NCBI GenBank assembly: GCA_905181865.1
Contig: CAJIZG010000001.1
Location: forward strand, 372,001 to 436,000
Reading direction: 5' to 3'
Source: Urechidicola croceus
GTDB taxonomy: Bacteria; Bacteroidota; Bacteroidia; Flavobacteriales; Flavobacteriaceae
DNA length: 64,000 nucleotides
Under the pieces are notes generated by a model that was given only the letters and a program-made list of their open reading frames with translations, made no database searches and was not told where the DNA came from. The first letter of the stretch is position 1. Each line of letters begins with the position of its first letter. A program made the position numbers and the translations under genes. Below are positions 1-64,000 of the stretch, piece by piece.

Positions 1-82
1 AAAAAATGGGATACAAGCCATTCATTTTTCTGGAGAAAAAAAATTACACTTATTACTAAAAGATATTGGAATAATTTTATAA
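1..82 (+). CDS. 3' end of a probable HAD-family hydrolase (partial)
   Basis: The window opens inside a reading frame (first full codon at base 2) that runs 26 codons to TAA at 80-82. The readable tail contains NGIQAIHFSGEKK followed by LLLKDIGIIL. An NGIQAIHF-like stretch followed by a short helix ending in LGI/IGI is typical of the extreme C-terminus of small HAD-superfamily phosphatases, so that is the best guess. No catalytic motif is visible because the rest lies outside the window. The other two frames also stay open for a while in this AT-rich stretch, so the assignment rests on resemblance of one short segment. Confidence 0.35.
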   Translation, partial: KNGIQAIHFSGEKKLHLLLKDIGIIL

Positions 83-196
83 ATTTAGCCTAGATAAGAA
101 AATAACTATTTCACAATGAATGGTGTTTTATTTTCCCTAAAAGGTATTTTTTTTTGTATAAATAGTATTTTAGTGTTAATTAAGCTGTATTTTAAT

Positions 197-204
197 TATA
201 TTTG
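197..204 (+). promoter_or_regulatory. -7 box (TATATTTG) for the receptor-like gene
   Basis: TATATTTG matches the Bacteroidota -7 consensus TAnnTTTG and lies 55 nt before the start codon at 260. No clear TTTG -33 element stands at the usual spacing, so this is a one-box call. Confidence 0.4.
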
Positions 205-259
205 TCATCTATCTTCGAATTAACATTCGAAAAATAGTTAAGAAAATCTGCTATATTAA

Positions 260-2704
260 ATGAAAAAAGTATTATGCTCAATATTTTTGTCAACTTTTAT
301 TATTATAAATAGTTTTGCTCAAGACACCGAAACTTATGCTATTTCAGGAAAAATAATTGATTCTTTATCCAATCAACCTTTAGAATATTCAACAATATCT
401 TTAACGAATAACAGCACCAAAGAACTTACTGGAACTATTTCCGATAAAAATGGTTATTTTAAAATTAATACCAATCCCGGAGAATATACTTTGATTATTA
501 AATTTTTTTCCTACAATGATATTATTAAACCGAACTTGAATATAGATAAGAATATAAATATTGGTGATATTATATTATCTCCGAAGGCGGAATCGCTCAA
601 CACTATCGAGGTTTCTGGAAAAACTAAAATTACATCAATAAAATTGGGGAAAACTGTTTATAATATAGAACTCGATATTTCAGCACAAGGAGGAACTATA
701 AATGATATTCTCAGCAGTACCCCCTCAGTTTCTGTAATAAATGGAGTGCCAACAATTAGAGGGTCTACAGCTACTGTTTTGATTAACGGACGGGTAACAT
801 CGATGTCAAAAACAGAGGCTTTAGAGAATTTACAAGCCTCTCTTATTAAAAAGATAGAAATAATTACTGTACCAACTTCAAAAAACAGAGCCGATAGTAG
901 CGGTGGTATTATAAACATAATATTAAAAAAGGGTTTAGACAAGGGCTGGAATGGCTCTGTTACTGCGACAGCCGGAATAAAAAATGTTTATGGAGGAGCT
1001 GCAACATTAAATTACCGTAAACATAAGTTTAATTTTTACTCAAACACTAGTTATTTTCAACGCGAAAGAATAGGTTCAAGTACCATTAAAAATGAATACT
1101 TTTTAAATGGGATTACAGATGAATATTTAACAGAGAATCTCATCAATAAAAGAAAGACTGATGTCGTCAACACTATAGTAGGAATTGATTATTACATGAA
1201 TGATAACTCTTCTCTTCATGTTCAAGGAGAACTTGCTGCTTTTGATGGCACTATTGATAGAAAAAATAAGTATAATTTCTCAAATTCATTTAACAATCTA
1301 ACGAATTCAATCGATCAATTTACATATACAGATCATCTAAATGATATCTACGAATTCTCTACTTCTTACAACAACTATTTTGATGGAGAAGGTAAAAATC
1401 TAACCTTACACCTAAGATATCAAGTCGATAAAGAATATAATGATGGCGACGTATTTTTTTATGAATTATATCCCAATCAAGGGTCATTATCAGAAGAGGA
1501 TGAATTATTCTATGACAATTTGGATTTTAAAAAAGTAACTTTTACGGCGTCCTATGCTTTTCCTTTTGCTAAAAATTCTAGTTTAGAAATAGGGACCGCT
1601 ATAGATCATGGCCAACTAATATACGATTACGGAAATAAAGTTATCCTTAATGGAGACTTTGTTACCAACCCTTTAAATACAGATAAAATAACCTACGATG
1701 AAGATGTAGTTGGATTTTATGCTGAATACGAATCTGGAAATGATACATTCTCTTACAAATTGGGGTTGAGAAGTGAAAGCACAAATTTGACAATAAATTT
1801 TTTAACTTCTCAAATTATAAAGACAAAAAATTACACCGATTTGTTTCCAAGTGCTATTTTTGAATATACCTTTAACGAAAATAAAAGACTCGAATTATAT
1901 TATGGTCGAGGAATTGAACGTGCTAGTTATGGATATTTATACCCTTTCGAACAAAGAGTAAGTGAAACTACATCCGAAAAAGGAAACATAGAATTACTAC
2001 CCTATTATTCTAATTCTGTTGAGTTAAGTTTACTCAAATCAAATGAGGATCATAAATTCACTATAAAACCATCTTTTTATTTCAGAAACTATGATGAAAT
2101 CTGGCAATTAATCACTATTGAAACTGGCGAAATAATAAATAACGTTCCAAAATTAATGACAACGCCTATAAATTTAGGGTATCTAAATTTTACTGGGATC
2201 GAATTAATAGCTAGTTATGATCCTACAGAAAAAATAAACTTAACGGGTAGTCTAGATGGTACTTATGTTCGTCAATCTGGATCCTATAAATACATAGATT
2301 CAAACAACGAAACTGTAATTTTAGATTATGGAAATAATTCGTTTGGAGGATCTGCAACGTTTAAGGCTAATTTCAATATTGGTAATGACTACCATTTTCA
2401 AACTAATTTTAATTCCTTCTTTTCAACTCAAGGTTCATATTCTAAAAGGTATAGTTATGGATTTATGAATGCTTCTTTTAGTAAAGATATTCTACGTAAT
2501 GCAGGTTCCTTAACCATCTCGGCAAATGACATATTCAATTTAAACAAAACAAAACGTTTGCGCTGGACAGATAACGTAAATTCGTTAAGGACTTCCCAGT
2601 GGAAAGAACCTTCAATATTAGTTACCTTTACCTATAGGTTCAATCAAAGTAAAAAAGATAATGTAATAGATATTAATAAAAAAGATTCCAAAAAATATAA
2701 CTAG
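260..2704 (+). CDS. TonB-dependent-receptor-type outer membrane beta-barrel protein
   Basis: This 814-aa protein starts with a signal peptide (residues 1-20, ending SFAQ). A carboxypeptidase-regulatory-like domain follows at about 27-110 (ISGKIIDS through a GEYTLIIKF strand). A plug-like domain at about 118-225 contains INDILSSTPSV and VLINGR. The rest is a beta-barrel rich in alternating aromatic strands. The layout matches the outer_membrane_beta-barrel family 3 branch of TonB-dependent receptors. In that branch the substrate is often unknown and no SusD partner is present; none is seen here. The barrel ends near FTYRF, and about 20 charged residues follow, which is longer than a classical C-terminal Phe. 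It probably sits in the outer membrane for uptake or surface exchange; the ligand cannot be inferred. The ArsC-like gene starts 2 nt after its stop. Confidence 0.85.
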   Translation: MKKVLCSIFLSTFIIINSFAQDTETYAISGKIIDSLSNQPLEYSTISLTNNSTKELTGTISDKNGYFKINTNPGEYTLIIKFFSYNDIIKPNLNIDKNINIGDIILSPKAESLNTIEVSGKTKITSIKLGKTVYNIELDISAQGGTINDILSSTPSVSVINGVPTIRGSTATVLINGRVTSMSKTEALENLQASLIKKIEIITVPTSKNRADSSGGIINIILKKGLDKGWNGSVTATAGIKNVYGGAATLNYRKHKFNFYSNTSYFQRERIGSSTIKNEYFLNGITDEYLTENLINKRKTDVVNTIVGIDYYMNDNSSLHVQGELAAFDGTIDRKNKYNFSNSFNNLTNSIDQFTYTDHLNDIYEFSTSYNNYFDGEGKNLTLHLRYQVDKEYNDGDVFFYELYPNQGSLSEEDELFYDNLDFKKVTFTASYAFPFAKNSSLEIGTAIDHGQLIYDYGNKVILNGDFVTNPLNTDKITYDEDVVGFYAEYESGNDTFSYKLGLRSESTNLTINFLTSQIIKTKNYTDLFPSAIFEYTFNENKRLELYYGRGIERASYGYLYPFEQRVSETTSEKGNIELLPYYSNSVELSLLKSNEDHKFTIKPSFYFRNYDEIWQLITIETGEIINNVPKLMTTPINLGYLNFTGIELIASYDPTEKINLTGSLDGTYVRQSGSYKYIDSNNETVILDYGNNSFGGSATFKANFNIGNDYHFQTNFNSFFSTQGSYSKRYSYGFMNASFSKDILRNAGSLTISANDIFNLNKTKRLRWTDNVNSLRTSQWKEPSILVTFTYRFNQSKKDNVIDINKKDSKKYN

Positions 2705-2706
2705 AA

Positions 2707-3051
2707 ATGATACAAATTTTTCATAACCCTAGATGCAGTAAAAGTAGACAAGGTCTTCAAATCCTTAAAGAATCTAATATTGATTTTGAGATAGTAAAAT
2801 ATTTGGATACAACACTCAATACTAAAGAATTAAAGAACATTATTGATAAACTAAATATTTCTCCACTTGAATTAGTTAGAAAAGGCGAATCTATTTGGAA
2901 AGAAAACTTTAAAGGAAAAGCACTCACTGACGCTGAAATAATACAAGCAATGTGCGATTACCCTAAACTTATTGAAAGACCAATTGTAATTGTAAATGAA
3001 AAAGCTGTTGTAGGAAGACCTCCAAATTTAATTAAAGAACTAATTCAATAA
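2707..3051 (+). CDS. arsC: ArsC/Spx-family (arsenate reductase-like) thioredoxin-fold protein
   Basis: This 114-aa protein has the length and fold pattern of the ArsC/Spx family. It begins with a beta strand and the motif NPRCSKSR, giving a single nucleophilic Cys10 in a CxxS context. The conserved C-terminal segment ERPIVIV...GRPP supplies the arginine that contacts the substrate in glutaredoxin-coupled ArsC. It could reduce arsenate through glutathione/glutaredoxin-type thiols. Many bacteroidetal relatives have no arsenic-operon context, however, and none is present here, so general thiol redox (YfgD-like) is equally possible. It follows the receptor gene with a 2-nt gap and is probably co-transcribed with it. 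Confidence 0.8.
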   Translation: MIQIFHNPRCSKSRQGLQILKESNIDFEIVKYLDTTLNTKELKNIIDKLNISPLELVRKGESIWKENFKGKALTDAEIIQAMCDYPKLIERPIVIVNEKAVVGRPPNLIKELIQ

Positions 3052-3077
3052 TCTTCTTTCAACTAAATTTTAATGCA

Positions 3078-3104
3078 TAAAAAAAGGCAACCAATTGGTT
3101 GCCT
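3078..3104 (-). terminator. Rho-independent terminator after the 55-aa ORF
   Basis: A perfect 20-nt palindrome at 3085-3104 (aggcaaccaattggttgcct) is flanked on its left by seven A's, which read as a T-run on the minus strand. This suits termination of the small minus-strand gene that stops at 3126. There is no T-run on the plus side. Confidence 0.7.
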
Positions 3105-3125
3105 AAAATTCTATATCAAAAAAAG

Positions 3126-3293
3126 TTATTCTTCAATAACCGCTTTTTCTTTTTTCTTATACTTCCACTCTTCTCTCAAATACCCTACAATCCAATATGG
3201 AATTACAAAAGTCAATAAAAAAATCATCAACCAAAATCCCATGGTGAAAATACTTAAAAAAAGTAAAAATCCTGAATACTGTGAAAAGTCCAT
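3126..3293 (-). CDS. Small single-pass or hairpin membrane protein, 55 aa
   Basis: This minus-strand ORF begins ATG GAC TTT TCA at 3293 and ends TAA at 3126. It encodes MDFSQYSGFLLFLSIFTMG, then a second hydrophobic stretch (WLMIFLLTFVIPYWIVGYL), and finishes with a charged tail (LREEWKYKKKEKAVIEE). The hydrophobic residues 8-39 could form one long or two short membrane helices. A strong minus-strand terminator starts 22 nt downstream, which supports a real gene. I do not recognise a named family. The overlapping plus-strand ORF at 3073-3324 has a poorer composition and would read through the terminator hairpin. Confidence 0.65.
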   Translation of the reverse strand: MDFSQYSGFLLFLSIFTMGFWLMIFLLTFVIPYWIVGYLREEWKYKKKEKAVIEE

Positions 3294-3447
3294 ACGCTAT
3301 GTTTTTATTCTAGCACAAAATTAACATTTATTTTTTATTTAATCCAATAGTTTTTGCATTTTTTAACCTAATATTTCTTCAAAATAGAAAAAAGTTATTC
3401 GATCCAATAATGTTCATAAAACCTATTAAAAATACTTTCCTTATGCT

Positions 3448-3455
3448 TAAATTTG
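3448..3455 (+). promoter_or_regulatory. -7 box (TAAATTTG) for fumC
   Basis: TAAATTTG fits TAnnTTTG and lies 25 nt before the fumC ATG. No clear TTTG is seen at the usual -33 distance. Confidence 0.45.
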
Positions 3456-3480
3456 CATTTCAATTATTTAGCAATTAATT

Positions 3481-4875
3481 ATGGAATTCAGAAAAGAAAA
3501 AGATACGATGGGAACGGTAAATGTTCCCGCTGATAAATATTGGGGGGCTCAAACTGAGCGTTCTAGAAATAATTTTAAAATTGGTGCTCCAGCCTCTATG
3601 CCGTTAGAAGTGATTTATGGATTTGCCTACTTAAAAAAGGCCGCGGCATATACAAATTGCGAATTAGGCGTTTTACCAACTGAAAAGAGAGATTTAATAG
3701 CACAGGTTTGTGATGAAATCTTAGAAGGTAAGCATGACGACCAATTTCCATTAGTTATTTGGCAAACCGGTTCTGGAACCCAAAGCAATATGAATGTTAA
3801 TGAAGTAGTTGCAAATAGAGCGCATGAAATAGCGGGTAAAGTTATAGGCGAAGGTGAAAAAACAATTCAACCCAATGATGATGTAAATAAATCACAATCT
3901 TCCAATGATACTTTCCCTACGGGAATGCATATAGCTTCTTATATTATGGTAATGAATACGACCATTCCAGGAGTTGAAAAATTAAGAGATACCTTTTTTA
4001 AAAAATCGCAAGATTATAAAGATGTAGTTAAAATTGGAAGAACACACCTTATGGATGCTACTCCTCTTACTATTGGTCAAGAGTTCTCTGGATATGTATC
4101 ACAATTAAACCATGGCCTTAAGGCACTTAAAAACACGTTGGCCCATCTTTCAGAAATGGCTTTGGGCGGAACTGCAGTGGGAACTGGATTAAACACTCCA
4201 AAGGGTTATGATGTTTTGGTGGCCACGTACATTGCTAAATTTACTAATCAGCCATTTATAACAGCTGAAAATAAATTTGAAGCATTGGCTGCTCATGATG
4301 CCATTGTAGAAACCCATGGAGCTTTAAAACAAATGGCTGTTTCTTTGAATAAAATTGCTAATGATATTAGAATGATGGCCTCTGGACCACGATCCGGAAT
4401 TGGAGAATTAATCATTCCAGCTAACGAACCAGGATCTTCGATTATGCCTGGTAAAGTAAATCCAACACAATGCGAAGCCTTGACAATGGTAGCAGCCCAA
4501 GTTATGGGTAACGATGTTGCCGTAACTATTGGTGGAACACAAGGTCATTATGAATTAAATGTCTTTAAACCAATGATGGCCGCTAATCTTTTACAGTCAG
4601 CTCGATTAATAGGTGATGCTTGTGTATCATTTAACGATAATTGTGCTATTGGAATAGAACCAAATCATTCCGTCATTAAACAATTATTAAACAATTCTTT
4701 GATGCTGGTAACTGCTTTAAATACTAAAATAGGCTATTATAAAGCCGCTGAAATTGCAAATACAGCGCACGAAAATGGGACAACCTTAAAAGAAGAGGCT
4801 GTGCGCTTAGGGTATGTTACTCCCGAGGAATATGATGCGTGGGTAGTTCCTGCAGATATGATAGGCGGTCTTTAA
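3481..4875 (+). CDS. fumC: Class II fumarate hydratase
   Basis: This cytosolic tricarboxylic-acid-cycle enzyme interconverts fumarate and L-malate. The 464-aa length is typical of tetrameric, iron-independent FumC. The family signature [11 protein letters not shown] lies at about residues 318-328, and [11 protein letters not shown] at about 187 carries the conserved active-site histidine. The early [13 protein letters not shown] segment is the substrate-binding stretch that separates fumarases from other superfamily members. The ATG at 3481 follows a TAAATTTG box by 25 nt. It is monocistronic: the genes on both sides are on the minus strand. Confidence 0.97.
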
Positions 4876-4944
4876 GTAGTACTATTTTCGAAATTAAAAA
4901 AAGGTGGAATTAATTTTTTCAAATTGAGTCTGCCTTTTTCTATA

Positions 4945-5526
4945 TTAAAATAAATGCCTCAAGGTTTTAAGTAAACATCTAAAATCTGTTAGCATTTTCC
5001 ACTCTTGAACATAACACTTATTTATCTCAATCTTCTGCGGCCACAAAAACTTATCGTTAAATTCTAATGGATTTTCTTGTTCAGAAAGCAATTCTTCTTC
5101 ATTTGAAAATTTTAGTGTAGCCGGTCCCGTAATTCCAGGTTTTACAGAAAGAATAATTCTATCAGCCTCTTTTAATTTATCTGCATAACCTTGAATGTCT
5201 GGTCTTGGTCCAACCATACTCATATTTCCAAATAAAACATTAAACAATTGAGGTAACTCATCAAATTTTGATTTCCGTAAAAATTTACCGAACCAAGTCA
5301 AGAAAATTTCTCCATTCCTTAAAGCGCCAAAGGTTTTAATTTTATAAAGGATAAAAAACTCAGCATCCTTACCTACTCTCTCTTGAAAAAATATTCCAAA
5401 AGATCTTGTTGAAATAGACGACAACAGCACAAGAATTATTAAAGGAATACTACTGATAACAATTCCAATTAATGAAATAATTAAGTCAAAAAGGCGTTTT
5501 GTTTTTTGCTGTTTAGAAGATAACAT
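4945..5526 (-). CDS. Short (PglC-type) bacterial sugar transferase
   Basis: This 193-aa membrane enzyme probably transfers a sugar-1-phosphate from a UDP-sugar to undecaprenyl phosphate, the initiating step of surface-polysaccharide assembly. One hydrophobic segment (about 11-37) is followed by the catalytic domain with KSKFDELPQL and MSMVGPRPD, the family's DELPQ and GPRPD motifs, and then KPGITGPA. It lacks the long multi-helix N-terminus of WbaP/WcaJ enzymes, so it is the minimal monotopic form. It is the last gene of the wza-wzc operon and starts directly next to the stop of the oxidoreductase gene. The sugar cannot be told from sequence. Confidence 0.9.
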   Translation of the reverse strand: MLSSKQQKTKRLFDLIISLIGIVISSIPLIILVLLSSISTRSFGIFFQERVGKDAEFFILYKIKTFGALRNGEIFLTWFGKFLRKSKFDELPQLFNVLFGNMSMVGPRPDIQGYADKLKEADRIILSVKPGITGPATLKFSNEEELLSEQENPLEFNDKFLWPQKIEINKCYVQEWKMLTDFRCLLKTLRHLF

Positions 5527-6540
5527 TTATTCAGCACTTTTATATATGCGCTCAATAATATCAACTATTTTCATTCCTTCCAAAGCATTGGTTGAAATTG
5601 ATTTATTTTTTTGCAACACATCAATTACATTTTGAAGAACAAAATGATGATTTTGAGCAGACCCTTTATATGCGCCATAATCATTACCTGGATTTGTAGG
5701 TTCCAAAATTGGCATTTCATAATTTTTAATATGACAATATTCTACTTTATCCATATACTGACCTCCAATTTTTACCGCCCCTTTTTCTCCAATTATAGTC
5801 ATTGAACTCTCCATGTTTTTATTCCAAACAGCTGTTGAAAAGTTAAAATTTCCAATTCCACCGCTTACAAACTCAAAGTGAACAATACCAGCATCCTCAA
5901 AATCTGTTAAACTTTGATGCTTAAAATCTTTCATCACAGATTTAATATTAGTAATATCACCAAAAAGCCAATACATAATATCAATAAAGTGTGAGAATTG
6001 AGTAAATAACGTTCCTCCATCTAATTCTTTATCCCCATGCCACGATTCTTGCGTATAATAACGCTCATCTCTATTCCAAAAACTATTGATATGAACGGAA
6101 TAAATAGCTCCTAGTAAATCACTATCAATAACATTTTTTATCCAAACTGATGGAGGTGAATATCTATTCTGCATCACAGCAAAAACTTGCCTAGAAACGT
6201 TCAGTGAATTAAATATAATATCTTCAGCATCTTTTTTAGAAAGTGCCAACGGCTTCTCAACTACTACATGGTTTTTCGCTTTCAAAGCTTTTATAGCCTG
6301 AGGAGCATGAAATCCATTCGGTGTTGATATTGTTATGACATCTGTGTCAATGTCACTTTCTAAAAAACTCTCCAAACTATTGAAAAAAGGAACTGTATAC
6401 TGATCCAAATTTAATGACTCTCTAGCTTTAACATCAATTAAAGCGACCAAGGATGCATCATTATTTCTCGAAATCATTTCTGCATGCCTCTTTCCTATAT
6501 GTCCGCAGCCTACAACTGCAAATTTTATCTTTTCCTTCAA
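5527..6540 (-). CDS. Gfo/Idh/MocA-family NAD(P)-dependent sugar oxidoreductase
   Basis: This 337-aa protein has an N-terminal Rossmann domain with VVGCGHIGKRH (about 8-18) and the family motif EKPLALS near residue 94. A C-terminal alpha/beta domain follows, with FTQFSHFIDIMYWLFG carrying conserved His and Asp. These enzymes oxidise or reduce nucleotide sugars, for example making 3-keto or amino sugars. Its place between the Wzc-like kinase and the sugar transferase suggests it modifies a nucleotide sugar for the exopolysaccharide. The substrate is not determinable. Confidence 0.88.
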   Translation of the reverse strand: MKEKIKFAVVGCGHIGKRHAEMISRNNDASLVALIDVKARESLNLDQYTVPFFNSLESFLESDIDTDVITISTPNGFHAPQAIKALKAKNHVVVEKPLALSKKDAEDIIFNSLNVSRQVFAVMQNRYSPPSVWIKNVIDSDLLGAIYSVHINSFWNRDERYYTQESWHGDKELDGGTLFTQFSHFIDIMYWLFGDITNIKSVMKDFKHQSLTDFEDAGIVHFEFVSGGIGNFNFSTAVWNKNMESSMTIIGEKGAVKIGGQYMDKVEYCHIKNYEMPILEPTNPGNDYGAYKGSAQNHHFVLQNVIDVLQKNKSISTNALEGMKIVDIIERIYKSAE

Positions 6541-6543
6541 ATT

Positions 6544-8991
6544 CTATGAGCGTTTAAAAATTCTTTTATAAAATGGAATATTATCATTATCGTGATATCC
6601 ATGACCATATCCATAACCATAGCCATAACCGTAGCCATAACCGTAACTTGTCTTCACTTTGAAATTATTCAAAATGGTACTTATCTTAGGAACCTCACCT
6701 TTATCGTACTTTTCATTAATCATTTTCAACATTCCCTTTTGAGTATATCCTTGTCTTACAACATATAAATTTGCATCTGTATATTTAATCAATTCAAAAG
6801 CATCTGCTACCAACCCGACTGGCGGTGTGTCCAATATTATATAGTCATACTGAGTCCTAAGATATTCCAATAATTCACCGCAAGCATCATTCATGATCAG
6901 TTCAGATGGATTAGGAGGCACGGGACCTGCATTTATAATATCTAAATTTTCAATTTGAGTGGGTCGAATTATATCGCTTATAGTGTTTTGACCTATTAAA
7001 TAATTTACCACCCCCGCTTCATTTGGTAAATCAAAATATTTAGCGATTTTTGGTTTTCTTAAATCTAGTCCAACTATCACTGTTTTCTTCCCACTTAAAG
7101 CAAAGACTGTGGCCATATTTATGGCTACAAATGTTTTTCCCTCGCCACTTATTGAAGAAGTTACCAAAACTATTTTTGATTGATTGATTTTATCTCTATC
7201 AAATAAAAAGTGGATATTAGACCGCAATGCTCTAAATGATTCTGCTACCGAAGATTTTGGTTTTGAAAATACTGCTAAATTATCAGTAATTGTGTTTCTA
7301 CCTACCACACCCAAAATAGGAATTGGTGAGATTCTTTCAATATCTTCAACTGTTTGAACCTTTGTATCCAAGATCTCAACAGCAATAATTATGAATAATG
7401 GAATTAATGTTCCTAATAAAATCCCAACCATATAGTTGAAAGGTTTTCGCGGCATTGTTGAAACCTGCCCTGTATCTTTCGCTAAATCTAAAACAGAAAT
7501 ATCTGGAACACTTGCAGCTATTGCGATCCCTGCTTCATATTTTTTTTGCATTAAATGCATGTAATTAGCCTCTGTCATCGCATATTTACGACTGTATTTA
7601 AGCAATTTTTGTTCTTTTTCCGGTAATTTCTGCATTTCAGCCTTATAAGCATTCATTCTTTTTTGACCATTATCAATCGTTAATTGAAGTACTTTTTTAA
7701 GAGATGCAATATTTGCTAATGTTATATTTTTGGTTGTTAAAATCTCTTGATTTTTCGATATTAATGAAGGATGATTATCGGTAACTTGCTCCTGCATTTT
7801 CTCGCGTTCTGTTACCAGTTGAGTAAGCGTTGAAATATTCTGACTTATAGCTGCATCTTCAACATCAATAATTGCTGGGGTAGGAATATTTCGAAATCCT
7901 TGGCTTGTATTTATATACGCTTCTAAGTTTGTATAATACTCGAGTCGGTCTGTTAAATCCACCTGAGCCTGATCCAACCCTGTAGTTTTAGAAAACATTT
8001 GAGAACCTTCTGCCGACAAATCATATATTCCTTTTAACTCTTTATAATCCCCTATATTTTCTTCTATTAAATCCAAACTATCCTGAGTATTTTGAAATTG
8101 TTCTTCAATAAACAACAATGTTTGCCGGGCATAATTCGTTTTTTCTTCCAATTGATCTTTTGACAGTATCTCCGTTGACTTATTCAAATAATCAACAATT
8201 CTACTTTTATTAGGCCCCGTTAAAACCACATTTAACAAAGAAGTACCTGAAATAGGACTAGCTCTTATCTTTTGGTATCTGCTTACAACAGCATCTACGG
8301 ATTTAAATCGAATCATAAAGGATTTACCAGTAATGTTGCCCATACCTTCAAGACCATCAATACTTAGATTTAAAAATGGCATTTTAATAGGTTGATCTAA
8401 TCTAAAATCTTTTGAAAATTGGCTAGATACCACTTCATGCACATAGGTGAGATTCTCCTCATAATTTATAATTCTAGTAGATTTCTGATCTTTAAAATCA
8501 ATAGATAATTTAAAATTTTCATTATCTATAAAATCTATATAGATGAGGCTATTTAATAATTGAAATTGCCCTGGTTCTAAACTTACTTTAAAGGGAACCG
8601 CTCCATATGCATCTTCAATTCGAAATCGACCTTCTTTTAAATATTGAATATAAAATTTTAATTCTCTTACAACCTTCTCATTATGAGATCGAGATGATAA
8701 GGTTCGCCTTATCCCTTCTACTTTATCACTAGTGCCGCCCCAATTAAAAGCAATGTTCGTTCCTGTTGCAAATAGCGAGTTTTGTTTTTCTTTTACATTT
8801 ATCGTAGAACCTAATCCATAAATTCTTTGTGTCGATATATTCACATAGTATGCAATAACCAATCCTATAGGAATAGTTAACAAAAACCATTTCCAATTAG
8901 ATAATACTCTAAAAACATATCCCTTAATATCAGATAGATTCTCTCTTATATTCTCAGTTTGTGTATTTAGAATTTTAAATTCTTGACTCAT
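6544..8991 (-). CDS. Wzc-like polysaccharide co-polymerase / tyrosine autokinase
   Basis: This 815-aa inner-membrane protein controls polymerisation and export of capsule or exopolysaccharide together with the Wza-like protein upstream. The N-terminal Wzz domain has a membrane helix at about 35-52, a long periplasmic coiled region, and a second helix at about 520-545. The cytoplasmic BY-kinase domain has Walker A SGEGKTFVA (about 613), Walker A' VIVGLDLRKPK (about 637) and Walker B YIILDTPPVGL (about 718). The tail carries seven Tyr-Gly repeats plus HGY before HDNDN, an autophosphorylation-type tyrosine cluster. Wzz and kinase are fused, as in proteobacterial Wzc rather than the split Gram-positive arrangement. 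It is 5 nt from the wza-like gene and 3 nt from the oxidoreductase. Confidence 0.93.
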   Translation of the reverse strand: MSQEFKILNTQTENIRENLSDIKGYVFRVLSNWKWFLLTIPIGLVIAYYVNISTQRIYGLGSTINVKEKQNSLFATGTNIAFNWGGTSDKVEGIRRTLSSRSHNEKVVRELKFYIQYLKEGRFRIEDAYGAVPFKVSLEPGQFQLLNSLIYIDFIDNENFKLSIDFKDQKSTRIINYEENLTYVHEVVSSQFSKDFRLDQPIKMPFLNLSIDGLEGMGNITGKSFMIRFKSVDAVVSRYQKIRASPISGTSLLNVVLTGPNKSRIVDYLNKSTEILSKDQLEEKTNYARQTLLFIEEQFQNTQDSLDLIEENIGDYKELKGIYDLSAEGSQMFSKTTGLDQAQVDLTDRLEYYTNLEAYINTSQGFRNIPTPAIIDVEDAAISQNISTLTQLVTEREKMQEQVTDNHPSLISKNQEILTTKNITLANIASLKKVLQLTIDNGQKRMNAYKAEMQKLPEKEQKLLKYSRKYAMTEANYMHLMQKKYEAGIAIAASVPDISVLDLAKDTGQVSTMPRKPFNYMVGILLGTLIPLFIIIAVEILDTKVQTVEDIERISPIPILGVVGRNTITDNLAVFSKPKSSVAESFRALRSNIHFLFDRDKINQSKIVLVTSSISGEGKTFVAINMATVFALSGKKTVIVGLDLRKPKIAKYFDLPNEAGVVNYLIGQNTISDIIRPTQIENLDIINAGPVPPNPSELIMNDACGELLEYLRTQYDYIILDTPPVGLVADAFELIKYTDANLYVVRQGYTQKGMLKMINEKYDKGEVPKISTILNNFKVKTSYGYGYGYGYGYGYGHGYHDNDNIPFYKRIFKRS
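6598..6648 (-). repeat. Imperfect 6-bp tandem repeat encoding Tyr-Gly tail
   Basis: Inside the kinase gene the unit TAy-GGn is repeated eight times (seven Tyr-Gly and one His-Gly). Synonymous changes between units (TAC/TAT, GGT/GGC/GGA) show the repeat is imperfect at DNA level, so it is more stable than a pure microsatellite, but copy number could still vary in frame. Confidence 0.85.
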
Positions 8992-8996
8992 AAAAT

Positions 8997-9758
8997 TTAA
9001 AGATTGTCAATTAATAAAATAGTACTCGTCAAAACTGCAAAAATAGAAGCGACGGTCGTAAATGTCCCTAATCCAGTGATTCCTAGACCCCAATTCTTTC
9101 GTTTTAAAGGTGGGACATAGATAATATCATTGGGCTGAATATAATAATATTCTGAATCAAAAATAGTGACATTGGTAAGATCTACCGTAAATCTTTCTAC
9201 TCCACCTAATGATTTCCTGTAAATCTGAACTTCTTGACGATTTCCAAACTCCGCTATTTCTCCTGCACTAGCGACTGCTTCTAAAATAGATACCTGAGTC
9301 TGTTGTAATATTATCGTGCCTGGAGACCCTACCTCTCCATTCACTAAAAACTGAATTCCCGACAGTTTAACTTTAACAAAAAATGTTTCCTCTATTTTTA
9401 TAAATTTTTTCAGTTCTTCTTCAATCTTTAGTCGAACTTCTTTTTCTGTATACCCTAATACATTAATTTCATTGATATACGGAATTCTAATATTTCCATG
9501 CCTGTCAACAGTATATCCTCCAAAATAAAGATCTCCTCCTCCGCCTTCACGAATACCAAATAACGCAATTAATTCTGGCTTTTCCGATATTATTTCTACC
9601 GATAGAACATCATTTACTTGTAACCTATATGGCGCATTATTAAACTTATACATTTCTGGCTTTTCACTAGGATCACCTTGAAAATAAGTAGTCTTTTTCA
9701 AAGAGAGACAAGAAGATAAACTTGCAATTATCAAGAGGTAAACAGCAATTTTCTTCAT
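8997..9758 (-). CDS. Wza-like polysaccharide export outer-membrane lipoprotein
   Basis: This 253-aa protein has a lipoprotein signal with Cys17 (LSSCLSLKK). A polysaccharide-export domain follows (YRLQVNDVLSVEI, about 44-56, through IRIPYINEINVLGYTE), then a SLBB-type domain (about 130-205, FLVNGEVGSPGTI). It ends with a hydrophobic segment (about 227-250). Such proteins form the export channel for capsule or exopolysaccharide and work with the Wzc protein encoded next. It is the first gene of the four-gene minus-strand operon, and a TATATTTG box lies 65 nt before its ATG. It is shorter than E. coli Wza, as usual in Bacteroidota. Confidence 0.92.
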   Translation of the reverse strand: MKKIAVYLLIIASLSSCLSLKKTTYFQGDPSEKPEMYKFNNAPYRLQVNDVLSVEIISEKPELIALFGIREGGGGDLYFGGYTVDRHGNIRIPYINEINVLGYTEKEVRLKIEEELKKFIKIEETFFVKVKLSGIQFLVNGEVGSPGTIILQQTQVSILEAVASAGEIAEFGNRQEVQIYRKSLGGVERFTVDLTNVTIFDSEYYYIQPNDIIYVPPLKRKNWGLGITGLGTFTTVASIFAVLTSTILLIDNL

Positions 9759-9822
9759 AAAAATTCGACTTATTTGAGGGTTGACGTTGAGTAAATAAAG
9801 TTAAACAAATCTCAACTATTGG

Positions 9823-9830
9823 CAAATATA
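9823..9830 (-). promoter_or_regulatory. -7 box (TATATTTG, minus strand) for the polysaccharide operon
   Basis: On the minus strand TATATTTG fits TAnnTTTG and lies 65 nt before the wza-like start. It is the only good match in the 129-nt divergent intergenic region and no convincing -33 element accompanies it. Confidence 0.4.
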
Positions 9831-9887
9831 ATTTTTAATCGCACAATAAATTGAATTTTCCAGTATTTTCGTGTTGAAATAATTGAC

Positions 9888-10664
9888 ATGTATTCTCAAA
9901 TAAAATCTTACTTCAAATTCTTATTAAACGCTACAAATCAACATGGCGTTCACTCCCCGTTTGTTTTTAATTTAATAACAAAATGTTTCTATAAAAAAAC
10001 ACCCTTAAATAAAAGAAAAAGAATCAATTCATACAGGAATGATCTTATGCGTAACAAAGGTTTTATTGAAGTTACCGATTTTGGTAAAGGATCTAGAGTT
10101 TTTAAATCAAAAAATAGAGCTATTTCGAAAATTGCTAAAATTGCTGGAATTTCCAAAAAAAGAGCTGAACTTTTGGCTAGGGTTGTAGCCTATTTAAATC
10201 TCAATGAGATTCTTGAAACTGGAACTTCTTTAGGAATAGGAACTGCAAGTATGGCAATAGGTAACCCTCAGGCTCATATAACTACGCTAGAAGGTTGTAA
10301 AAACACTTCAAATTTTGCCATAGGGCAGTTTGAAAAATTTAATTTAAAAAATATCAACGTTGTTATTGGTGAGTTTTCAACAACACTGCCTATTTCTCTA
10401 AAAAATAAAAAATTCGATTTGATTTATTTTGATGGAAATCATAAAAAAGAACCAACGTTAGATTACTTCCATGCATGTCTTAAAAATATTCACAACGAAT
10501 CTGTTTTTGTCTTTGACGATATTCACTGGTCTGGAGATATGGAGGACGCGTGGAGTATTATAAAGAAACATCCATTGGCTAGCGTTACCATTGACACTTA
10601 TTATTGGGGATTTGTTTTTTTTAGAAAAGAACAAATTAAAGAACATTTTACCATAAGAATTTAA
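9888..10664 (+). CDS. Class I SAM-dependent methyltransferase
   Basis: This 258-aa cytosolic protein has motif I written ETGTSLGIGTASMA (about 104-117). The acidic strand 4 FDLIYFDGNHKKEP (about 176) is followed by FVFDDIHWSGDM, an arrangement seen in O-methyltransferase-like proteins (Methyltransf_24 group). The substrate is unknown. It is divergent from the polysaccharide operon and may or may not act on that polymer. The start ATG at 9888 follows a degenerate TATTTTCG box. Confidence 0.8.
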   Translation: MYSQIKSYFKFLLNATNQHGVHSPFVFNLITKCFYKKTPLNKRKRINSYRNDLMRNKGFIEVTDFGKGSRVFKSKNRAISKIAKIAGISKKRAELLARVVAYLNLNEILETGTSLGIGTASMAIGNPQAHITTLEGCKNTSNFAIGQFEKFNLKNINVVIGEFSTTLPISLKNKKFDLIYFDGNHKKEPTLDYFHACLKNIHNESVFVFDDIHWSGDMEDAWSIIKKHPLASVTIDTYYWGFVFFRKEQIKEHFTIRI

Positions 10665-10676
10665 TAAATTTAGAAC

Positions 10677-10764
10677 ATGAAACGAGCATGCTAAATCTTT
10701 TATGATCCAAGGGAATAAGTAATGGCAAACTACATGTAACCGTTAAAAAAAAACATATAAAAAC
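10677..10764 (+). repeat. Copy A of a three-copy intergenic leader element
   Basis: The region from ATGAAACGAG (10677) to the start codon at 10765 shares a conserved core with two other intergenic places. The core includes AAGGGAAT and AATGGCAAACTACATGTAACC. The other copies are at 25419-25506 and, on the opposite strand, 20137-20224. All three are oriented like the following gene and begin exactly 88 nt before its start codon. The ATG of this copy opens a frame of only five codons, so a conserved peptide is not supported. Confidence 0.7.
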
Positions 10765-11340
10765 ATGAAAATCTATACAAAAACTGGAGACAATGGCACC
10801 ACAGGACTCTATGGTGGCACTCGCGTACCAAAATACCATTTACGCGTTGAAACGTATGGCACCGTAGATGAACTAAATTCTCATATAGGATTAATCAGAG
10901 ATCAAGAAATTTCAAAAAAGATCAAAATTGATTTATTAAAAATCCAAAATGATTTATTCACGTTAGGATCCATGTTAGCAACACCTGAGGAAAAAGAAAT
11001 TTTAAAAAATGGTGAGAAGCGACTCAATATTGTAACAATAGATAAAGACTCTATTGAACTCTTAGAACAATCTATTGACTTGATGAACCTAGATCTTCCA
11101 GCGATGACTCACTTCACGTTACCAGGTGGACACAGCACCGTGTCATATTGTCATATAGCGCGGTGCGTTTGTAGAAGAACTGAGCGATTAGCTGTGCAGT
11201 TAGCTGAAACATCATCCATAGAATCAACTATTATTATGTATCTCAACAGACTATCTGACTACCTTTTTACATTGGCACGGAAGTTGACTTACGACTTAAA
11301 TGTAGAAGAAATTCAATGGATTCCATCTAAAAATAAATAA
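10765..11340 (+). CDS. PduO-type cob(I)alamin adenosyltransferase
   Basis: This 191-aa enzyme moves the adenosyl group of ATP to Co(I) corrinoid to make adenosylcobalamin. The N-terminal TKTGDNGTTGLYGG is the ATP-binding P-loop-like motif of the PduO family. RCVCRRTERLAVQ and YLNRLSDYLFTLAR match the conserved helix signatures near the corrinoid site. Length is standard. No cobalamin biosynthesis genes lie nearby, so it probably serves salvage of imported B12 (inference). Copy A of the three-copy element occupies its leader. Confidence 0.93.
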   Translation: MKIYTKTGDNGTTGLYGGTRVPKYHLRVETYGTVDELNSHIGLIRDQEISKKIKIDLLKIQNDLFTLGSMLATPEEKEILKNGEKRLNIVTIDKDSIELLEQSIDLMNLDLPAMTHFTLPGGHSTVSYCHIARCVCRRTERLAVQLAETSSIESTIIMYLNRLSDYLFTLARKLTYDLNVEEIQWIPSKNK

Positions 11341-11374
11341 GTTCATTATTTTATTGAAAAAACACCATAAAAAA

Positions 11375-11405
11375 CTTGACTTATTAAGTAATAATTTTAT
11401 TTTTG
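11375..11405 (+). promoter_or_regulatory. Promoter: CTTG - 19 nt - TATTTTTG
   Basis: A -33-type CTTG at 11375-11378 and a -7-type TATTTTTG at 11398-11405 are separated by 19 nt, within the 17-23 nt reported for Bacteroidota. The -7 box ends 26 nt before ATG 11432. It excludes the longer reading of the next gene that starts at 11354. Confidence 0.65.
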
Positions 11406-11431
11406 CAAAAAAAAATAATACCTTTTTAATT

Positions 11432-11653
11432 ATGTATTGGACTTTAGAATTAGCCTCTTATTTAGCAGATGCGCCATGGCCAGCAACAAAAGACGAACTT
11501 ATTGATTACGCGATACGTACAGGTGCTCCTCTTGAAGTAGCTGAGAATTTACAGGATATTGAAGATGAAGGAGATGCTTACGATTCTATAATTGAAATAT
11601 GGCCAGATTACCCAACCGAAGATGATTATCTTTGGAACGAAGACGAATATTAA
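11432..11653 (+). CDS. Small DUF2795-type protein
   Basis: This 73-aa soluble acidic protein begins MYWTLELASYLADAPWPATK and contains ELIDYAIRTGAPLEVAENL, the short helix-turn pattern of DUF2795, and ends with an acidic WPDYPTEDDYLWNEDEY tail. Flavobacterial genomes often carry it directly upstream of secA, as here. The function is unknown. The frame is open back to 11354, but a complete promoter sits inside that extension, so ATG 11432 is chosen. A terminator follows 23 nt after the stop. Confidence 0.82.
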   Translation: MYWTLELASYLADAPWPATKDELIDYAIRTGAPLEVAENLQDIEDEGDAYDSIIEIWPDYPTEDDYLWNEDEY

Positions 11654-11676
11654 ACACATTAAAATAACATATAAAA

Positions 11677-11700
11677 AGTCTCTTTAGAGGCTTTTTTTTT
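11677..11700 (+). terminator. Terminator between the DUF2795 gene and secA
   Basis: A six-pair stem AGTCTC/GAGGCT with loop TTTA at 11677-11692 is followed by nine T's. Confidence 0.75.
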
Positions 11701-11703
11701 GTT

Positions 11704-11711
11704 TAAATTTG
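11704..11711 (+). promoter_or_regulatory. -7 box (TAAATTTG) for secA
   Basis: TAAATTTG lies 25 nt before the secA ATG and just after the preceding terminator. Any -33 region would overlap the terminator stem. Confidence 0.45.
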
Positions 11712-11736
11712 AACGCATAAAACACCTAAATAAATT

Positions 11737-14700
11737 ATGAGTATATTAAACTCCGTTTTAAAAATTTTTGTTGGAGACAAGAACAAAAAAGATCTTAAAA
11801 CATTACTCCCTATTGTAGAGAATGTAATCTCATTTGAAAATAACCTAAAGGCACTTTCAGATGATGGATTGCGCTCAAAAACGCTAGAATTTAGAGAAAA
11901 AATAAATATTGCAACACAACCGTTCCACGATAAAATAGCGTCGCTGGAAGACGAAGTAACTGCAGTAAATATCGATCGAAAAGAAGAAATTTATTCTGAA
12001 ATTGATGCTTTAAAAGACGAGGCTTACGAAGCGTCAGAAAAAGTGCTTCTAGAATTAATGCCCGAGGCTTTTGGACTCATTAAAGAAACAGCACGAAGAT
12101 TTACTCAGAACAAGACAATCACTGTGGAGGCAAATGCTTTTGATCGAGAATTGTCGGCATTAAAGGACAATGTGGAATTAGATGGAGATAAAGCTATTTA
12201 TCATAATTCTTGGGATGCAACGGGGAAACAAATTACGTGGGACATGATTCACTATGATGTTCAATTAATAGGTGGTTCTGTTTTGCATCAAGGTAAAATT
12301 GCAGAGATGATGACAGGAGAAGGTAAAACCTTGGTTGCAACCTTACCTATTTATTTAAATGCAATTACCGGAAATGGCGTACATGTTGTAACCGTTAATG
12401 ATTACTTAGCAAAACGTGATGCAGCATGGATGGCTCCAATTTTTGAGTTTCATGGATTATCAATTGATTGTATTGATTACCATCAACCTAATTCTGATGC
12501 AAGAAGAAAAGCATACAATGCCGATATCACTTATGGAACTAATAATGAATTTGGCTTTGATTATCTAAGAGATAATATGGCAAATTCGCCAAAGGATTTG
12601 GTTCAACGTCCGCATAACTATGCAATTGTTGATGAGGTAGATTCTGTTTTAATTGATGATGCTAGAACTCCTTTAATTATTTCTGGAGCTACCCCACAAG
12701 GAGATCTTCATGAATTTAACGAATTAAAACCAAGTGTTCATCAAATTGTTGAATTACAACGTAAATATTTAGTCGGCGTTCTTTCTGAAGCTAAAAAATT
12801 AATTGCCGACGGAGATACCAAAGAAGGTGGATTCCAATTATTAAGAGTTTACAGAGGTTTACCTAAAAATAAAGCCCTAATCAAGTATTTAAGTCAAGAA
12901 GGAATTAAACAAATCGTTCAAAAGACAGAAAATACGTATATGGCAGACAATAATCGTGAAATGCCAAAGGTTGACGAAGCCTTATATTTCACCATTGATG
13001 AAAAAAATAATTCGATTGAATTGACTGATAAGGGGATTGCACACCTGTCTAAAGATCACAATGATGATGATTTCTTTATTATGCCAGATGTTGGTATGGA
13101 AATAGGAAAATTGGATGCTGAAAATCTTTCACCGGAGGAGTTAACTAAGAAGAAAGAAATTCTTTATAAGGATTTTGGCGTTAAAAGTGAGCGTATTCAC
13201 ACCATGAATCAATTATTAAAAGCCTATACACTATTCGAAAATGATGTGGAATATGTGGTGATGAATGATAAAATTATGATCGTTGATGAGCAAACAGGTC
13301 GTATCATGGATGGCCGTCGTTATTCTGACGGATTACACCAAGCGCTTGAAGCCAAAGAAAATGTAAAAATTGAGGCGGCTACACAAACATTTGCAACGGT
13401 TACCCTTCAAAATTACTTTAGAATGTATCGTAAATTATCCGGAATGACAGGTACCGCGATTACAGAAGCAGGTGAATTTTGGGAAATCTATAAATTAGAT
13501 GTTATTGAAATTCCTACGAATAGACCTTTAGCAAGAGATGATAGAGACGACAAAGTTTATAAAACTGCTCGTGAAAAATACAACGCTGTAATTGATGAAA
13601 TTACTAATTTAGTTGCGCAAGGTCGACCCGTATTAGTAGGTACTACTTCTGTAGAGATTTCTGAATTATTGGGTAGAATGCTTGCAATGCGTAAAATTAA
13701 ACATAATGTATTGAATGCAAAATTGCACAAGAAAGAGGCAGACATTGTTGAAGAAGCTGGGAATCCTGGAGTTGTTACTATTGCAACAAATATGGCCGGT
13801 CGTGGTACCGATATTAAGTTGAGTAAAGAAGTTTTAGCTTCTGGTGGATTGGCAATTATTGGAACAGAGCGCCATGATTCTCGACGTGTTGACAGACAGT
13901 TAAGAGGTCGTGCAGGTCGTCAAGGAGATGTTGGGTCTTCTCAATTCTATGTTTCTTTAGAAGATAACTTAATGCGTTTATTTAATAGTGAACGTGTTGC
14001 TAAGATGATGGATAGAATGGGATTAGGAGAAGGCGAAGTAATTCAGCATTCTATGATTTCTAAATCTATTGAAAGAGCACAAAAGAAAGTTGAAGAGAAT
14101 AACTTTGGAGTTCGTAAGAACCTATTGGAATATGATGATGTAATGAACTCTCAACGTGAAGTTATATATAAGAGACGTCGTCATGCCTTGTACGGAGAAC
14201 GTTTACAGGTTGATATTGTAAATATGGTGTATGACACTTGTTCTAATTTAGTTCAGGAAAATAAAATCAATGAAGATTATAACAATTTTGAATTTGAATT
14301 AATTCGATTCTCTTCTACTTCATCTCCATTTAGCGAAATAGAGTTCAAAGAAAAATCTGTAGAAGAATTAACAGATACCCTGTTTGATGTTGTTTACAAA
14401 CACTATCAAAATAAAATCGAACGCAATGCGGCAGCAACATACCCTGTTATTAAGGATGTATTCGAAAAGCAGGCAACGCAATACGAGCGCATCGTGGTAC
14501 CATTTACAGATGGTGTAAAAACTATTCAGGTTGTTACCAACTTAAAAAATGCGTACGAATCTAAAGGAAAAGTATTGGTGCAAGATTTTGAAAAGAACGT
14601 GTCTTTAGCGATTATCGACGATACGTGGAAAGATCACTTACGCCAGATGGATGAGTTAAAGCAATCTGTTCGAAATGCACAATATGAGCAAAAGGATCCT

Positions 14701-15072
14701 TTATTGATTTACAAATTCGAATCCTTTGAATTGTTTAATAAAATGTTGAACAAGGTAAATAAAGAGGTGTTGTCTTTCTTATTTAAAGGAGATTTACCAA
14801 CACGTAATCCTAGTGAAGTATCACAGGCAAGAGAACGTAAAAGAGAAAATGTTCAATTGACAAAAGAGGATTATGCTGATGGCGCTCAAACGAATACGAA
14901 TCAACTACAAGAGCGAAAACCTGTTGAAACATTTGTTCGTACTGAACGAAAAATAGGTAGAAACGATCGTGTTACTATTAAAAATGTAATGAGCGGTGAA
15001 AACAAAGAGGTTAAGTACAAGCAAGCTATTCCTTTAATTGACAAGGGAGAATGGGTTTTGACAGAAAACTAA
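11737..15072 (+). CDS. secA: Preprotein translocase ATPase SecA
   Basis: SecA drives unfolded preproteins through SecYEG. The 1111-aa length is longer than the roughly 900 aa of E. coli SecA, as usual for Bacteroidota, which carry inserted segments in the first nucleotide-binding domain. Walker A is MTGEGKTLVA (about 190-199), the DEAD-like box is VDEVDSVLIDDA (about 298), and motif VI is RGRAGRQGD (about 723). The C-terminal linker ends GEWVLTEN with no CxCxSG...CH zinc motif, so the SecB/lipid-binding tail is missing. It is preceded and followed by terminators, so it is transcribed alone. Confidence 0.97.
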   Translation: MSILNSVLKIFVGDKNKKDLKTLLPIVENVISFENNLKALSDDGLRSKTLEFREKINIATQPFHDKIASLEDEVTAVNIDRKEEIYSEIDALKDEAYEASEKVLLELMPEAFGLIKETARRFTQNKTITVEANAFDRELSALKDNVELDGDKAIYHNSWDATGKQITWDMIHYDVQLIGGSVLHQGKIAEMMTGEGKTLVATLPIYLNAITGNGVHVVTVNDYLAKRDAAWMAPIFEFHGLSIDCIDYHQPNSDARRKAYNADITYGTNNEFGFDYLRDNMANSPKDLVQRPHNYAIVDEVDSVLIDDARTPLIISGATPQGDLHEFNELKPSVHQIVELQRKYLVGVLSEAKKLIADGDTKEGGFQLLRVYRGLPKNKALIKYLSQEGIKQIVQKTENTYMADNNREMPKVDEALYFTIDEKNNSIELTDKGIAHLSKDHNDDDFFIMPDVGMEIGKLDAENLSPEELTKKKEILYKDFGVKSERIHTMNQLLKAYTLFENDVEYVVMNDKIMIVDEQTGRIMDGRRYSDGLHQALEAKENVKIEAATQTFATVTLQNYFRMYRKLSGMTGTAITEAGEFWEIYKLDVIEIPTNRPLARDDRDDKVYKTAREKYNAVIDEITNLVAQGRPVLVGTTSVEISELLGRMLAMRKIKHNVLNAKLHKKEADIVEEAGNPGVVTIATNMAGRGTDIKLSKEVLASGGLAIIGTERHDSRRVDRQLRGRAGRQGDVGSSQFYVSLEDNLMRLFNSERVAKMMDRMGLGEGEVIQHSMISKSIERAQKKVEENNFGVRKNLLEYDDVMNSQREVIYKRRRHALYGERLQVDIVNMVYDTCSNLVQENKINEDYNNFEFELIRFSSTSSPFSEIEFKEKSVEELTDTLFDVVYKHYQNKIERNAAATYPVIKDVFEKQATQYERIVVPFTDGVKTIQVVTNLKNAYESKGKVLVQDFEKNVSLAIIDDTWKDHLRQMDELKQSVRNAQYEQKDPLLIYKFESFELFNKMLNKVNKEVLSFLFKGDLPTRNPSEVSQARERKRENVQLTKEDYADGAQTNTNQLQERKPVETFVRTERKIGRNDRVTIKNVMSGENKEVKYKQAIPLIDKGEWVLTEN

Positions 15073-15095
15073 AACTTCTATTTTATAAAGTCACA

Positions 15096-15126
15096 AAATC
15101 CCAATATTTTCATGTTGGGATTTTTT
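15096..15126 (+). terminator. secA terminator
   Basis: The nine-pair stem AAATCCCAA/TTGGGATTT has a 10-nt loop and a T-run to 15126, starting 24 nt after the secA stop. Confidence 0.8.
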
Positions 15127-15168
15127 AGTATGTATCATACTTATTCTTCCGCTACTTTATTAATTTCT

Positions 15169-15804
15169 CTATTTCCCAAAAACCGTAACAGGATGTTTTC
15201 CTTCTGTCAATTTTATCATAGCCAATCCAATATTTTCAGAATTTGTAGCAAGCGATAGAAAATGCTTTAATACTAGGTATATAGGACTAAAAAATGTAAA
15301 GATTAACGAATACCAAGTTTTTGATTTCACTCCTTTCATAGGTTGAATGTAATTAGGACGAAACATATAGGCCGCTTTAAAGCCCATATTCAAAATAGTA
15401 TTTTCTGTTTTTCCTTTTACCCGAGCCCACATGCCTTTTCCTTTTTCTGTGCTATCAGTTCCTTGTCCTGTTACATAACAAAACACACTATTTGGGCTAT
15501 GAGAAATAAATACCTCGGCGAAATTAACCGTAAGTTCATAGGTGATCCTACTATACACTTCTTCGGTCTTCCCTAATACAGATGTTCCAATACAGAAGTA
15601 GCAAGCATCATAGCCTTGTAAATCCGTTTGTGCAGTATCCAGTTCAAAGAAATTCTCAACCAACACTTCTTTAATTTTTGGATTGCTTAATTTTATCGAA
15701 ATTCTGTTAACCAATAAGATCTCTTTTACCGCATCGCTTTCTATGCATTCTTGTAAAACTCCCTGACCTACCATGCCACTGGAACCTGTGATTACTACTT
15801 TCAT
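15169..15804 (-). CDS. NAD(P)-binding atypical SDR / epimerase-like protein
   Basis: This 211-aa protein starts with VITGSSGMVGQGV, the GxxGxxG dinucleotide loop of an atypical short-chain dehydrogenase. CYFCIGTSVLG follows at the second strand region, and the later Y...K pair is not obvious (FCYVTGQGTDSTEKGKG occupies that place). Small Bacteroidota proteins of this type are annotated as NAD-dependent epimerases or HTATIP2-like oxidoreductases. Substrate and pathway are unknown. It is convergent with secA and sits alone. Confidence 0.72.
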   Translation of the reverse strand: MKVVITGSSGMVGQGVLQECIESDAVKEILLVNRISIKLSNPKIKEVLVENFFELDTAQTDLQGYDACYFCIGTSVLGKTEEVYSRITYELTVNFAEVFISHSPNSVFCYVTGQGTDSTEKGKGMWARVKGKTENTILNMGFKAAYMFRPNYIQPMKGVKSKTWYSLIFTFFSPIYLVLKHFLSLATNSENIGLAMIKLTEGKHPVTVFGK

Positions 15805-15964
15805 AAATAATGTTTGAATAAATTGTGTATGATTTCAGTATTTAAGTTGGCAATTGATACTCCTTCAGAAAAATCAAGCGCATAAATTTATTGATATTTT
15901 CAGCAATAAAAAAAATAAGTATTAATCAAGTCGCAGTGCTTTAAGTAGTTTATTATCGTTCCTG

Positions 15965-16569
15965 TTACGCAATCAATTCCAACCTTTTCACGACTGAGTT
16001 TTTCTTCAAAATAGTCACAGGAGAGAGAACTCCATTTGCACCAATTCTCGAATTATCGCCGACCAAAGCTCCGAATTTTTCAACTGCTGTATCTAGTATT
16101 GTGTTATTGTATTTAATTCTAATTTTTTTATTCTCTCTTTCATTGTAATGCTTGGCTGCAACTGAATCAGCCTCAAAGTTCACATTGCTACCAATAATGC
16201 TATTTCCAATATAGTTTAAGTGCACAATTGCTGTTTCTGAACAAATTATACTACTTTTATTTCCGAACAGGAACCAACTTTTACCGACTTGTCTAAGAAT
16301 ACACCTTCTCGAAAATATGTATTCGCTCCAATATGACAATTTTTCATTGCTACAAAAGATCTCTTAGTCGTTACTCCATTTTCTACAATGGTCGATTTAT
16401 GTATTGCTGCACTATCCGTAATTTTGAAGTCCTCACCAAGACAAGGTATTATTCCTTCAACAATCTCTTTTAAGTTGGTTGTCAATTCCCATGGCAACGA
16501 ATTTTATTCTATTTTAAAATATTTCGAAATAATCGAAATAAAATCATTAATGTCTATGTTGTACTTCAT
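15965..16569 (-). pseudogene. Decayed LpxA-family (left-handed beta-helix) acyltransferase
   Basis: Reading leftward from ATG at 16569 gives 21 codons and then an in-frame TAA at 16504-16506. The same frame continues NSLPWELTTNLKEIVEG, AIHKSTIVENGV and CHIGANTYFREGVFLDKS to a stop at 16246. A one-base loss in the A-run at 16255-16258 (minus strand) shifts the frame. The downstream frame then resumes SSIICSETAIVHLNYIGNSIIGSNVNFEA and ends SRIGANGVLSP...VVKRLELIA at 15965. Joined, the pieces form a hexapeptide-repeat LpxA-type transferase of about 200 aa, as found intact in other Flavobacteriia. Two separate lesions make loss of function likely. A sequencing error could explain the homopolymer frameshift but not so easily the stop. 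Confidence 0.82.
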
Positions 16570-16683
16570 TTTAAACTAAGTTTTATCTTCTATAAATTAA
16601 ATCTTGGTTACGTTATCTATAACTTACTAAACTCTATAAAAATATATTTTATCCCATTTAGCCAAAAGAGATATCATCCATCT

Positions 16684-17763
16684 TTATTTACCCTTGTTTA
16701 CCACAAAATCAAACAAACTATTCACTGCTTTCTCTACATTTATTTGAAAGGTCTTTTTAACTAAAAACTGTAACATTATTTTCTTAATCCATGATGTTGC
16801 TTCCATATAGATTTCTACTTCCAATCGGCAGGTATTTTTCTTCAAAGGCGTAATAATATAAAATTGATAAGCCGTATCAATCAGTTTAGGAGTTTCTGTT
16901 AATTCGCCATATACTAGTTGAATGAGATCAACATCTTTGGTAATTGTTCTGAAATTTATATGTTCTCCATTCACCACACAAACATGTTCAGTTCCCAATC
17001 TATTTATTTCACCGGGGTTAAATACAAAATCATCAACACCTTCAACCCATTTAGATCTATAGGAAAAATTAGAAATAATCTCTAGTAAGTCTTTAGCTCC
17101 TATTGGAAAATCTCTTTGAAGTTGTACATCCGGAGCATGTTCAAAATTGAATTTTGACACTTGTTCAAATGGTTTTAATTTTAATTTTTTCTTATCAATA
17201 AGTGCGTAAGAATACGGAATATCTTTTCCATCATAAGAATCTTTACCGCTGGATAATTGAAATAATTTACTTTGGTAAGTAGCGGCTAAAGCTATTTCCT
17301 TTTTCAACATATCCGTTAACAAAACATATTGATTACTTTCTATAGCGTTTTTCATCAATCGATGTACTTCAATGACTTCTACTCCAAATGGTTTACGCTT
17401 ATTCTGAACCGAAATAAACTCAATTTCTCCGCAATGTGCGATAATTTTTAATTGTAAATTTGGAGCATTAGAGCACGCCATACATGGACAAATACGATGC
17501 TTCTCAAACAATTTTAGATGACTATAAAAGGCGGTGAAAATAGTTTCAATTTGTGCTAGTAACTTTTCAGAAGACGGGATATCTTCTTTATAAAAAAATA
17601 AGGCATCTCCTTCAATTTCTGCTAATTGTAGTTTTTCCGTATTAGCTTCAATCATCACCTCTAACAATTCTGCAATTACATGCTGACTATGACTAATTTC
17701 TGTAGTTTGAACAAATGCGGTATAGCCAGAAATATCAGGTAAAAAGAGGAGGGTCTTATTCAT
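16684..17763 (-). CDS. DUF2652 cyclase-like domain fused to a SRPBCC-like domain
   Basis: In this 359-aa protein the N-terminal half (LFLPDISGYTAFVQ at 5-18 and EIEGDALFFYKED at about 45-57) has the class III nucleotide-cyclase pattern of DUF2652, with two aspartates in the metal-binding positions. It also has a Cys-rich CPCMACS loop near residue 93. The C-terminal half (about 210-350, including FPIGAKDLLEIISNFSYRSKW and LEVEIYMEATSW) looks like a START/SRPBCC ligand-binding fold. Whether it makes cyclic nucleotides is unknown: DUF2652 proteins are mostly uncharacterised. It stands alone on the minus strand. Confidence 0.75.
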   Translation of the reverse strand: MNKTLLFLPDISGYTAFVQTTEISHSQHVIAELLEVMIEANTEKLQLAEIEGDALFFYKEDIPSSEKLLAQIETIFTAFYSHLKLFEKHRICPCMACSNAPNLQLKIIAHCGEIEFISVQNKRKPFGVEVIEVHRLMKNAIESNQYVLLTDMLKKEIALAATYQSKLFQLSSGKDSYDGKDIPYSYALIDKKKLKLKPFEQVSKFNFEHAPDVQLQRDFPIGAKDLLEIISNFSYRSKWVEGVDDFVFNPGEINRLGTEHVCVVNGEHINFRTITKDVDLIQLVYGELTETPKLIDTAYQFYIITPLKKNTCRLEVEIYMEATSWIKKIMLQFLVKKTFQINVEKAVNSLFDFVVNKGK

Positions 17764-17817
17764 TAGTTAAAAATACGAAATAGTATTTAGAGTCTATTTA
17801 ACTCTTTATCCACATTT

Positions 17818-17844
17818 CCTGCAAAGTCTGTACAATCTTGCAGG
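17818..17844. repeat. Short inverted repeat upstream of the DUF2652 gene
   Basis: CCTGCAA at 17818-17824 pairs with TTGCAGG at 17838-17844 across a 13-nt loop. It lies about 55 nt upstream of the DUF2652 start and has no T-run, so it could be an operator or an RNA hairpin. Apart from this and the folE terminator, the 247-nt gap shows nothing else. Confidence 0.35.
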
Positions 17845-17963
17845 TATCCAATAAAAAAAACCTATAAGATTATTGAAGTTTTTAGGATATATAAAGTTAT
17901 AATTCCCTGACTTAAATATCGTTTTTGACTTAGTTGAAACAAACAGTATTACTTTTCTAACCA

Positions 17964-17990
17964 TAAAAAAGGCCCGAAAATACGAGCCTT
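17964..17990 (-). terminator. folE terminator
   Basis: On the minus strand AAGGCTCG pairs with CGGGCCTT (one G-U pair) across a 6-nt loop, followed by a T-run. It lies 22 nt after the folE stop. Confidence 0.75.
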
Positions 17991-18011
17991 CAATTTTATT
18001 TATACATCATA

Positions 18012-18701
18012 TTACTCAAAATTAGTCTCTAAATTGATATAATTCAAAAACTCTGATTTAGTATCTTTACTCTTAAATTTACCCCCAAACTCAGCCGTAA
18101 CAGTGCTACTTTCAATATCACGTACTCCACGAGAATTCACACATAAATGCTTCGCGTCAATAACGCAAGCAACATCCTCCGTACCCAATGATTCTTGCAA
18201 AGCTTGCACCACTTGCATAGTTAAACGTTCTTGTACCTGCGGACGTTTCGCAAAATAATCTACAATTCTATTCATTTTAGACAATCCAATTACTTGTCCT
18301 TTAGAGATGTAGGCGACATGAGCCCTACCAATTATTGGTAATAAATGATGCTCACAAGTTGAGTACACCACAATGTTTTTCTCTACAAGCATTTCTCCAT
18401 ACTTATAGTTATTGTCAAAAGTTGATAAACGTGGTTTATTGTCAGGGTTTAATCCTGCAAACAATTCATTTACAAATGATTTGGCTACTCTTTTTGCAGT
18501 ACCTTTCAAACTATCGTCTGTAAGATCCATTCCTAAAGTTAGTAGTATTTCACGCACATTCTCTTGAATTTTTTCAATTTTATCAGCATCAGAAATATCA
18601 AAAGCATCGGCTCTCAAAGGAGTCGTAGCACACGATCCAACGTGATCCTCTCCTCTGTCTTCTAAATTTTCTTTACTCATTCCGTTTTTAATTTCAAACA
18701 T
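18012..18701 (-). CDS. folE: GTP cyclohydrolase I
   Basis: This enzyme converts GTP to 7,8-dihydroneopterin triphosphate, the first step of folate (and pterin/queuosine precursor) synthesis. The 229-aa protein has the zinc site in STCEHHLLPIIGRAH and DAKHLCVNSRGV (Cys, His, Cys). The homodecamer motifs RPQVQERLT and SSTVTAEFGG are also present. The N-terminal 40 residues are a variable extension. It is 31 nt downstream of hisS on the same strand and may be co-transcribed; a terminator follows. Confidence 0.96.
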   Translation of the reverse strand: MFEIKNGMSKENLEDRGEDHVGSCATTPLRADAFDISDADKIEKIQENVREILLTLGMDLTDDSLKGTAKRVAKSFVNELFAGLNPDNKPRLSTFDNNYKYGEMLVEKNIVVYSTCEHHLLPIIGRAHVAYISKGQVIGLSKMNRIVDYFAKRPQVQERLTMQVVQALQESLGTEDVACVIDAKHLCVNSRGVRDIESSTVTAEFGGKFKSKDTKSEFLNYINLETNFE

Positions 18702-18732
18702 GGTCTCGTTTATTAAGGCGCAAATTTACAAA

Positions 18733-20136
18733 TTATTTAAGTCTTTCAATCATTTCACTCAAATTACATGTGCACTGCTCACCATTATTCATATTCTTTA
18801 CTATAAATAGTTCGTTTTCTACCTTCGACACAACAAATGGGATCTCTCTATTTGAAATATATTTCCACTGTTTTTTTTGTTGTTTTCCACTTTTTCCTAC
18901 ATCAGGATAAAGTTCACATTTTATATTATTCTTTCTAAGTTCTTTGATGGCCTTTAATTGAGATAATCTAATAGATTCATCAAAATTCATAAAAACTACT
19001 TTTGGCTTTGGAAGCAAAACTTCATTAAACAAATCTAACTCTTCCAAAACTAAATAAATGCGATCTAAACCAAATGAAATCCCTACGCCACTCACATCTT
19101 TTAATCCAAATATTCCTGTTAAATCGTCATAACGGCCTCCACCACCTATAGAACCCATCTTTACTCCTTCTGGAGCAGCAACTTCAAAAATAGCCCCGGT
19201 ATAATAATTTAATCCGCGCGCCAACGTTACATCAATATTCAAATTTGCAGATTGAAGACCCAATTCTGAAATATTTTTAATGATAAATTCTAAATCTTCT
19301 ATACCACTCAAGCCTTCGTCGGAAGCGCTAAGCATTCCTTTCAACTGGTCTAATTTCTCCTGATTGGAACCATTAAAACTAAACAATGGCTGAACTTTTT
19401 CTATAGCTTTGGCTGTAATTCCTTTAGAAAGCAATTCTTTTGTAACGCCCTCTACTCCTATTTTATCTAACTTATCCAAAGCTATCGTAAAATCAATCAA
19501 TTTATCTGAAGCACCAATAATCTCAGCAATTCCAGTTAAAATTTTACGATTGTTCATTTTAATCGTTGCTCCTTCCAATTTTAATTTGGTAAAAACATCA
19601 TCATACAATTGAACAAATTCAATCTCTTGCATTAAACTTTTACTACCTACAACATCTGCATCACACTGATAAAACTCTCTAAACCTTCCTTTTTGAGGTC
19701 TGTCTGCTCTCCAAACAGGTTGCATTTGATACCGTTTAAACGGAAAGTTAATTTCATTTTGATGTTGCACCACGTATCTTGCAAACGGCACTGTTAAGTC
19801 ATAACGCAATGCTTTTTCTGAGATTGATTTAGTAATTGTATTAATATTATATGATAAACTTTTTAGATCTTTACGAATAGAGTTATCTACAAAAGATTCG
19901 AATCCTTCCTTAACTTTAGCTAAATAATCACCCGAATTCAAAATCTTAAAAATCAAACGATCTCCTTCCTCTCCATATTTTCCCATTAAAGTTGATGAAT
20001 TCTCAAAACTTGGTGTTTCAATAGGTTGAAAACCAAAATTTTCAAATGATGACTTTATAATGCTAAAAATGTAATTACGTTTCGCCACTTCAGTTGGCGA
20101 AAAATCTCTCGTTCCTTTTGGGATACTTGGCTTCAT
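18733..20136 (-). CDS. hisS: Histidyl-tRNA synthetase
   Basis: This 467-aa class II synthetase charges tRNA-His. The start KPSIPKGTRDFSP is the family N-terminus. Motif 2 is RYDLTVPFARYV with GRFREFYQCDAD, the HisA signature is LARGLNYYTGAIFE (about 307), and motif 3 is GGGGRYDDLTG with GVGISFGLDRIYL. The anticodon-binding domain occupies the last 100 residues. It is longer than E. coli HisS (424 aa) by insertions common in Bacteroidota. Its leader contains copy C of the three-copy element. Confidence 0.97.
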   Translation of the reverse strand: MKPSIPKGTRDFSPTEVAKRNYIFSIIKSSFENFGFQPIETPSFENSSTLMGKYGEEGDRLIFKILNSGDYLAKVKEGFESFVDNSIRKDLKSLSYNINTITKSISEKALRYDLTVPFARYVVQHQNEINFPFKRYQMQPVWRADRPQKGRFREFYQCDADVVGSKSLMQEIEFVQLYDDVFTKLKLEGATIKMNNRKILTGIAEIIGASDKLIDFTIALDKLDKIGVEGVTKELLSKGITAKAIEKVQPLFSFNGSNQEKLDQLKGMLSASDEGLSGIEDLEFIIKNISELGLQSANLNIDVTLARGLNYYTGAIFEVAAPEGVKMGSIGGGGRYDDLTGIFGLKDVSGVGISFGLDRIYLVLEELDLFNEVLLPKPKVVFMNFDESIRLSQLKAIKELRKNNIKCELYPDVGKSGKQQKKQWKYISNREIPFVVSKVENELFIVKNMNNGEQCTCNLSEMIERLK

Positions 20137-20224
20137 GTGTTTTTCTTATTTTCTAAACAACGGTCACATGTAGTTCGCCATTAATCATTCCCTTGAGTGA
20201 TAAATTTTGATCTGCTCGTTTCAT
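20137..20224 (-). repeat. Copy C of the three-copy intergenic leader element
   Basis: On the minus strand this copy runs from ATGAAACGAGCAGATC at 20224 through AAGGGAATGATTAATGGCG and AACTACATGTGACCGTTG to the hisS start at 20136. It has the core shared with 10677-10764 and 25419-25506. Here the opening ATG begins a 23-codon frame (MKRADQNLSLKGMINGEL, then HVTVV, stop) that is disrupted in the other two copies. Confidence 0.7.
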
Positions 20225-20347
20225 GCGATTTCAATCGTTTAATAGGCTGTAAATATGCGAAAAAAAACAATGAATTATTGTGGTTTTACTTTCGATTTTC
20301 ACAACCTAATAATTAATGCCTATATTGTACCAATATCATACTAACTA

Positions 20348-21745
20348 ATGAGAACAGTAATTTTACTATTAATATTTACAAGTCAAATTACTTTTAGTCA
20401 ATCTATTGATTCTATCATTTATAATGGATCTTGGATTTCTATGGAGCATTTATTACAAAAATATGTTCAAATACCTTCGATAAGTGGTAACGAAAAAAAG
20501 GCAGGGGAATTCATAAAATCAATTGCTCGAGAAAATGGTCTTTCGATTTCCGATTTTGGATCAGAAAATGGCAATTACAATTTTGCAGCATCTCTTTTCC
20601 CTTTAAGTGAAAAAAAGCCAAATATCATTTTTTTAAACCATATCGATGTAGTTCCTGAGATTCGTTTGGATGGCACCGATCCTTATTCTGGAGAAATAAA
20701 AAAAGATAGAGTTCTGGGCAGAGGTTCCATAGATAATAAGGGATCAGCATTAATGCAATTATATGGCATAATACAATATTTAAAGTCTGAGAGTGCTTCT
20801 AATGATCAATACAATATTACATTTCTGGCAGTATCCTGTGAAGAAACTCAGTGTGCAGGCGGTATTAATTATGTATTAGAAAATCATTTGGAGGAGTTGA
20901 ACGCTGTCGCAGTTATTGGAGAAGGACCCTCAGAATTAACAAATTTGCTAGAAGGAAAATTCAAGAATCCCATTTTCGGAATATCTGTTACTCACAAACG
21001 TTCATTATGGTTAAATTTAGAGTTGGAAATTAAAACCAACGGACATAGTTCCGTAACGCCTATTCATTATTCGAACCAAGAAATGGTGTGCGCCTTAAAT
21101 AATTTAACTTCAAAGAAAAATGAAATTATTTACAATGCTTTAAATATAAATATTTTAAAAACTTTAGGTTCCCAAAAAAAAGGTCTAGAAAAATTAATTT
21201 TAAAGCATCCTCGATTATTTAAATTTCTACTAGTTCCTCAATTGCGAAAACAACCAGAACTATTATCTTTATACACAAACACCATAACGTTGACAGAAAT
21301 ATCTTCCAATAATGATTCTTACAACATATTGCCTTCAAAAACGATTGCGCATCTCGATTGTCGCTTACTCCCAGAAACAGATGAAAAAGAATTTTTATCA
21401 TTGATTAAGAGTAGATTGAAAAATGATAACGTTAAAGTTATGGTTGTGGAAAGTATGCAGGAATCTGACCCAACATCTATAGAAACTATATATTTTAAAA
21501 ATTTAGCAAAATCAATCAAATCATACTATCCAACTTCTGAAATTTTACCGTTGTTATTACCTAATATTAATGATTTAGGCGCATTTAGAGCAAAAGGGAT
21601 TTTAGCATATGCATCAACTCCAGTTAGTTTTAGCAGAAAAGAAGTTCAAAGTATTCATAACCAGCACGAATCTATTTCTATACAATTGTTATATGACGGT
21701 GCACAGATTCATTTTAATTATATAAAAAAAATGCAAAATAATTAA
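20348..21745 (+). CDS. Secreted M20-family metallopeptidase
   Basis: This 465-aa protein has a signal peptide (residues 1-17, ending ITFSQ). M20 zinc-site motifs are NHIDVVPE (His and Asp), GRGSIDNKG (bridging Asp) and SCEETQCAGG (catalytic Glu-Glu). The dimerisation-domain segment THKRSLWLNLELEIKTNGHSS follows. Family members cleave C-terminal residues or dipeptides, or deacylate amino acids. The signal peptide points to periplasmic peptide scavenging. It is divergent from hisS and converges with kdsB. Confidence 0.88.
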   Translation: MRTVILLLIFTSQITFSQSIDSIIYNGSWISMEHLLQKYVQIPSISGNEKKAGEFIKSIARENGLSISDFGSENGNYNFAASLFPLSEKKPNIIFLNHIDVVPEIRLDGTDPYSGEIKKDRVLGRGSIDNKGSALMQLYGIIQYLKSESASNDQYNITFLAVSCEETQCAGGINYVLENHLEELNAVAVIGEGPSELTNLLEGKFKNPIFGISVTHKRSLWLNLELEIKTNGHSSVTPIHYSNQEMVCALNNLTSKKNEIIYNALNINILKTLGSQKKGLEKLILKHPRLFKFLLVPQLRKQPELLSLYTNTITLTEISSNNDSYNILPSKTIAHLDCRLLPETDEKEFLSLIKSRLKNDNVKVMVVESMQESDPTSIETIYFKNLAKSIKSYYPTSEILPLLLPNINDLGAFRAKGILAYASTPVSFSRKEVQSIHNQHESISIQLLYDGAQIHFNYIKKMQNN

Positions 21746-21785
21746 TACCAATTACACTCCACATTGATCGATATAATTGGTGTTA
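21743..21785. terminator. Inverted repeat between convergent genes, possible bidirectional terminator
   Basis: TAATACCAATTA (21743-21754) pairs with TAATTGGTGTTA (21774-21785) with one mismatch and a 19-nt loop. It fills the 42-nt gap between the stops of the M20 peptidase and kdsB. It lacks a long T-run, so it is weaker than the other terminators here. Confidence 0.45.
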
Positions 21786-21787
21786 AC

Positions 21788-22510
21788 CTAAAATTGTTTC
21801 CTTGCTTCTTCTAAATCTTCCGGCGTATCAATACCAATCGGTTGGTGTTTTGTCTTCACCATTTTAATACGCATACCATTTCCTAAAAAGCGTAGTTGTT
21901 CTAGTTTTTCAGCCTGCTCCAACTCATACATTGGCAAATTAGTACATTTTAATAATATGTTTTTTCTAAATGCGTATATACCAATATGCTTATAAAAAGT
22001 ACCGAATGATACGTCCCTTTGAAACGGAATGGAAGAACGACTAAAATACAATGCAAAATCATTAATATCAGTAACCACCTTCACGTTATTCGGATTCTGA
22101 ATTTCTTGAGAATCTTTGATTTCAAACATTACAGAAGCAATATCTATTTGTTCGTTGTCATCCTTTTTAAAAACAGCAATTAATTTATTTAAAGTTTCTT
22201 TATTTGTAAATGGCTCATCTCCTTGAACATTTATAACAACATCTGCGTCTACATCCTCTATAACCTCGGCGATTCGATCACTACCAGACTCATGCGCTTT
22301 TTTACTTATAATGGCCTTCCCTCCATTACTAATAATTTCATTATAAATAACATCACTATCAGTCACAACATATACAGCATCAAACAAACCCGTTTCAAAC
22401 GTAGTCCTATAGGTTCGCAATATCACAGACATTCCTTCCAAATCTTGCATTAATTTATTTGGAAATCGAGTTGCTTCCAATCGCGCAGGAATCATTGCTA
22501 CTATCTTCAT
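21788..22510 (-). CDS. kdsB: 3-deoxy-manno-octulosonate cytidylyltransferase
   Basis: KdsB activates Kdo as CMP-Kdo for lipopolysaccharide inner-core synthesis. The 240-aa protein starts [15 protein letters not shown] (nucleotide-binding loop), has NVQGDEPF (about 90-97, metal-binding Asp) and ends with [12 protein letters not shown], all typical of KdsB. It is 2 nt downstream of the YihY-like gene on the same strand. It shows that the organism makes a Kdo-containing lipid A core. Confidence 0.96.
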
Positions 22511-22512
22511 TT

Positions 22513-23457
22513 TTAAATTTTTAGTTGTTTACTTTTTAATCTATTTATAGAGGCATTTAATTCAAATCCAAGTAATAACACTACTGAATTCAACCAAATA
22601 AAAAGCATAAGTATTAATAAGGTTCCTATAGAGCCATACAACTTGTTATACTGTTCAAACTGCTCTACGTAAATTGCAAATAAATAGAATAACAAAAGGG
22701 TGAGTAAAGTTGTTAGAATTGCTCCGGCAGAAAAAATTGAGTTATGCTGGATATTTTTAATTCCATAATTATAAAGAATTGAAACCGCCATGTAAATCAT
22801 AATCGTAAAAAACAAGGCTCTTCCTATTTTAATCAATAAAACAGTATCTCCAACAAGTCCGTTTACTTGTAAATCCTGAATTCCAATTTCAAAATAAATA
22901 ACAATGGCTACTGTTAAAAGAAATAGCAAAGACAATATTATAGATACACCCAAGGCAATAAAATACTGTTTAATAATATTTCTTGAAATTTTTACATGGT
23001 ATGAATATTCAAAACCTCCAAAAATTGCATTTACTCCATTTGTCATTAGGAATATAGAAGTCAAAAAACCAAATGATAATAAACCACTATATTGATTGTT
23101 GGTAATATCTACTGCAATATCCTTAATCACTTCATCTACGGCATCTGAAGTTGTAGGCGGTAATAATTGTTCTAGGGCAAACATAAAACCTTCTTGAAAA
23201 CCTTCAATCTGAGCCGCAAAAATTGGAATAAGTGTTAAAACAAAAAGTAAAAACGGAAATAATGCCATAAAGAAACTAAAGGCAATTGCACCTGCTCTCG
23301 CCGTTAATGCACCTTTTACAATGCCTATAATATACATTTCTAATAAGTCGTATAAAGACATACCTTGGAGTCCTGGGATCTTTATTTTTTTACCAAGTTG
23401 CACCAACCAATTAAGGATTGGCACTTTTGCTAGTTTGTCTTCAATCTTTTTTGTCAT
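22513..23457 (-). CDS. YihY/BrkB-family inner membrane protein
   Basis: This 314-aa protein has about six transmembrane segments (near residues 53-75, 125-147, 165-190, 205-225, 240-262 and 275-300). It has the family-typical [20 protein letters not shown] entry and later [18 protein letters not shown]. The family was once called RNase BN, but that activity belongs to another protein; its role is unknown and may concern envelope transport. It lies between nadC and kdsB, all on the minus strand with small gaps. Confidence 0.88.
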
Positions 23458-23499
23458 TCTTTTAAATACGTTTAAGAGTTATAAACCCCTCTTCAATCA

Positions 23500-24357
23500 C
23501 TAAACAGCTTTCAAACTTAAATCCATATTATAAATTGAATGCGTCAATGCCCCAGAAGATATAAAATCAACCCCACAATCTGCATATACTCTTAAGGTTT
23601 CTTCGGTGATACCACCGCTCGATTCTGTTTGACAAGAATCACCAATCATAGCAATCGCTTTTTTGGTGTCTTCAAAAGTAAAATTATCAATTAAAATTCT
23701 ATGAATTCCTTTTGATTCAAGAATTTCCTCGATTTCTTCTAAACTTCTTGCTTCAACAATAATTTTTAAATCTCTATGCGTCTTTTTTAGGTAATCTTGT
23801 GCATTCTTAATTGCTTTTGTAACTCCACCGGCAAAATCAATATGATTGTCTTTTAACATAATCATATCATAAAGAGCAAACCTATGATTCTCTCCACCAC
23901 CAATTTTAACTGCCCATTTTTCAATTGCCCGAACTCCAGGTGTTGTTTTGCGCGTATCTAAAATTTTTGTTTTAGTTCCAGATAGCAAATCCATATAATG
24001 CTTGGTTTTTGTAGCTATGGCACTCATTCGTTGCATCGCATTCAACACCAATCTTTCTGCTTTTAAAATGGATTGAGATGATCCTGAAACAGTTAAAACA
24101 ACATCGCCATGATGAACGATTGTTCCATCTTTAATAAAAACTTCTACGATTAAATTTGAATCAACATATTTAAAAATCATTTTCGCAAATTCAACTCCCG
24201 CAATAATACCATTATCCTTCACTAATAATTCTGCTTTTCCAAGCGATTCAACAGGGATACAGGCTAAAGAACTATGATCTCCATCTCCAACATCCTCTCT
24301 AATTGCATTTGAAATTATAAGATTTAACTCATTTATATATTGATCTTCGCTAATCAT
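23500..24357 (-). CDS. nadC: Nicotinate-nucleotide pyrophosphorylase (quinolinate phosphoribosyltransferase)
   Basis: NadC converts quinolinate and PRPP to nicotinate mononucleotide in de novo NAD synthesis. From ATG 24357 the protein is 285 aa, the usual length. Motifs are DTRKTTPGVRAIEKWA, GGGENHRFALYDMIMLKDNH and IIVEARSLEE, plus a final GADFISSGALTHS-like turn. The frame is open 14 codons further upstream, but a TATTTTTG box (24376-24383, minus strand) lies inside that extension, so the shorter start is preferred. Confidence 0.95.
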   Translation of the reverse strand: MISEDQYINELNLIISNAIREDVGDGDHSSLACIPVESLGKAELLVKDNGIIAGVEFAKMIFKYVDSNLIVEVFIKDGTIVHHGDVVLTVSGSSQSILKAERLVLNAMQRMSAIATKTKHYMDLLSGTKTKILDTRKTTPGVRAIEKWAVKIGGGENHRFALYDMIMLKDNHIDFAGGVTKAIKNAQDYLKKTHRDLKIIVEARSLEEIEEILESKGIHRILIDNFTFEDTKKAIAMIGDSCQTESSGGITEETLRVYADCGVDFISSGALTHSIYNMDLSLKAV

Positions 24358-24375
24358 GGTATATATTTTGTTAAA

Positions 24376-24383
24376 CAAAAATA
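24376..24383 (-). promoter_or_regulatory. -7 box (TATTTTTG, minus strand) for nadC
   Basis: TATTTTTG matches TAnnTTTG and ends 18 nt before ATG 24357. It overlaps codons of the longer possible nadC frame and so helps fix the start. Confidence 0.5.
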
Positions 24384-24424
24384 TTAAATAATTACTCATC
24401 TAAAGAATGTTTAAAAAATATTTC

Positions 24425-24432
24425 TATATTTG
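24425..24432 (+). promoter_or_regulatory. -7 box (TATATTTG) for the secreted protein gene
   Basis: TATATTTG lies 17 nt before ATG 24450. With the nadC box it makes a compact divergent promoter region of about 60 nt. Confidence 0.45.
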
Positions 24433-24449
24433 AAAATATTGCCTTGCAA

Positions 24450-25418
24450 ATGAAACAAACCATACCTTACTTCTTATTCTTTTTTTGCATGAACTCTGTG
24501 ATTCTCGCCCAAGTCCAAGTTAAAATTGATAGTGTCGCAAATGACTCAACTAAAGTTGTGAAAGAGATAAAAAAGAAGCCTGCATTACCTAAAGTTTTTT
24601 TAAATGAAAAATCTGAAGTTATATCAGAAATTGAATTTAATGTTAAATGTGGCTCTGCTGCTTTTTATTGCAAACAATTTGACAAACCAGACATATCTGT
24701 TTTAAAGGTGTATCACAAAATGTTTTTTGGAAAATTGAAGCCAAAAGAATACAACCAAGTACGAATCTATTTAAACAGCAGATCGAATAAAAAAGTCCCT
24801 AAAAAGCATAAAATTTTGATGCATTATGAGGAATCCTTATTTGGATTTGACGAAAGAAACGAAAATTGTAATCTAGTAAATTCTTACACCTTGGAAGAAA
24901 ATTATGAGGCTTACAATATAGAAGCAGAAAGACTTGGCGAATATGCATTCGCCACTATTCAAAATTTCCAAAAATATGTAAGAAATCACGAGCGCGAATT
25001 TCATGATGAAGAAAAATTTAACAGAGAGATCGAGGATTATGCCGACCAGCAAAATGACTGTGTTAAAAAAATAGAGAGAAAGCATAATACTCCAGTTTTC
25101 TATGTAGTGAGTCAAAATTTTAATTACCCCATAAAAAACAACTATTTTAATTGGGTAATAGACACCGGAGTCATTAGAAGCGGATTTTTAAAAAACCAAC
25201 CAGATGCAGATTTTATATTACTCAAACCCAATGGCGAATACTTTATAAAAACAGGTGCATTGCCAGATTTTGTTTTAAATAAATTACTAAAAAAAGAGGA
25301 TTGGCTACCATTTCAAAAGGAATGGTTTAGTTCAATGAATACGAATGATCCTGTTGGATATGGAATTGTAAGAGATATGACTCAGGAATATGAATTCTTC
25401 ACCCCTAGTTGTTATTAA
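24450..25418 (+). CDS. Secreted protein of unknown function
   Basis: I do not recognise this 322-aa protein. It has a signal peptide (residues 1-20, ending SVILAQ). A lysine-rich stretch, VVKEIKKKPALPK, follows, and then a single soluble domain with many Tyr and charged residues. FNVKCGSAAFYCKQF holds two cysteines nine residues apart that could form a disulfide. A TTG six nt upstream is in frame, but ATG 24450 gives the better signal peptide and suits the upstream promoter box. It precedes rlmH on the same strand, with copy B of the repeat element filling the gap. Confidence 0.6.
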   Translation: MKQTIPYFLFFFCMNSVILAQVQVKIDSVANDSTKVVKEIKKKPALPKVFLNEKSEVISEIEFNVKCGSAAFYCKQFDKPDISVLKVYHKMFFGKLKPKEYNQVRIYLNSRSNKKVPKKHKILMHYEESLFGFDERNENCNLVNSYTLEENYEAYNIEAERLGEYAFATIQNFQKYVRNHEREFHDEEKFNREIEDYADQQNDCVKKIERKHNTPVFYVVSQNFNYPIKNNYFNWVIDTGVIRSGFLKNQPDADFILLKPNGEYFIKTGALPDFVLNKLLKKEDWLPFQKEWFSSMNTNDPVGYGIVRDMTQEYEFFTPSCY

Positions 25419-25506
25419 ATGAAACAAGTATGTTTAAAATAGTATCACTCAAAAGAATGGTTCATGGCGAACTGTATGTGACCTAATTAACAAATAGTAT
25501 AGACAC
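25419..25506 (+). repeat. Copy B of the three-copy intergenic leader element
   Basis: It begins ATGAAACAAG at the base right after the preceding stop codon and reaches the rlmH ATG 88 nt later. Core segments TATCACTCAA and CATGGCGAACTGTATGTGACC match copy C closely. The opening ATG frame stops after seven codons. Confidence 0.7.
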
Positions 25507-25980
25507 ATGAAAATCAAACTTATTGCTATAGGTAAAACAGATAACCAATATCTAATTAAACTAATTGATACCTATAAAAATAGACTTCAACATTACGTTA
25601 CATTTGAATTATTTGTCATTCCCGATTTAAAAAACGTCAAAAATATTTCAGAAAATCAACAAAAAGAAAAAGAAGGAGAATTAATTTTAAAGCACTTACT
25701 ACCAACAGATCAATTGATATTACTTGACGAGAAAGGAAAAGAATTCCGTTCTATTGAATTCTCTCAATTTCTACAAAAAAAGATGAATTCTGGAATTAAA
25801 CAATTGGTTTTTGTAATTGGAGGGCCATATGGGTTTTCTAAAAATGTATATTTAACGGCTCAGGGAGAGGTATCACTTTCAAAAATGACATTTTCTCATC
25901 AAATGATTCGCCTCTTTATGGTAGAGCAAATCTATCGAGGTTTTACCATCTTAAAAAATGAACCTTACCATCACGAGTAG
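25507..25980 (+). CDS. rlmH: 23S rRNA (pseudouridine-1915-N3)-methyltransferase
   Basis: This 157-aa SPOUT methyltransferase acts on helix 69 of 23S rRNA in assembled 70S ribosomes. It starts MKIKLIAIGKTDNQYL and has the SAM-binding knot VFVIGGPYGFS (about 106-116). It ends LSKMTFSHQMIRLFMVEQIY with the C-terminal YHHE that shapes the active site. Length is exactly that of the family. Confidence 0.96.
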   Translation: MKIKLIAIGKTDNQYLIKLIDTYKNRLQHYVTFELFVIPDLKNVKNISENQQKEKEGELILKHLLPTDQLILLDEKGKEFRSIEFSQFLQKKMNSGIKQLVFVIGGPYGFSKNVYLTAQGEVSLSKMTFSHQMIRLFMVEQIYRGFTILKNEPYHHE

Positions 25981-26131
25981 TGGTATCATTCTAAAAAAAA
26001 GATTGATTATCTCTCGTGTTAAGTTTCCAATTACTTAAAATAAATTCTAAATTTGGCACAAGTAAAGTATTTGACTTTATTTCAAAAAAGAATGAATTTA
26101 TATCTTGCTTAATTATTTAATTGCTATGCCT

Positions 26132-26713
26132 ATGAAAATTATTTTCGCAACAAACAATGAACACAAACTAAAGGAAGTACGCGCTTTATTACCTGATTTC
26201 GAAATCATTAGTCTGAAAGATATTGGATGTTTTGAGGACATTGCAGAAACGGGAAAAACTTTGATTGAAAATGCAAAAATTAAGGCAGACTTTATATCTA
26301 AAAATTTTGGGTTAGATTGTTTTGCAGATGATACTGGATTAGAAATTACTTCGCTAAACATGCATCCTGGTGTTTATTCAGCTAGATACGCTGGTGAACC
26401 TTCCAATTCTGAAAAAAATATGGACAAAGTTCTGTTAGAAATGAAAAGCCTGAAGAATAGGCATGCACAATTTAAAACGGTAATTGCTCTAAATATCCAC
26501 CAAAAAACCCATTTATTCGAAGGAATTTGTGAAGGAAAAATATTGTCAGCAAGAAAGGGAGCAAAAGGTTTTGGATATGACCCTATCTTTCAACCTAGTG
26601 GATTTACAAAATCATTTGCCGAAATGAGTATGGTAGAAAAAAGTGAGATTTCGCACCGAGGAAAATCCATTAACAAACTCGTTTCTTATTTAAGTACCTT
26701 AAATATTGAATAA
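26132..26713 (+). CDS. rdgB: XTP/dITP diphosphatase (RdgB/HAM1 family)
   Basis: This enzyme hydrolyses non-canonical purine nucleoside triphosphates (XTP, ITP, dITP) to keep them out of nucleic acids. The 193-aa protein has FATNNEHKLKEV, the acidic FADDTGLEI, GFGYDPIFQP and the C-terminal MSMVEKSEISHRGKS. A frame extends upstream to a TTG at 26105 and an ATG at 26126 (two codons earlier); MKIIFATNN is the family N-terminus, so 26132 is chosen. The last 8 nt overlap the permease gene, suggesting translational coupling. Confidence 0.94.
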   Translation: MKIIFATNNEHKLKEVRALLPDFEIISLKDIGCFEDIAETGKTLIENAKIKADFISKNFGLDCFADDTGLEITSLNMHPGVYSARYAGEPSNSEKNMDKVLLEMKSLKNRHAQFKTVIALNIHQKTHLFEGICEGKILSARKGAKGFGYDPIFQPSGFTKSFAEMSMVEKSEISHRGKSINKLVSYLSTLNIE

Positions 26714-27734
26714 TCTAAAATCATACAATTTAATTTTCTTCCTTTTAATAGTATTATTAATTGGTGTTCTTATTTTCAATTTAAGTTTTGGATCAGTTTC
26801 CATTCCTTTCAGCAAAATAGTAGCCATACTTTTTAGCGAAGAAGAAGTTAAAGATTCTTGGAAAACAATCATTCTAGACTATAGAATTCCAAAATCTATT
26901 ACCGCTATTTTAGTTGGTTCAGGATTGTCTATTTCTGGCTTGTTAATGCAAACATTATTTAGAAATCCACTCGCTGGTCCCTTTGTTCTCGGTATAAGTT
27001 CTGGGGCAAGTTTAGGAGTTGCCTTATTGATTTTAGGAACCTCCTTGTTTGGTGGACTCGGATTTATTTCTAGTTCCAGTTTTGGAATAGCTATTGCCGC
27101 AAGTATTGGTTCTTTGGTGATTATGTCTACAGTCATGATTGTAGCCAATAGCGTACGAAACACGATGTCCATTTTAATTATTGGCTTGATGTTTGGAAGT
27201 ATAACTTCAGCTGTAATAAGTATTCTTGCATATTTTAGCGAACCTGAACAACTTCAAAAATTTATTTTTTGGGGGTTTGGAAGTTTAGGGAATTTAAGTT
27301 GGAATGAGTTATCCATTTTTAGCAGCTTTTATTTACTATCCATGTCATTGTTAGCATTCATATTAAAACCTCTCAACAGCCTACTTATAGGAGAAAGTTA
27401 TGCCATGAGTATGGGCGTAAACATTCGATTTGTTAGGAACATAATGCTCTTAATTACAAGTGTTTTAACGGGGGTAATTACAGCCTTTTCTGGTCCAATC
27501 GCATTTGTAGGCTTAGCCGTACCTCATATAGCCCGTTTGATTTTTAATACATCGAATCATACTATATTATTGCCGGCTTCTGCCATACTTGGCGCCATGT
27601 TAATGCTTATTGCTGATACCTTTGCCCAACTTCCTACAAGTCAATATACGCTTCCAATAAATGCTATAACTTCACTTTTTGGAGCACCCATTGTAATATG
27701 GCTTTTAGTTCGAAAAAAAAACTTATATCTCTAG
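26706..27734 (+). CDS. FecCD-family ABC transporter permease (iron-siderophore or B12)
   Basis: This 342-aa inner membrane protein has about ten transmembrane helices. It has the family signature GLLMQTLFRNPLAGPFVLG (about 80-98) and GPIAFVGLAVPHIARL (about 260-275), the loop that contacts the ATPase. It starts with TTG inside the end of rdgB. The ATPase follows 1 nt later. No substrate-binding protein or TonB-dependent receptor is adjacent, so heme, siderophore and cobalamin all remain possible. Confidence 0.92.
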   Translation: MNNLKSYNLIFFLLIVLLIGVLIFNLSFGSVSIPFSKIVAILFSEEEVKDSWKTIILDYRIPKSITAILVGSGLSISGLLMQTLFRNPLAGPFVLGISSGASLGVALLILGTSLFGGLGFISSSSFGIAIAASIGSLVIMSTVMIVANSVRNTMSILIIGLMFGSITSAVISILAYFSEPEQLQKFIFWGFGSLGNLSWNELSIFSSFYLLSMSLLAFILKPLNSLLIGESYAMSMGVNIRFVRNIMLLITSVLTGVITAFSGPIAFVGLAVPHIARLIFNTSNHTILLPASAILGAMLMLIADTFAQLPTSQYTLPINAITSLFGAPIVIWLLVRKKNLYL

Positions 27735-27735
27735 T

Positions 27736-28536
27736 TTGAATATAGACAACAAACATATCACTATTGAAGTTCAAGATTTGGCTATAGGATACACCTCTAG
27801 AAAAAAGGAAAATATCATTGTATCTAATTTAAACTTTAAAATAAAAAGAGGTTCATTTGTCTGTATTCTAGGGAAAAATGGTATTGGAAAATCTACCTTA
27901 TTAAAAACACTTTCTAGAGTCCAAAACCCTATTGATGGTCACGTAAAATTAGAAAACAAAAACATTAATACATATAGTAACCTTCAATTGGCCAAAAATT
28001 TAAGTCTCATATTAACAGAGAAATTACCTGAAAGTAATTTAACCGTGTATGAACTTATTGCCTTAGGAAGACAGCCCTACACCAATTGGATAGGAGCTTT
28101 AAAGGAAAAAGATATTGAGGCTATTGAGAAATCAATAAAGTTGACTAACATAGCACATTTAGTTTCCAAAAAATATTTCGAACTGAGTGATGGACAATTT
28201 CAACGCGTTTTAATTTCTAGAGCCCTAGCCCAAGATACGAATACCATAATCTTAGATGAACCGACAGTTCATTTAGACATTGAGCACACCTTAGAAACTT
28301 TTCAATTACTTCAAAAACTGGCCATTCAAGAAAACAAAACCATTATAGCTTCTACACATCAAATTCAACTAGCACTTCAAACTGCTTCGGAAATCTTTCT
28401 TATGACTGAGAAAGAATTTCTAATTGGAACCCCTAAAGAACTTATCTCAAAGAATCATATGGACAAACTATTCGATAATGAATCTATAATTTTCGATCCA
28501 ATAAAGGAACAATTTTTGTTAAAAAAAACACCTTAA
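27736..28536 (+). CDS. FecE/BtuD-type ABC transporter ATPase
   Basis: This 266-aa cytoplasmic ATPase partners the permease encoded directly upstream. Walker A is GKNGIGKSTLLK (about 46-57). The signature reads LSDGQFQRVLISRA, with Asp in place of the first Gly of LSGGQ, a variant seen in some family members. Walker B is TIILDEPTVHLD with the catalytic Glu. The switch His is in IIASTHQ. It starts with TTG, 1 nt after the permease stop. Confidence 0.92.
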   Translation: MNIDNKHITIEVQDLAIGYTSRKKENIIVSNLNFKIKRGSFVCILGKNGIGKSTLLKTLSRVQNPIDGHVKLENKNINTYSNLQLAKNLSLILTEKLPESNLTVYELIALGRQPYTNWIGALKEKDIEAIEKSIKLTNIAHLVSKKYFELSDGQFQRVLISRALAQDTNTIILDEPTVHLDIEHTLETFQLLQKLAIQENKTIIASTHQIQLALQTASEIFLMTEKEFLIGTPKELISKNHMDKLFDNESIIFDPIKEQFLLKKTP

Positions 28537-28609
28537 ACAAAATATTTAAATAATAGATCAACCCAACAGTTCTTATTAATTTCTTATTTTTGGTACAATA
28601 TTATTTTAT

Positions 28610-29638
28610 ATGAAAAAATACATCCTCCTCATAGCAGGTCTTGCATTTCTGTGGTCTTGTAAATCAAATAAGACGCTCTCGTCTGCAGAATTAACGTCCA
28701 ATTCTAAATTAATCACTTCGTATGCGAATACTATTAACGAAGCCGATATAAAAAAACATGTATTTACGTTAGCATCTGATGAATTTGAAGGTAGAAGAAC
28801 AGGTGAAAAAGGTCAGAAAATGGCTGCAGAATATTTGGCAAATGAATACAAAAGTTATGGCTTGAAAGGAAATCATTTAACTGGAGATTATTTTCAAAAT
28901 GTTCCCTTAGAAGCGTTAAAGAACAAATCTGAGCATCCATCTGAAAATGTAATAGGATTTATAGAAGGAATTGAAAAACCTGAGGAAATTGTTGTTATTT
29001 CGTCTCATTACGATCATGAGGGAATTAAAAATGGAGAAATTTATAACGGTGCTGACGATAATGCTTCTGGTACATCCGCAGTAATTGAAATCGCTCAAGC
29101 TTTTTCTGAAGCAAAAAAAGCAGGATATGGTCCAAAAAGGTCTCTACTATTCATTAACTTCACTGGAGAGGAAAAAGGGTTATTAGGTTCTGCATATTAT
29201 GTGAGTAATTCAACGTATCCATTAGAAAATATAACGGCTGCCTTAAACATAGATATGATTGGTAGAATTGGCAAAGACAAACCGGGTGATACCAATTATT
29301 TATATATAATTGGAGCAGACAGATTAAGTTCTGAATTACATCTTATTAATGAGGATGCCAATCAGAAATATTCAAAATTAGATTTAGATTACACCTACAA
29401 TGCCATAGATGATAAGAATCGATTCTATTATAGATCTGATCATTATAATTTTGCGAAACACAATATCCCCATTATATTTTATTTTAATGGTGTCCATGAA
29501 GACTATCATAAGCCTACGGATACTCCAGATAAAATTAACATAGAACTTCTTACGAGACGTGCTAGATTAATTTTTTATACTGCGTGGAAATTGGCAAATC
29601 GTGAAAATCGCATCATGGTTGATAAAGCGGATAAATAG
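28610..29638 (+). CDS. M28-family metallopeptidase lipoprotein
   Basis: This 342-aa protein has a lipoprotein signal with Cys17 (AFLWSCKSN). Two-zinc aminopeptidase motifs are SSHYDHEG (His/Asp), YNGADDNASGTSAV (bridging Asp), FTGEEKGLLGS (catalytic Glu), LNIDMIGR and the final RSDHYNFAKHNIP. It probably removes N-terminal residues from peptides at the cell envelope. It is convergent with holA, 3 nt away. Confidence 0.92.
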   Translation: MKKYILLIAGLAFLWSCKSNKTLSSAELTSNSKLITSYANTINEADIKKHVFTLASDEFEGRRTGEKGQKMAAEYLANEYKSYGLKGNHLTGDYFQNVPLEALKNKSEHPSENVIGFIEGIEKPEEIVVISSHYDHEGIKNGEIYNGADDNASGTSAVIEIAQAFSEAKKAGYGPKRSLLFINFTGEEKGLLGSAYYVSNSTYPLENITAALNIDMIGRIGKDKPGDTNYLYIIGADRLSSELHLINEDANQKYSKLDLDYTYNAIDDKNRFYYRSDHYNFAKHNIPIIFYFNGVHEDYHKPTDTPDKINIELLTRRARLIFYTAWKLANRENRIMVDKADK

Positions 29639-29641
29639 ATG

Positions 29642-30646
29642 TTAATGCAATATTTTAAAAAGTAATTCTTTAAGAATATCTATTGGCTGCAGAGCGCTCG
29701 CTCCTACCCCTTTACTTTTTAAATCAGCTTCCCGTAATAATCCTATTACTTGAGATACCTTCCGCATCGGGTAGTTCTTAGCCGCTGTTTGATAATCTTG
29801 AATAAAAAACGAGCTTATTTTTAATGCTTTTTCGACACTATCTCTGGTTTTATTCGATAAGCCATGGTATACTAACAATTTAGTGAAAAAACTATTTAAA
29901 ATAGATATGGTCATAATAATTGAATGGCTTTTCTGATTCTGTCCAAAATAATTAATAATCTGATTTGCCTTCACAACTTTCTTTTCTCCAATCATTTTTT
30001 GCAATTCAAAGTTATTGAAGTCTTTACTTATCCCAATATTATCTTCAATAAGTTTTGGGGTAATTTCACTTCCTTGCGGCGCAACAAGCATTAACTTATC
30101 AAGTTCATTACTGATTTTGCTCAAATCATTACCTAAGAACTCCACAAGCATCTGAGTAGCTTTAGGATTAATCTCATATTTCTTTCCAGACAATACTCTA
30201 CGAATCCAATCTCCAACTTGGTTCTCATATAACTTTTTACTTTCAAATAATTGACCATGCTTAGAAATTGCTTTTACCAATTTCTTGCGTTTGTCTAACG
30301 TTTTATATTTATAGCAGAAAACGAGTACAGTGGTTGGTTGCGGATTCTCAACATAACTTAGTAAATTCTCAATAGATCGAGACAATTCCTGTGCTTCCCG
30401 AACAATAATCACTTGCTTATCCGCCATCATTGGATACCGTTTAGCATTAGAAATAACTTCTTCTATAGATACATTTCTACCATACATTACCATTTGGTTA
30501 AACCCCTTTTCGGATTCTGTGAGTATTGATTTTTCAATATATTCAGAAATCTTATCAATATAATAAGGTTCTTCTCCCATTAAAAAATAAATAGGCTTCA
30601 CCAAACCTGCTTCAATATCACCAACTATTTCAGTTACCTTCGACAT
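29642..30646 (-). CDS. holA: DNA polymerase III subunit delta
   Basis: This clamp-loader subunit opens the sliding clamp. The 334-aa length fits. The start has KPIYFLMGEEPYYIDKISEYI, the typical HolA N-terminus. A central AAA+-like region without a functional P-loop follows, then a C-terminal helical collar (ILNSFFTKLLVYHGL, later QPIDILKELLFKILH). It is divergent from the HsdR-N-like gene with only 28 nt between the starts, so the promoters must overlap. Confidence 0.93.
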   Translation of the reverse strand: MSKVTEIVGDIEAGLVKPIYFLMGEEPYYIDKISEYIEKSILTESEKGFNQMVMYGRNVSIEEVISNAKRYPMMADKQVIIVREAQELSRSIENLLSYVENPQPTTVLVFCYKYKTLDKRKKLVKAISKHGQLFESKKLYENQVGDWIRRVLSGKKYEINPKATQMLVEFLGNDLSKISNELDKLMLVAPQGSEITPKLIEDNIGISKDFNNFELQKMIGEKKVVKANQIINYFGQNQKSHSIIMTISILNSFFTKLLVYHGLSNKTRDSVEKALKISSFFIQDYQTAAKNYPMRKVSQVIGLLREADLKSKGVGASALQPIDILKELLFKILH

Positions 30647-30674
30647 TAATAAATAATATTTATACTTTTACCCA

Positions 30675-31133
30675 ATGCAAAAATTAAATTTACCTTCTTT
30701 TCAGTTCAAACTCAAAAGTAGTGAAAATAAGCAACTTATATTTGATATCATTCGAAAAAAATATGTGGTTTTAACCCCTGAAGAATGGGTCAGACAAAAC
30801 CTCATTCATTTCTTAATTAAGGAAAAAAATTACCCTATTTCATTAATATCCTGTGAAAAACAACTCCTTGTAAATAAATTAAAAAAGCGATTTGATCTAT
30901 TAATATATGGTCCAAATGGCACGCCTATCTTAATTATAGAATGCAAATCTCCTAAGGTTAAAATTTCACAAGATACATTTGATCAAATTGCCCGATACAA
31001 TATGGAATTGAAATCAGAATTTTTGGTTGTAAGCAATGGTATAATACATTATTCATGTAAAGTGAACCATGAAGACCAATCGTACATATTTCTGGAAGAG
31101 ATTCCAAAATATGAAGACATCTATCGTAACTAA
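30675..31133 (+). CDS. HsdR N-terminal-like (PD-(D/E)XK) protein
   Basis: This 152-aa protein has the nuclease-fold pattern seen at the N-terminus of type I restriction HsdR. RFDLLIYGP supplies the Asp, and PILIIECKSPKVK supplies the E-x-K pair, followed by FDQIARYNMELKSEFLVVSNG. It stands alone without hsdM/hsdS or a helicase domain, so it is not a restriction system. It may be a stand-alone nuclease or nucleic-acid-binding protein of unknown role. Flavobacterial genomes keep it next to holA (known pattern), suggesting a housekeeping task in DNA metabolism (inference). Confidence 0.85.
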   Translation: MQKLNLPSFQFKLKSSENKQLIFDIIRKKYVVLTPEEWVRQNLIHFLIKEKNYPISLISCEKQLLVNKLKKRFDLLIYGPNGTPILIIECKSPKVKISQDTFDQIARYNMELKSEFLVVSNGIIHYSCKVNHEDQSYIFLEEIPKYEDIYRN

Positions 31134-31300
31134 ATTGGGCTAATTCATCATCAATTTCCTTAAATTGGTTAAAATCGTACTAGCATAATATTTGAGTGAT
31201 TATTGAATTTTCTTTAACTCATCCTTACTTTAATCATTGATTATTAGGCTTACATATAAAATTAATGAAAAAAAATAAGGCTAATAAAATTAATAAACTT

Positions 31301-31308
31301 TACATTTG
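31301..31308 (+). promoter_or_regulatory. -7 box (TACATTTG) for the cold-shock gene
   Basis: TACATTTG lies 23 nt before the ATG at 31332. The remaining 160 nt of this intergenic region show no other feature. Confidence 0.45.
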
Positions 31309-31331
31309 TACTTTAATAATACAATTTTTTA

Positions 31332-31523
31332 ATGAAAAACGGAACAGTAAAATTTTTTAATGAATCTAAAGGCTTTGGGTTTATTATAGAAGACGATTCA
31401 AAAGAAGAATACTTCGTGCACATTTCAGGTCTAGTTGATAAGGTAAATGAAGGTGACGCAGTAGAATTTGAATTAAAAGAAGGTAAAAAAGGACTAAATG
31501 CAGTTAACGTTAGAGGGATCTAA
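31332..31523 (+). CDS. Cold-shock-domain protein
   Basis: This 63-aa single-stranded nucleic-acid-binding protein has RNP1 KGFGFI and RNP2 YFVHIS (VFVH in E. coli CspA) in the five-strand OB fold. It acts as an RNA chaperone or antiterminator. The RNA terminator directly behind it makes it monocistronic. Confidence 0.95.
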   Translation: MKNGTVKFFNESKGFGFIIEDDSKEEYFVHISGLVDKVNEGDAVEFELKEGKKGLNAVNVRGI

Positions 31524-31547
31524 TATTATTCAACTTTTTTTGTACAA

Positions 31548-31574
31548 AGCTTGTAGCCACTACAGGCTTTTTTT
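31548..31574 (+). terminator. Terminator of the cold-shock gene
   Basis: The nine-pair stem AGCTTGTAG/CTACAGGCT (one G-U) has a 3-nt loop and is followed by a run of seven T's. Confidence 0.85.
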
Positions 31575-31609
31575 GTGCCATATTTTAGAGTAAATTAATA
31601 CTTCCATTT

Positions 31610-32614
31610 GTGAAAATTGCCATTGTCATATTAAATTGGAACGGGAAAAATTTATTAAAAAAATTTATACCTTCAATAATTCAATATACTGATTCGAAAT
31701 ACGCTGAAATATATGTTGCCGACAACGCATCTACAGACGATTCTATTTCGTATCTAAAAGAACACTTCCCAACAATTAAAATTATTCAAAACAATGTAAA
31801 TGAGGGGTTTGCTAAAGGATATAACGAAGCGCTTAAAAATATTGATGCACCCTATTTTGCACTTCTAAACTCTGATATTGAAGTTACCGAAAACTGGCTC
31901 GACCCCATACTTAGCCATTTTGAAAATAATCCGGAAACGGCAATTGTCCAGCCCAAAATATTGGATTTCAATAACAAACAATTCTTTGAATATGCTGGAG
32001 CAGCCGGTGGTTTTATTGACAAATATGGCTTTGCATATTGTAGGGGTAGAATCTTTAATAAAATAGAAAAAGACAAAGGACAATATCATAAAAATACAGA
32101 AATATTTTGGGCATCTGGCGCTTGTTTTTGTATACGCTCAAAAATTTTCAAGGAGTTAAATGGATTTGACGAACGTTATTTTGCTCATTTCGAAGAAATT
32201 GATCTTTGTTGGCGTGCTAAAAATCTAAATTATTCTATAAAATATAATAGTGAATCTGTTGTATACCATGTTGGTGGAGCTACTCTTAAAGTTTCAAATC
32301 CAAAAAAGACCTATCTGAATTTTCGTAACAACCTTTATACACTTGTAAAAAATTTACCAAAAAAGAATTTATTTTCTATACTATTTATTCGATTAGTATT
32401 AGATGGAATCGCTGGAGTGATATATTTATTTCAATTAAAACCTAAACATACTTTTGCAATTGTAAAGGCACATTTTAGTTTTTACAGAAAATTATCGGAA
32501 AATTTAAAAATCAGAAAAGAAAATAACTTGAAAAAAGAAAAATATTACGCAACCAAAAGTATCATTTGGTCTTATTTTGTCAGTGGAAAGAAACATTATT
32601 CTGACCTCGATTAA
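31610..32614 (+). CDS. Family 2 glycosyltransferase (rhamnosyltransferase-like)
   Basis: This 334-aa protein starts with GTG. GT-A fold motifs are VILNWNGKNLLKKFI, the metal-binding LLNSDIEV (DxD-type, about 85-92) and GFDERYFAHFEEIDLCWRA, the acidic base region of this GT2 subgroup. A hydrophobic stretch near residues 262-282 may attach it to the membrane. It probably adds a sugar to a surface glycan. It is not next to other glycan genes, and its stop overlaps that of the convergent Sua5/YciO gene by 4 nt. Confidence 0.87.
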   Translation: MKIAIVILNWNGKNLLKKFIPSIIQYTDSKYAEIYVADNASTDDSISYLKEHFPTIKIIQNNVNEGFAKGYNEALKNIDAPYFALLNSDIEVTENWLDPILSHFENNPETAIVQPKILDFNNKQFFEYAGAAGGFIDKYGFAYCRGRIFNKIEKDKGQYHKNTEIFWASGACFCIRSKIFKELNGFDERYFAHFEEIDLCWRAKNLNYSIKYNSESVVYHVGGATLKVSNPKKTYLNFRNNLYTLVKNLPKKNLFSILFIRLVLDGIAGVIYLFQLKPKHTFAIVKAHFSFYRKLSENLKIRKENNLKKEKYYATKSIIWSYFVSGKKHYSDLD

Positions 32615-33231
32615 AAAATATTTATTGAGCCTTTTCCTTCTCTTATGACTTCTGGAATATCAGTCGTTAAATCTATCACTGTTGAAGCTATATTATCTCC
32701 ATAACCACTATCAATAACTATATCTACCAAATTTGACCACTTTTCAAAAATCAATTCTGGATCCGTTGTATACTCCAATAACTCATCCTCATCATGAATA
32801 GAAGTGGAAACTATAGGATTTCCTAAAGCCTTAACAATCGCTCTAGTAATATTATTATCTGGCACCCTAATCCCTACGGTTTTCTTTTTCTTAAAAGCCT
32901 TTGGAAGGTTATTGTTTCCAGGTAATATAAAAGTATAAGGTCCTGGCAAAGCACGTTTTAATATTTTAAATGTTGAAGATTGAATTTGTCGAACGTAATC
33001 AGATAAATGACTTAAGTCATTGCAGATAAAAGACAAATTAGCTTTCTCCAATTTCACTCCTTTTATCTTCGCTATTTTAGCAAGTGCTTTCGTGTTTGAA
33101 ATATCGCAACCCAATCCATATACAGTGTCGGTTGGGTAAATAACCAATCCTCCTTTTTTAAGAATCTTTACAATCTTCTCAATTTCATTCGGATTTGGAT
33201 TCTCTTCGTAAATTTTGATTAATTGTGCCAT
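32611..33231 (-). CDS. YrdC/Sua5/YciO-family protein (threonylcarbamoyl-AMP synthase)
   Basis: This 206-aa protein has IYPTDTVYGLGCDIS, KIKGVKLEKANLSF, PGPYTFILPG and VGIRVPDN, the nucleotide- and threonine-binding elements of the YrdC fold. TsaC/Sua5 makes threonylcarbamoyl-adenylate for t6A37 in ANN-decoding tRNAs. The KIKGVKLEKANLSF form is closer to the YciO branch, whose role is less certain. It lacks the C-terminal Sua5 domain. Confidence 0.88.
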   Translation of the reverse strand: MAQLIKIYEENPNPNEIEKIVKILKKGGLVIYPTDTVYGLGCDISNTKALAKIAKIKGVKLEKANLSFICNDLSHLSDYVRQIQSSTFKILKRALPGPYTFILPGNNNLPKAFKKKKTVGIRVPDNNITRAIVKALGNPIVSTSIHDEDELLEYTTDPELIFEKWSNLVDIVIDSGYGDNIASTVIDLTTDIPEVIREGKGSINIF

Positions 33232-33260
33232 TTTAATTTAATTTTGTAAAAAAGGTTTTT

Positions 33261-34133
33261 ATGGAATACTTGAAAAACAAATGTAACAAAATCTTTATAT
33301 GCTTTTTATTTATTCTAGGATTATATTCTTGTAGTGAAGATGCCGAAATTCAACTAAATAAAAATCTCCAAAAGCAGGAAAAAATCAATGTTTCTTATGG
33401 CACAGATACGGCACAAAAATATGATTTATATTTACCTGCTGATCGATCAAAATCCTTTACTAAGTTTTTTGTTTTAATTCATGGAGGCTCTTGGATTAGT
33501 GGCGATAAAAGTGATTTAAATTATTTAGTCCAATCACTTCAAAATAACTTTTCAGAATATGCTATTGTAAATTTAAATTACCGATTGGCATCTCTAACTA
33601 GAAATGCCTTTCCTATGCAACTTAACGATATAGAAAGTGCTATATCACATTTAAAATCAAATGCAGAAACGAATCAAATTAGCGAGAATAGTGCCTTTAT
33701 AGGAATAAGTGCTGGAGCACATCTTTCGATGTTATATAGTTACCAGAACCCAATTAACGTTGAGATGATTTGTAGCATTGTGGGACCCACTAATTTTACA
33801 GATCCCAATTATTTAGATAATCCTGATTTCAACAATTTTGTCTTAGGCTTGCAATTAATTACAGGAGAGAATTTTGAAACCAACCCTCGCTACTTCGAAA
33901 ATTTAAGCCCCTACCATATAGTAACAGAAAGTGCTCCTCCAACTATTTTGTTTTATGGAGGAAAAGATGAACTTGTACCTACTTCACAAGGTATCGATTT
34001 GGATATTAAACTATCTGAACTCAATATCGACCATGAGTTTACATTGTATGAAAATGAAGGTCATGGCTGGCAAGGACAAAGTGCTATAGACACTAATAAC
34101 AAATTAATTAGTTTTATAAAAAAGCATTTTTAA
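33261..34133 (+). CDS. Alpha/beta-hydrolase lipoprotein (esterase/lipase, HSL-like)
   Basis: This 290-aa protein has a lipoprotein signal ending LYSCSED. It shows the oxyanion motif HGGSWISGD, the nucleophile elbow GISAGAHLS, the acid in GGKDELVP and the His in NEGHGWQG, a complete triad. It is likely a carboxylesterase of the BD-FAE type at the cell envelope. The substrate is unknown. Its stop overlaps that of the convergent response-regulator gene by 4 nt. Confidence 0.88.
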   Translation: MEYLKNKCNKIFICFLFILGLYSCSEDAEIQLNKNLQKQEKINVSYGTDTAQKYDLYLPADRSKSFTKFFVLIHGGSWISGDKSDLNYLVQSLQNNFSEYAIVNLNYRLASLTRNAFPMQLNDIESAISHLKSNAETNQISENSAFIGISAGAHLSMLYSYQNPINVEMICSIVGPTNFTDPNYLDNPDFNNFVLGLQLITGENFETNPRYFENLSPYHIVTESAPPTILFYGGKDELVPTSQGIDLDIKLSELNIDHEFTLYENEGHGWQGQSAIDTNNKLISFIKKHF

Positions 34134-34825
34134 TTTTCTATGAGACGGAATCCTTCTCCATGAATATTTAAGATTTCAACAGAGTCATCTACTCTCAAAT
34201 ACTTTCTTAATTTGGCTATATATACATCCATACTTCGAGATGTAAAATAATTATCATCTCTCCAAATTTTTGTCAATGCCAATTCTCTAGGCATCAAATC
34301 ATTTTTATGTACAGCTAGCATTTTTAAAAGTTTATTCTCCTTTGGCGATAATTTAATAGATTCTTTGCCTTCAAGAGTTAAATGCCTCAGTTTAGAGTTT
34401 AAATGAAATTTACCGATTTTAAATTCAAAGACTTCATCTTCTAGGGCCTTTTCATTTTCCTTTCGCTGTAAAATCACCTTAATTTTATATAATAAAACCT
34501 CAGAGTCAAAAGGTTTATTCAAATAATCATCAGCCCCAGCTTGATACCCTCTTAAAACGTCCTCCTTCATTGTCTTGGCCGTTAAAAAAATTATTGGTAT
34601 TTCAGAATTTGATGATCTTACATCTTTTGCCAATGAAAACCCATCCTTTCTTGGCATCATTACGTCAAAGATACATAAGTCAAACTCATGATTCTTAAAC
34701 ATAATAAGCCCTTCTAATCCATCTTTAGCATGTGTCACATCATAATCATTTAACATTAAATAATCTTTTAGAACCTTTCCAAAGTTTGGATCGTCTTCTA
34801 CTAATAAAATTCTTGCATTTCCCAT
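34130..34825 (-). CDS. OmpR-family response regulator
   Basis: This 231-aa protein has a receiver domain (1-120) with ILLVEDDPN, the phospho-acceptor Asp54 (CIFDVMMP) and FLTAKTMKED (Lys switch). A winged-helix DNA-binding domain occupies about 130-229 (SPKENKLLKML, DVYIAKLRKYL). It is encoded 10 nt after the histidine kinase and surely forms a two-component system with it. The pair resembles RprX/RprY of Bacteroides in arrangement (family knowledge); target genes cannot be read here. Confidence 0.95.
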   Translation of the reverse strand: MGNARILLVEDDPNFGKVLKDYLMLNDYDVTHAKDGLEGLIMFKNHEFDLCIFDVMMPRKDGFSLAKDVRSSNSEIPIIFLTAKTMKEDVLRGYQAGADDYLNKPFDSEVLLYKIKVILQRKENEKALEDEVFEFKIGKFHLNSKLRHLTLEGKESIKLSPKENKLLKMLAVHKNDLMPRELALTKIWRDDNYFTSRSMDVYIAKLRKYLRVDDSVEILNIHGEGFRLIEN

Positions 34826-34835
34826 AATCTACTAT

Positions 34836-36404
34836 TTATATCAAAGGTAACTTCACTATAAAAGTACTTCCTTTTCCTTTTTCACTTTCAACGTGAATCG
34901 TTCCTTGATGATGATCTACTATTTTTTTTACATATGCTAAACCGAGCCCATGTCCTTTAACATCGTGTACATTCCCTTTTTCTTCTCTATAAAACTTTTT
35001 AAAAATATTCTTCTGCACACTTTTAGTCATTCCCATTCCCTGATCTTTCACCATCAATACAACATGTTTTGAAGTACTTTCTGTGATTACTTCTATTTTT
35101 GGTGATTCCGGTGAATATTTAATAGCATTATCAATTACATTAATAATAACATTTGTTAAATGAAAATTATTTGCCAATATAGCAGATGATGTAGCTTTCA
35201 AATTTGTTTTAATCGTTCCTCCCTTACTCTTCACTAATAAGTCTAAGTGACTCATAGCGACTTCCAGTAAGTCGTGTAAGTTTTGCTTATCTTTACTAAC
35301 ATCCAATTGATTCTTTTCTAATTGAGAAATTCTCAATACGTTTTCTACTTGAGCATGCATTCTTTTGTTCTCTTCTCTAATCATATTAGAATATCTCAGC
35401 ACCTTTTCTTGGTCATTAATAATTTTAGGATTCTTAATGGCATCTAGTGCAAGATTAATTGTAGCTATCGGAGTCTTAAACTCATGGGTCATGTTATTGA
35501 TAAAATCCGTCTTTATATCCGCTATTTTCTTTTGTTTGATCATTTGATGTAAGGAACTAACAAATACAAATATTAAAACAACGATTAGCAAGGCTGAAAT
35601 TCCTAGAATTTTTCCAATTGATCTAATCAAATAGTTATTTTTATCTGGAAAACTTACATGAAGTTGATAACTACTATTTCCCTCATTATCTGCAAATAAC
35701 GATACTGTATAGGTTTTTTTCGCAGATTTTCTAAAATAACCCGACTTTAATTTAGTCGCAAGTTCGTTATCATATACACCATATTTAAATTTCAAATCAA
35801 TTCCACGTTGAACCAATTCATTCGATAAATTTAATTGTAACTCATTATTACTAACTCTTGAGAGTATTGGAATACGACTAGCCATAAGTTCAGTTTGAGC
35901 CTTTATAACGCCCCTTTCTATTTCATCTAACCTAGTAAAGCGGGTAAATTGTTCTACGGGTGTATATCCAACTATAGCACCTTCACTCGATACTATATTC
36001 TTTTTTCTAGTAATTTTCTCTTTACTAAATAGGTTAGGAAAATCAATAGAATCATTTTCAAAAAAATCTGAAGGCACTCTATAATTTTCGCTCAGTATAA
36101 TTTGGGCATATTCAAACGTTTCATTTCTACCTGTATCAATTTGTTGGTATAAATATGTTTTTAATTCAGACTCTACAATCTGTTCCCTACTAGAGGCAAA
36201 CTGCGCAATATTTTCATACATATCGTCTAACTCACGTTCGCTAATATTATTAGCAACCTCATTCAAGGCAGATTTCACATCAATCGTAAATTGATTTTCT
36301 GTTATTTCAATGTAACTCTTGGTCCAGTATATTTGAACGGAGATAATTCCAATTAATGAAACACTCATTAAAATTACAATAAGTACAAAAACCCTTTTAT
36401 TCAT
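34836..36404 (-). CDS. Membrane sensor histidine kinase
   Basis: This 522-aa protein has membrane helices at about 6-27 and 268-290 that bracket a periplasmic sensor of roughly 240 residues with no recognised fold. No HAMP domain is apparent. The H-box is FINNMTHEFKTPIATI (His about 310), the N-box NVIDNAIKYSPE, G1 KDQGMGM and G2 GHGLGLAYVKKI. It is paired with the response regulator 10 nt downstream. Confidence 0.95.
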   Translation of the reverse strand: MNKRVFVLIVILMSVSLIGIISVQIYWTKSYIEITENQFTIDVKSALNEVANNISERELDDMYENIAQFASSREQIVESELKTYLYQQIDTGRNETFEYAQIILSENYRVPSDFFENDSIDFPNLFSKEKITRKKNIVSSEGAIVGYTPVEQFTRFTRLDEIERGVIKAQTELMASRIPILSRVSNNELQLNLSNELVQRGIDLKFKYGVYDNELATKLKSGYFRKSAKKTYTVSLFADNEGNSSYQLHVSFPDKNNYLIRSIGKILGISALLIVVLIFVFVSSLHQMIKQKKIADIKTDFINNMTHEFKTPIATINLALDAIKNPKIINDQEKVLRYSNMIREENKRMHAQVENVLRISQLEKNQLDVSKDKQNLHDLLEVAMSHLDLLVKSKGGTIKTNLKATSSAILANNFHLTNVIINVIDNAIKYSPESPKIEVITESTSKHVVLMVKDQGMGMTKSVQKNIFKKFYREEKGNVHDVKGHGLGLAYVKKIVDHHQGTIHVESEKGKGSTFIVKLPLI

Positions 36405-36514
36405 ATTGCTAAATTAACTTTAAAATGTTAAAAAATTAAGGTATATTGTAATAATTAACACAACAAGTAAACTTTTAAGAATAAATTAAGAGTTGAGTGA
36501 TTTTTTTTACGAAT

Positions 36515-37099
36515 TTAATTTTTACTTAAAATATAATTATGAATTTGTAGAACTTGGTCTTGGGTATTTTTTAGGGTTGAATTCTCTATAAAAAAAGTTG
36601 CTTTCCGTAAAGATTCATTTGGAATTTTTTGATGTTTTAATCTGCTTTTTATTTCATCTTCACGAGTAGCATCTCTCTTTAATATTCGAGAAACTCTAAT
36701 GTCGAAGGGAGCGCTAACTAGAATTATATAATCGCATAAACTTGCAGTATCACTTTGAAGTAATAGCGCACTTTCGTACAAAACGTATTTTCCTTTTGCA
36801 TTTCGTATAAATTTCTCAAAATCAAAACGAACCGCTGGATGAACCAAAGAGTTGATAATTTTTAATTTAGTTGCATCTTTAAATATAAGTTTTGCCAAAT
36901 AAGAACGATTCAATTCTCCATCAATATAGGATTCTGAACCAAACTCTTCGATTATTTTTGATTTTAGTATTATTGAATTTTTCATCAATCTCTTCGCCTC
37001 CACATCGGCAATATATGTCGATACCCCTAATGTTTTAAACATTTTGAGAACAGTGGTTTTACCACTTCCCATACTTCCAGTAATACCGACTACTTTCAC
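36515..37099 (-). CDS. coaE: Dephospho-CoA kinase
   Basis: This enzyme performs the last step of coenzyme A synthesis, phosphorylating the 3'-OH of dephospho-CoA. The 194-aa protein has the P-loop GITGSMGSGKTTVLKMF, YIADVEAKRLM and VLYESALLLQS, then the lid region RILKRDATREDEIKSRL. Its ATG overlaps the last base of the YbbR-like gene, so the two are translationally linked. Confidence 0.96.
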   Translation of the reverse strand: MKVVGITGSMGSGKTTVLKMFKTLGVSTYIADVEAKRLMKNSIILKSKIIEEFGSESYIDGELNRSYLAKLIFKDATKLKIINSLVHPAVRFDFEKFIRNAKGKYVLYESALLLQSDTASLCDYIILVSAPFDIRVSRILKRDATREDEIKSRLKHQKIPNESLRKATFFIENSTLKNTQDQVLQIHNYILSKN

Positions 37100-38055
37100 T
37101 ATTTTTCTATTAAATATTCTATTTTACTTGGAACAAACCTTACAGAAGATATTAAAGGGGATTGCTGCTTTAACTTGGGTATTAAATAATTTAACTTATT
37201 GTCTCTAGACTTTTTAAAATCACATAACACCCGCATATTTTCTTTATTTATTTTGCTAAAATTAGAAAGTCCTACTATATAAATAACCTCTACCTCCTTA
37301 GGAAAAGTCGTAATCGAATATTTCACTGGCAAGTTCAAAATTTCAAATGGAACCGTTAACGATCCCTCTGTGAATTTATCTACATCAGCAACTAAATTAA
37401 TTTCTGAGGAGGAATACGTAAGACCCAAATTTTTAAACTTTATCAAATCAACTGTACTATTTATAGTATTGGAAACCTCTAACAACTCTATTGGCGAAGT
37501 CAAAATTTTATAAATGGTATCCAATACCACATCTGGCCCCATAATATCAACAGAATCTGGAACTATTTTGATAGCATCAACAAAATTATAACCTAATTTA
37601 AATTCGATATTTACATCCAATTCCACAGGTACTCTTTTCACCATCTTCAATCCTAAATTTAAAAAAATAGTATCCTGAGCAATTCTTTCAATATGCGTTT
37701 CATCGTCTAATTGTAATTTTAATTCAGTTAAATGATTATTGGGTAAATAATAGTACTTACGCCCAGATTTAAAGGCCAAATTACTTACATCAAATTTTAA
37801 TTTCTTCACGTTAAACTTATGCTTTATAATACTAAATCCGTTAGATCGTACGGAAGCATTCACAGTTGAAATCAGGCTCGATTGAAAAACTTTACCACTT
37901 GGAAGGTTTATATATTCAATATCAAAAGTGACTTCAGATGAATATATCTTAGATAATTTTATAAGCATCCAGAATAAAAAAGAGAACACTAAAAACACCA
38001 CAAACATACGTAGTCTTAAATTTGACTTAATCTTTTTGCTATTTCTTCCTATCAT
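37099..38055 (-). CDS. YbbR-like domain protein
   Basis: This 318-aa membrane-anchored protein has one N-terminal helix (about 14-33, LRMFVVFLVFSFLFWMLI) followed by YbbR-type beta domains in the periplasm (VPVELDVNIEFKLGYNF, IVPDSVDIMGPD). In Firmicutes the YbbR homologue CdaR regulates the c-di-AMP cyclase CdaA; no cyclase lies here, so the role is open. The frame is open 14 codons upstream to 38097, but that would run into the yajC terminator, so ATG 38055 is chosen. It sits in the conserved yajC-ybbR-coaE order. Confidence 0.85.
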   Translation of the reverse strand: MIGRNSKKIKSNLRLRMFVVFLVFSFLFWMLIKLSKIYSSEVTFDIEYINLPSGKVFQSSLISTVNASVRSNGFSIIKHKFNVKKLKFDVSNLAFKSGRKYYYLPNNHLTELKLQLDDETHIERIAQDTIFLNLGLKMVKRVPVELDVNIEFKLGYNFVDAIKIVPDSVDIMGPDVVLDTIYKILTSPIELLEVSNTINSTVDLIKFKNLGLTYSSSEINLVADVDKFTEGSLTVPFEILNLPVKYSITTFPKEVEVIYIVGLSNFSKINKENMRVLCDFKKSRDNKLNYLIPKLKQQSPLISSVRFVPSKIEYLIEK

Positions 38056-38083
38056 TATTAAATTTAAAAAAATAAATATACAA

Positions 38084-38112
38084 AAAAAGTGAGCCATAAA
38101 GACTCACTTTTT
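38084..38112 (-). terminator. Terminator after yajC (bidirectional shape)
   Basis: The ten-pair stem AAAAAGTGAG/CTCACTTTTT has a 9-nt loop, with A-runs and T-runs on both sides. On the minus strand it ends the nusB-DUF1573-yajC group 30 nt after the yajC stop. Confidence 0.8.
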
Positions 38113-38141
38113 AATGTATGCTTTCAAAAGTATATTTTGAA

Positions 38142-38453
38142 TTACTTCGTAACTGGATTTAATTTCTTAGATAATTCCATAGAAATAGAAGACCTTTCAA
38201 ATCTAATTTTCCCAGCACTTGTTTCAATGACTACGGTTCCATCATTGTCATTCAATTCCACAATTTTCCCATGAATTCCACTTGAAGTAATCACTTTTGA
38301 CCCTTTCGATATCTCTGATTGAAATTTCTTTTCATTTTTTTGACGCTTCATTTGCGGACGAATCATAAACAAATAAATGACTGCGAACATCGCTACAAAG
38401 GGCAACATAGACATCAATCCTCCTCCTTCTTGTAATAATATATTTAAACTCAT
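38142..38453 (-). CDS. yajC: Preprotein translocase subunit YajC
   Basis: This 103-aa protein has one N-terminal transmembrane helix (about 13-32, MSMLPFVAMFAVIYLFMI) followed by RPQMKRQKNEKKFQ and a cytoplasmic KGSKVITSSGIHGKI domain, the YajC pattern. It is an accessory of the SecDF complex. It is 6 nt after the DUF1573 gene. Confidence 0.94.
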   Translation of the reverse strand: MSLNILLQEGGGLMSMLPFVAMFAVIYLFMIRPQMKRQKNEKKFQSEISKGSKVITSSGIHGKIVELNDNDGTVVIETSAGKIRFERSSISMELSKKLNPVTK

Positions 38454-38459
38454 CTTAAT

Positions 38460-38921
38460 TTATGATTTTTTTTTAGGGTTAACAAATGCTTTAATTCTAA
38501 CAACCTCATTTCCTTTTTCAGTATTTGTTGTTAGTGTAACTGTATTTGTTGTTTTATTTTTCTTATTTGTAGAATTAAATGCAACTTTAATCTTTGCTGT
38601 ATTACCCGGCTTAACCGGTGTTTTTGGCCAATCAGGCACGGTACATCCGCAACTTCCTCGCGCTCCTGTAATTACCAAATCCCCTTCACCCGTATTTGTT
38701 AAGGTAAAAACAGTCTCCACTTTTTCGCCATTATCCAAGGTGCCGAAATCATGTTCTGTCTTATCCCATTCAATAAAAGGTACTCCTTTACTAATTTCAG
38801 CATCTCTCGCCACTGCTGCCTCAATGTTTTCAGATTTTACTTTAGAACTTGCTTTCTCTTTTTTACAAGAAGTAAGAGCAAAAGTTGCCATAATAGCAAC
38901 AATACATACTATATTTTTCAT
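38460..38921 (-). CDS. DUF1573 lipoprotein
   Basis: This 153-aa protein has a lipoprotein signal with the lipobox ALTSCKKEK. It has an Ig-like DUF1573 domain (EWDKTEHDFGTLDNGEKVE, then ITGARGSCGCTVPDWPK, whose paired Cys are characteristic). Proteins of this family are envelope-located with no known function. It lies between nusB and yajC, a conserved bacteroidetal order. Confidence 0.92.
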   Translation of the reverse strand: MKNIVCIVAIMATFALTSCKKEKASSKVKSENIEAAVARDAEISKGVPFIEWDKTEHDFGTLDNGEKVETVFTLTNTGEGDLVITGARGSCGCTVPDWPKTPVKPGNTAKIKVAFNSTNKKNKTTNTVTLTTNTEKGNEVVRIKAFVNPKKKS

Positions 38922-38963
38922 GATTAATATTTTATAAATTCAATATTGGGTAAAAGTAAAAAA

Positions 38964-39902
38964 TTATAACAACCCCCTACCCATCTTTTTTATTTTTTTT
39001 GCTTCTGTAAACTCTTTTAATATCTTGTCTAAAACCCCATTAATAAAAAAACTGCTTTTTTGAGAAGAATAATCCTTAGACAATTCGATATATTCATTTA
39101 TAGATACTTTTGTCGGAATAGATGGGAAATGCAAGAATTCGCTAATAGCCATTTTTATCAATATCAAATCAATATCTGCTATTCTTTCTGAATCCCAATT
39201 TGGCGTTTTTTTATTGATAATCTCATCATACTTTTCGTGATTCAAAATTACTTTTCTAAATAATTCTAACACAAACTTCTCATCACTTTCATCCTTATAC
39301 AAATCTCCTAGAATAAATACCTTAGAAGCACTCATTCTATTCAAGGTTTTTACAACCCATGTATTGACAAAAGGAATATCATCAACCCAACTAATATTTT
39401 TATCTTCAAAATAATCCGCCAATTTTTCATTTGGGGCTATAATATCTTTAAAAACATCTAAAACAAATTTCTTATCATCTTCAAAACTTGATGTTCTCGT
39501 TTCAATGTATTTTGAATAAATAGCACTCTCTTGGATCAAATCCCAAATTATACGAACAAATTCAGAATCTATTTTCCAATTATCTAATTTCTTATCCTCA
39601 ATATAATCTTTTAAAGAAGTACTTTCCTCCAAAACGGCAATGAATCTATTGTCTGTAAATTTTGTGTTTGGGTTTTTATCTTCAGAAGAAGCTAAATGTT
39701 TTTTCTTCGCTATTTCAAGATGTTTAGAGGCCATCTCCTTTACGTCTACAATTATACTTAAACTAAGAACATAAAGATCATACATTTTGTCTATACTATC
39801 TCGTAAAAAGCGTTCTTCTTTATTAAGGTTTTCACTATTCGATTGAAGAATAGCATAAACCGATTGCATAATTTTAATTCTAATGTGCCTTCTATTTATC
39901 AT
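38964..39902 (-). CDS. nusB: Transcription antitermination factor NusB, long form
   Basis: The NusB RNA-binding domain is at the C-terminus (about 200-305: ERIADIDLILIKMAISEFL, then STKVSINEYIELSKDYSS and FINGVLDKILKEF). The N-terminal start RRHIRIKIMQSVYAI carries the arginine-rich RNA-binding helix. At 312 aa it is over twice the E. coli length, with a charged helical insertion in the middle, as is usual in Flavobacteriia. It promotes antitermination on rRNA operons with NusE. Confidence 0.9.
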   Translation of the reverse strand: MINRRHIRIKIMQSVYAILQSNSENLNKEERFLRDSIDKMYDLYVLSLSIIVDVKEMASKHLEIAKKKHLASSEDKNPNTKFTDNRFIAVLEESTSLKDYIEDKKLDNWKIDSEFVRIIWDLIQESAIYSKYIETRTSSFEDDKKFVLDVFKDIIAPNEKLADYFEDKNISWVDDIPFVNTWVVKTLNRMSASKVFILGDLYKDESDEKFVLELFRKVILNHEKYDEIINKKTPNWDSERIADIDLILIKMAISEFLHFPSIPTKVSINEYIELSKDYSSQKSSFFINGVLDKILKEFTEAKKIKKMGRGLL

Positions 39903-40112
39903 GACAAAGAACGTTTCAAATATTAATATTTCTGAATGGCAAAAGTACTACTTATTTATATATTTATTGAAAAGTTAAATTGATTATTTTATATTTATTC
40001 ACCCTATCCTCTTCATTAAATCTATTCATTAGAAGTTAAAATTATTCATCTATAGCTTATTCAAGGTTTAATTAATTAGAGTATCTTCGCTTTTAGAAAT
40101 TTATTACGCTGA

Positions 40113-41864
40113 ATGAAAGCTTTAAAGCATTTAAACAAATACCTCTTAAAATATAAATATCGCCTATTTACTGGAATTCTAATTTGTATTTTTTCAAATG
40201 TTTTAAAACTGCAAATACCAGATTTAATTAAAGATTCTATAAACTCAGCTGATGATTTTAGTAAGGGTATCATTACAGATAAATCGATTGTAAAGGAAGC
40301 ACTACTAGATAGTATTTTATTGATCATTGGTGTCGCAATTCTTGCTGGGGTTTTTACCTTTTTTACGCGTCAAATGATTATTGTTACGTCGCGATTAATT
40401 GAATTTGATTTGAAAAATGAAATATATCAGCAGTACCAAAAACTATCGCTTAATTTTTATAAAAAGAATAGAACTGGTGATTTAATGAACCGAATAAGTG
40501 AAGATGTCAGTAAGGTAAGAATGTATGTTGGTCCAGCCATTATGTACAGTATGAATACGATGGTTTCCATTATAGTTACCTTTTTTTTAATGATTCAGAC
40601 AGACGTAACCTTAACCATTTACACCCTTACACCACTACCCATATTATCGATATCTATTTATTTTTTAAGCAAACTCATTCATAAAAAAACTACGATTGTT
40701 CAAGAACAACTATCTGTTTTAACAGCTTCTGCTCAAGAAACATTTTCTGGAATACGAATTATTAAATCGTATGCTACTGAAATTGCAACCATAAATAACT
40801 TTGAAAATATTGCCGAAAGTAGCAAGCAGAAAAATATTGATTTATTTAAAGTAAATGCCTTATTCTTTCCTTTGATGATCTTACTAATTGGTCTCAGTAA
40901 TCTTATTGTTATTTATGTAGGTGGATTACGATACATTGATGGATTTATTACATTGGGAGATGTTGCTAAATTTATTATGTATGTGAATATTTTAACGTGG
41001 CCTGTGGCCGTAATTGGTTGGGTAACGTCAATAATTCAACAGGCAGAAGCTTCCCAAGCAAGAATTAATGAATTTTTAAACGTGGAACCTGAGATTAGAA
41101 ACACAAATCAAAATAACACAAAGATTGAGGGAAGCATAGAATTTAAGAATGTATCCTTTACGTATGATGACACTAATATAACGGCACTTCAAAACGTATC
41201 TTTTAAAGTTATAAAAGGGGAAACATTAGCAATTTTAGGAAAAACTGGCTCAGGAAAATCTACCATCATTAGTATTCTTGCTAGGCTATATGATTGTGAT
41301 AAAGGAGTTGTAAATATTGATAATCAGAACATAGAAAATTTAAACTTAGACAACCTTAGACAAAGTATTGGATTTGTACCCCAAGATGCCTTTCTTTTTT
41401 CAGATACTATTGAAAATAATATAAAATTTGGTGATAAATGTGCAAATATAGATATGATTACCCAAGCTGCAAAAAATGCTTATATAGATCATAACATTGC
41501 AGCTTTTGCAGACGGGTATAAAACACTTGTAGGAGAGCGCGGTGTAACACTTTCTGGAGGGCAAAAACAAAGAGTCTCTATTGCTCGCGCCATCATTAAA
41601 AACCCTAAAATACTAATTTTAGATGATTGCCTCTCGGCCGTAGACACAGAAACTGAAGAAATAATTCTAAAAAATCTTGAACGAATAACTAAAAATAGAA
41701 CCACTTTAATTGTAAGTCATCGGATTTCATCTATTAAACATGCTGATAAAATAATAGTTTTAAAAGAGGGACAAATTATACAAGAAGGAACTCATGAAGA
41801 CCTCTCTTTGAAAAAAGGATTTTATAAAGAACTTTATGAACAACAACTTTTAGAAGAATCGTAA
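40113..41864 (+). CDS. ABC exporter (fused permease-ATPase, MsbA/MdlB type)
   Basis: This 583-aa half-transporter has six transmembrane helices (about 1-310) and an ATPase domain with Walker A GKTGSGKSTII (about 371-381), Q-loop FVPQDAF, signature LSGGQKQRVSIARA and Walker B ILILDDCLSAVD. The residue after the Walker B Asp is Asp rather than the catalytic Glu, as in the degenerate site of heterodimeric exporters. No second half-transporter is adjacent, so it may homodimerise or pair with a distant subunit. The substrate could be lipid or peptide. It is divergent from nusB. Confidence 0.93.
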   Translation: MKALKHLNKYLLKYKYRLFTGILICIFSNVLKLQIPDLIKDSINSADDFSKGIITDKSIVKEALLDSILLIIGVAILAGVFTFFTRQMIIVTSRLIEFDLKNEIYQQYQKLSLNFYKKNRTGDLMNRISEDVSKVRMYVGPAIMYSMNTMVSIIVTFFLMIQTDVTLTIYTLTPLPILSISIYFLSKLIHKKTTIVQEQLSVLTASAQETFSGIRIIKSYATEIATINNFENIAESSKQKNIDLFKVNALFFPLMILLIGLSNLIVIYVGGLRYIDGFITLGDVAKFIMYVNILTWPVAVIGWVTSIIQQAEASQARINEFLNVEPEIRNTNQNNTKIEGSIEFKNVSFTYDDTNITALQNVSFKVIKGETLAILGKTGSGKSTIISILARLYDCDKGVVNIDNQNIENLNLDNLRQSIGFVPQDAFLFSDTIENNIKFGDKCANIDMITQAAKNAYIDHNIAAFADGYKTLVGERGVTLSGGQKQRVSIARAIIKNPKILILDDCLSAVDTETEEIILKNLERITKNRTTLIVSHRISSIKHADKIIVLKEGQIIQEGTHEDLSLKKGFYKELYEQQLLEES

Positions 41865-41894
41865 AAATATCGATGTTATTTTTAAGGTTTGTGC

Positions 41895-41925
41895 ATTGTA
41901 TAAATGATTTATTTTTTTAGATTTG
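41895..41925 (+). promoter_or_regulatory. Promoter: ATTG - 19 nt - TAGATTTG
   Basis: The -33-like ATTG (41895-41898) and -7 TAGATTTG (41918-41925) are 19 nt apart and lie 44 nt before the PUR-protein ATG. This is among the best two-box matches in the window. Confidence 0.6.
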
Positions 41926-41969
41926 TAAATACAATAAATCATTAACTATTAAAAATTTAGTGCAATATT

Positions 41970-42341
41970 ATGGGAGGAAATAACTTTAATGAGCAAGAGG
42001 AAATCTTCTCACAAGTTTTAAGAGCAGGAAGAAGGACATATTTTTTCGATGTTAGAGCGACCAAAGCAGACGATTACTATTTAACGGTTACGGAGAGTAA
42101 AAAATTTACACATGACGATGGATCTTTTAATTACAAAAAGCATAAAATATACTTATATAAAGAGGACTTTACAGAATTCAACGAAATGTTAAAAGCTGCC
42201 ACTGATTATATTTTAAATGAAAAAGGTGAAGAAGTAATAAGTGAAAGACATCAATCCGATTATGTTAAAGAAGAGAATACTGCCGAAGAATCTGTTGTTT
42301 CTCCAGAAAAATTTACTGACATAAGTTTTGAAGATATTTAA
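41970..42341 (+). CDS. PUR-family DNA/RNA-binding protein
   Basis: This 123-aa protein has one PUR repeat (RRTYFFDVRATKADDYYLTV, then HKIYLYKEDFTEFNEML). It forms a homodimeric Whirly-like fold binding purine-rich single-stranded nucleic acid; the spirochaete and Bacteroidota homologues are single-repeat. The acidic C-terminal 35 residues are unstructured. It is monocistronic with a clear promoter and terminator. The biological target is unknown. Confidence 0.93.
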   Translation: MGGNNFNEQEEIFSQVLRAGRRTYFFDVRATKADDYYLTVTESKKFTHDDGSFNYKKHKIYLYKEDFTEFNEMLKAATDYILNEKGEEVISERHQSDYVKEENTAEESVVSPEKFTDISFEDI

Positions 42342-42360
42342 CTACTAAAAAAAACGTTTA

Positions 42361-42391
42361 AAAAGTCGATACATGAGTATCGACTTTTTTT
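42361..42391 (+). terminator. Terminator of the PUR-protein gene
   Basis: A perfect 12-pair stem AAAAGTCGATAC/GTATCGACTTTT with a 4-nt loop ATGA is followed by T's, 20 nt after the stop. Confidence 0.9.
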
Positions 42392-42447
42392 ACACCTAAA
42401 TCTCTTAAAAAATTTAAAAATAATTTTATCACATTTAATTTCTAAAT

Positions 42448-43071
42448 ATGAAACTGACCAAATACATTTTTCTATATTTTCTGTTTTCATTGATTTCTGT
42501 GAGCGCAGAGGAAAATACTCAAAATGCCGTTAAAAAACCTAGTAAAAATAGGGCTATTGATGAAGGAACAATTAATGATCAATTCGACTACATTATTAAA
42601 AAATCATATTCTTATAAGGATTTTAAAAATGTAAAATTAACATGGATTTATAGACTAAAAAAAGCGGTAAATGATTCTTTAAACGTGAATGGAAGAGCGT
42701 TATCAAGTGCTAAAAAAACGCTATCTATAAGGGAAACTGAAATCACTGAATTAACCAGTTCTTTAGTGGCCTCGAAAAACGAGATTTCATCATTGAATAG
42801 CGAAAAAGACACGATTAAAATTTTGGGGCTTTCCACCTCAAAACTTTTTTATAATATTATTTTGTGGGCTATAATAATTGGGCTAATGGTATTTCTAGTT
42901 ATTTATATTATTCGCTTTAACCATAGCAATATTATTACCAAAGACTCCAAAAAAAAGGTTAGTGAACTTGAAATTGAATTTGATAGTTTTCGTCAAAAAT
43001 CATTAGAACGAGAACAGCAATTACGTCGTAAAATTCAAGATGAAATTAACAAACAGCGCAAAGAGAAATAA
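42448..43071 (+). CDS. Membrane protein with two coiled coils, function unknown
   Basis: This 207-aa protein has a signal peptide (1-20, ending VSAE) and a periplasmic coiled coil (about 60-122). A transmembrane helix lies at about 130-152 (YNIILWAIIIGLMVFLVIYI) and is followed by a cytoplasmic coiled coil ending SLEREQQLRRKIQDEINKQ. Homologues in Flavobacteriaceae are often labelled tRNA (guanine-N1)-methyltransferase, which has no support here: there is no SPOUT knot or SAM motif. The function is unknown; the architecture suggests an envelope scaffold. Confidence 0.8.
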   Translation: MKLTKYIFLYFLFSLISVSAEENTQNAVKKPSKNRAIDEGTINDQFDYIIKKSYSYKDFKNVKLTWIYRLKKAVNDSLNVNGRALSSAKKTLSIRETEITELTSSLVASKNEISSLNSEKDTIKILGLSTSKLFYNIILWAIIIGLMVFLVIYIIRFNHSNIITKDSKKKVSELEIEFDSFRQKSLEREQQLRRKIQDEINKQRKEK

Positions 43072-43329
43072 GATCTAATTATGACTTGTTTATAAGTAGT
43101 ATATTTCTTTTTTTACATATTAATTTTTGAGTTAACTAGTCCGTTACCGCTGTTTAATTCATTGAAATTAAAAAAGTTAATTTGTGTTTTAGGCTAAAAA
43201 ATGAGTTATGATATTGATTGATCCCTCTACTATTTAATAGCCTTTTTTATAACTAACTTAAAATCAATTAGAAGAAAAAAAACTATGTTTCTTTCGTGTA
43301 TAACTCAAATTAATTTTATACCAGCCAAA

Positions 43330-44790
43330 ATGAAAACGACGCTATTTTTATCGTTTTTAACTCTCCTAAATTTGGATATTTACAGTTCTTCCAACTTCGA
43401 AAAAAGGGAACAACCAAATATCATATTAATTCTAGTAGACGATCTAGGAAAGGAATGGATAAGTTGTTATGGCGCAGAAGATATTAAAACACCAAACATT
43501 GATAAACTTGCTGATAATGGTGTGTTATTCAATAATGTATATGCTATGCCGCAGTGCACCCCTACTAGGTTGGCGCTATTAACGGGTCAATATCCTTATA
43601 GAAATGGATGGATAAATCACTGGGATGTTCCTCGTTGGGGAGGAGGAGCGCATTTTGATGAAACCCAAAACCCTTCCTTTATTTCAAAAATAAAAGAAAC
43701 TGGATACAAAACTTGTATCGCAGGAAAATGGCAAATAGACGATTTTAGAGTTGAACCGGATGCTTTAACTAAAATTGGATTTGATTCTTATTGTATGTGG
43801 ACTGGTTATGAAACTGGTATCCCTGAAAGTGCTGAAAGGTATCAAAACCCATATATCTACTCGAATGGGTTTAGTAAAACCTATTCCAATCAATTTGGTT
43901 CAGATATTTTTACAAAACACATCACATCTTTTATAACGGAAAATAATGAATCTCCTTTTTTTGTTTATTTTCCAATGGTTTTAACACATCCTCCCTTCGT
44001 TAACACTCCTGATGAAACATCAGACACCAAAATAGGAAAACACAAAGCAATGGTTCGATACACCGATAAGATTGTTGGACAACTTATAAACACTTTAGAA
44101 GCATTAAATATAAGAGAGGAAACTATCATCATTTTTACAACAGATAATGGGACTTCTCGAGGTATAAAAGGAAATTACAAAAACGAGTTCATAAATGGTG
44201 GAAAGACCCAAACTACCGAAAACGGAATTTGTATACCGTTTATAATTAGTTGGACAGGTCGAATTAAGAACAATCTTCTTTCAAATGCTTTAATTGATTT
44301 TACAGATATCCTTCCAACTTGTTTAGATATCGCTGGGGGTAACCCTAAACCAAAAATGACGTTTTTGGATAAATCCTATGTCATTGACGGAATTTCATTT
44401 AAAGATGTTTTAACTAAAAACCGGACTTCCTCAAAAAGATCGTGGATACTATCTATGGGTGGGCAAAACAATGCTCGTTTAACTGAAAATGGCGTAGAAA
44501 ACATGTATGCATTTAGAGATCGAGTTCTTCGCAATGAACGCTACAAATTATATGTCAATACCGCTGGTTTACCCGAAAAATTCTTTGATTTAGAGCAAGA
44601 CCCTTTTGAAAACCAAAATTTGATAAATAATCTAAATTCAAAGGAAAGAAAAAGAAATTTTGAACTGCTTTTAAAACCTGTCAAAACCTTTCCTAAAAAA
44701 GATAATGATCCTGTATACTTGAATAACAAACCTCAAGATTGGGATGTTAAGATTACCGCTAAAAGTCAGGTATGGAAATCGAAAAAATAG
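43330..44790 (+). CDS. Type I sulfatase (arylsulfatase-like), secreted
   Basis: This 486-aa protein from ATG 43330 has a signal peptide MKTTLFLSFLTLLNLDIYSS. The modification motif CTPTR (Cys76, converted to formylglycine) lies within MPQCTPTRLALLTGQY. Metal-binding residues are in ILVDDLG and IFTTDNGTSRG, and GKWQ carries the conserved Lys. It hydrolyses sulfate esters, probably of algal polysaccharide (inference). Because this is the Cys form, an anaerobic or FGE-type maturase is needed. The frame extends to 43285, but the added 15 residues would precede the signal peptide. Monocistronic. Confidence 0.92.
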   Translation: MKTTLFLSFLTLLNLDIYSSSNFEKREQPNIILILVDDLGKEWISCYGAEDIKTPNIDKLADNGVLFNNVYAMPQCTPTRLALLTGQYPYRNGWINHWDVPRWGGGAHFDETQNPSFISKIKETGYKTCIAGKWQIDDFRVEPDALTKIGFDSYCMWTGYETGIPESAERYQNPYIYSNGFSKTYSNQFGSDIFTKHITSFITENNESPFFVYFPMVLTHPPFVNTPDETSDTKIGKHKAMVRYTDKIVGQLINTLEALNIREETIIIFTTDNGTSRGIKGNYKNEFINGGKTQTTENGICIPFIISWTGRIKNNLLSNALIDFTDILPTCLDIAGGNPKPKMTFLDKSYVIDGISFKDVLTKNRTSSKRSWILSMGGQNNARLTENGVENMYAFRDRVLRNERYKLYVNTAGLPEKFFDLEQDPFENQNLINNLNSKERKRNFELLLKPVKTFPKKDNDPVYLNNKPQDWDVKITAKSQVWKSKK

Positions 44791-44793
44791 TAT

Positions 44794-44827
44794 AAAAAAA
44801 GACCAACTGAAAAGTTGGTCTTTTTTT
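44794..44827. terminator. Bidirectional terminator between the sulfatase gene and sucC
   Basis: The 15-nt arms AAAAAAAGACCAACT/AGTTGGTCTTTTTTT form a perfect stem with loop GAAA, a stable tetraloop, and T-runs in both directions. It serves both the plus-strand sulfatase and minus-strand sucC. Confidence 0.93.
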
Positions 44828-44847
44828 ATATAACCAGAAACTTAATC

Positions 44848-46041
44848 TTAAGCTAACATCTCTTGAACCTTATCTGCCGCCTCTTGAAATTCTACAACAG
44901 AATGAACTGGCAATCCAGAATCATCAATTAATTGTTTTGCTTCAATGGCATTCGTTCCTTGTAAACGAACAATAATAGGCACTTTAATATCATCTCCCAT
45001 ATTTTTATAAGCATCCACAATTCCTTGTGCAACTCTATCACAACGCACAATTCCACCGAAGATATTTACCAAAATTGCTTTTACCGCCGGATCTTTTAAA
45101 ATAATTCTAAATCCTTTTTCTACACGCTCAGCATTTGCAGTACCTCCAACATCCAAAAAGTTTGCAGGTTCACCTCCAGATTGCTTAATCAAATCCATCG
45201 TTCCCATTGCCAATCCGGCACCATTAACCATACAGCCTACATTACCCTCTAAATCAACATAATTTAAACCTGCAGCATTTGCTTCAACTTCAATTGGGCT
45301 CTCTTCTCTTAAATCACGCATTTCAGCATAATCCTTGTGTCGATACAAAGCACTATCATCTAAAGATACTTTTGCATCTACAGCCAGTATTTTATCGTCA
45401 GAAGTTTTTAACACTGGATTAATTTCAAACATTGAAGAATCCGATTTAATATAAGCCGTATAAAGAGCAGATACAAATTTTACCATCTCTTTTAACGCTC
45501 CACCAGACAATCCTAAATTAAAAGCAATTTTACGTGCTTGAAAAGGTAGCAATCCTAAACAAGGATCAATATCTTCCGTAAAAATTAAATGAGGTGTTTC
45601 ATCTGCAACGGTTTCAATATCCATTCCACCTTCAGTAGAATACATAATCATATTACGTCCAGTCTCTCTATTTAACAAAACAGAGATATAATACTCTTCT
45701 GTTTCCGACTCACCAGGATAATAAACATCCTCACAAATCAATACCTGATTTACTTTTTTCCCTTCTGCCGAAGTTTGAGGTGTCACCAACATCATTCCAA
45801 TAATATCACTAGCAATTGATTCAACTTCTTGCAAGTTTTTAGCCAATTTTACTCCACCACCTTTTCCACGACCACCAGCATGAACTTGCGCTTTCACAAC
45901 ATACCAACTTGTCCCTGTTTCACTTGTTAATTGCTTTGCAGCATCAACAGCCTCTTTATGATTATGAGCAACAATTCCTCGCTGTATTCTTACTCCAAAA
46001 CTATTTAAAATTTCTTTCCCTTGATATTCGTGTAAGTTCAT
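44848..46041 (-). CDS. sucC: Succinyl-CoA ligase (ADP-forming) subunit beta
   Basis: In the TCA cycle this enzyme couples succinyl-CoA hydrolysis to ATP or GTP formation. The 397-aa protein has the ATP-grasp start NLHEYQGKEIL, the phosphate loop GGRGKGGGVKLA, the metal site EINPVL and the C-terminal CoA-ligase part with FGGIVRCDRVAQGIV. The alpha subunit sucD is not adjacent. A TATATTTG box lies 26 nt upstream. Confidence 0.97.
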   Translation of the reverse strand: MNLHEYQGKEILNSFGVRIQRGIVAHNHKEAVDAAKQLTSETGTSWYVVKAQVHAGGRGKGGGVKLAKNLQEVESIASDIIGMMLVTPQTSAEGKKVNQVLICEDVYYPGESETEEYYISVLLNRETGRNMIMYSTEGGMDIETVADETPHLIFTEDIDPCLGLLPFQARKIAFNLGLSGGALKEMVKFVSALYTAYIKSDSSMFEINPVLKTSDDKILAVDAKVSLDDSALYRHKDYAEMRDLREESPIEVEANAAGLNYVDLEGNVGCMVNGAGLAMGTMDLIKQSGGEPANFLDVGGTANAERVEKGFRIILKDPAVKAILVNIFGGIVRCDRVAQGIVDAYKNMGDDIKVPIIVRLQGTNAIEAKQLIDDSGLPVHSVVEFQEAADKVQEMLA

Positions 46042-46067
46042 TACTAAAATTTATTTTAATTGCCGTA

Positions 46068-46075
46068 CAAATATA
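46068..46075 (-). promoter_or_regulatory. -7 box (TATATTTG, minus strand) for sucC
   Basis: TATATTTG lies 26 nt before the sucC ATG. The 307-nt divergent region to the LolD-like gene holds this box, the box at 46336 and otherwise only AT-rich sequence; a 22-codon frame at 46113 has no support. Confidence 0.45.
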
Positions 46076-46335
46076 GTGTTATCCCATTTTAAACCATAGG
46101 TATTATATAAAAAAATGAAACAATTTAAAGGTGATTTAATTGATATATTCGTAAATAATTATTCATTTATTTATACAAAATAAAGTATAAATACATCAAA
46201 CATCCTAAGTTTAACTTCATAATCTAGAATTCAAAACTATCAAATGATACTTTACAATTTTCGATAATAGTAAAAATTTGATTTAATAGATCATAAGAAA
46301 TCGTTTAATTGAATCTACCTAAACGTATTTTTAAC

Positions 46336-46343
46336 TACTTTTG
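46336..46343 (+). promoter_or_regulatory. -7 box (TACTTTTG) very close to the LolD-like start
   Basis: TACTTTTG ends only 5 nt before the ATG at 46349, and a TTG at 46309-46311 could be the -33 part (24-nt spacing). If used, the transcript would start at or next to the start codon, that is, be leaderless. Confidence 0.4.
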
Positions 46344-46348
46344 ATTTT

Positions 46349-47023
46349 ATGATTATAGCTAAAAACATTCATAAATTTTACGGGAAGTTAGAAGTTTTAA
46401 AAGGTGTTGATTTACACATTAAAAAAGGCGAGGTTGTCGCTATTACGGGACCTTCAGGGGCTGGAAAAACAACCCTCCTTCACATTTTGGGCACCTTAGA
46501 CAAACCCAGTAAAAATAGCCACAATACACTTAGTATTAGTTCTAACAATATTCTAAACCTATCAGACAAAAAACTATCTAAGTTTAGAAATCAGCATATT
46601 GGATTTATTTTTCAATTTCATCAATTACTACCAGAATTTAGTGCGATAGAAAATGTTTGTATTCCCGCTTTTATTGCGAATAAACCTGTAGATGAAGTAA
46701 AAAAAGAAGCTTTGATATTACTAAACTTTCTTGGTTTATCAGAAAGAATTGATCACAAACCTAGTGAACTATCTGGAGGGGAGCAGCAAAGAGTTGCCGT
46801 AGCCAGAGCTTTAATTAACAATCCTGATGTTATTTTTGCAGATGAACCAAGTGGCAATTTAGATTCTGAATCTGCAAAAAGTCTTCATGAACTCTTTTTT
46901 AAACTAAGAGATAAATACAGCCAAACTTTTGTAATTGTTACACATAATAAAGAGTTGGCAAATATGTCTGATCGCAAACTAGAAATGAAAGATGGTAAAA
47001 TAATTACAATTGCACAAGAATAA
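46349..47023 (+). CDS. LolD/MacB-type ABC ATPase
   Basis: This 224-aa ATPase has Walker [15 protein letters not shown] (about 34-47), signature [15 protein letters not shown] and Walker [15 protein letters not shown], the last two diagnostic of the LolD/MacB/FtsE group. LolD drives lipoprotein release from the inner membrane, but the LolC/E permease is not nearby, so partner and cargo are open. It heads a six-gene plus-strand run, and its stop shares one base with the mtnN start. Confidence 0.9.
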
Positions 47024-47808
47024 TGATAGGTATCATGAGTGCTATGCAGGAAGAAGTGCGAAGCCTACTTCAATCGCTTAAAAATCCTAAGGAAATAACG
47101 AAGGGAATGCGAACGTATTATACAGGCGTTCTTTTTGATAAAAAATGCGTAATCGTATTTTCTAGATGGGGAAAAGTAGCGGCTGCCTCAACGGCAACTC
47201 AGCTCATAAACGATTACAACTTGAATGAAATTATTTTTACAGGTGTTGCCGGAGCCATGGATCCCTCTCTAAATATAGGAGATGTCGTTATTGGAAAAGA
47301 GTTATTTCAACATGATTTAAACGCAACTCCTTTTTATCAAAAATTCCACATTCCCATTTTAGATTTAAAATCTATTACCATAAAAACTAATGATCGGTTA
47401 CTAAAATCGACCCACTTGTTTTTTGATAATTACAATGCATACATTGATAAAACAGAAAGTGCTGTTTTTAAAATTTACAGTCCAAAAGTTATTATTGGAG
47501 ATATAGCCACCGGTGATCAATTTATTTCAAGTAAACAAAAGATGAATGATTTAAAAAATGAGCTGCCATCTGCAATGTGTGTAGAAATGGAAGGTGCGGC
47601 AGTAGCGCAGGTTTGTTTAGAATATGAAGTTCCTTTTTCAATATTTCGAATTATTTCAGACAAAGCAAATGATAATGCCCATATAGACTTTTCCAGATTT
47701 GCCAATTCTATCGCAAGTAATTATGCACTGGGTATTTTAAAAGAGTATTTTTCTTATACTCTATTTTTTTATCTATTTTTGAGCAATTCTATGAACAATG
47801 CAATTTAA
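47023..47808 (+). CDS. mtnN: 5'-methylthioadenosine/S-adenosylhomocysteine nucleosidase
   Basis: This enzyme cleaves methylthioadenosine and S-adenosylhomocysteine to adenine plus the thioribose or ribosyl-homocysteine. Motifs are the start IGIMSAMQEEV, TGVAGAMDP, MEGAAVAQVCLEY (purine and ribose contacts) and FRIISDKANDNA with the catalytic Asp. The 261-aa length is about 30 longer than E. coli MtnN, with a hydrophobic tail (YTLFFYLFLSNSMNNAI) that overlaps the next gene by 11 nt. Confidence 0.93.
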   Translation: MIGIMSAMQEEVRSLLQSLKNPKEITKGMRTYYTGVLFDKKCVIVFSRWGKVAAASTATQLINDYNLNEIIFTGVAGAMDPSLNIGDVVIGKELFQHDLNATPFYQKFHIPILDLKSITIKTNDRLLKSTHLFFDNYNAYIDKTESAVFKIYSPKVIIGDIATGDQFISSKQKMNDLKNELPSAMCVEMEGAAVAQVCLEYEVPFSIFRIISDKANDNAHIDFSRFANSIASNYALGILKEYFSYTLFFYLFLSNSMNNAI

Positions 47809-49753
47809 GCATCCTGAAATCCTATACGGTTTACTACTTCTTATCATTCCGATAATTATTCACTTATTTCATTTTCAAAAGTTTACAAAAGTTGCATTTA
47901 CGAATGTGAAATTTCTAAAAAGAATAGAACTGCAATCTCGAAAAAGTTCTAAACTTAAAAAATGGTTGATTTTATGTACTCGGCTATTTGCCTTTGCCTC
48001 AATTATTTTTGCATTTGCGCAACCATATATAGCACAAATTACGAAAAATCAAAAACAAAATACTATTATTTATATTGATAATTCAATGAGTATGAGTGCC
48101 AAAGTTGGTTCCTATGAATTGTTAAAAAACGTGTCTCAAAAAATCATTGAAAATTTAAAAGAAGGTGACAACATATCGCTTTTAACAAACGATAATTTTT
48201 TTAAAAATTTAGATCTAAAATCTGTAAAAAGTAAAATTCTAAATCTTGACTATACATCAAAAGACCTCGATTTTGAAACTATTTCACTTACTTTAAAACA
48301 AGAATTACTTAAAAATAGAAATAACTTACATAAAATTATTTTAGTTTCTGACTTTCAAGAAAATAAGAATATTGGAAAAATAGACTTTTCAAACACATCC
48401 TCGAAAATAACTCTCGTAAAAATTAGTCCTACAACAGTATCAAATACTGCTGTAGATAGCATGTGCATTTCAGACAAAAGTAATGACCAGATCTCCATTA
48501 ATGTATTCGTAAAGAATACGATTAAAACAACAGATAATGTTTCAATCTCTCTTTTAAACGATTTGGAATTAGTAGGAAAAGGGACGGCCTCTTTTAATGA
48601 AAGTCTCCGTAGTGAAGTAGTATTTAAAATTCCTTTTCAACAAAGTTTTAATGGAAAAATAATTATAGACGATGCGCAGTTACCCTTCGACAATACTTTG
48701 TTTTTTAGCATTTCAAAGCCTCCGAAAATAAAGGTTTTATCTATTGGAAAGTCTAATTCTTTTCTGCCAAAAATATTTACCCCTCAAGAATTTGATTTAC
48801 AATATCAAACTGCAAACCAAATCGATTATAATCAATTAAAAGAACAACATCTTGTCATATTAAATGAATTAGATATTATTTCTAACGGATTAATAACTTC
48901 ATTAAAAGAGTTTGAAAACAATGGAGGGTCCTTAGTAATAATCCCCGCTATTGATAGTGATATTTCAACATATAATTTATTCCTAAAAACATTAAATGGT
49001 GGTTTTATGGGAAAATTAATTCCTACAGAATTAAATATTACAACCATCCATTTTGAACATCCAATCTTCAAAGATGTTTTTGAAAAAAAGATTCAAAACT
49101 TTGAGTATCCAAATATTCATCAATATTTCGAATTAAAATTAAATAATGTAACCCCAATACTTTCCCTAGAAAATGAATTGCCTTTTTTTAGTAAAATAGG
49201 GAATTCAAATAGTACTATTTATGTATTTAATTCTCCGCTCGATTTAAAATTTTCAAACTTTTACAATTCACCTATAGTAGTTCCTCTTTTATATAATATT
49301 GGAATAAACAGTTATAAATTTCCAAAACTCTATTACACCATTGGGAATGACAATATCATAGCTGTTGATGTTTCCCTCAAGAAAGATCAGATTTTGAAAT
49401 TACAAAATGAAATAGAAGAAATAATACCCTTGCAACAAGTTTATAAGAACACGGTAGAACTTTCTACCTCAGATATTCCTGCAACAAGTGGTTTTTATAA
49501 TATTATGAGCAACAACGAATTACTAAAAACTATTGCATTCAATTACGACAGCAATGAAAGTTTATTAAAATATTCGAATCTTACAGAATTATTTAAAGAG
49601 TCAAAAAATATTACAATTTCTAATTCCTTAGAAGAAACCTTCACCGAATTGAATAAGCAACAAGAAATGAATTCACTTTTTAGATGGTTTTTGACAGTAG
49701 CTATCTTATTTTTGTTGTTAGAAATAATTATTCTAAAATTTTTCAAAACATGA
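47798..49753 (+). CDS. BatA-domain, VWA-like membrane protein
   Basis: This 651-aa protein has two N-terminal transmembrane helices (about 8-26 and 57-80) framing the BatA motif HLFHFQKFTKVAFTNVKFL. A von Willebrand A-like domain with the MIDAS sequence IDNSMSMS (Asp94, Ser96, Ser98) follows, then a long periplasmic part and a last helix at about 630-648. Bacteroidota proteins of this kind are linked to MoxR/Bat envelope functions, but no MoxR or other Bat gene is adjacent. It overlaps mtnN by 11 nt and the next gene by 4 nt. Confidence 0.88.
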   Translation: MQFKHPEILYGLLLLIIPIIIHLFHFQKFTKVAFTNVKFLKRIELQSRKSSKLKKWLILCTRLFAFASIIFAFAQPYIAQITKNQKQNTIIYIDNSMSMSAKVGSYELLKNVSQKIIENLKEGDNISLLTNDNFFKNLDLKSVKSKILNLDYTSKDLDFETISLTLKQELLKNRNNLHKIILVSDFQENKNIGKIDFSNTSSKITLVKISPTTVSNTAVDSMCISDKSNDQISINVFVKNTIKTTDNVSISLLNDLELVGKGTASFNESLRSEVVFKIPFQQSFNGKIIIDDAQLPFDNTLFFSISKPPKIKVLSIGKSNSFLPKIFTPQEFDLQYQTANQIDYNQLKEQHLVILNELDIISNGLITSLKEFENNGGSLVIIPAIDSDISTYNLFLKTLNGGFMGKLIPTELNITTIHFEHPIFKDVFEKKIQNFEYPNIHQYFELKLNNVTPILSLENELPFFSKIGNSNSTIYVFNSPLDLKFSNFYNSPIVVPLLYNIGINSYKFPKLYYTIGNDNIIAVDVSLKKDQILKLQNEIEEIIPLQQVYKNTVELSTSDIPATSGFYNIMSNNELLKTIAFNYDSNESLLKYSNLTELFKESKNITISNSLEETFTELNKQQEMNSLFRWFLTVAILFLLLEIIILKFFKT

Positions 49754-51009
49754 ATTTACTTATTAAATCAGCCATAATAATTGAATCCAATAATTTGCTC
49801 CACAACAAACAGCAAGATCTTTTGATTGAAAATGGGATTATTACTAAAATTGATACCACCATAAAAAATGACCAAGGCTATGACGAGGTTTCCCTAGAGA
49901 ATCTTCATGTTTCTTGTGGATGGTTTGATACGAGCGTTTCCTTTGGCGAACCAGGATACGAAGAGCGAGAAACAATCATTAATGGATTAAGTACTGCAGC
50001 AAAAAGCGGATTTACAGCAGTAGCAGTCAACCCGAATACCACTCCAAAAATTGATAATAAGGCTGCGGTAGAATTTCTTATTAACAAAGGGACTTCTTCG
50101 GCTACTAGCCTATATCCTATTGGAAATATAACTAAAAATGCTGAAGGCGCAGACATGGCAGAAATGTATGACATGCAAAATTCTGGAGCAATTGCTTTTT
50201 CAGATTATAATTCACCAATTGCAAATGCAAATCTTACCAAAGTAGCTTTACTCTATGCGCAAAATTTTGATGGACTGGTCTTAAGTTTTCCTCAAGACAA
50301 TTCAATTGCAAGAGATGGGTTGGTAAATGAAGGTGAAACGAGTACGTTACTAGGTCTAAAGGGGGTGCCTTCGCTCGCCGAAGAATTACAAATTTCTAGA
50401 GACTTATTCCTTTTAGAATATACGGGTGGAAAATTACATATCCCAACTATTAGCACGGCGAAATCAGTTCAATTAATTGCTCAAGCGAAAGTAAAAGGCT
50501 TAGATGTTAGTTGTAGCGTATCTGCCCATCACTTAACTCTTACAGATGAGGAACTACATGGCTTCAACACCAATGCAAGAGTTACACCTCCACTGAGGAC
50601 TTTAAGCGATTTAAAAGCATTGTTAAAAGGAGTTAATGAGGGTGTTATAGATATGATTACAAGTGATCACAATCCCATCGATATTGAGCATAAAAAAGTA
50701 GAATTTGACAATGCAAAACCAGGAACTATTGGATTGGAAAGTCTTTTTGGAGCCCTCAATCAAAAATTAGACTTGGAAATTTTAATTAGAACTCTTACAA
50801 CCAATCCTAGAAACAGATTTGGCCTTAAAAAGAGAACAATTAATTTGGGAGAAATAGCAGACTTAACCTTTTTTAATCCAAACAGTAAATATATTTTCAA
50901 CAAAAGCCATATAATTTCAACCTCTAAAAACTCCATTTTTTTAAACAAAAAAATGAAAGGCACTGTTTATGGCATTTTTTCAAACAATCAACTGATATTA
51001 AATACTTAA
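49750..51009 (+). CDS. Dihydroorotase-like protein lacking the metal-binding HxH
   Basis: This 419-aa amidohydrolase-fold protein matches dihydroorotase along its length (GYEERETIINGLSTAAKSGF, VSAHHLTLTDEEL, ARVTPPLRTLSDLKALL, ITSDHNPI). The first metal motif, normally D-x-H-x-H-x-R-E-P-G, reads D60-T-S62-V-S64-F-G66-E-P-G, so both zinc ligands and the substrate Arg are gone. It resembles the inactive PyrC' paralogues that structurally support aspartate transcarbamoylase in other bacteria (family knowledge); that role here is inference. The frame reaches back to 49684, but ATG 49750 overlapping the previous stop is the natural start. Confidence 0.88.
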   Translation: MNLLIKSAIIIESNNLLHNKQQDLLIENGIITKIDTTIKNDQGYDEVSLENLHVSCGWFDTSVSFGEPGYEERETIINGLSTAAKSGFTAVAVNPNTTPKIDNKAAVEFLINKGTSSATSLYPIGNITKNAEGADMAEMYDMQNSGAIAFSDYNSPIANANLTKVALLYAQNFDGLVLSFPQDNSIARDGLVNEGETSTLLGLKGVPSLAEELQISRDLFLLEYTGGKLHIPTISTAKSVQLIAQAKVKGLDVSCSVSAHHLTLTDEELHGFNTNARVTPPLRTLSDLKALLKGVNEGVIDMITSDHNPIDIEHKKVEFDNAKPGTIGLESLFGALNQKLDLEILIRTLTTNPRNRFGLKKRTINLGEIADLTFFNPNSKYIFNKSHIISTSKNSIFLNKKMKGTVYGIFSNNQLILNT

Positions 51010-51019
51010 ATTATAACAC

Positions 51020-51340
51020 ATGAACGATAGCATACAAGAAGGAAAAACTGCAGCCATTATTAGTTATTTATGGTGGCCAGGATTAATCATTGCCTTTGTA
51101 ATGAATAATAAAGCACAAAACTCTTTTACCTCATTCCATATACGCCAATCTATAGGATTGTCAATCCTTAGTTTTGGAATTGGTCTTCTAACAAAATTTG
51201 GCATTCCGACAATTGCTGATATTCTATTTTTAGGATTTTTTGTATTTTGGATTATTGGCATTTTAGGAGCGATAAAAGGAATAGAGAAACCCATTCCATA
51301 TATAGGCGAATTATTTCAAGACTGGTTCAAAAATATCTAA
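51020..51340 (+). CDS. DUF4870/Tic20-like small membrane protein
   Basis: This 106-aa protein has three hydrophobic segments (about 14-30, 45-65, 70-88) and the start EGKTAAIISYLWWPGLIIAF. The sequence HIRQSIGLSILSFGIG matches the DUF4870 family (FHxRQSIGL). The function is unknown; some members are annotated as import components by distant similarity to Tic20. It lies in an operon between the dihydroorotase-like and esterase genes. Confidence 0.85.
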   Translation: MNDSIQEGKTAAIISYLWWPGLIIAFVMNNKAQNSFTSFHIRQSIGLSILSFGIGLLTKFGIPTIADILFLGFFVFWIIGILGAIKGIEKPIPYIGELFQDWFKNI

Positions 51341-51346
51341 TTTTTT

Positions 51347-52003
51347 ATGTCAAAAAAATTATCTCTCGAATATATTATTCGACAACCCAATGCACCTATA
51401 AAGAATCCTCCGTTGCTAATATTACTTCATGGATATGGAAGTAATGAGCAAGATCTGTTTTCCTTTGCTTCAGAATTACCTGATGACTTGCTAATTATTA
51501 GCGCGAGAGCACCCCTAACTTTAGGGCCAGATTCTTATTCTTGGTATACCATAAATTTTGACATGAATAATGGAAAATTTTCTGATACAGACGAGGCAAT
51601 AATATCAAGAGATAAAATTGCTCATTTTATAGACGAAATTACGAGTACATACGATGTGAATAAAGATAATGTCTTTTTATTAGGATTTAGTCAAGGAACT
51701 ATATTAAGTTATTCTGTCGCCTTAAATTATCCCGAAAAAGTAAAACATGTAATTGCATTAAGTGGTTATATAAATCAAGATTTATTAAAACCAAATTATC
51801 GAATAAATAACTTTAATCAGTTGGATTTTTTCATTTCTCATGGATCAGTAGATCAAGTAATACCAGTAGAATGGGCTCAAAATGCCGCGCCTTTTTTGAA
51901 CGACCTCAATTTAAAAAATAGTTATAAAGAATATATGGTAGGGCATGGTGTCGCACCACAAAACTTTCATGATTTCAAAAAATGGATTACAGAACGGATC
52001 TAA
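51347..52003 (+). CDS. Phospholipase/carboxylesterase family hydrolase
   Basis: This 218-aa soluble protein has LLHGYGSNEQDLFSF (oxyanion region), nucleophile elbow GFSQGTILS, acid HGSVDQVIP and catalytic His in MVGHGVAPQNF. It belongs to the acyl-protein-thioesterase-like carboxylesterases. The natural ester is unknown. It is the last gene of the plus-strand run, followed by an insertion-sequence remnant 48 nt on. Confidence 0.9.
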   Translation: MSKKLSLEYIIRQPNAPIKNPPLLILLHGYGSNEQDLFSFASELPDDLLIISARAPLTLGPDSYSWYTINFDMNNGKFSDTDEAIISRDKIAHFIDEITSTYDVNKDNVFLLGFSQGTILSYSVALNYPEKVKHVIALSGYINQDLLKPNYRINNFNQLDFFISHGSVDQVIPVEWAQNAAPFLNDLNLKNSYKEYMVGHGVAPQNFHDFKKWITERI

Positions 52004-52115
52004 CGTTTACTGCCATCATATAAGTACTATTTAAACCTCCAAGCACCACTTGGAGTTACACCTTTACTAGGACATAAAAGTTAAGACTGTTTTAAATAAA
52101 AACTAACGTACCATT

Positions 52116-52319
52116 ATGAAACGAGTGAAAAGAAATTACAGTAACGAATTTAAGCAAGAAGCAGTCAAGTTGAGTTCTCAGCGAGATAATATCAAAGAGT
52201 TAGCCATTGAACTAGGAATTGATGTAGCAAGAATAGATAAGTGGAGGGCATCAGGTAGATCAAATACTACTGATGTCATATCCATTAAAAAAGATAATGA
52301 AGATATTAAACGATTCTAA
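52116..52319 (+). pseudogene. IS3 orfA remnant (HTH protein), truncated
   Basis: Sixty-seven codons encode the helix-turn-helix start of an IS3 OrfA (NYSNEFKQEAVKLSSQRD, ELGIDVARIDKW) and then run into a stop just after KKDNEDIKR. The leucine-zipper half of OrfA is missing through the internal deletion. Confidence 0.8.
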
Positions 52320-52320
52320 T

Positions 52321-52881
52321 CACAAGTTTTTTATTTCTAAGAATCATTTAAATAGAGAGTTTACACCTGCAACATTAAATGAAGTTTGGGTATCAGATAT
52401 TACATATGTGAGAACTGCATAGGGGCGGCTGTATTTAACTACAATTATTGATTTATATGATCGTCAGGTAATCGGTTGGGCTTTAAGTAGCCATTTATCA
52501 ACAAAAAAAACTATTATACCTGCTTGGAGAACGGCATTATCGAAAAGAAATATCACAAAACCATTGATTTTTCATTCAGACAGAGGTGTTCAATATACCA
52601 GTAATTTATTCAGAAAACATTTAAAAAACAATGAATTAATTACTCAGAGTATGAGTAGAAAAGGAAACTGTTGGGATAATGCTGTAGCAGAATCTTTCTT
52701 CAAAACTCTTAAAACTAAATTAATTTACCATAAAAAGTATGAAAGTGTTTTACAAGCCAAAACTTCCATATTTGAATATATAGAAATTTGGTACAAGAAA
52801 AAACGATTACATTCTTCATTGGGCTATAAAACTCGCCTTGAAGTGGAATTAGAATTTAATAAATTAAAAGATGTAGCATAG
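52321..52881 (+). pseudogene. IS3 orfB (DDE transposase) remnant with deletion and amber stop
   Basis: From about 52321 one frame reads NHKFFISKNHLNREFTP, EVWVSDITYVRTA, then TAG at 52420-52422, then GRLYLTTIIDLYDRQVIGW, HSDRGVQYTS and CWDNAVAESFFKTLK, ending at 52881. All three catalytic acids (DITY, SDRG, AESFF) are present. The N-terminal third is deleted, and the TAG (probably a former GAG, in the usual EGRLYL context) interrupts it. Confidence 0.85.
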
Positions 52882-52919
52882 GTCTTTGAAAAAATGTCCT
52901 CCTTTTTATTGTAAGTCCA

Positions 52920-53089
52920 GTTCTTAGAAAATTGACCATTACAGATTTAAATTTAGCACAAGAATTAAAGAATAAATCAGTTTTAAATTATCTTAATTTT
53001 GGCTTGCCTATTACACCTTAAAACAATTGACTTTGTATAACTTCTTAAAAGATAAAAAAATAGAAGTAGAAGATATTCTTTACGAATAG
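52920..53089 (+). pseudogene. Beheaded 3' end of an unknown gene next to the IS
   Basis: Immediately after the right IS end, a frame reads VLRKLTITDLNLAQELKNK, SVLNYLNFGLPITP and stops at TAA. The +1-shifted frame continues QLTLYNFLKDKKIEVEDILYE to TAG at 53087-53089. Together they look like the C-terminal 55 residues of a protein whose front was lost, probably with the IS event, and which then picked up a frameshift. I do not recognise the family. Confidence 0.45.
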
Positions 53090-53102
53090 TTAGCGCAAAC
53101 GA

Positions 53103-53864
53103 TTACACTTCAATCACTAATTCATCATACGCTAAAAATACGTTTTTGGGTAATTTATTTTGAACTTCTTCATGAAAACCTAGTTTATGGCTTATGTGGG
53201 TTATATAGGTCTTTTCAGGCTTTAATTCTTCAATCAGTTGCAAAGCCTCTTCCAAATTTAAATGTGCATGATGCGGCTCTAATCGAAGTACACCGACCAC
53301 TAAAACCTTTAAATTCAATAATTTCTCTTTTTGAACAGAATCAATTGTTTTTACATCGGTTAAATAAGCAAAGTCATTAAAACGATATCCAAATACAGGA
53401 AGTTTTCCATGCATCAATTCAATTGGCTTGACATAAATTTTCGCTAACTTAAAAGGTGTCCCGTTTAATTCATTCTCAATAACACTTGGAGCTCCAGGAT
53501 ATTTATTTTTACTTCTAAAGATATAATTAAATCGAATTCTTAAATCATTTAGTACCCGAAGATGGGCAAAAACGGACATAGGACCCGCTTGAAATACAAA
53601 GGGTCTTATATCATCCAATCCAGCAACATGATCTGCGTGCTCATGCGTAAACAATATACCATCCAATTTTGAAACTCTGGCTCGCAGCATTTGATATCTA
53701 AAATCAGGACCACAGTCAATCACATAACTCCAATTATTCCATTGTATCAAAACCGAAACTCTCAGTCGCTTATCTTTTTTGTCAGACGATAAACATACAG
53801 GATGATCGCTATTAATTACAGGGATTCCCTGCGAGGTTCCAGTACCTAAAAAAGTGATTTTCAA
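53103..53864 (-). CDS. MBL-fold hydrolase (PhnP/lipoyltransferase-phosphodiesterase-like)
   Basis: This 253-aa metallo-beta-lactamase-fold protein starts with TTG (KITFLGTGTSQGIPVI). The metal motif is HEHADHVAGLDDIRPF (about 76-91). Later histidines occur in ELMHGKLPVFGYRF and ITHISHKLGFHEEV. The subgroup hydrolyses cyclic phosphodiesters (PhnP-like) or related substrates. The exact substrate is unknown. A TAAATTTG box lies 16 nt upstream. Confidence 0.88.
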   Translation of the reverse strand: MKITFLGTGTSQGIPVINSDHPVCLSSDKKDKRLRVSVLIQWNNWSYVIDCGPDFRYQMLRARVSKLDGILFTHEHADHVAGLDDIRPFVFQAGPMSVFAHLRVLNDLRIRFNYIFRSKNKYPGAPSVIENELNGTPFKLAKIYVKPIELMHGKLPVFGYRFNDFAYLTDVKTIDSVQKEKLLNLKVLVVGVLRLEPHHAHLNLEEALQLIEELKPEKTYITHISHKLGFHEEVQNKLPKNVFLAYDELVIEV

Positions 53865-53880
53865 ATTTATTCTTTTTTTT

Positions 53881-53888
53881 CAAATTTA
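53881..53888 (-). promoter_or_regulatory. -7 box (TAAATTTG, minus strand) for the MBL hydrolase
   Basis: TAAATTTG ends 16 nt before the TTG start at 53864 and supports that start. A second TAAATTTG overlaps the start codon. Confidence 0.4.
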
Positions 53889-53922
53889 ACTTTTAAAAGC
53901 GATTTCAACAATAGGAAATTAC

Positions 53923-53930
53923 TATTTTTG
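53923..53930 (+). promoter_or_regulatory. -7 box (TATTTTTG) for the 483-aa conserved protein
   Basis: TATTTTTG lies 23 nt before ATG 53954. No -33 element at the preferred distance. Confidence 0.45.
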
Positions 53931-53953
53931 TGCACGTTTAAAATATATTCATA

Positions 53954-55405
53954 ATGTCTTCGGTTACTAAAGGTGATAAAAATATAGTAAGTGCTCCTTC
54001 ATCTAAAGGAAAAGCACTAAGAATTAACTTAAACAATAATATTTACGGAACATTTGCAGAAATTGGAGCAGGTCAAGAGACTGTTCGACATTTCTTTAGA
54101 GCCGGTGGAGGATCTGGAACTATTGCCAAAGCCATGAGTGCCTATGACAAAACCTTTTCGGATGCCATTTATGGTATAGAGGAGGATAAAAGATATGTGA
54201 CCGAATCTAGATTAAAAAAGATGGTTACCCATGAAATTCACCTCATGGAAGATCGATTGAGTAGAGAAAAGCACAAAAACACCCTGTTTTTCTCCTATGC
54301 GAATACAGTCGCAACTATTGATTTTGCTAAAAATTTTAAAGGCCATGGCTGGATTGGAATAAAATTTCAATTGGATCCCTTAGAGGATTATAATGAAATA
54401 ATTATGCACGTTCGATTTAAAGAGAATGATGCCAGATTACAGCAGGAAACACTGGGAGTATTGGGTGTAAATCTAATATACGGTGCCTTTTACATACATG
54501 ACAGCCCAAAAGATTTACTTAAATCTTTTTACGATAATTTAGATAAAGATCAAATTGAAATTGACATGATCAATTTCTCAGGACCTCGCTTTGCTTATGT
54601 AGATAATCGTTTGATGAGTTTACAATTGGTAAAAAATGGCATGACCAATGCTGTGATGTTCGGGCCTGATGGAAATAACTTATTGCCTGCAAAACAATTA
54701 TACAAAAAGAATATCTTAACTTTTAGAGGAAGTTTTAGACCGGTAACCAAGGTCAATATGGATATTTATCATAAAGCAACGAAGCTTTTTTATGCTGAAA
54801 AAAAGGTAGATAAAGAGAAAACAAAAATTATTTTTGAAATAACTTTATCAAATCTATCTGCAGAAGGCGAAATAAACGAACGAGATTTTTTAGATAGGGC
54901 AGAATTACTTTGTTCCTTGGGTCAACATGTAATGATTACAGATTTCTCGGAATATTATAAATTAGTTGAATTCTACTCTGAGTTTACCAAAAAGAGAATG
55001 GGATTAGGCATGGGAGTATATAACCTAATTCAAATTTTTGACGAAAAATACTATCGCAACTTAAGTGGAGGTATATTGGAAGCCTTTGGAAAACTCTTTT
55101 TCAAAGATTTAAAAATATATTTATATCCATTAAAAGATGTGAAAACTGGGGAGATCATTAATAGTAGGACGTTGAAAGTTCATCCTAGAATGAAGGAGCT
55201 TTACAAGTTTTTCAAATACAATGGAAAAGTTATTGATATTGAAAATTATGATCCAGAAACTTTAGAAATATTTTCTAGAAAGGTGTTCCAAATGATTCAA
55301 AATGGTGAAGTTGGTTGGGAAGAAATGTTACCCGAAGGAGTTTCTGAAATTATTAAAGATCAACGGCTTTTTGGGTATTCAAAAAGAAAATTCAGAAAAA
55401 AATAG
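53954..55405 (+). CDS. Conserved protein of unknown function, 483 aa
   Basis: This soluble protein has no signal peptide or membrane helix. It contains TFAEIGAGQETVRHFFRAGG (33-52), AMSAYDKTFSDAIYG, RLSREKHKN, GHGWIGIKFQLDP, MFGPDGNNLLPA and LRGSFRPVTKVN-like stretches. It matches a large, highly conserved bacterial family variously annotated as nicotinate-nucleotide adenylyltransferase or TonB-dependent receptor; neither label has support in the sequence (no HxGH adenylyltransferase motif, no barrel). The strong conservation remembered from other Bacteroidota implies an enzymatic core function. It sits upstream of the ECF sigma operon. Confidence 0.75.
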   Translation: MSSVTKGDKNIVSAPSSKGKALRINLNNNIYGTFAEIGAGQETVRHFFRAGGGSGTIAKAMSAYDKTFSDAIYGIEEDKRYVTESRLKKMVTHEIHLMEDRLSREKHKNTLFFSYANTVATIDFAKNFKGHGWIGIKFQLDPLEDYNEIIMHVRFKENDARLQQETLGVLGVNLIYGAFYIHDSPKDLLKSFYDNLDKDQIEIDMINFSGPRFAYVDNRLMSLQLVKNGMTNAVMFGPDGNNLLPAKQLYKKNILTFRGSFRPVTKVNMDIYHKATKLFYAEKKVDKEKTKIIFEITLSNLSAEGEINERDFLDRAELLCSLGQHVMITDFSEYYKLVEFYSEFTKKRMGLGMGVYNLIQIFDEKYYRNLSGGILEAFGKLFFKDLKIYLYPLKDVKTGEIINSRTLKVHPRMKELYKFFKYNGKVIDIENYDPETLEIFSRKVFQMIQNGEVGWEEMLPEGVSEIIKDQRLFGYSKRKFRKK

Positions 55406-55461
55406 TTTGACACTGTTAAACCTATTCTACATTTAGGTGTCTTACTCCAAAAGTAATCATT

Positions 55462-56004
55462 TTGATTAAAGAGGAAGAACTTGTAAAACAGCTTAAAAAC
55501 AAACGAACGCAGGAAAAGGCGTTTCTAATTTTGATGTCTGAGTACAAGGAGCGTCTGTATTGGCATATTCGAAAAATAGTAATCTCCCATGACGATGCCG
55601 ATGATGTTCTTCAAAACACTTTTGTGAAAATATTTCGGAATATTGCAAATTTCAAAGAGAATAGTAAATTATATTCCTGGATGTATAGAATTGCGACAAA
55701 TGAATCGATTACTTTCATAAATAAAAGAGCAAAACAAAAAGTTTTAGATATTTCTGAGCATCAACATCATCTCGCAGAATCGCTGCAAGATGATGTTTTA
55801 TACACCGGTTCAGATATTCAATTAATATTACAAAAGGCCATTGCAACCTTGCCACAAAAACAGCAACTAGTTTTTAAAATGAAATATTTTGATGAAATAA
55901 AATATAGTGATATGTCTGAAATTTTAGGGACAAGTGTTGGCGCACTGAAGTCTTCTTATTTTCATGCAGTTAAAAAAATTGAAAAAATAATCACATCAAA
56001 TTAA
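55462..56004 (+). CDS. ECF RNA polymerase sigma factor
   Basis: This 180-aa protein starts with TTG. Region 2 is DDADDVLQNTFVKIFRNIANF (about 39-59) with YSWMYRIATNESITF. Region 4 is LPQKQQLVFKMKYFDEIKY followed by the helix-turn-helix SDMSEILGTSVGALKSSYFH. It directs polymerase to a small regulon. The next two genes, 32 nt and then 1 nt downstream, look like its membrane-bound regulator and periplasmic sensor. Confidence 0.95.
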   Translation: MIKEEELVKQLKNKRTQEKAFLILMSEYKERLYWHIRKIVISHDDADDVLQNTFVKIFRNIANFKENSKLYSWMYRIATNESITFINKRAKQKVLDISEHQHHLAESLQDDVLYTGSDIQLILQKAIATLPQKQQLVFKMKYFDEIKYSDMSEILGTSVGALKSSYFHAVKKIEKIITSN

Positions 56005-56036
56005 ACTATTTATATTTTAAAAAGTCCTAGAAGGAT

Positions 56037-56636
56037 ATGACACCAGAAAAATTTAAAAATATTGCACCTAAACTTTTTGAGTTAAAAAAACTCAAAAATG
56101 GTTTTGATATTCCAAAGAATTATTTAGATTCTGTTGAGGAAAATATAATTTCTTCTCTGTTCTTAGATTCCATTGAGAATAAAAATTCTTTTGATATTCC
56201 TGAAAACTATTTTGATCTAGTTGAACCCTCCGTTCTTGAAAAAATTAAAAATGAAGACCAATCAATCCCAGAAAGTTATTTTAGCACTGTAGAAAATCGA
56301 GTATTTGAAAAAATTAGAAAGAAACCTCTTATTATTTCTTTCCATGCAAGAGTTATTAAAAAATTAGTTCCTCTCGCCATTGCTGCTTCTATATTGCTAA
56401 TTTTTATCTTTCAATTTTTTACTGATCATGAAAATAATGATTTTGCATCTATAAATGTTAATGATATAGAATTTTGGATCAACAATGGCAACATAAACTT
56501 AAATGATACTGAATTAGCCTTTCTATATGAAGATACGCAAATAGAAAGCGTAAGTATTTTTGACTTTTATGAAGAAGAGGAGGTGTATAATTATTTAAAC
56601 GAGTTAGATGTAGAATCTTTAATTTTAACTAATTAA
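56037..56636 (+). CDS. Probable anti-sigma-like membrane protein with three IPxxYF repeats
   Basis: This 199-aa protein has one transmembrane helix (about 110-128). The cytoplasmic half holds three short repeats: GFDIPKNYLDSVEE (22-35), SFDIPENYFDLVEP (51-64) and QSIPESYFSTVEN (75-87). The periplasmic tail is acidic. Its place between an ECF sigma gene and a periplasmic sensor gene makes it the likely anti-sigma factor, though it lacks the zinc-binding HxxxCxxC motif of the common ZAS class. The role is inference from position. Confidence 0.7.
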   Translation: MTPEKFKNIAPKLFELKKLKNGFDIPKNYLDSVEENIISSLFLDSIENKNSFDIPENYFDLVEPSVLEKIKNEDQSIPESYFSTVENRVFEKIRKKPLIISFHARVIKKLVPLAIAASILLIFIFQFFTDHENNDFASINVNDIEFWINNGNINLNDTELAFLYEDTQIESVSIFDFYEEEEVYNYLNELDVESLILTN

Positions 56637-56637
56637 C

Positions 56638-57102
56638 ATGAAAAATAGTAAACATACAATTGTATTACTTATTATTACTTTAGTATTTTTTGGATTGAAT
56701 TCCAATGCACAATCTAGTGACAAACGAGAACAATTAAAATCCCTGAAAATTGGATTTATCAGTGAAGCGCTTGACCTAAGTCCAAAAGAAGCTACTGATT
56801 TCTGGCCTATTTATAATTTTTATCAAGATAAAATCCATAAGTTCTATTACCAAAACCGAAGTATTAGACGTGAATTAAAGTCTGAAAATTTTGAAGGAAT
56901 GAGCGATTCAAAAGCTTCTGATTTATTAGATAGACTGTTAAAAACAGATAAGGATATTTATACTGAAAAAGAAGTGATGTTTGAAAAGTTACAATCTATT
57001 TTACCTTCCAAAAAAATATTAAAACTACACAAATCCGAGGATGGGTTTAATCGCAAAATGCTAGAACATTATAGAAAAAGAAAAGAAGGTCAAAAGAGAT
57101 AA
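56638..57102 (+). CDS. Periplasmic sensor partner of the ECF sigma factor (Spy-like)
   Basis: This 154-aa protein has a signal peptide (1-24, ending SNAQ). Its helical body contains ISEALDLSPKEATDFWPIY, reminiscent of the LTxxQ-type motifs of Spy/CpxP-like chaperones, and a basic C-terminus. Bacteroidota genomes label such proteins sensor of ECF-type sigma factor. It starts 1 nt after the anti-sigma-like gene and ends at a strong terminator. Confidence 0.75.
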   Translation: MKNSKHTIVLLIITLVFFGLNSNAQSSDKREQLKSLKIGFISEALDLSPKEATDFWPIYNFYQDKIHKFYYQNRSIRRELKSENFEGMSDSKASDLLDRLLKTDKDIYTEKEVMFEKLQSILPSKKILKLHKSEDGFNRKMLEHYRKRKEGQKR

Positions 57103-57135
57103 AAAAGGAAGTAATTTACTCCCTTTTTTATCTCT
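57095..57135. terminator. Bidirectional terminator between convergent genes
   Basis: AGAGATAAAAAAGG...AGTAA pairs with the mirrored ACTC...CCTTTTTTATCTCT (one mismatch near the loop). A and T runs on both sides suit the plus-strand sigma operon and the minus-strand ABC-F gene. Confidence 0.8.
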
Positions 57136-57154
57136 CTATATATTGTTTATTCTT

Positions 57155-58783
<1,629 letters not shown>

Positions 58784-58949
58784 TTAATTTTTTGCGAAAG
58801 TACAAAAATAACATCTTTAAAACCCCTTTAAATTCAAGTAATTCAGAGCAAAGGCGTTAAACTTTCATTATCATTAAATTAAATACTTTAATCAGTTAAT
58901 CATTCTGCTACTCCCAATTTTTCAAACGGTTAAATTTATAAGTTAATTT

Positions 58950-59099
58950 TTATGCTGGCAATTTATATTGATTAAATTTAGGATTAGGAGTTTTATTTTC
59001 CAATTCTGTATGTCTTCTTTCATTAGTATAAAACTGGATATAATTCTGTATGGCATTTATTCTAATTTGGAAACTTTCTATTTCGAAAAGATAATATTG
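58950..59099 (-). pseudogene. C-terminal fragment of an IS3-type transposase
   Basis: A minus-strand frame ending at TAA 58950-58952 reads INAIQNYIQFYTNERRHTEL and ends NKTPNPKFNQYKLPA. This is the typical tail of IS3-family integrase-core transposases (IxNYIxFYNxxRRHxxLxxxTP). Going upstream it merges out of frame with the end of the acyltransferase gene, so only about 40-50 codons survive and there is no DDE core. It is too short to be active. Confidence 0.7.
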
Positions 59100-60177
59100 G
59101 CCTTTCAAAATAGCGATATACAAACTCCGACAACACTATTGTCGCGCATAAATATAAAGTAAAGATTCCTAATTTCTCTAAGAATTGCAATTCCGAAACA
59201 GTAACAAAACGTTCAATTGACAATAGCACTATAGAGTAATTTATCAAATAATATGCATATGATCTTGTACTGATAAATAATACCATCTTTTTAAAACTAC
59301 CATTCATTTTTAATGACACAAAAAAGGGAAATAACAAACCTAAACTAATGGCCACTCCTTGTAAATATATAAACACAAAAAAGACTACATGCGTTTGAGG
59401 TGCTAAATTAAATTTAAATATTGAGAAGTGGAGAAAGACAAATAATAACAGTCCAAGAAGTCCAATACTCACTTTATATTTTTTCGTAAACTCGCCATAA
59501 GTTCTTATGAGGTAAATCAAAAGAAAACCAACATAGATTGAATCTATTCTATAAATAATCACTTTTCTAAAGGTAGTACTCCAAATTTTAAAAGATTCAA
59601 CATTAGTGTTGAGATAATAATCAAACTTTATATATGTTAATCCCAGAATAGCCGTAATTGTAACACCCAAAAAAAGTTGTTTTTTGTATTTCGATTTAAA
59701 TACATACATAGCTAAATAAACAAACAAGGGAACTAGTAAGTATGCGTACTCTTCAATAGACAAACTCCATGCTTCGGCAAAAAAACTTGGGTGAGGAGTA
59801 TTGAAATTTTGTAAAAAAACAAAATAAGGCCATATATCAACCGCCGACCTTTGGTTAAAAAAGAAGATTAGCAAAATATTTAAAACTAATATTAAAAAGT
59901 AATTTGGTAAAGTTCTTAACCATCTTCGTTTCCAAAAAATAATTAACTCCGAAAATCTACTTTTTCCTTGTTGAATGTTTTTTAATAAAATAGTACCAAT
60001 TAAAAAGCCACTTAGTACAAAAAATAAATCGACTCCTATTGCACCAAACCCTCTAATTATACTTAATAATAAGTTTTTTGAAGTAGGAAATAGCAAATAA
60101 GTAGAATGCGATGAAATAACCAATATTATAGCTATTGCTCTAAGCAAATCCAAACCAACAATTCTACTCTTTTGCAT
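59062..60177 (-). CDS. Acyltransferase 3 family membrane protein
   Basis: This 371-aa protein has about ten transmembrane segments and the family N-terminus LDLLRAIAIILVISSHSTYLL, with catalytic-type His in SHS, GVDLFFVLSGFLIG and AEAWSLSIEEYAYLL. It O-acylates glycans or lipids of the surface. The end, YRYFERPILSFRNRKFPN, is the usual short tail, but its last codons lie over the start of the IS3-type fragment, so the final residues may have been altered by an insertion. Divergence at the tail does not touch the core. Confidence 0.88.
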   Translation of the reverse strand: MQKSRIVGLDLLRAIAIILVISSHSTYLLFPTSKNLLLSIIRGFGAIGVDLFFVLSGFLIGTILLKNIQQGKSRFSELIIFWKRRWLRTLPNYFLILVLNILLIFFFNQRSAVDIWPYFVFLQNFNTPHPSFFAEAWSLSIEEYAYLLVPLFVYLAMYVFKSKYKKQLFLGVTITAILGLTYIKFDYYLNTNVESFKIWSTTFRKVIIYRIDSIYVGFLLIYLIRTYGEFTKKYKVSIGLLGLLLFVFLHFSIFKFNLAPQTHVVFFVFIYLQGVAISLGLLFPFFVSLKMNGSFKKMVLFISTRSYAYYLINYSIVLLSIERFVTVSELQFLEKLGIFTLYLCATIVLSEFVYRYFERPILSFRNRKFPN

Positions 60178-60228
60178 TTCTTTTTATTATTCTTTCGTTT
60201 TAAACTTTTAAGTACACAAACTATTCAA

Positions 60229-61407
60229 CTATTTAAAATTTCTATATTTTTCTGTATTTTCAAATACACAGGTAAGTATACTATTCTCTATTTTATCATA
60301 TTGAATATCTTTTCTAGACATAACGGATGTTGCAACTTCGACAACAGTATTCATTTGATAGGTTTTAAATCCACCTGTTCCTCCAATAGCGAATGAGGGA
60401 ATAAAATTCCGCTGATAACCCGAACCATAAATATTAGCACTTACCCCGACTACAGTTCCCGTATTAAACATTGTATTGATTCCGCACTTCGAGTGATCTG
60501 CCATAATCAAGCCGCAAAATTGTAACCCTGTTTTTGCAAATCTTCCTGATTCATAATTCCACAGTTTAACCTCTGAATAATTATTCTTAAGATTTGAACT
60601 ATTTGTATCTGCTCCTAAATTACACCATTCTCCAATTACAGAATTTCCTAAATAGCCTTCATGACCTTTGTTTGAATACCCAAATATCACAGCATTTTTT
60701 ACTTCTCCACCAACTGTAGAATGAGGTCCGATGGTCGTAGCTCCATAAATTTTAGCCCCCATTTTAAGAACAGCATTTTCGCACAGCGCAAATGGACCTC
60801 GAATAGCGCATGCTTCCATGATTAACGAATCTTTACCAATATAAATAGGCCCAGTACTTGCATTTAATGATGAAAAATTGACCACTGCACCTTCCTCAAT
60901 AAATATATTTTTTCTATCTACACAATTTACAGAATCTGAAATCGTTGCCGACTTCCTACCCTTTGTTAAAAAATCAAAATCCTGTTTAATTGCAGCGTCA
61001 TTCAAAGAGAAAATATCATAGGTGTTTTTAACCTGAACTAATTCTTCGTTAAAAGTAATATGCTCATAGTCGTCTAAATTTTTAACTTCTTGAGAGTTTG
61101 TTGCAAAGAAGGCTACTACCTTATCACCAAAAAAAACAGCTTGATTAATTCTTAATTTTTTAATCAATAGAACTAATGGATCTGTTGGTAAAAAAGAAGC
61201 GTTTATCATAATGTTTACTTCCATTTCTACCATTGGATATTTTTCCTCCAAATATTCTTCGGTTAATGTAGTTGTAGTCAAACCCAATCTTTTCTCCCAC
61301 TTTTCACGAATGGTTAAAATCCCTATCCGAATATCCGCAACTGGACGTGTATAAGTGAAAGGAAGCAAAGCATCACGTACATCACCATCAAACAAAATAT
61401 AATTCAT
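60229..61407 (-). CDS. GlmU-like putative sugar nucleotidyltransferase
   Basis: This 392-aa protein starts NYILFDGDVRDALLPFTYTRPVADIRIG. The N-terminal half lacks the usual GxGTRM loop. The C-terminal half (about 165-370) is a left-handed beta-helix with hexapeptide repeats (IYIGKDSLIMEACAIRG, LKMGAKIYGATTIGPHS, GEWCNLGADTNSSNL) like GlmU. Bacteroidota commonly carry this GlmU-family protein of unproven activity. The frame is open ten codons further upstream, but a TATATTTG box lies in that segment, so ATG 61407 is chosen. Confidence 0.85.
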   Translation of the reverse strand: MNYILFDGDVRDALLPFTYTRPVADIRIGILTIREKWEKRLGLTTTTLTEEYLEEKYPMVEMEVNIMINASFLPTDPLVLLIKKLRINQAVFFGDKVVAFFATNSQEVKNLDDYEHITFNEELVQVKNTYDIFSLNDAAIKQDFDFLTKGRKSATISDSVNCVDRKNIFIEEGAVVNFSSLNASTGPIYIGKDSLIMEACAIRGPFALCENAVLKMGAKIYGATTIGPHSTVGGEVKNAVIFGYSNKGHEGYLGNSVIGEWCNLGADTNSSNLKNNYSEVKLWNYESGRFAKTGLQFCGLIMADHSKCGINTMFNTGTVVGVSANIYGSGYQRNFIPSFAIGGTGGFKTYQMNTVVEVATSVMSRKDIQYDKIENSILTCVFENTEKYRNFK

Positions 61408-61423
61408 ACTATTTCTTTTAAAA

Positions 61424-61431
61424 CAAATATA
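61424..61431 (-). promoter_or_regulatory. -7 box (TATATTTG, minus strand) for the GlmU-like gene
   Basis: TATATTTG ends 16 nt before ATG 61407 and overlaps the longer possible frame, supporting the shorter start. Confidence 0.5.
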
Positions 61432-61602
61432 AAACAATAGGATGTTGAAAATATATTCTTCGAAAAAAAGAAATATATTTTTCTCTTTTTTCTATAAAAA
61501 CAGAACGACAATTGTTAACACGCTATTAAAGTGAATTAATCTTATAAGAATTTGTAATTTAATTGATATCTTTAAACTCAAAAATACATAAATAATGTTC
61601 TT

Positions 61603-61956
61603 ATGAGAAATTTTAATTTATTCTTAATTTGTTTACTTACGACAGCGACAATCGCTTCTTGCTCTTCTAGCAGCGATGATGATATGGAGCCTATTCCAAC
61701 TCCATCAAACATTACATATACAAATACCGTAAAAACAATTATAGATAAAAACTGTACTACAAGTTCTTGTCATGATAACAACGCACCAGCTGCTGGCCTC
61801 TCCTTTACCACGTATGCTGATGTTAAGATTGGTTTTCAAAGTAAAGGAGCTCTTTCTCAAATTGAATCTGGAGCCATGCCAAAAGACAAAGCCAAATTAC
61901 CGCAAGCTACGATCACTAAAATTAAGGGTTGGATAACAAACAATTACAAGGAGTAA
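61603..61956 (+). CDS. Lipoprotein with a cytochrome-c-like CxxxxCH motif
   Basis: This 117-aa protein has a lipoprotein signal with Cys20 (TIASCSSSSDDD) and a Pro-rich linker. A small domain follows with TIIDKNCTTSSCHDNN (Cys51, Cys56, His57) and a later SGAMPKDKAKLP that could supply Met as the second heme ligand. The spacing is CxxxxCH, not the CxxCH normally recognised for heme attachment. It resembles planctomycete/Bacteroidota c-type-cytochrome-like lipoproteins. Heme binding is plausible but unproven. It is alone, convergent with carB. Confidence 0.75.
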   Translation: MRNFNLFLICLLTTATIASCSSSSDDDMEPIPTPSNITYTNTVKTIIDKNCTTSSCHDNNAPAAGLSFTTYADVKIGFQSKGALSQIESGAMPKDKAKLPQATITKIKGWITNNYKE

Positions 61957-61989
61957 AAGAATACGTTGTCACAAGTCTCATATAAAAGA

Positions 61990-62024
61990 GAAATGCCTCA
62001 ACGTATCTAGTTGAGGCGTTTCTT
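61990..62024. terminator. Bidirectional terminator between the cytochrome-like gene and carB
   Basis: GAAATGCCTCAAC pairs with GTTGAGGCGTTTC (one G-U) across a 7-nt loop, with a partial T-run. It lies 33 nt after the plus-strand stop and 16 nt after the carB stop. Confidence 0.65.
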
Positions 62025-62039
62025 AGAATTTATGTAGTA

Positions 62040-64000
62040 TTACTTATTCAAATACATTTTTCTTCTTGAATACAATTCATAAAATTGATCGTCTTTCAAA
62101 TCATCAATAAATAAGATAGACTCACCAGTAGATTTCATCTCAGGTCCTAATTTTTTATCAACGTTTGGAAATTTATTGAAAGAAAACACAGGTTGTTTAA
62201 TTGCAAAGCCTTCTAACTTAGGATTAAAAGTAAAGTCTGTTACCTTATTAACTCCTAGCATCACTTTAGTTGCATAATTCACATACGGCTCTCCGTAAGC
62301 TTTTGCTATAAAAGGTACGGTACGAGACGCCCTTGGGTTTGCTTCAATAATATAAACCATGTCATCTTTAACAGCAAATTGAACATTTATCAATCCAACT
62401 GTTTTTAATGCAATCGCTATTTTCTTTGTGTGATCTTTAATTTGCTGCATTACAAACTCTCCTAAATTAAAGGGAGGCAATGTCGCATTTGAATCCCCTG
62501 AATGAACTCCACAAGGCTCTATATGTTCCATAATTCCAATGATATATACATTACCATCAGCATCACAAATAGCATCTGCTTCCGCTTCTATTGCTCCTTC
62601 TAAATAATGATCTAGCAATAATTTATTTCCAGGAATAGAGCGCAATAGACTAACTACATGCTTCTCAAGTTCTTCTTTATTTATCACAATTTTCATTCCC
62701 TGACCTCCTAACACATAGGATGGACGAACTAAAATTGGAAAATCTAAAGTATCTGCTATTACTAAAGCTTCATCAGCATTGGTAGCGATACCAAATTTAG
62801 GAAATGGAATATCTAAAGATGACAACATATCAGAAAAACGACCTCTATCTTCAGCTAAATCAAGTGCTTTAAAACTCGTACCCATAATTTTTATACCATA
62901 TGCATCTAGTTTTTCAGCCAATTTCAAAGCTGTTTGGCCTCCTAATTGAACAATCACTCCTTCAGGTTTTTCATGACGAATAATATCATATAAATGTTCC
63001 CAGAAAACAGGTTCAAAATACAATTTATCGGCTGTATCAAAATCTGTAGAAACCGTTTCAGGATTACAATTGATCATTATTGTCTCATAACCTGCCTCTT
63101 TCGCAGCCAATACTCCATGAACACAGCAATAATCAAATTCAATTCCTTGACCAATTCTATTTGGCCCAGAACCTAAAACAACTACTTTCTTTTTATCTGA
63201 AACTATAGACTCGTTATCCGTATATGCCGCTCCAACTTCAATAGACATCCTGTTTTCAAAAGTGGAATAATAATATGGAGTTTGTGCATCAAATTCTGCA
63301 GCACACGTATCTACCAACTTATAAACACGATTAACATGTAATTCTTCACGTTTTTTACAAACTTCAGATTCTAAACAACCCAACATATGTGCTATTTGTC
63401 TATCACCGTAACCTTTTTGTTTTGCTTCTAGCAACAACTCTTTAGATAAAGTATCTAATTTATAGGTCGAAATTTCTTTTTCTAATGTATATAACTCTTC
63501 GTATTGCCTTAAGTACCACATATCAATCTTAGTGATATCGTATATTTTACTTAAAGAAATTCCAGCTTTGATAGCATCATAAATAATGAATACTCTATCC
63601 CAAGAAGCATGCGTTAACTTAGAGATAATTGTATCATAGTCCCTTTCCTCTTTGCCATCTGCACCTAATCCATTTCTTCTGATTTCCAAAGATTGTGTGG
63701 CCTTATGCAATGCCTCTTGAAATGAACGTCCAATTCCCATTACTTCGCCTACAGATTTCATTTGCAATCCTAGAGTTCTATCTGAGCCTTCGAACTTATC
63801 AAAATTCCATCGAGGAATTTTTACAATTACATAATCCAAGGTAGGCTCGAACAATGCAGACGTAGACCCAGTTATTTGGTTGTTCAATTCATCTAAATGA
63901 TACCCTAATGCCAATTTAGTGGCAATTTTTGCTATTGGATAACCTGTTGCTTTTGATGCTAAAGCCGAAGAACGAGATACACGAGGATTAATTTCAATTG
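62040..64000 (-). CDS. carB: Carbamoyl-phosphate synthase large subunit (partial)
   Basis: CarB joins glutamine-derived ammonia, bicarbonate and 2 ATP into carbamoyl phosphate for pyrimidines and arginine. The frame runs off the right edge, so only about 653 C-terminal codons are seen. The edge reads IEINPRVSRSSALASKATGY, the end of the first ATP-grasp domain. The oligomerisation domain follows, then the second ATP-grasp domain with VLGSGPNRIGQGIEFDY, VRPSYVLGGQGM and IEANPRASRTVPF. The C-terminal MGS-like allosteric domain is absent: the protein ends LYSRRKMYLNK soon after the second carboxy-phosphate domain, shorter than E. coli CarB. An ATG at 63914 is internal, not the real start. Confidence 0.95.
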   Translation of the reverse strand, partial: IEINPRVSRSSALASKATGYPIAKIATKLALGYHLDELNNQITGSTSALFEPTLDYVIVKIPRWNFDKFEGSDRTLGLQMKSVGEVMGIGRSFQEALHKATQSLEIRRNGLGADGKEERDYDTIISKLTHASWDRVFIIYDAIKAGISLSKIYDITKIDMWYLRQYEELYTLEKEISTYKLDTLSKELLLEAKQKGYGDRQIAHMLGCLESEVCKKREELHVNRVYKLVDTCAAEFDAQTPYYYSTFENRMSIEVGAAYTDNESIVSDKKKVVVLGSGPNRIGQGIEFDYCCVHGVLAAKEAGYETIMINCNPETVSTDFDTADKLYFEPVFWEHLYDIIRHEKPEGVIVQLGGQTALKLAEKLDAYGIKIMGTSFKALDLAEDRGRFSDMLSSLDIPFPKFGIATNADEALVIADTLDFPILVRPSYVLGGQGMKIVINKEELEKHVVSLLRSIPGNKLLLDHYLEGAIEAEADAICDADGNVYIIGIMEHIEPCGVHSGDSNATLPPFNLGEFVMQQIKDHTKKIAIALKTVGLINVQFAVKDDMVYIIEANPRASRTVPFIAKAYGEPYVNYATKVMLGVNKVTDFTFNPKLEGFAIKQPVFSFNKFPNVDKKLGPEMKSTGESILFIDDLKDDQFYELYSRRKMYLNK

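Follow-up and report, generated by a model that had tools for sequence, protein, structure and literature searches.

In the 64,000-nt stretch of Urechidicola croceus DNA analyzed here (the window), the genes for a PduO-type adenosyltransferase, HisS and RlmH are each preceded by the same conserved sequence, and we asked what this sequence is and how it came to stand there. A first-pass annotation had reported the three copies and considered that they might be a cis-acting leader of a small regulon touching translation, a binding site for a regulator, or a small dispersed repeat. On re-reading the sequence, all three copies were found at the places and in the orientations reported, and the features concerned are as follows.

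10677..10767, plus strand: element copy 1 (91 nt), before the PduO-type gene
10765..11340, plus strand: cob(I)yrinic acid a,c-diamide adenosyltransferase, PduO type (ORF; TIGR00636 above cut-off)
20224..20134, minus strand: element copy 2 (91 nt), before hisS
18733..20136, minus strand: hisS, histidine--tRNA ligase (TIGR00442 above cut-off)
25419..25509, plus strand: element copy 3 (91 nt), before rlmH
25507..25980, plus strand: rlmH (NF000990 above cut-off)

The 5' ends agreed with those annotated before, while the 3' ends had to be moved, since the element is 3 nt longer and takes in the start codon of the next gene. The 3' ATG of copy 1 (10765-10767) is the current start codon of the PduO-type gene, that of copy 2 (20136-20134, minus strand) is the start codon of hisS, and that of copy 3 (25507-25509) is the start codon of rlmH. 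At the other end, the 5' ATG of copy 1 lies at the position of the start codon of the PduO-type gene in relatives and now opens a 5-codon ORF, and copy 3 adjoins the stop codon of the preceding gene. The frames opened by the first ATG are 5, 7 and 23 codons long, as had been counted before, and the copies encode nothing conserved. The core ATGGCRAACTRYATGTRACC, with up to 3 mismatches, occurred 3 times in the window compared to a mean of 0.03 in shuffled sequences. A match to a known Rfam family, named in the first-pass annotation as a refuting result, was not found in the window at the gathering threshold; the stretch around copy 1 gave two Rfam matches, both far below threshold.

We compared the three gene starts with those of 13 relatives of the same genus. 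At the PduO-type gene, the element was absent in 12 of the 13 (for one of them, G005, judged on 22 nt of upstream sequence) and present in G011. In most of the empty sites, the preceding gene ends and a short AT-rich stretch leads straight into ATGAAAATTTAC or a similar sequence; in the window genome (G000) and in G011, a like stretch is followed by ATG, the element, and then ATG with the CDS. At rlmH, all 13 relatives lacked the element, and in two of them, G006 and G010, a like upstream gene ends with its stop codon one base before the ATG or overlapping it, this junction being the exact place of the element in G000. For hisS, the site was empty in all 11 relatives with a visible start region, while in the two others of the 13 the match began at about residue 101. 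Where the site is filled at pduO and rlmH, the element separates the old 5'UTR with its ATG from a second ATG with the CDS. The empty and occupied sites at pduO, rlmH and hisS, therefore, indicate that the element inserted at the ATG.

The element is abundant in the window's own genome. The core pattern, with up to 3 mismatches, was found at 24 places in 3.42 Mb, compared to 2 for the reversed control, and a sequence-only model built from 18 of these places gave 104 matches at E≤1, three of them in the window. The 18 aligned copies run from ATGAAAC to ...CACATG over 88-93 nt, and the last ATG is mostly the start codon of the next gene. Many of the 104 matches stand in head-to-tail arrays in which adjoining units have the ATG in common. 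Subfamilies could be told apart, among them type A (ATGAAACGAGCATG...), to which the window copies belong, type B (ATGAAACATCC...GGATG..), and a long form whose two matching halves are separated by a gap of 41-54 nt; tandems of types A and B exist with type A upstream (e.g., L087, L088, and L093). When 5' and 3' halves were paired over part of the loci collected, in search of copies carrying a gene, the only gaps found were those of the long form.

Beyond this genome, 24 of 60 genomes searched, the window genome included, had a match at E≤0.01. A strict search (E≤1e-5) found the element in at least 67 of 299 genomes of the family and at least 55 of 203 genera, again counting the window genome; both figures are lower bounds, as up to 14 candidates were scored per genome. 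G006, which belongs to the window's genus and is 99% complete, had no match at E≤0.01 or in the strict search. Among named genomes, at least 117 stretches matched the core exactly. Nearly all of the 80 titles among the matches listed were Flavobacteriaceae or Flavobacteriales, including Winogradskyella, Lutibacter, Lacinutrix, Psychroserpens, Algibacter and others, along with a few MAGs labelled Bacteroidetes only; Trichococcus and one Sphingomonadales MAG, also among the matches listed, are apparent chance hits. A second family of the order, represented by G037 and G052, also has divergent copies. One type-A copy used as query had no match in phages and plasmids, and three exact patterns, none of them specific to type B, had no match in viral contigs. 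A lone plasmid match to a G019 stretch was discarded as 39 nt of an Acinetobacter gene.

To describe the position of the copies relative to genes, we took 60 loci of the window genome (a part of the 104 matches), with 67 distinct copies at E≤1e-3 reaching model position 70 or beyond. In 44 of the 67, the 3' end coincides with the ATG of an ORF of 60 or more aa (or of one still open where the locus stops); another copy follows in 10, a short ORF in 9, and the remaining 4 lack an ATG at this place. Some of the short-ORF ends actually meet diverged copies (L093 and L089), and others meet a 47-aa ORF found again in a second genome (L007 and L190). In a set of 136 copies from named genomes, picked by exact core match, 112 end on the start of such an ORF among the matches listed, with 3 running into a further copy, 19 into a short ORF (several of these being further copies too) and 2 without ATG. 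The second codon is AAA at 40 of the 44 occupied starts in the window genome and, among the matches listed, at 107 of the 112 in named genomes; for comparison, 9 of 55 window ORFs of 100 or more aa begin with ATGAAA (simple longest-ORF call). The ATGAAA sites of the window number 9 at starts, 84 in CDS and 13 in intergenic DNA. As a separate observation, the 47-aa ORF is conserved between L007 and L190, from two genomes (MKELIKQYE.. and MKELIKQYQ..), and is a candidate small protein behind the element.

Evidence of recent movement came from G019, a genome of another genus of the family, in which 22 copies match a 66-nt type-B pattern with at most 2 mismatches, 14 of them with none, and every one has its own flanks. 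ATG precedes 20 of the 22 copies (ATA and TAG in the other two), AAA follows 21 (AAT in L310), and the terminal ATG is retained in 20 (ATA in L321, AAG in L330). When the element was removed by script, none of the 22 sites lay inside an ORF of at least 80 aa. Fourteen sites were scored as CDS starts, including L321, whose 3' end is no longer ATG; by inspection, L322 (a 77-aa ORF) and L325 (5' ATG now ATA) are starts as well, giving 16 of 22. Six copies lie off CDS starts: L316, L326, and L327 sit 46-135 nt upstream of a co-directional ORF, whereas L314, L328, and L330 are not followed closely by any co-directional gene. The last three, being off starts, argue for the sequence itself as the target. 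The absence of all 22 from CDS is far from a random use of all ATGAAA sites and could reflect either purging of harmful insertions or a genuine bias to gene starts. The first-pass annotation had named random orientation, or a place inside genes, as refuting; copies abutting ORFs point into them and no recent copy lies inside an ORF of at least 80 aa, though 3 of the 22 do not stand before a co-directional gene. The same genome also holds two IS200-like families with near-identical copies (L331-L340; ~590 bp, 98-99.8% identical).

The earlier description had seen no strong conserved hairpin, and this was borne out for close copies but not for divergent subfamilies, which have two hairpins in common. 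When six copies were folded singly, one was clearly more stable than shuffled sequences (1/200 as stable), three slightly more stable (15-21/200), and two not. RNAalifold of the 18 type-A copies gave one 6-pair helix without compensatory change, which competes with hairpin 2, and the type-A consensus folds with this helix rather than with hairpin 2. Type B of G019, a G034 copy, and two copies from the second family each fold into two adjacent hairpins, a fold that is less clear in type A. Hairpin 1 spans approximately nt 5-55; in hairpin 2, CATGTG or CATCTG pairs with the terminal CACATG or CAGATG, so that the new start codon is paired. The pattern used to locate the left arm of hairpin 2 leaves the fourth base free, and only the fourth pair, therefore, counts as evidence: in 69 divergent copies (17 of 86 representatives, without a recognizable arm, having been dropped) it was G-C in 42, C-G in 12, G-T in 7, A-T in 1, and a non-pair in 7. 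The C-G state may be one old event. For hairpin 1, own arms paired with a mean of -7.37 kcal/mol compared to -5.70 for swapped arms, and the observed mean lay beyond those of all 5000 permutations (65 of the 69 copies). In the median copy, 43% of swapped arms paired at least as well as its own, and the own arm was among the best 10% in 16 of 65 copies, so the signal stems from part of the set. Both arm tests ignore the relatedness of copies. Averaged over 222 copies, the 3' AUG had a predicted pairing probability of 0.44; in the predicted folds of the window copies, the last AUG is paired in the hisS copy, paired at two of three bases in the rlmH copy, and unpaired in the pduO copy.

We consider it very probable that all three leaders belong to one family of short non-autonomous mobile elements found in the Flavobacteriaceae, which bears out the small dispersed repeat proposed earlier and sharpens it to a mobile element with the fixed target ATG/AAA (the slash marks the insertion point). 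At the level of sequence comparison, the data establish insertion at ATG/AAA with the resulting layout 5'UTR-ATG/AAAC...element...CACATG/AAA-CDS, as well as re-creation of the ATG, recent amplification and tandem arrays. The old start codon stays upstream, where it heads a short ORF, while the gene receives its new start codon from the final three bases of the element and the protein is left unchanged. Since insertion re-creates ATG/AAA, further copies can land in tandem, and because insertion at start codons and in intergenic DNA leaves the protein intact, copies would persist mainly there. We infer that the moving form is a folded strand with two hairpins, read by a recombinase or transposase that is encoded elsewhere and acts in trans. 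Against this reading stand the 6 of 22 G019 copies off CDS starts, the two that no longer end in ATG, and the 13 of 67 copies of the window genome that end in a short ORF or without ATG; the type-A helix that competes with hairpin 2, the swapped arms that pair as well as a copy's own, the failure to find a mobilizing enzyme or a gene-carrying copy, and the repeated occupancy of some genes (see below) also count against it. A further step, which we propose tentatively and which is somewhat more doubtful than not, is that the start codon is central to the biology of this element and that it represents a new class: ~90 nt long, mobile as a strand with two hairpins through a trans-acting recombinase not yet recognized, with ATG/AAA as target and its own ATG as its last three bases. 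We know of no other mobile element that carries a replacement start codon as its end.

Neither a mobilizing enzyme nor a gene-carrying copy was found with the Y1 and RVT_1 profiles, the ends of the G019 IS200-like elements and the loci examined, and two kinds of enzyme were weighed as the one that moves the element. A tyrosine recombinase moving it as a small circle is a possibility that we rate as doubtful, on a reading of the junction sequence: the tandem junction ACACATG-AAACGAG-CATGTT forms an imperfect inverted repeat around a 7-nt spacer, the first bases of the spacer, AAA, match the target ATG/AAA, and the tandem arrays equal the circle junction to be expected. Tyrosine recombinases occur in nearly all genomes, so their distribution would not test such a role. 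A possible XerD-like character of the right arm was dropped because it is not common to the subfamilies.

We regard it as unlikely that a Y1 (HUH) transposase of the IS200/IS605 type moves the element; like known non-autonomous members of that family, it would then have ATG(AA) as target 5' of the insertion, a hairpin at either end and no target-site duplication. The hairpins, the short fixed target and the lack of any duplication beyond what ATG could hide would suit such an enzyme, and G019 has 14 Y1 matches. Across 299 genomes, Y1 genes were found in 30 of 67 element-bearing genomes compared to 71 of 232 others (p=0.04), a weak excess; Y1 does not appear to be required. No Y1 match was found in 8 of 19 copy-rich genomes (8 or more element matches), and G002 (34 copies) and G018 (11 copies) have none. 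A target lying solely 5' would, moreover, not predict the preference for AAA 3' of the insertion. Both IS200-like families of G019 have other ends and target flanks, and they were rejected as parents, as they start with TTTATTGG and TTTAATCT and end with GTTTAGTTAT and GTTCATTA, unlike the ends of the element.

The downstream genes bear on the regulon proposed earlier, i.e., a cis-acting RNA leader, riboswitch-like or protein-bound, in which the AUG-pairing hairpin would switch the translation of all downstream genes together. Of 47 tabulated downstream proteins of the window genome, 30 were scanned, chosen partly for familiar-looking N-termini and hence not random, and all 30 had a family match: RidA, HisS, RlmH, DnaN, PduO, CysS, WecB, DapB, QueA, ClpP, two endonuclease/phosphatases, LpxB, ferrochelatase, guanylate kinase, glutamine amidotransferase, type II dehydroquinase, FGGY kinase, a class II tRNA ligase, EamA, carbonic anhydrase, SCO1, a trypsin-PDZ protease, GH88, a 3-keto-disaccharide hydrolase domain, UbiA, an alpha/beta hydrolase, cytochrome c and, below model cut-offs, PssA and a sugar aminotransferase. 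Five of the 30 touch translation (HisS, CysS, the class II tRNA ligase, RlmH, and QueA), the rest being spread over many processes; with families of so many kinds, no regulon is seen. Grouping of 212 sites gave 19 clusters in which one gene carries the element in different genomes, some of them being one strain seen twice; aroQ and dnaN are among the genes occupied in several genomes. This leaves room for selection. We also observed that, in four Winogradskyella genomes (L107, L108, L113, and L146, from a set picked by exact core match and hence biased), the element stands before the same gene, presumably metF-like, with loops that differ and other parts alike, so selection may have kept some insertions.

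A regulatory leader would fit these repeated occupancies, the hairpins common to the subfamilies, the predicted pairing of the 3' AUG, the five translation-related proteins, and the fact that most copies end on a start codon. It is nevertheless very unlikely, and as the main reading it was rejected on the empty sites and the diversity of downstream genes. Most close relatives lack the element at the three window genes, the same-genus G006 has no match at E≤0.01, one genome holds 22 near-identical copies, and some copies lie away from starts. A binding site for a regulator likewise leaves the insertion into empty sites and the 22 near-identical copies unexplained. If the predicted pairing of the AUG in hairpin 2 affects translation, this would be a side effect of the mobile element or a later adaptation.

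Copying from mRNA leaders by a reverse transcriptase would suit the 16 of 22 recent copies at CDS starts and the absence of all 22 from ORFs of at least 80 aa, but it is most improbable, as no RVT_1 match at E≤1e-10 was found in G019, with its recent burst, or in G000, and RVT_1 occurs in 24 of 67 element-bearing compared to 62 of 232 other genomes (p=0.17). Five copy-rich genomes (G018, G160, G180, G271, and G284) have neither a Y1 nor an RVT_1 match, and neither distribution explains that of the element.

We then set the mobile element beside known systems. Like MITEs, it is short and gene-less, with many dispersed copies and evidence of mobility. By inspection, its ends ATGAAAC... and ...CACATG are not inverted repeats of one another beyond the palindrome CATG, leaving internal hairpins only, and the ATG on both flanks could either belong to the element or be a 3-bp target-site duplication. 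Known MITEs of bacteria (Correia, RUP, ERIC, and others) resemble it in being short, gene-less, dispersed and presumably moved in trans; it differs from them in that no terminal inverted repeats were seen, nor any target-site duplication beyond what ATG(A) could hide, the target lies at ATGAAA, and no parent transposon was found. Non-autonomous IS200/IS605 derivatives and REP sequences have hairpins, a short fixed target and an intergenic location in common with the element, and they lack a target-site duplication, of which the element shows none beyond what ATG could hide; several copy-rich genomes, however, have no Y1 match, and the ends of the element are unlike those of IS200-like elements in the same genome.

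Two publications describe further systems of a similar kind. Rickettsia palindromic elements are ~150 bp long and lie among unrelated genes, many leave the host gene translatable, and nearly half of those described there insert into ORFs and encode a peptide (PMC10969869). The dispersal among unrelated genes and the host gene that stays translatable are common to both; by contrast, our element has the start codon as its insertion site, restores that codon and has no conserved coding content, and in-frame insertion inside an ORF of at least 80 aa was found in none of the 22 recent copies. Direct repeats of TAACTGA before start codons are described for Beggiatoaceae, Cyanobacteria, and Bacteroidetes (PMC4679880). 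Many of their copies also lie within nucleotides of the start codons of functionally unrelated genes, but they are arrays of a heptamer, whereas the element is a unit of 91-94 nt with the start codon inside it, and the corresponding sites in relatives are empty. These two appear to be the closest ideas. In open-licence PMC full texts, we found no paper with the motif strings and no description of the element; it may be described elsewhere. The kind of element, small non-autonomous mobile DNA, is known, and there is a real chance that the mobilizing system is new.

A selfish element of this kind can occupy start codons, e.g., those of the dnaN and guanylate kinase genes, with the protein unchanged, and its many natural insertions are available for testing Bacteroidetes translation with a changed leader. 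It also bears on the annotation of leaders and start codons in Flavobacteriaceae, where the old and new start codons lie ~90 nt apart, and it points to an enzyme not yet recognized with a target of about six bases. If the tentative new class is real, a start-codon element can settle before essential genes, leaving their proteins unchanged and re-creating its landing site for tandem growth.

Two minor observations concern individual loci. Approximately 30 kb past the right end of the window, L083:10738-11355 (C1:465737-466354 of the same genome) holds about seven tandem copies of another subfamily (ATGAACCATCC...) directly 5' of a gene that we take to be dapF-like, and an in-frame upstream ATG in the last copy would add MHHVTELKNIYRH to the protein; a second, similar array lies ~8 kb away in the opposite orientation, with a similar N-terminal extension (MHHVTELKNTYRH). 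In several copies (L088:2841-2954, L264, L090, L083:5078-5190, L122, and L174), the left arm of hairpin 2 has REP-like palindromes (such as CTGAGYGYAGTCGAAG and TCCCGATAACTATCGGGA) nested close to its CATG, and from their placement it looks as if this spot were itself an insertion site.
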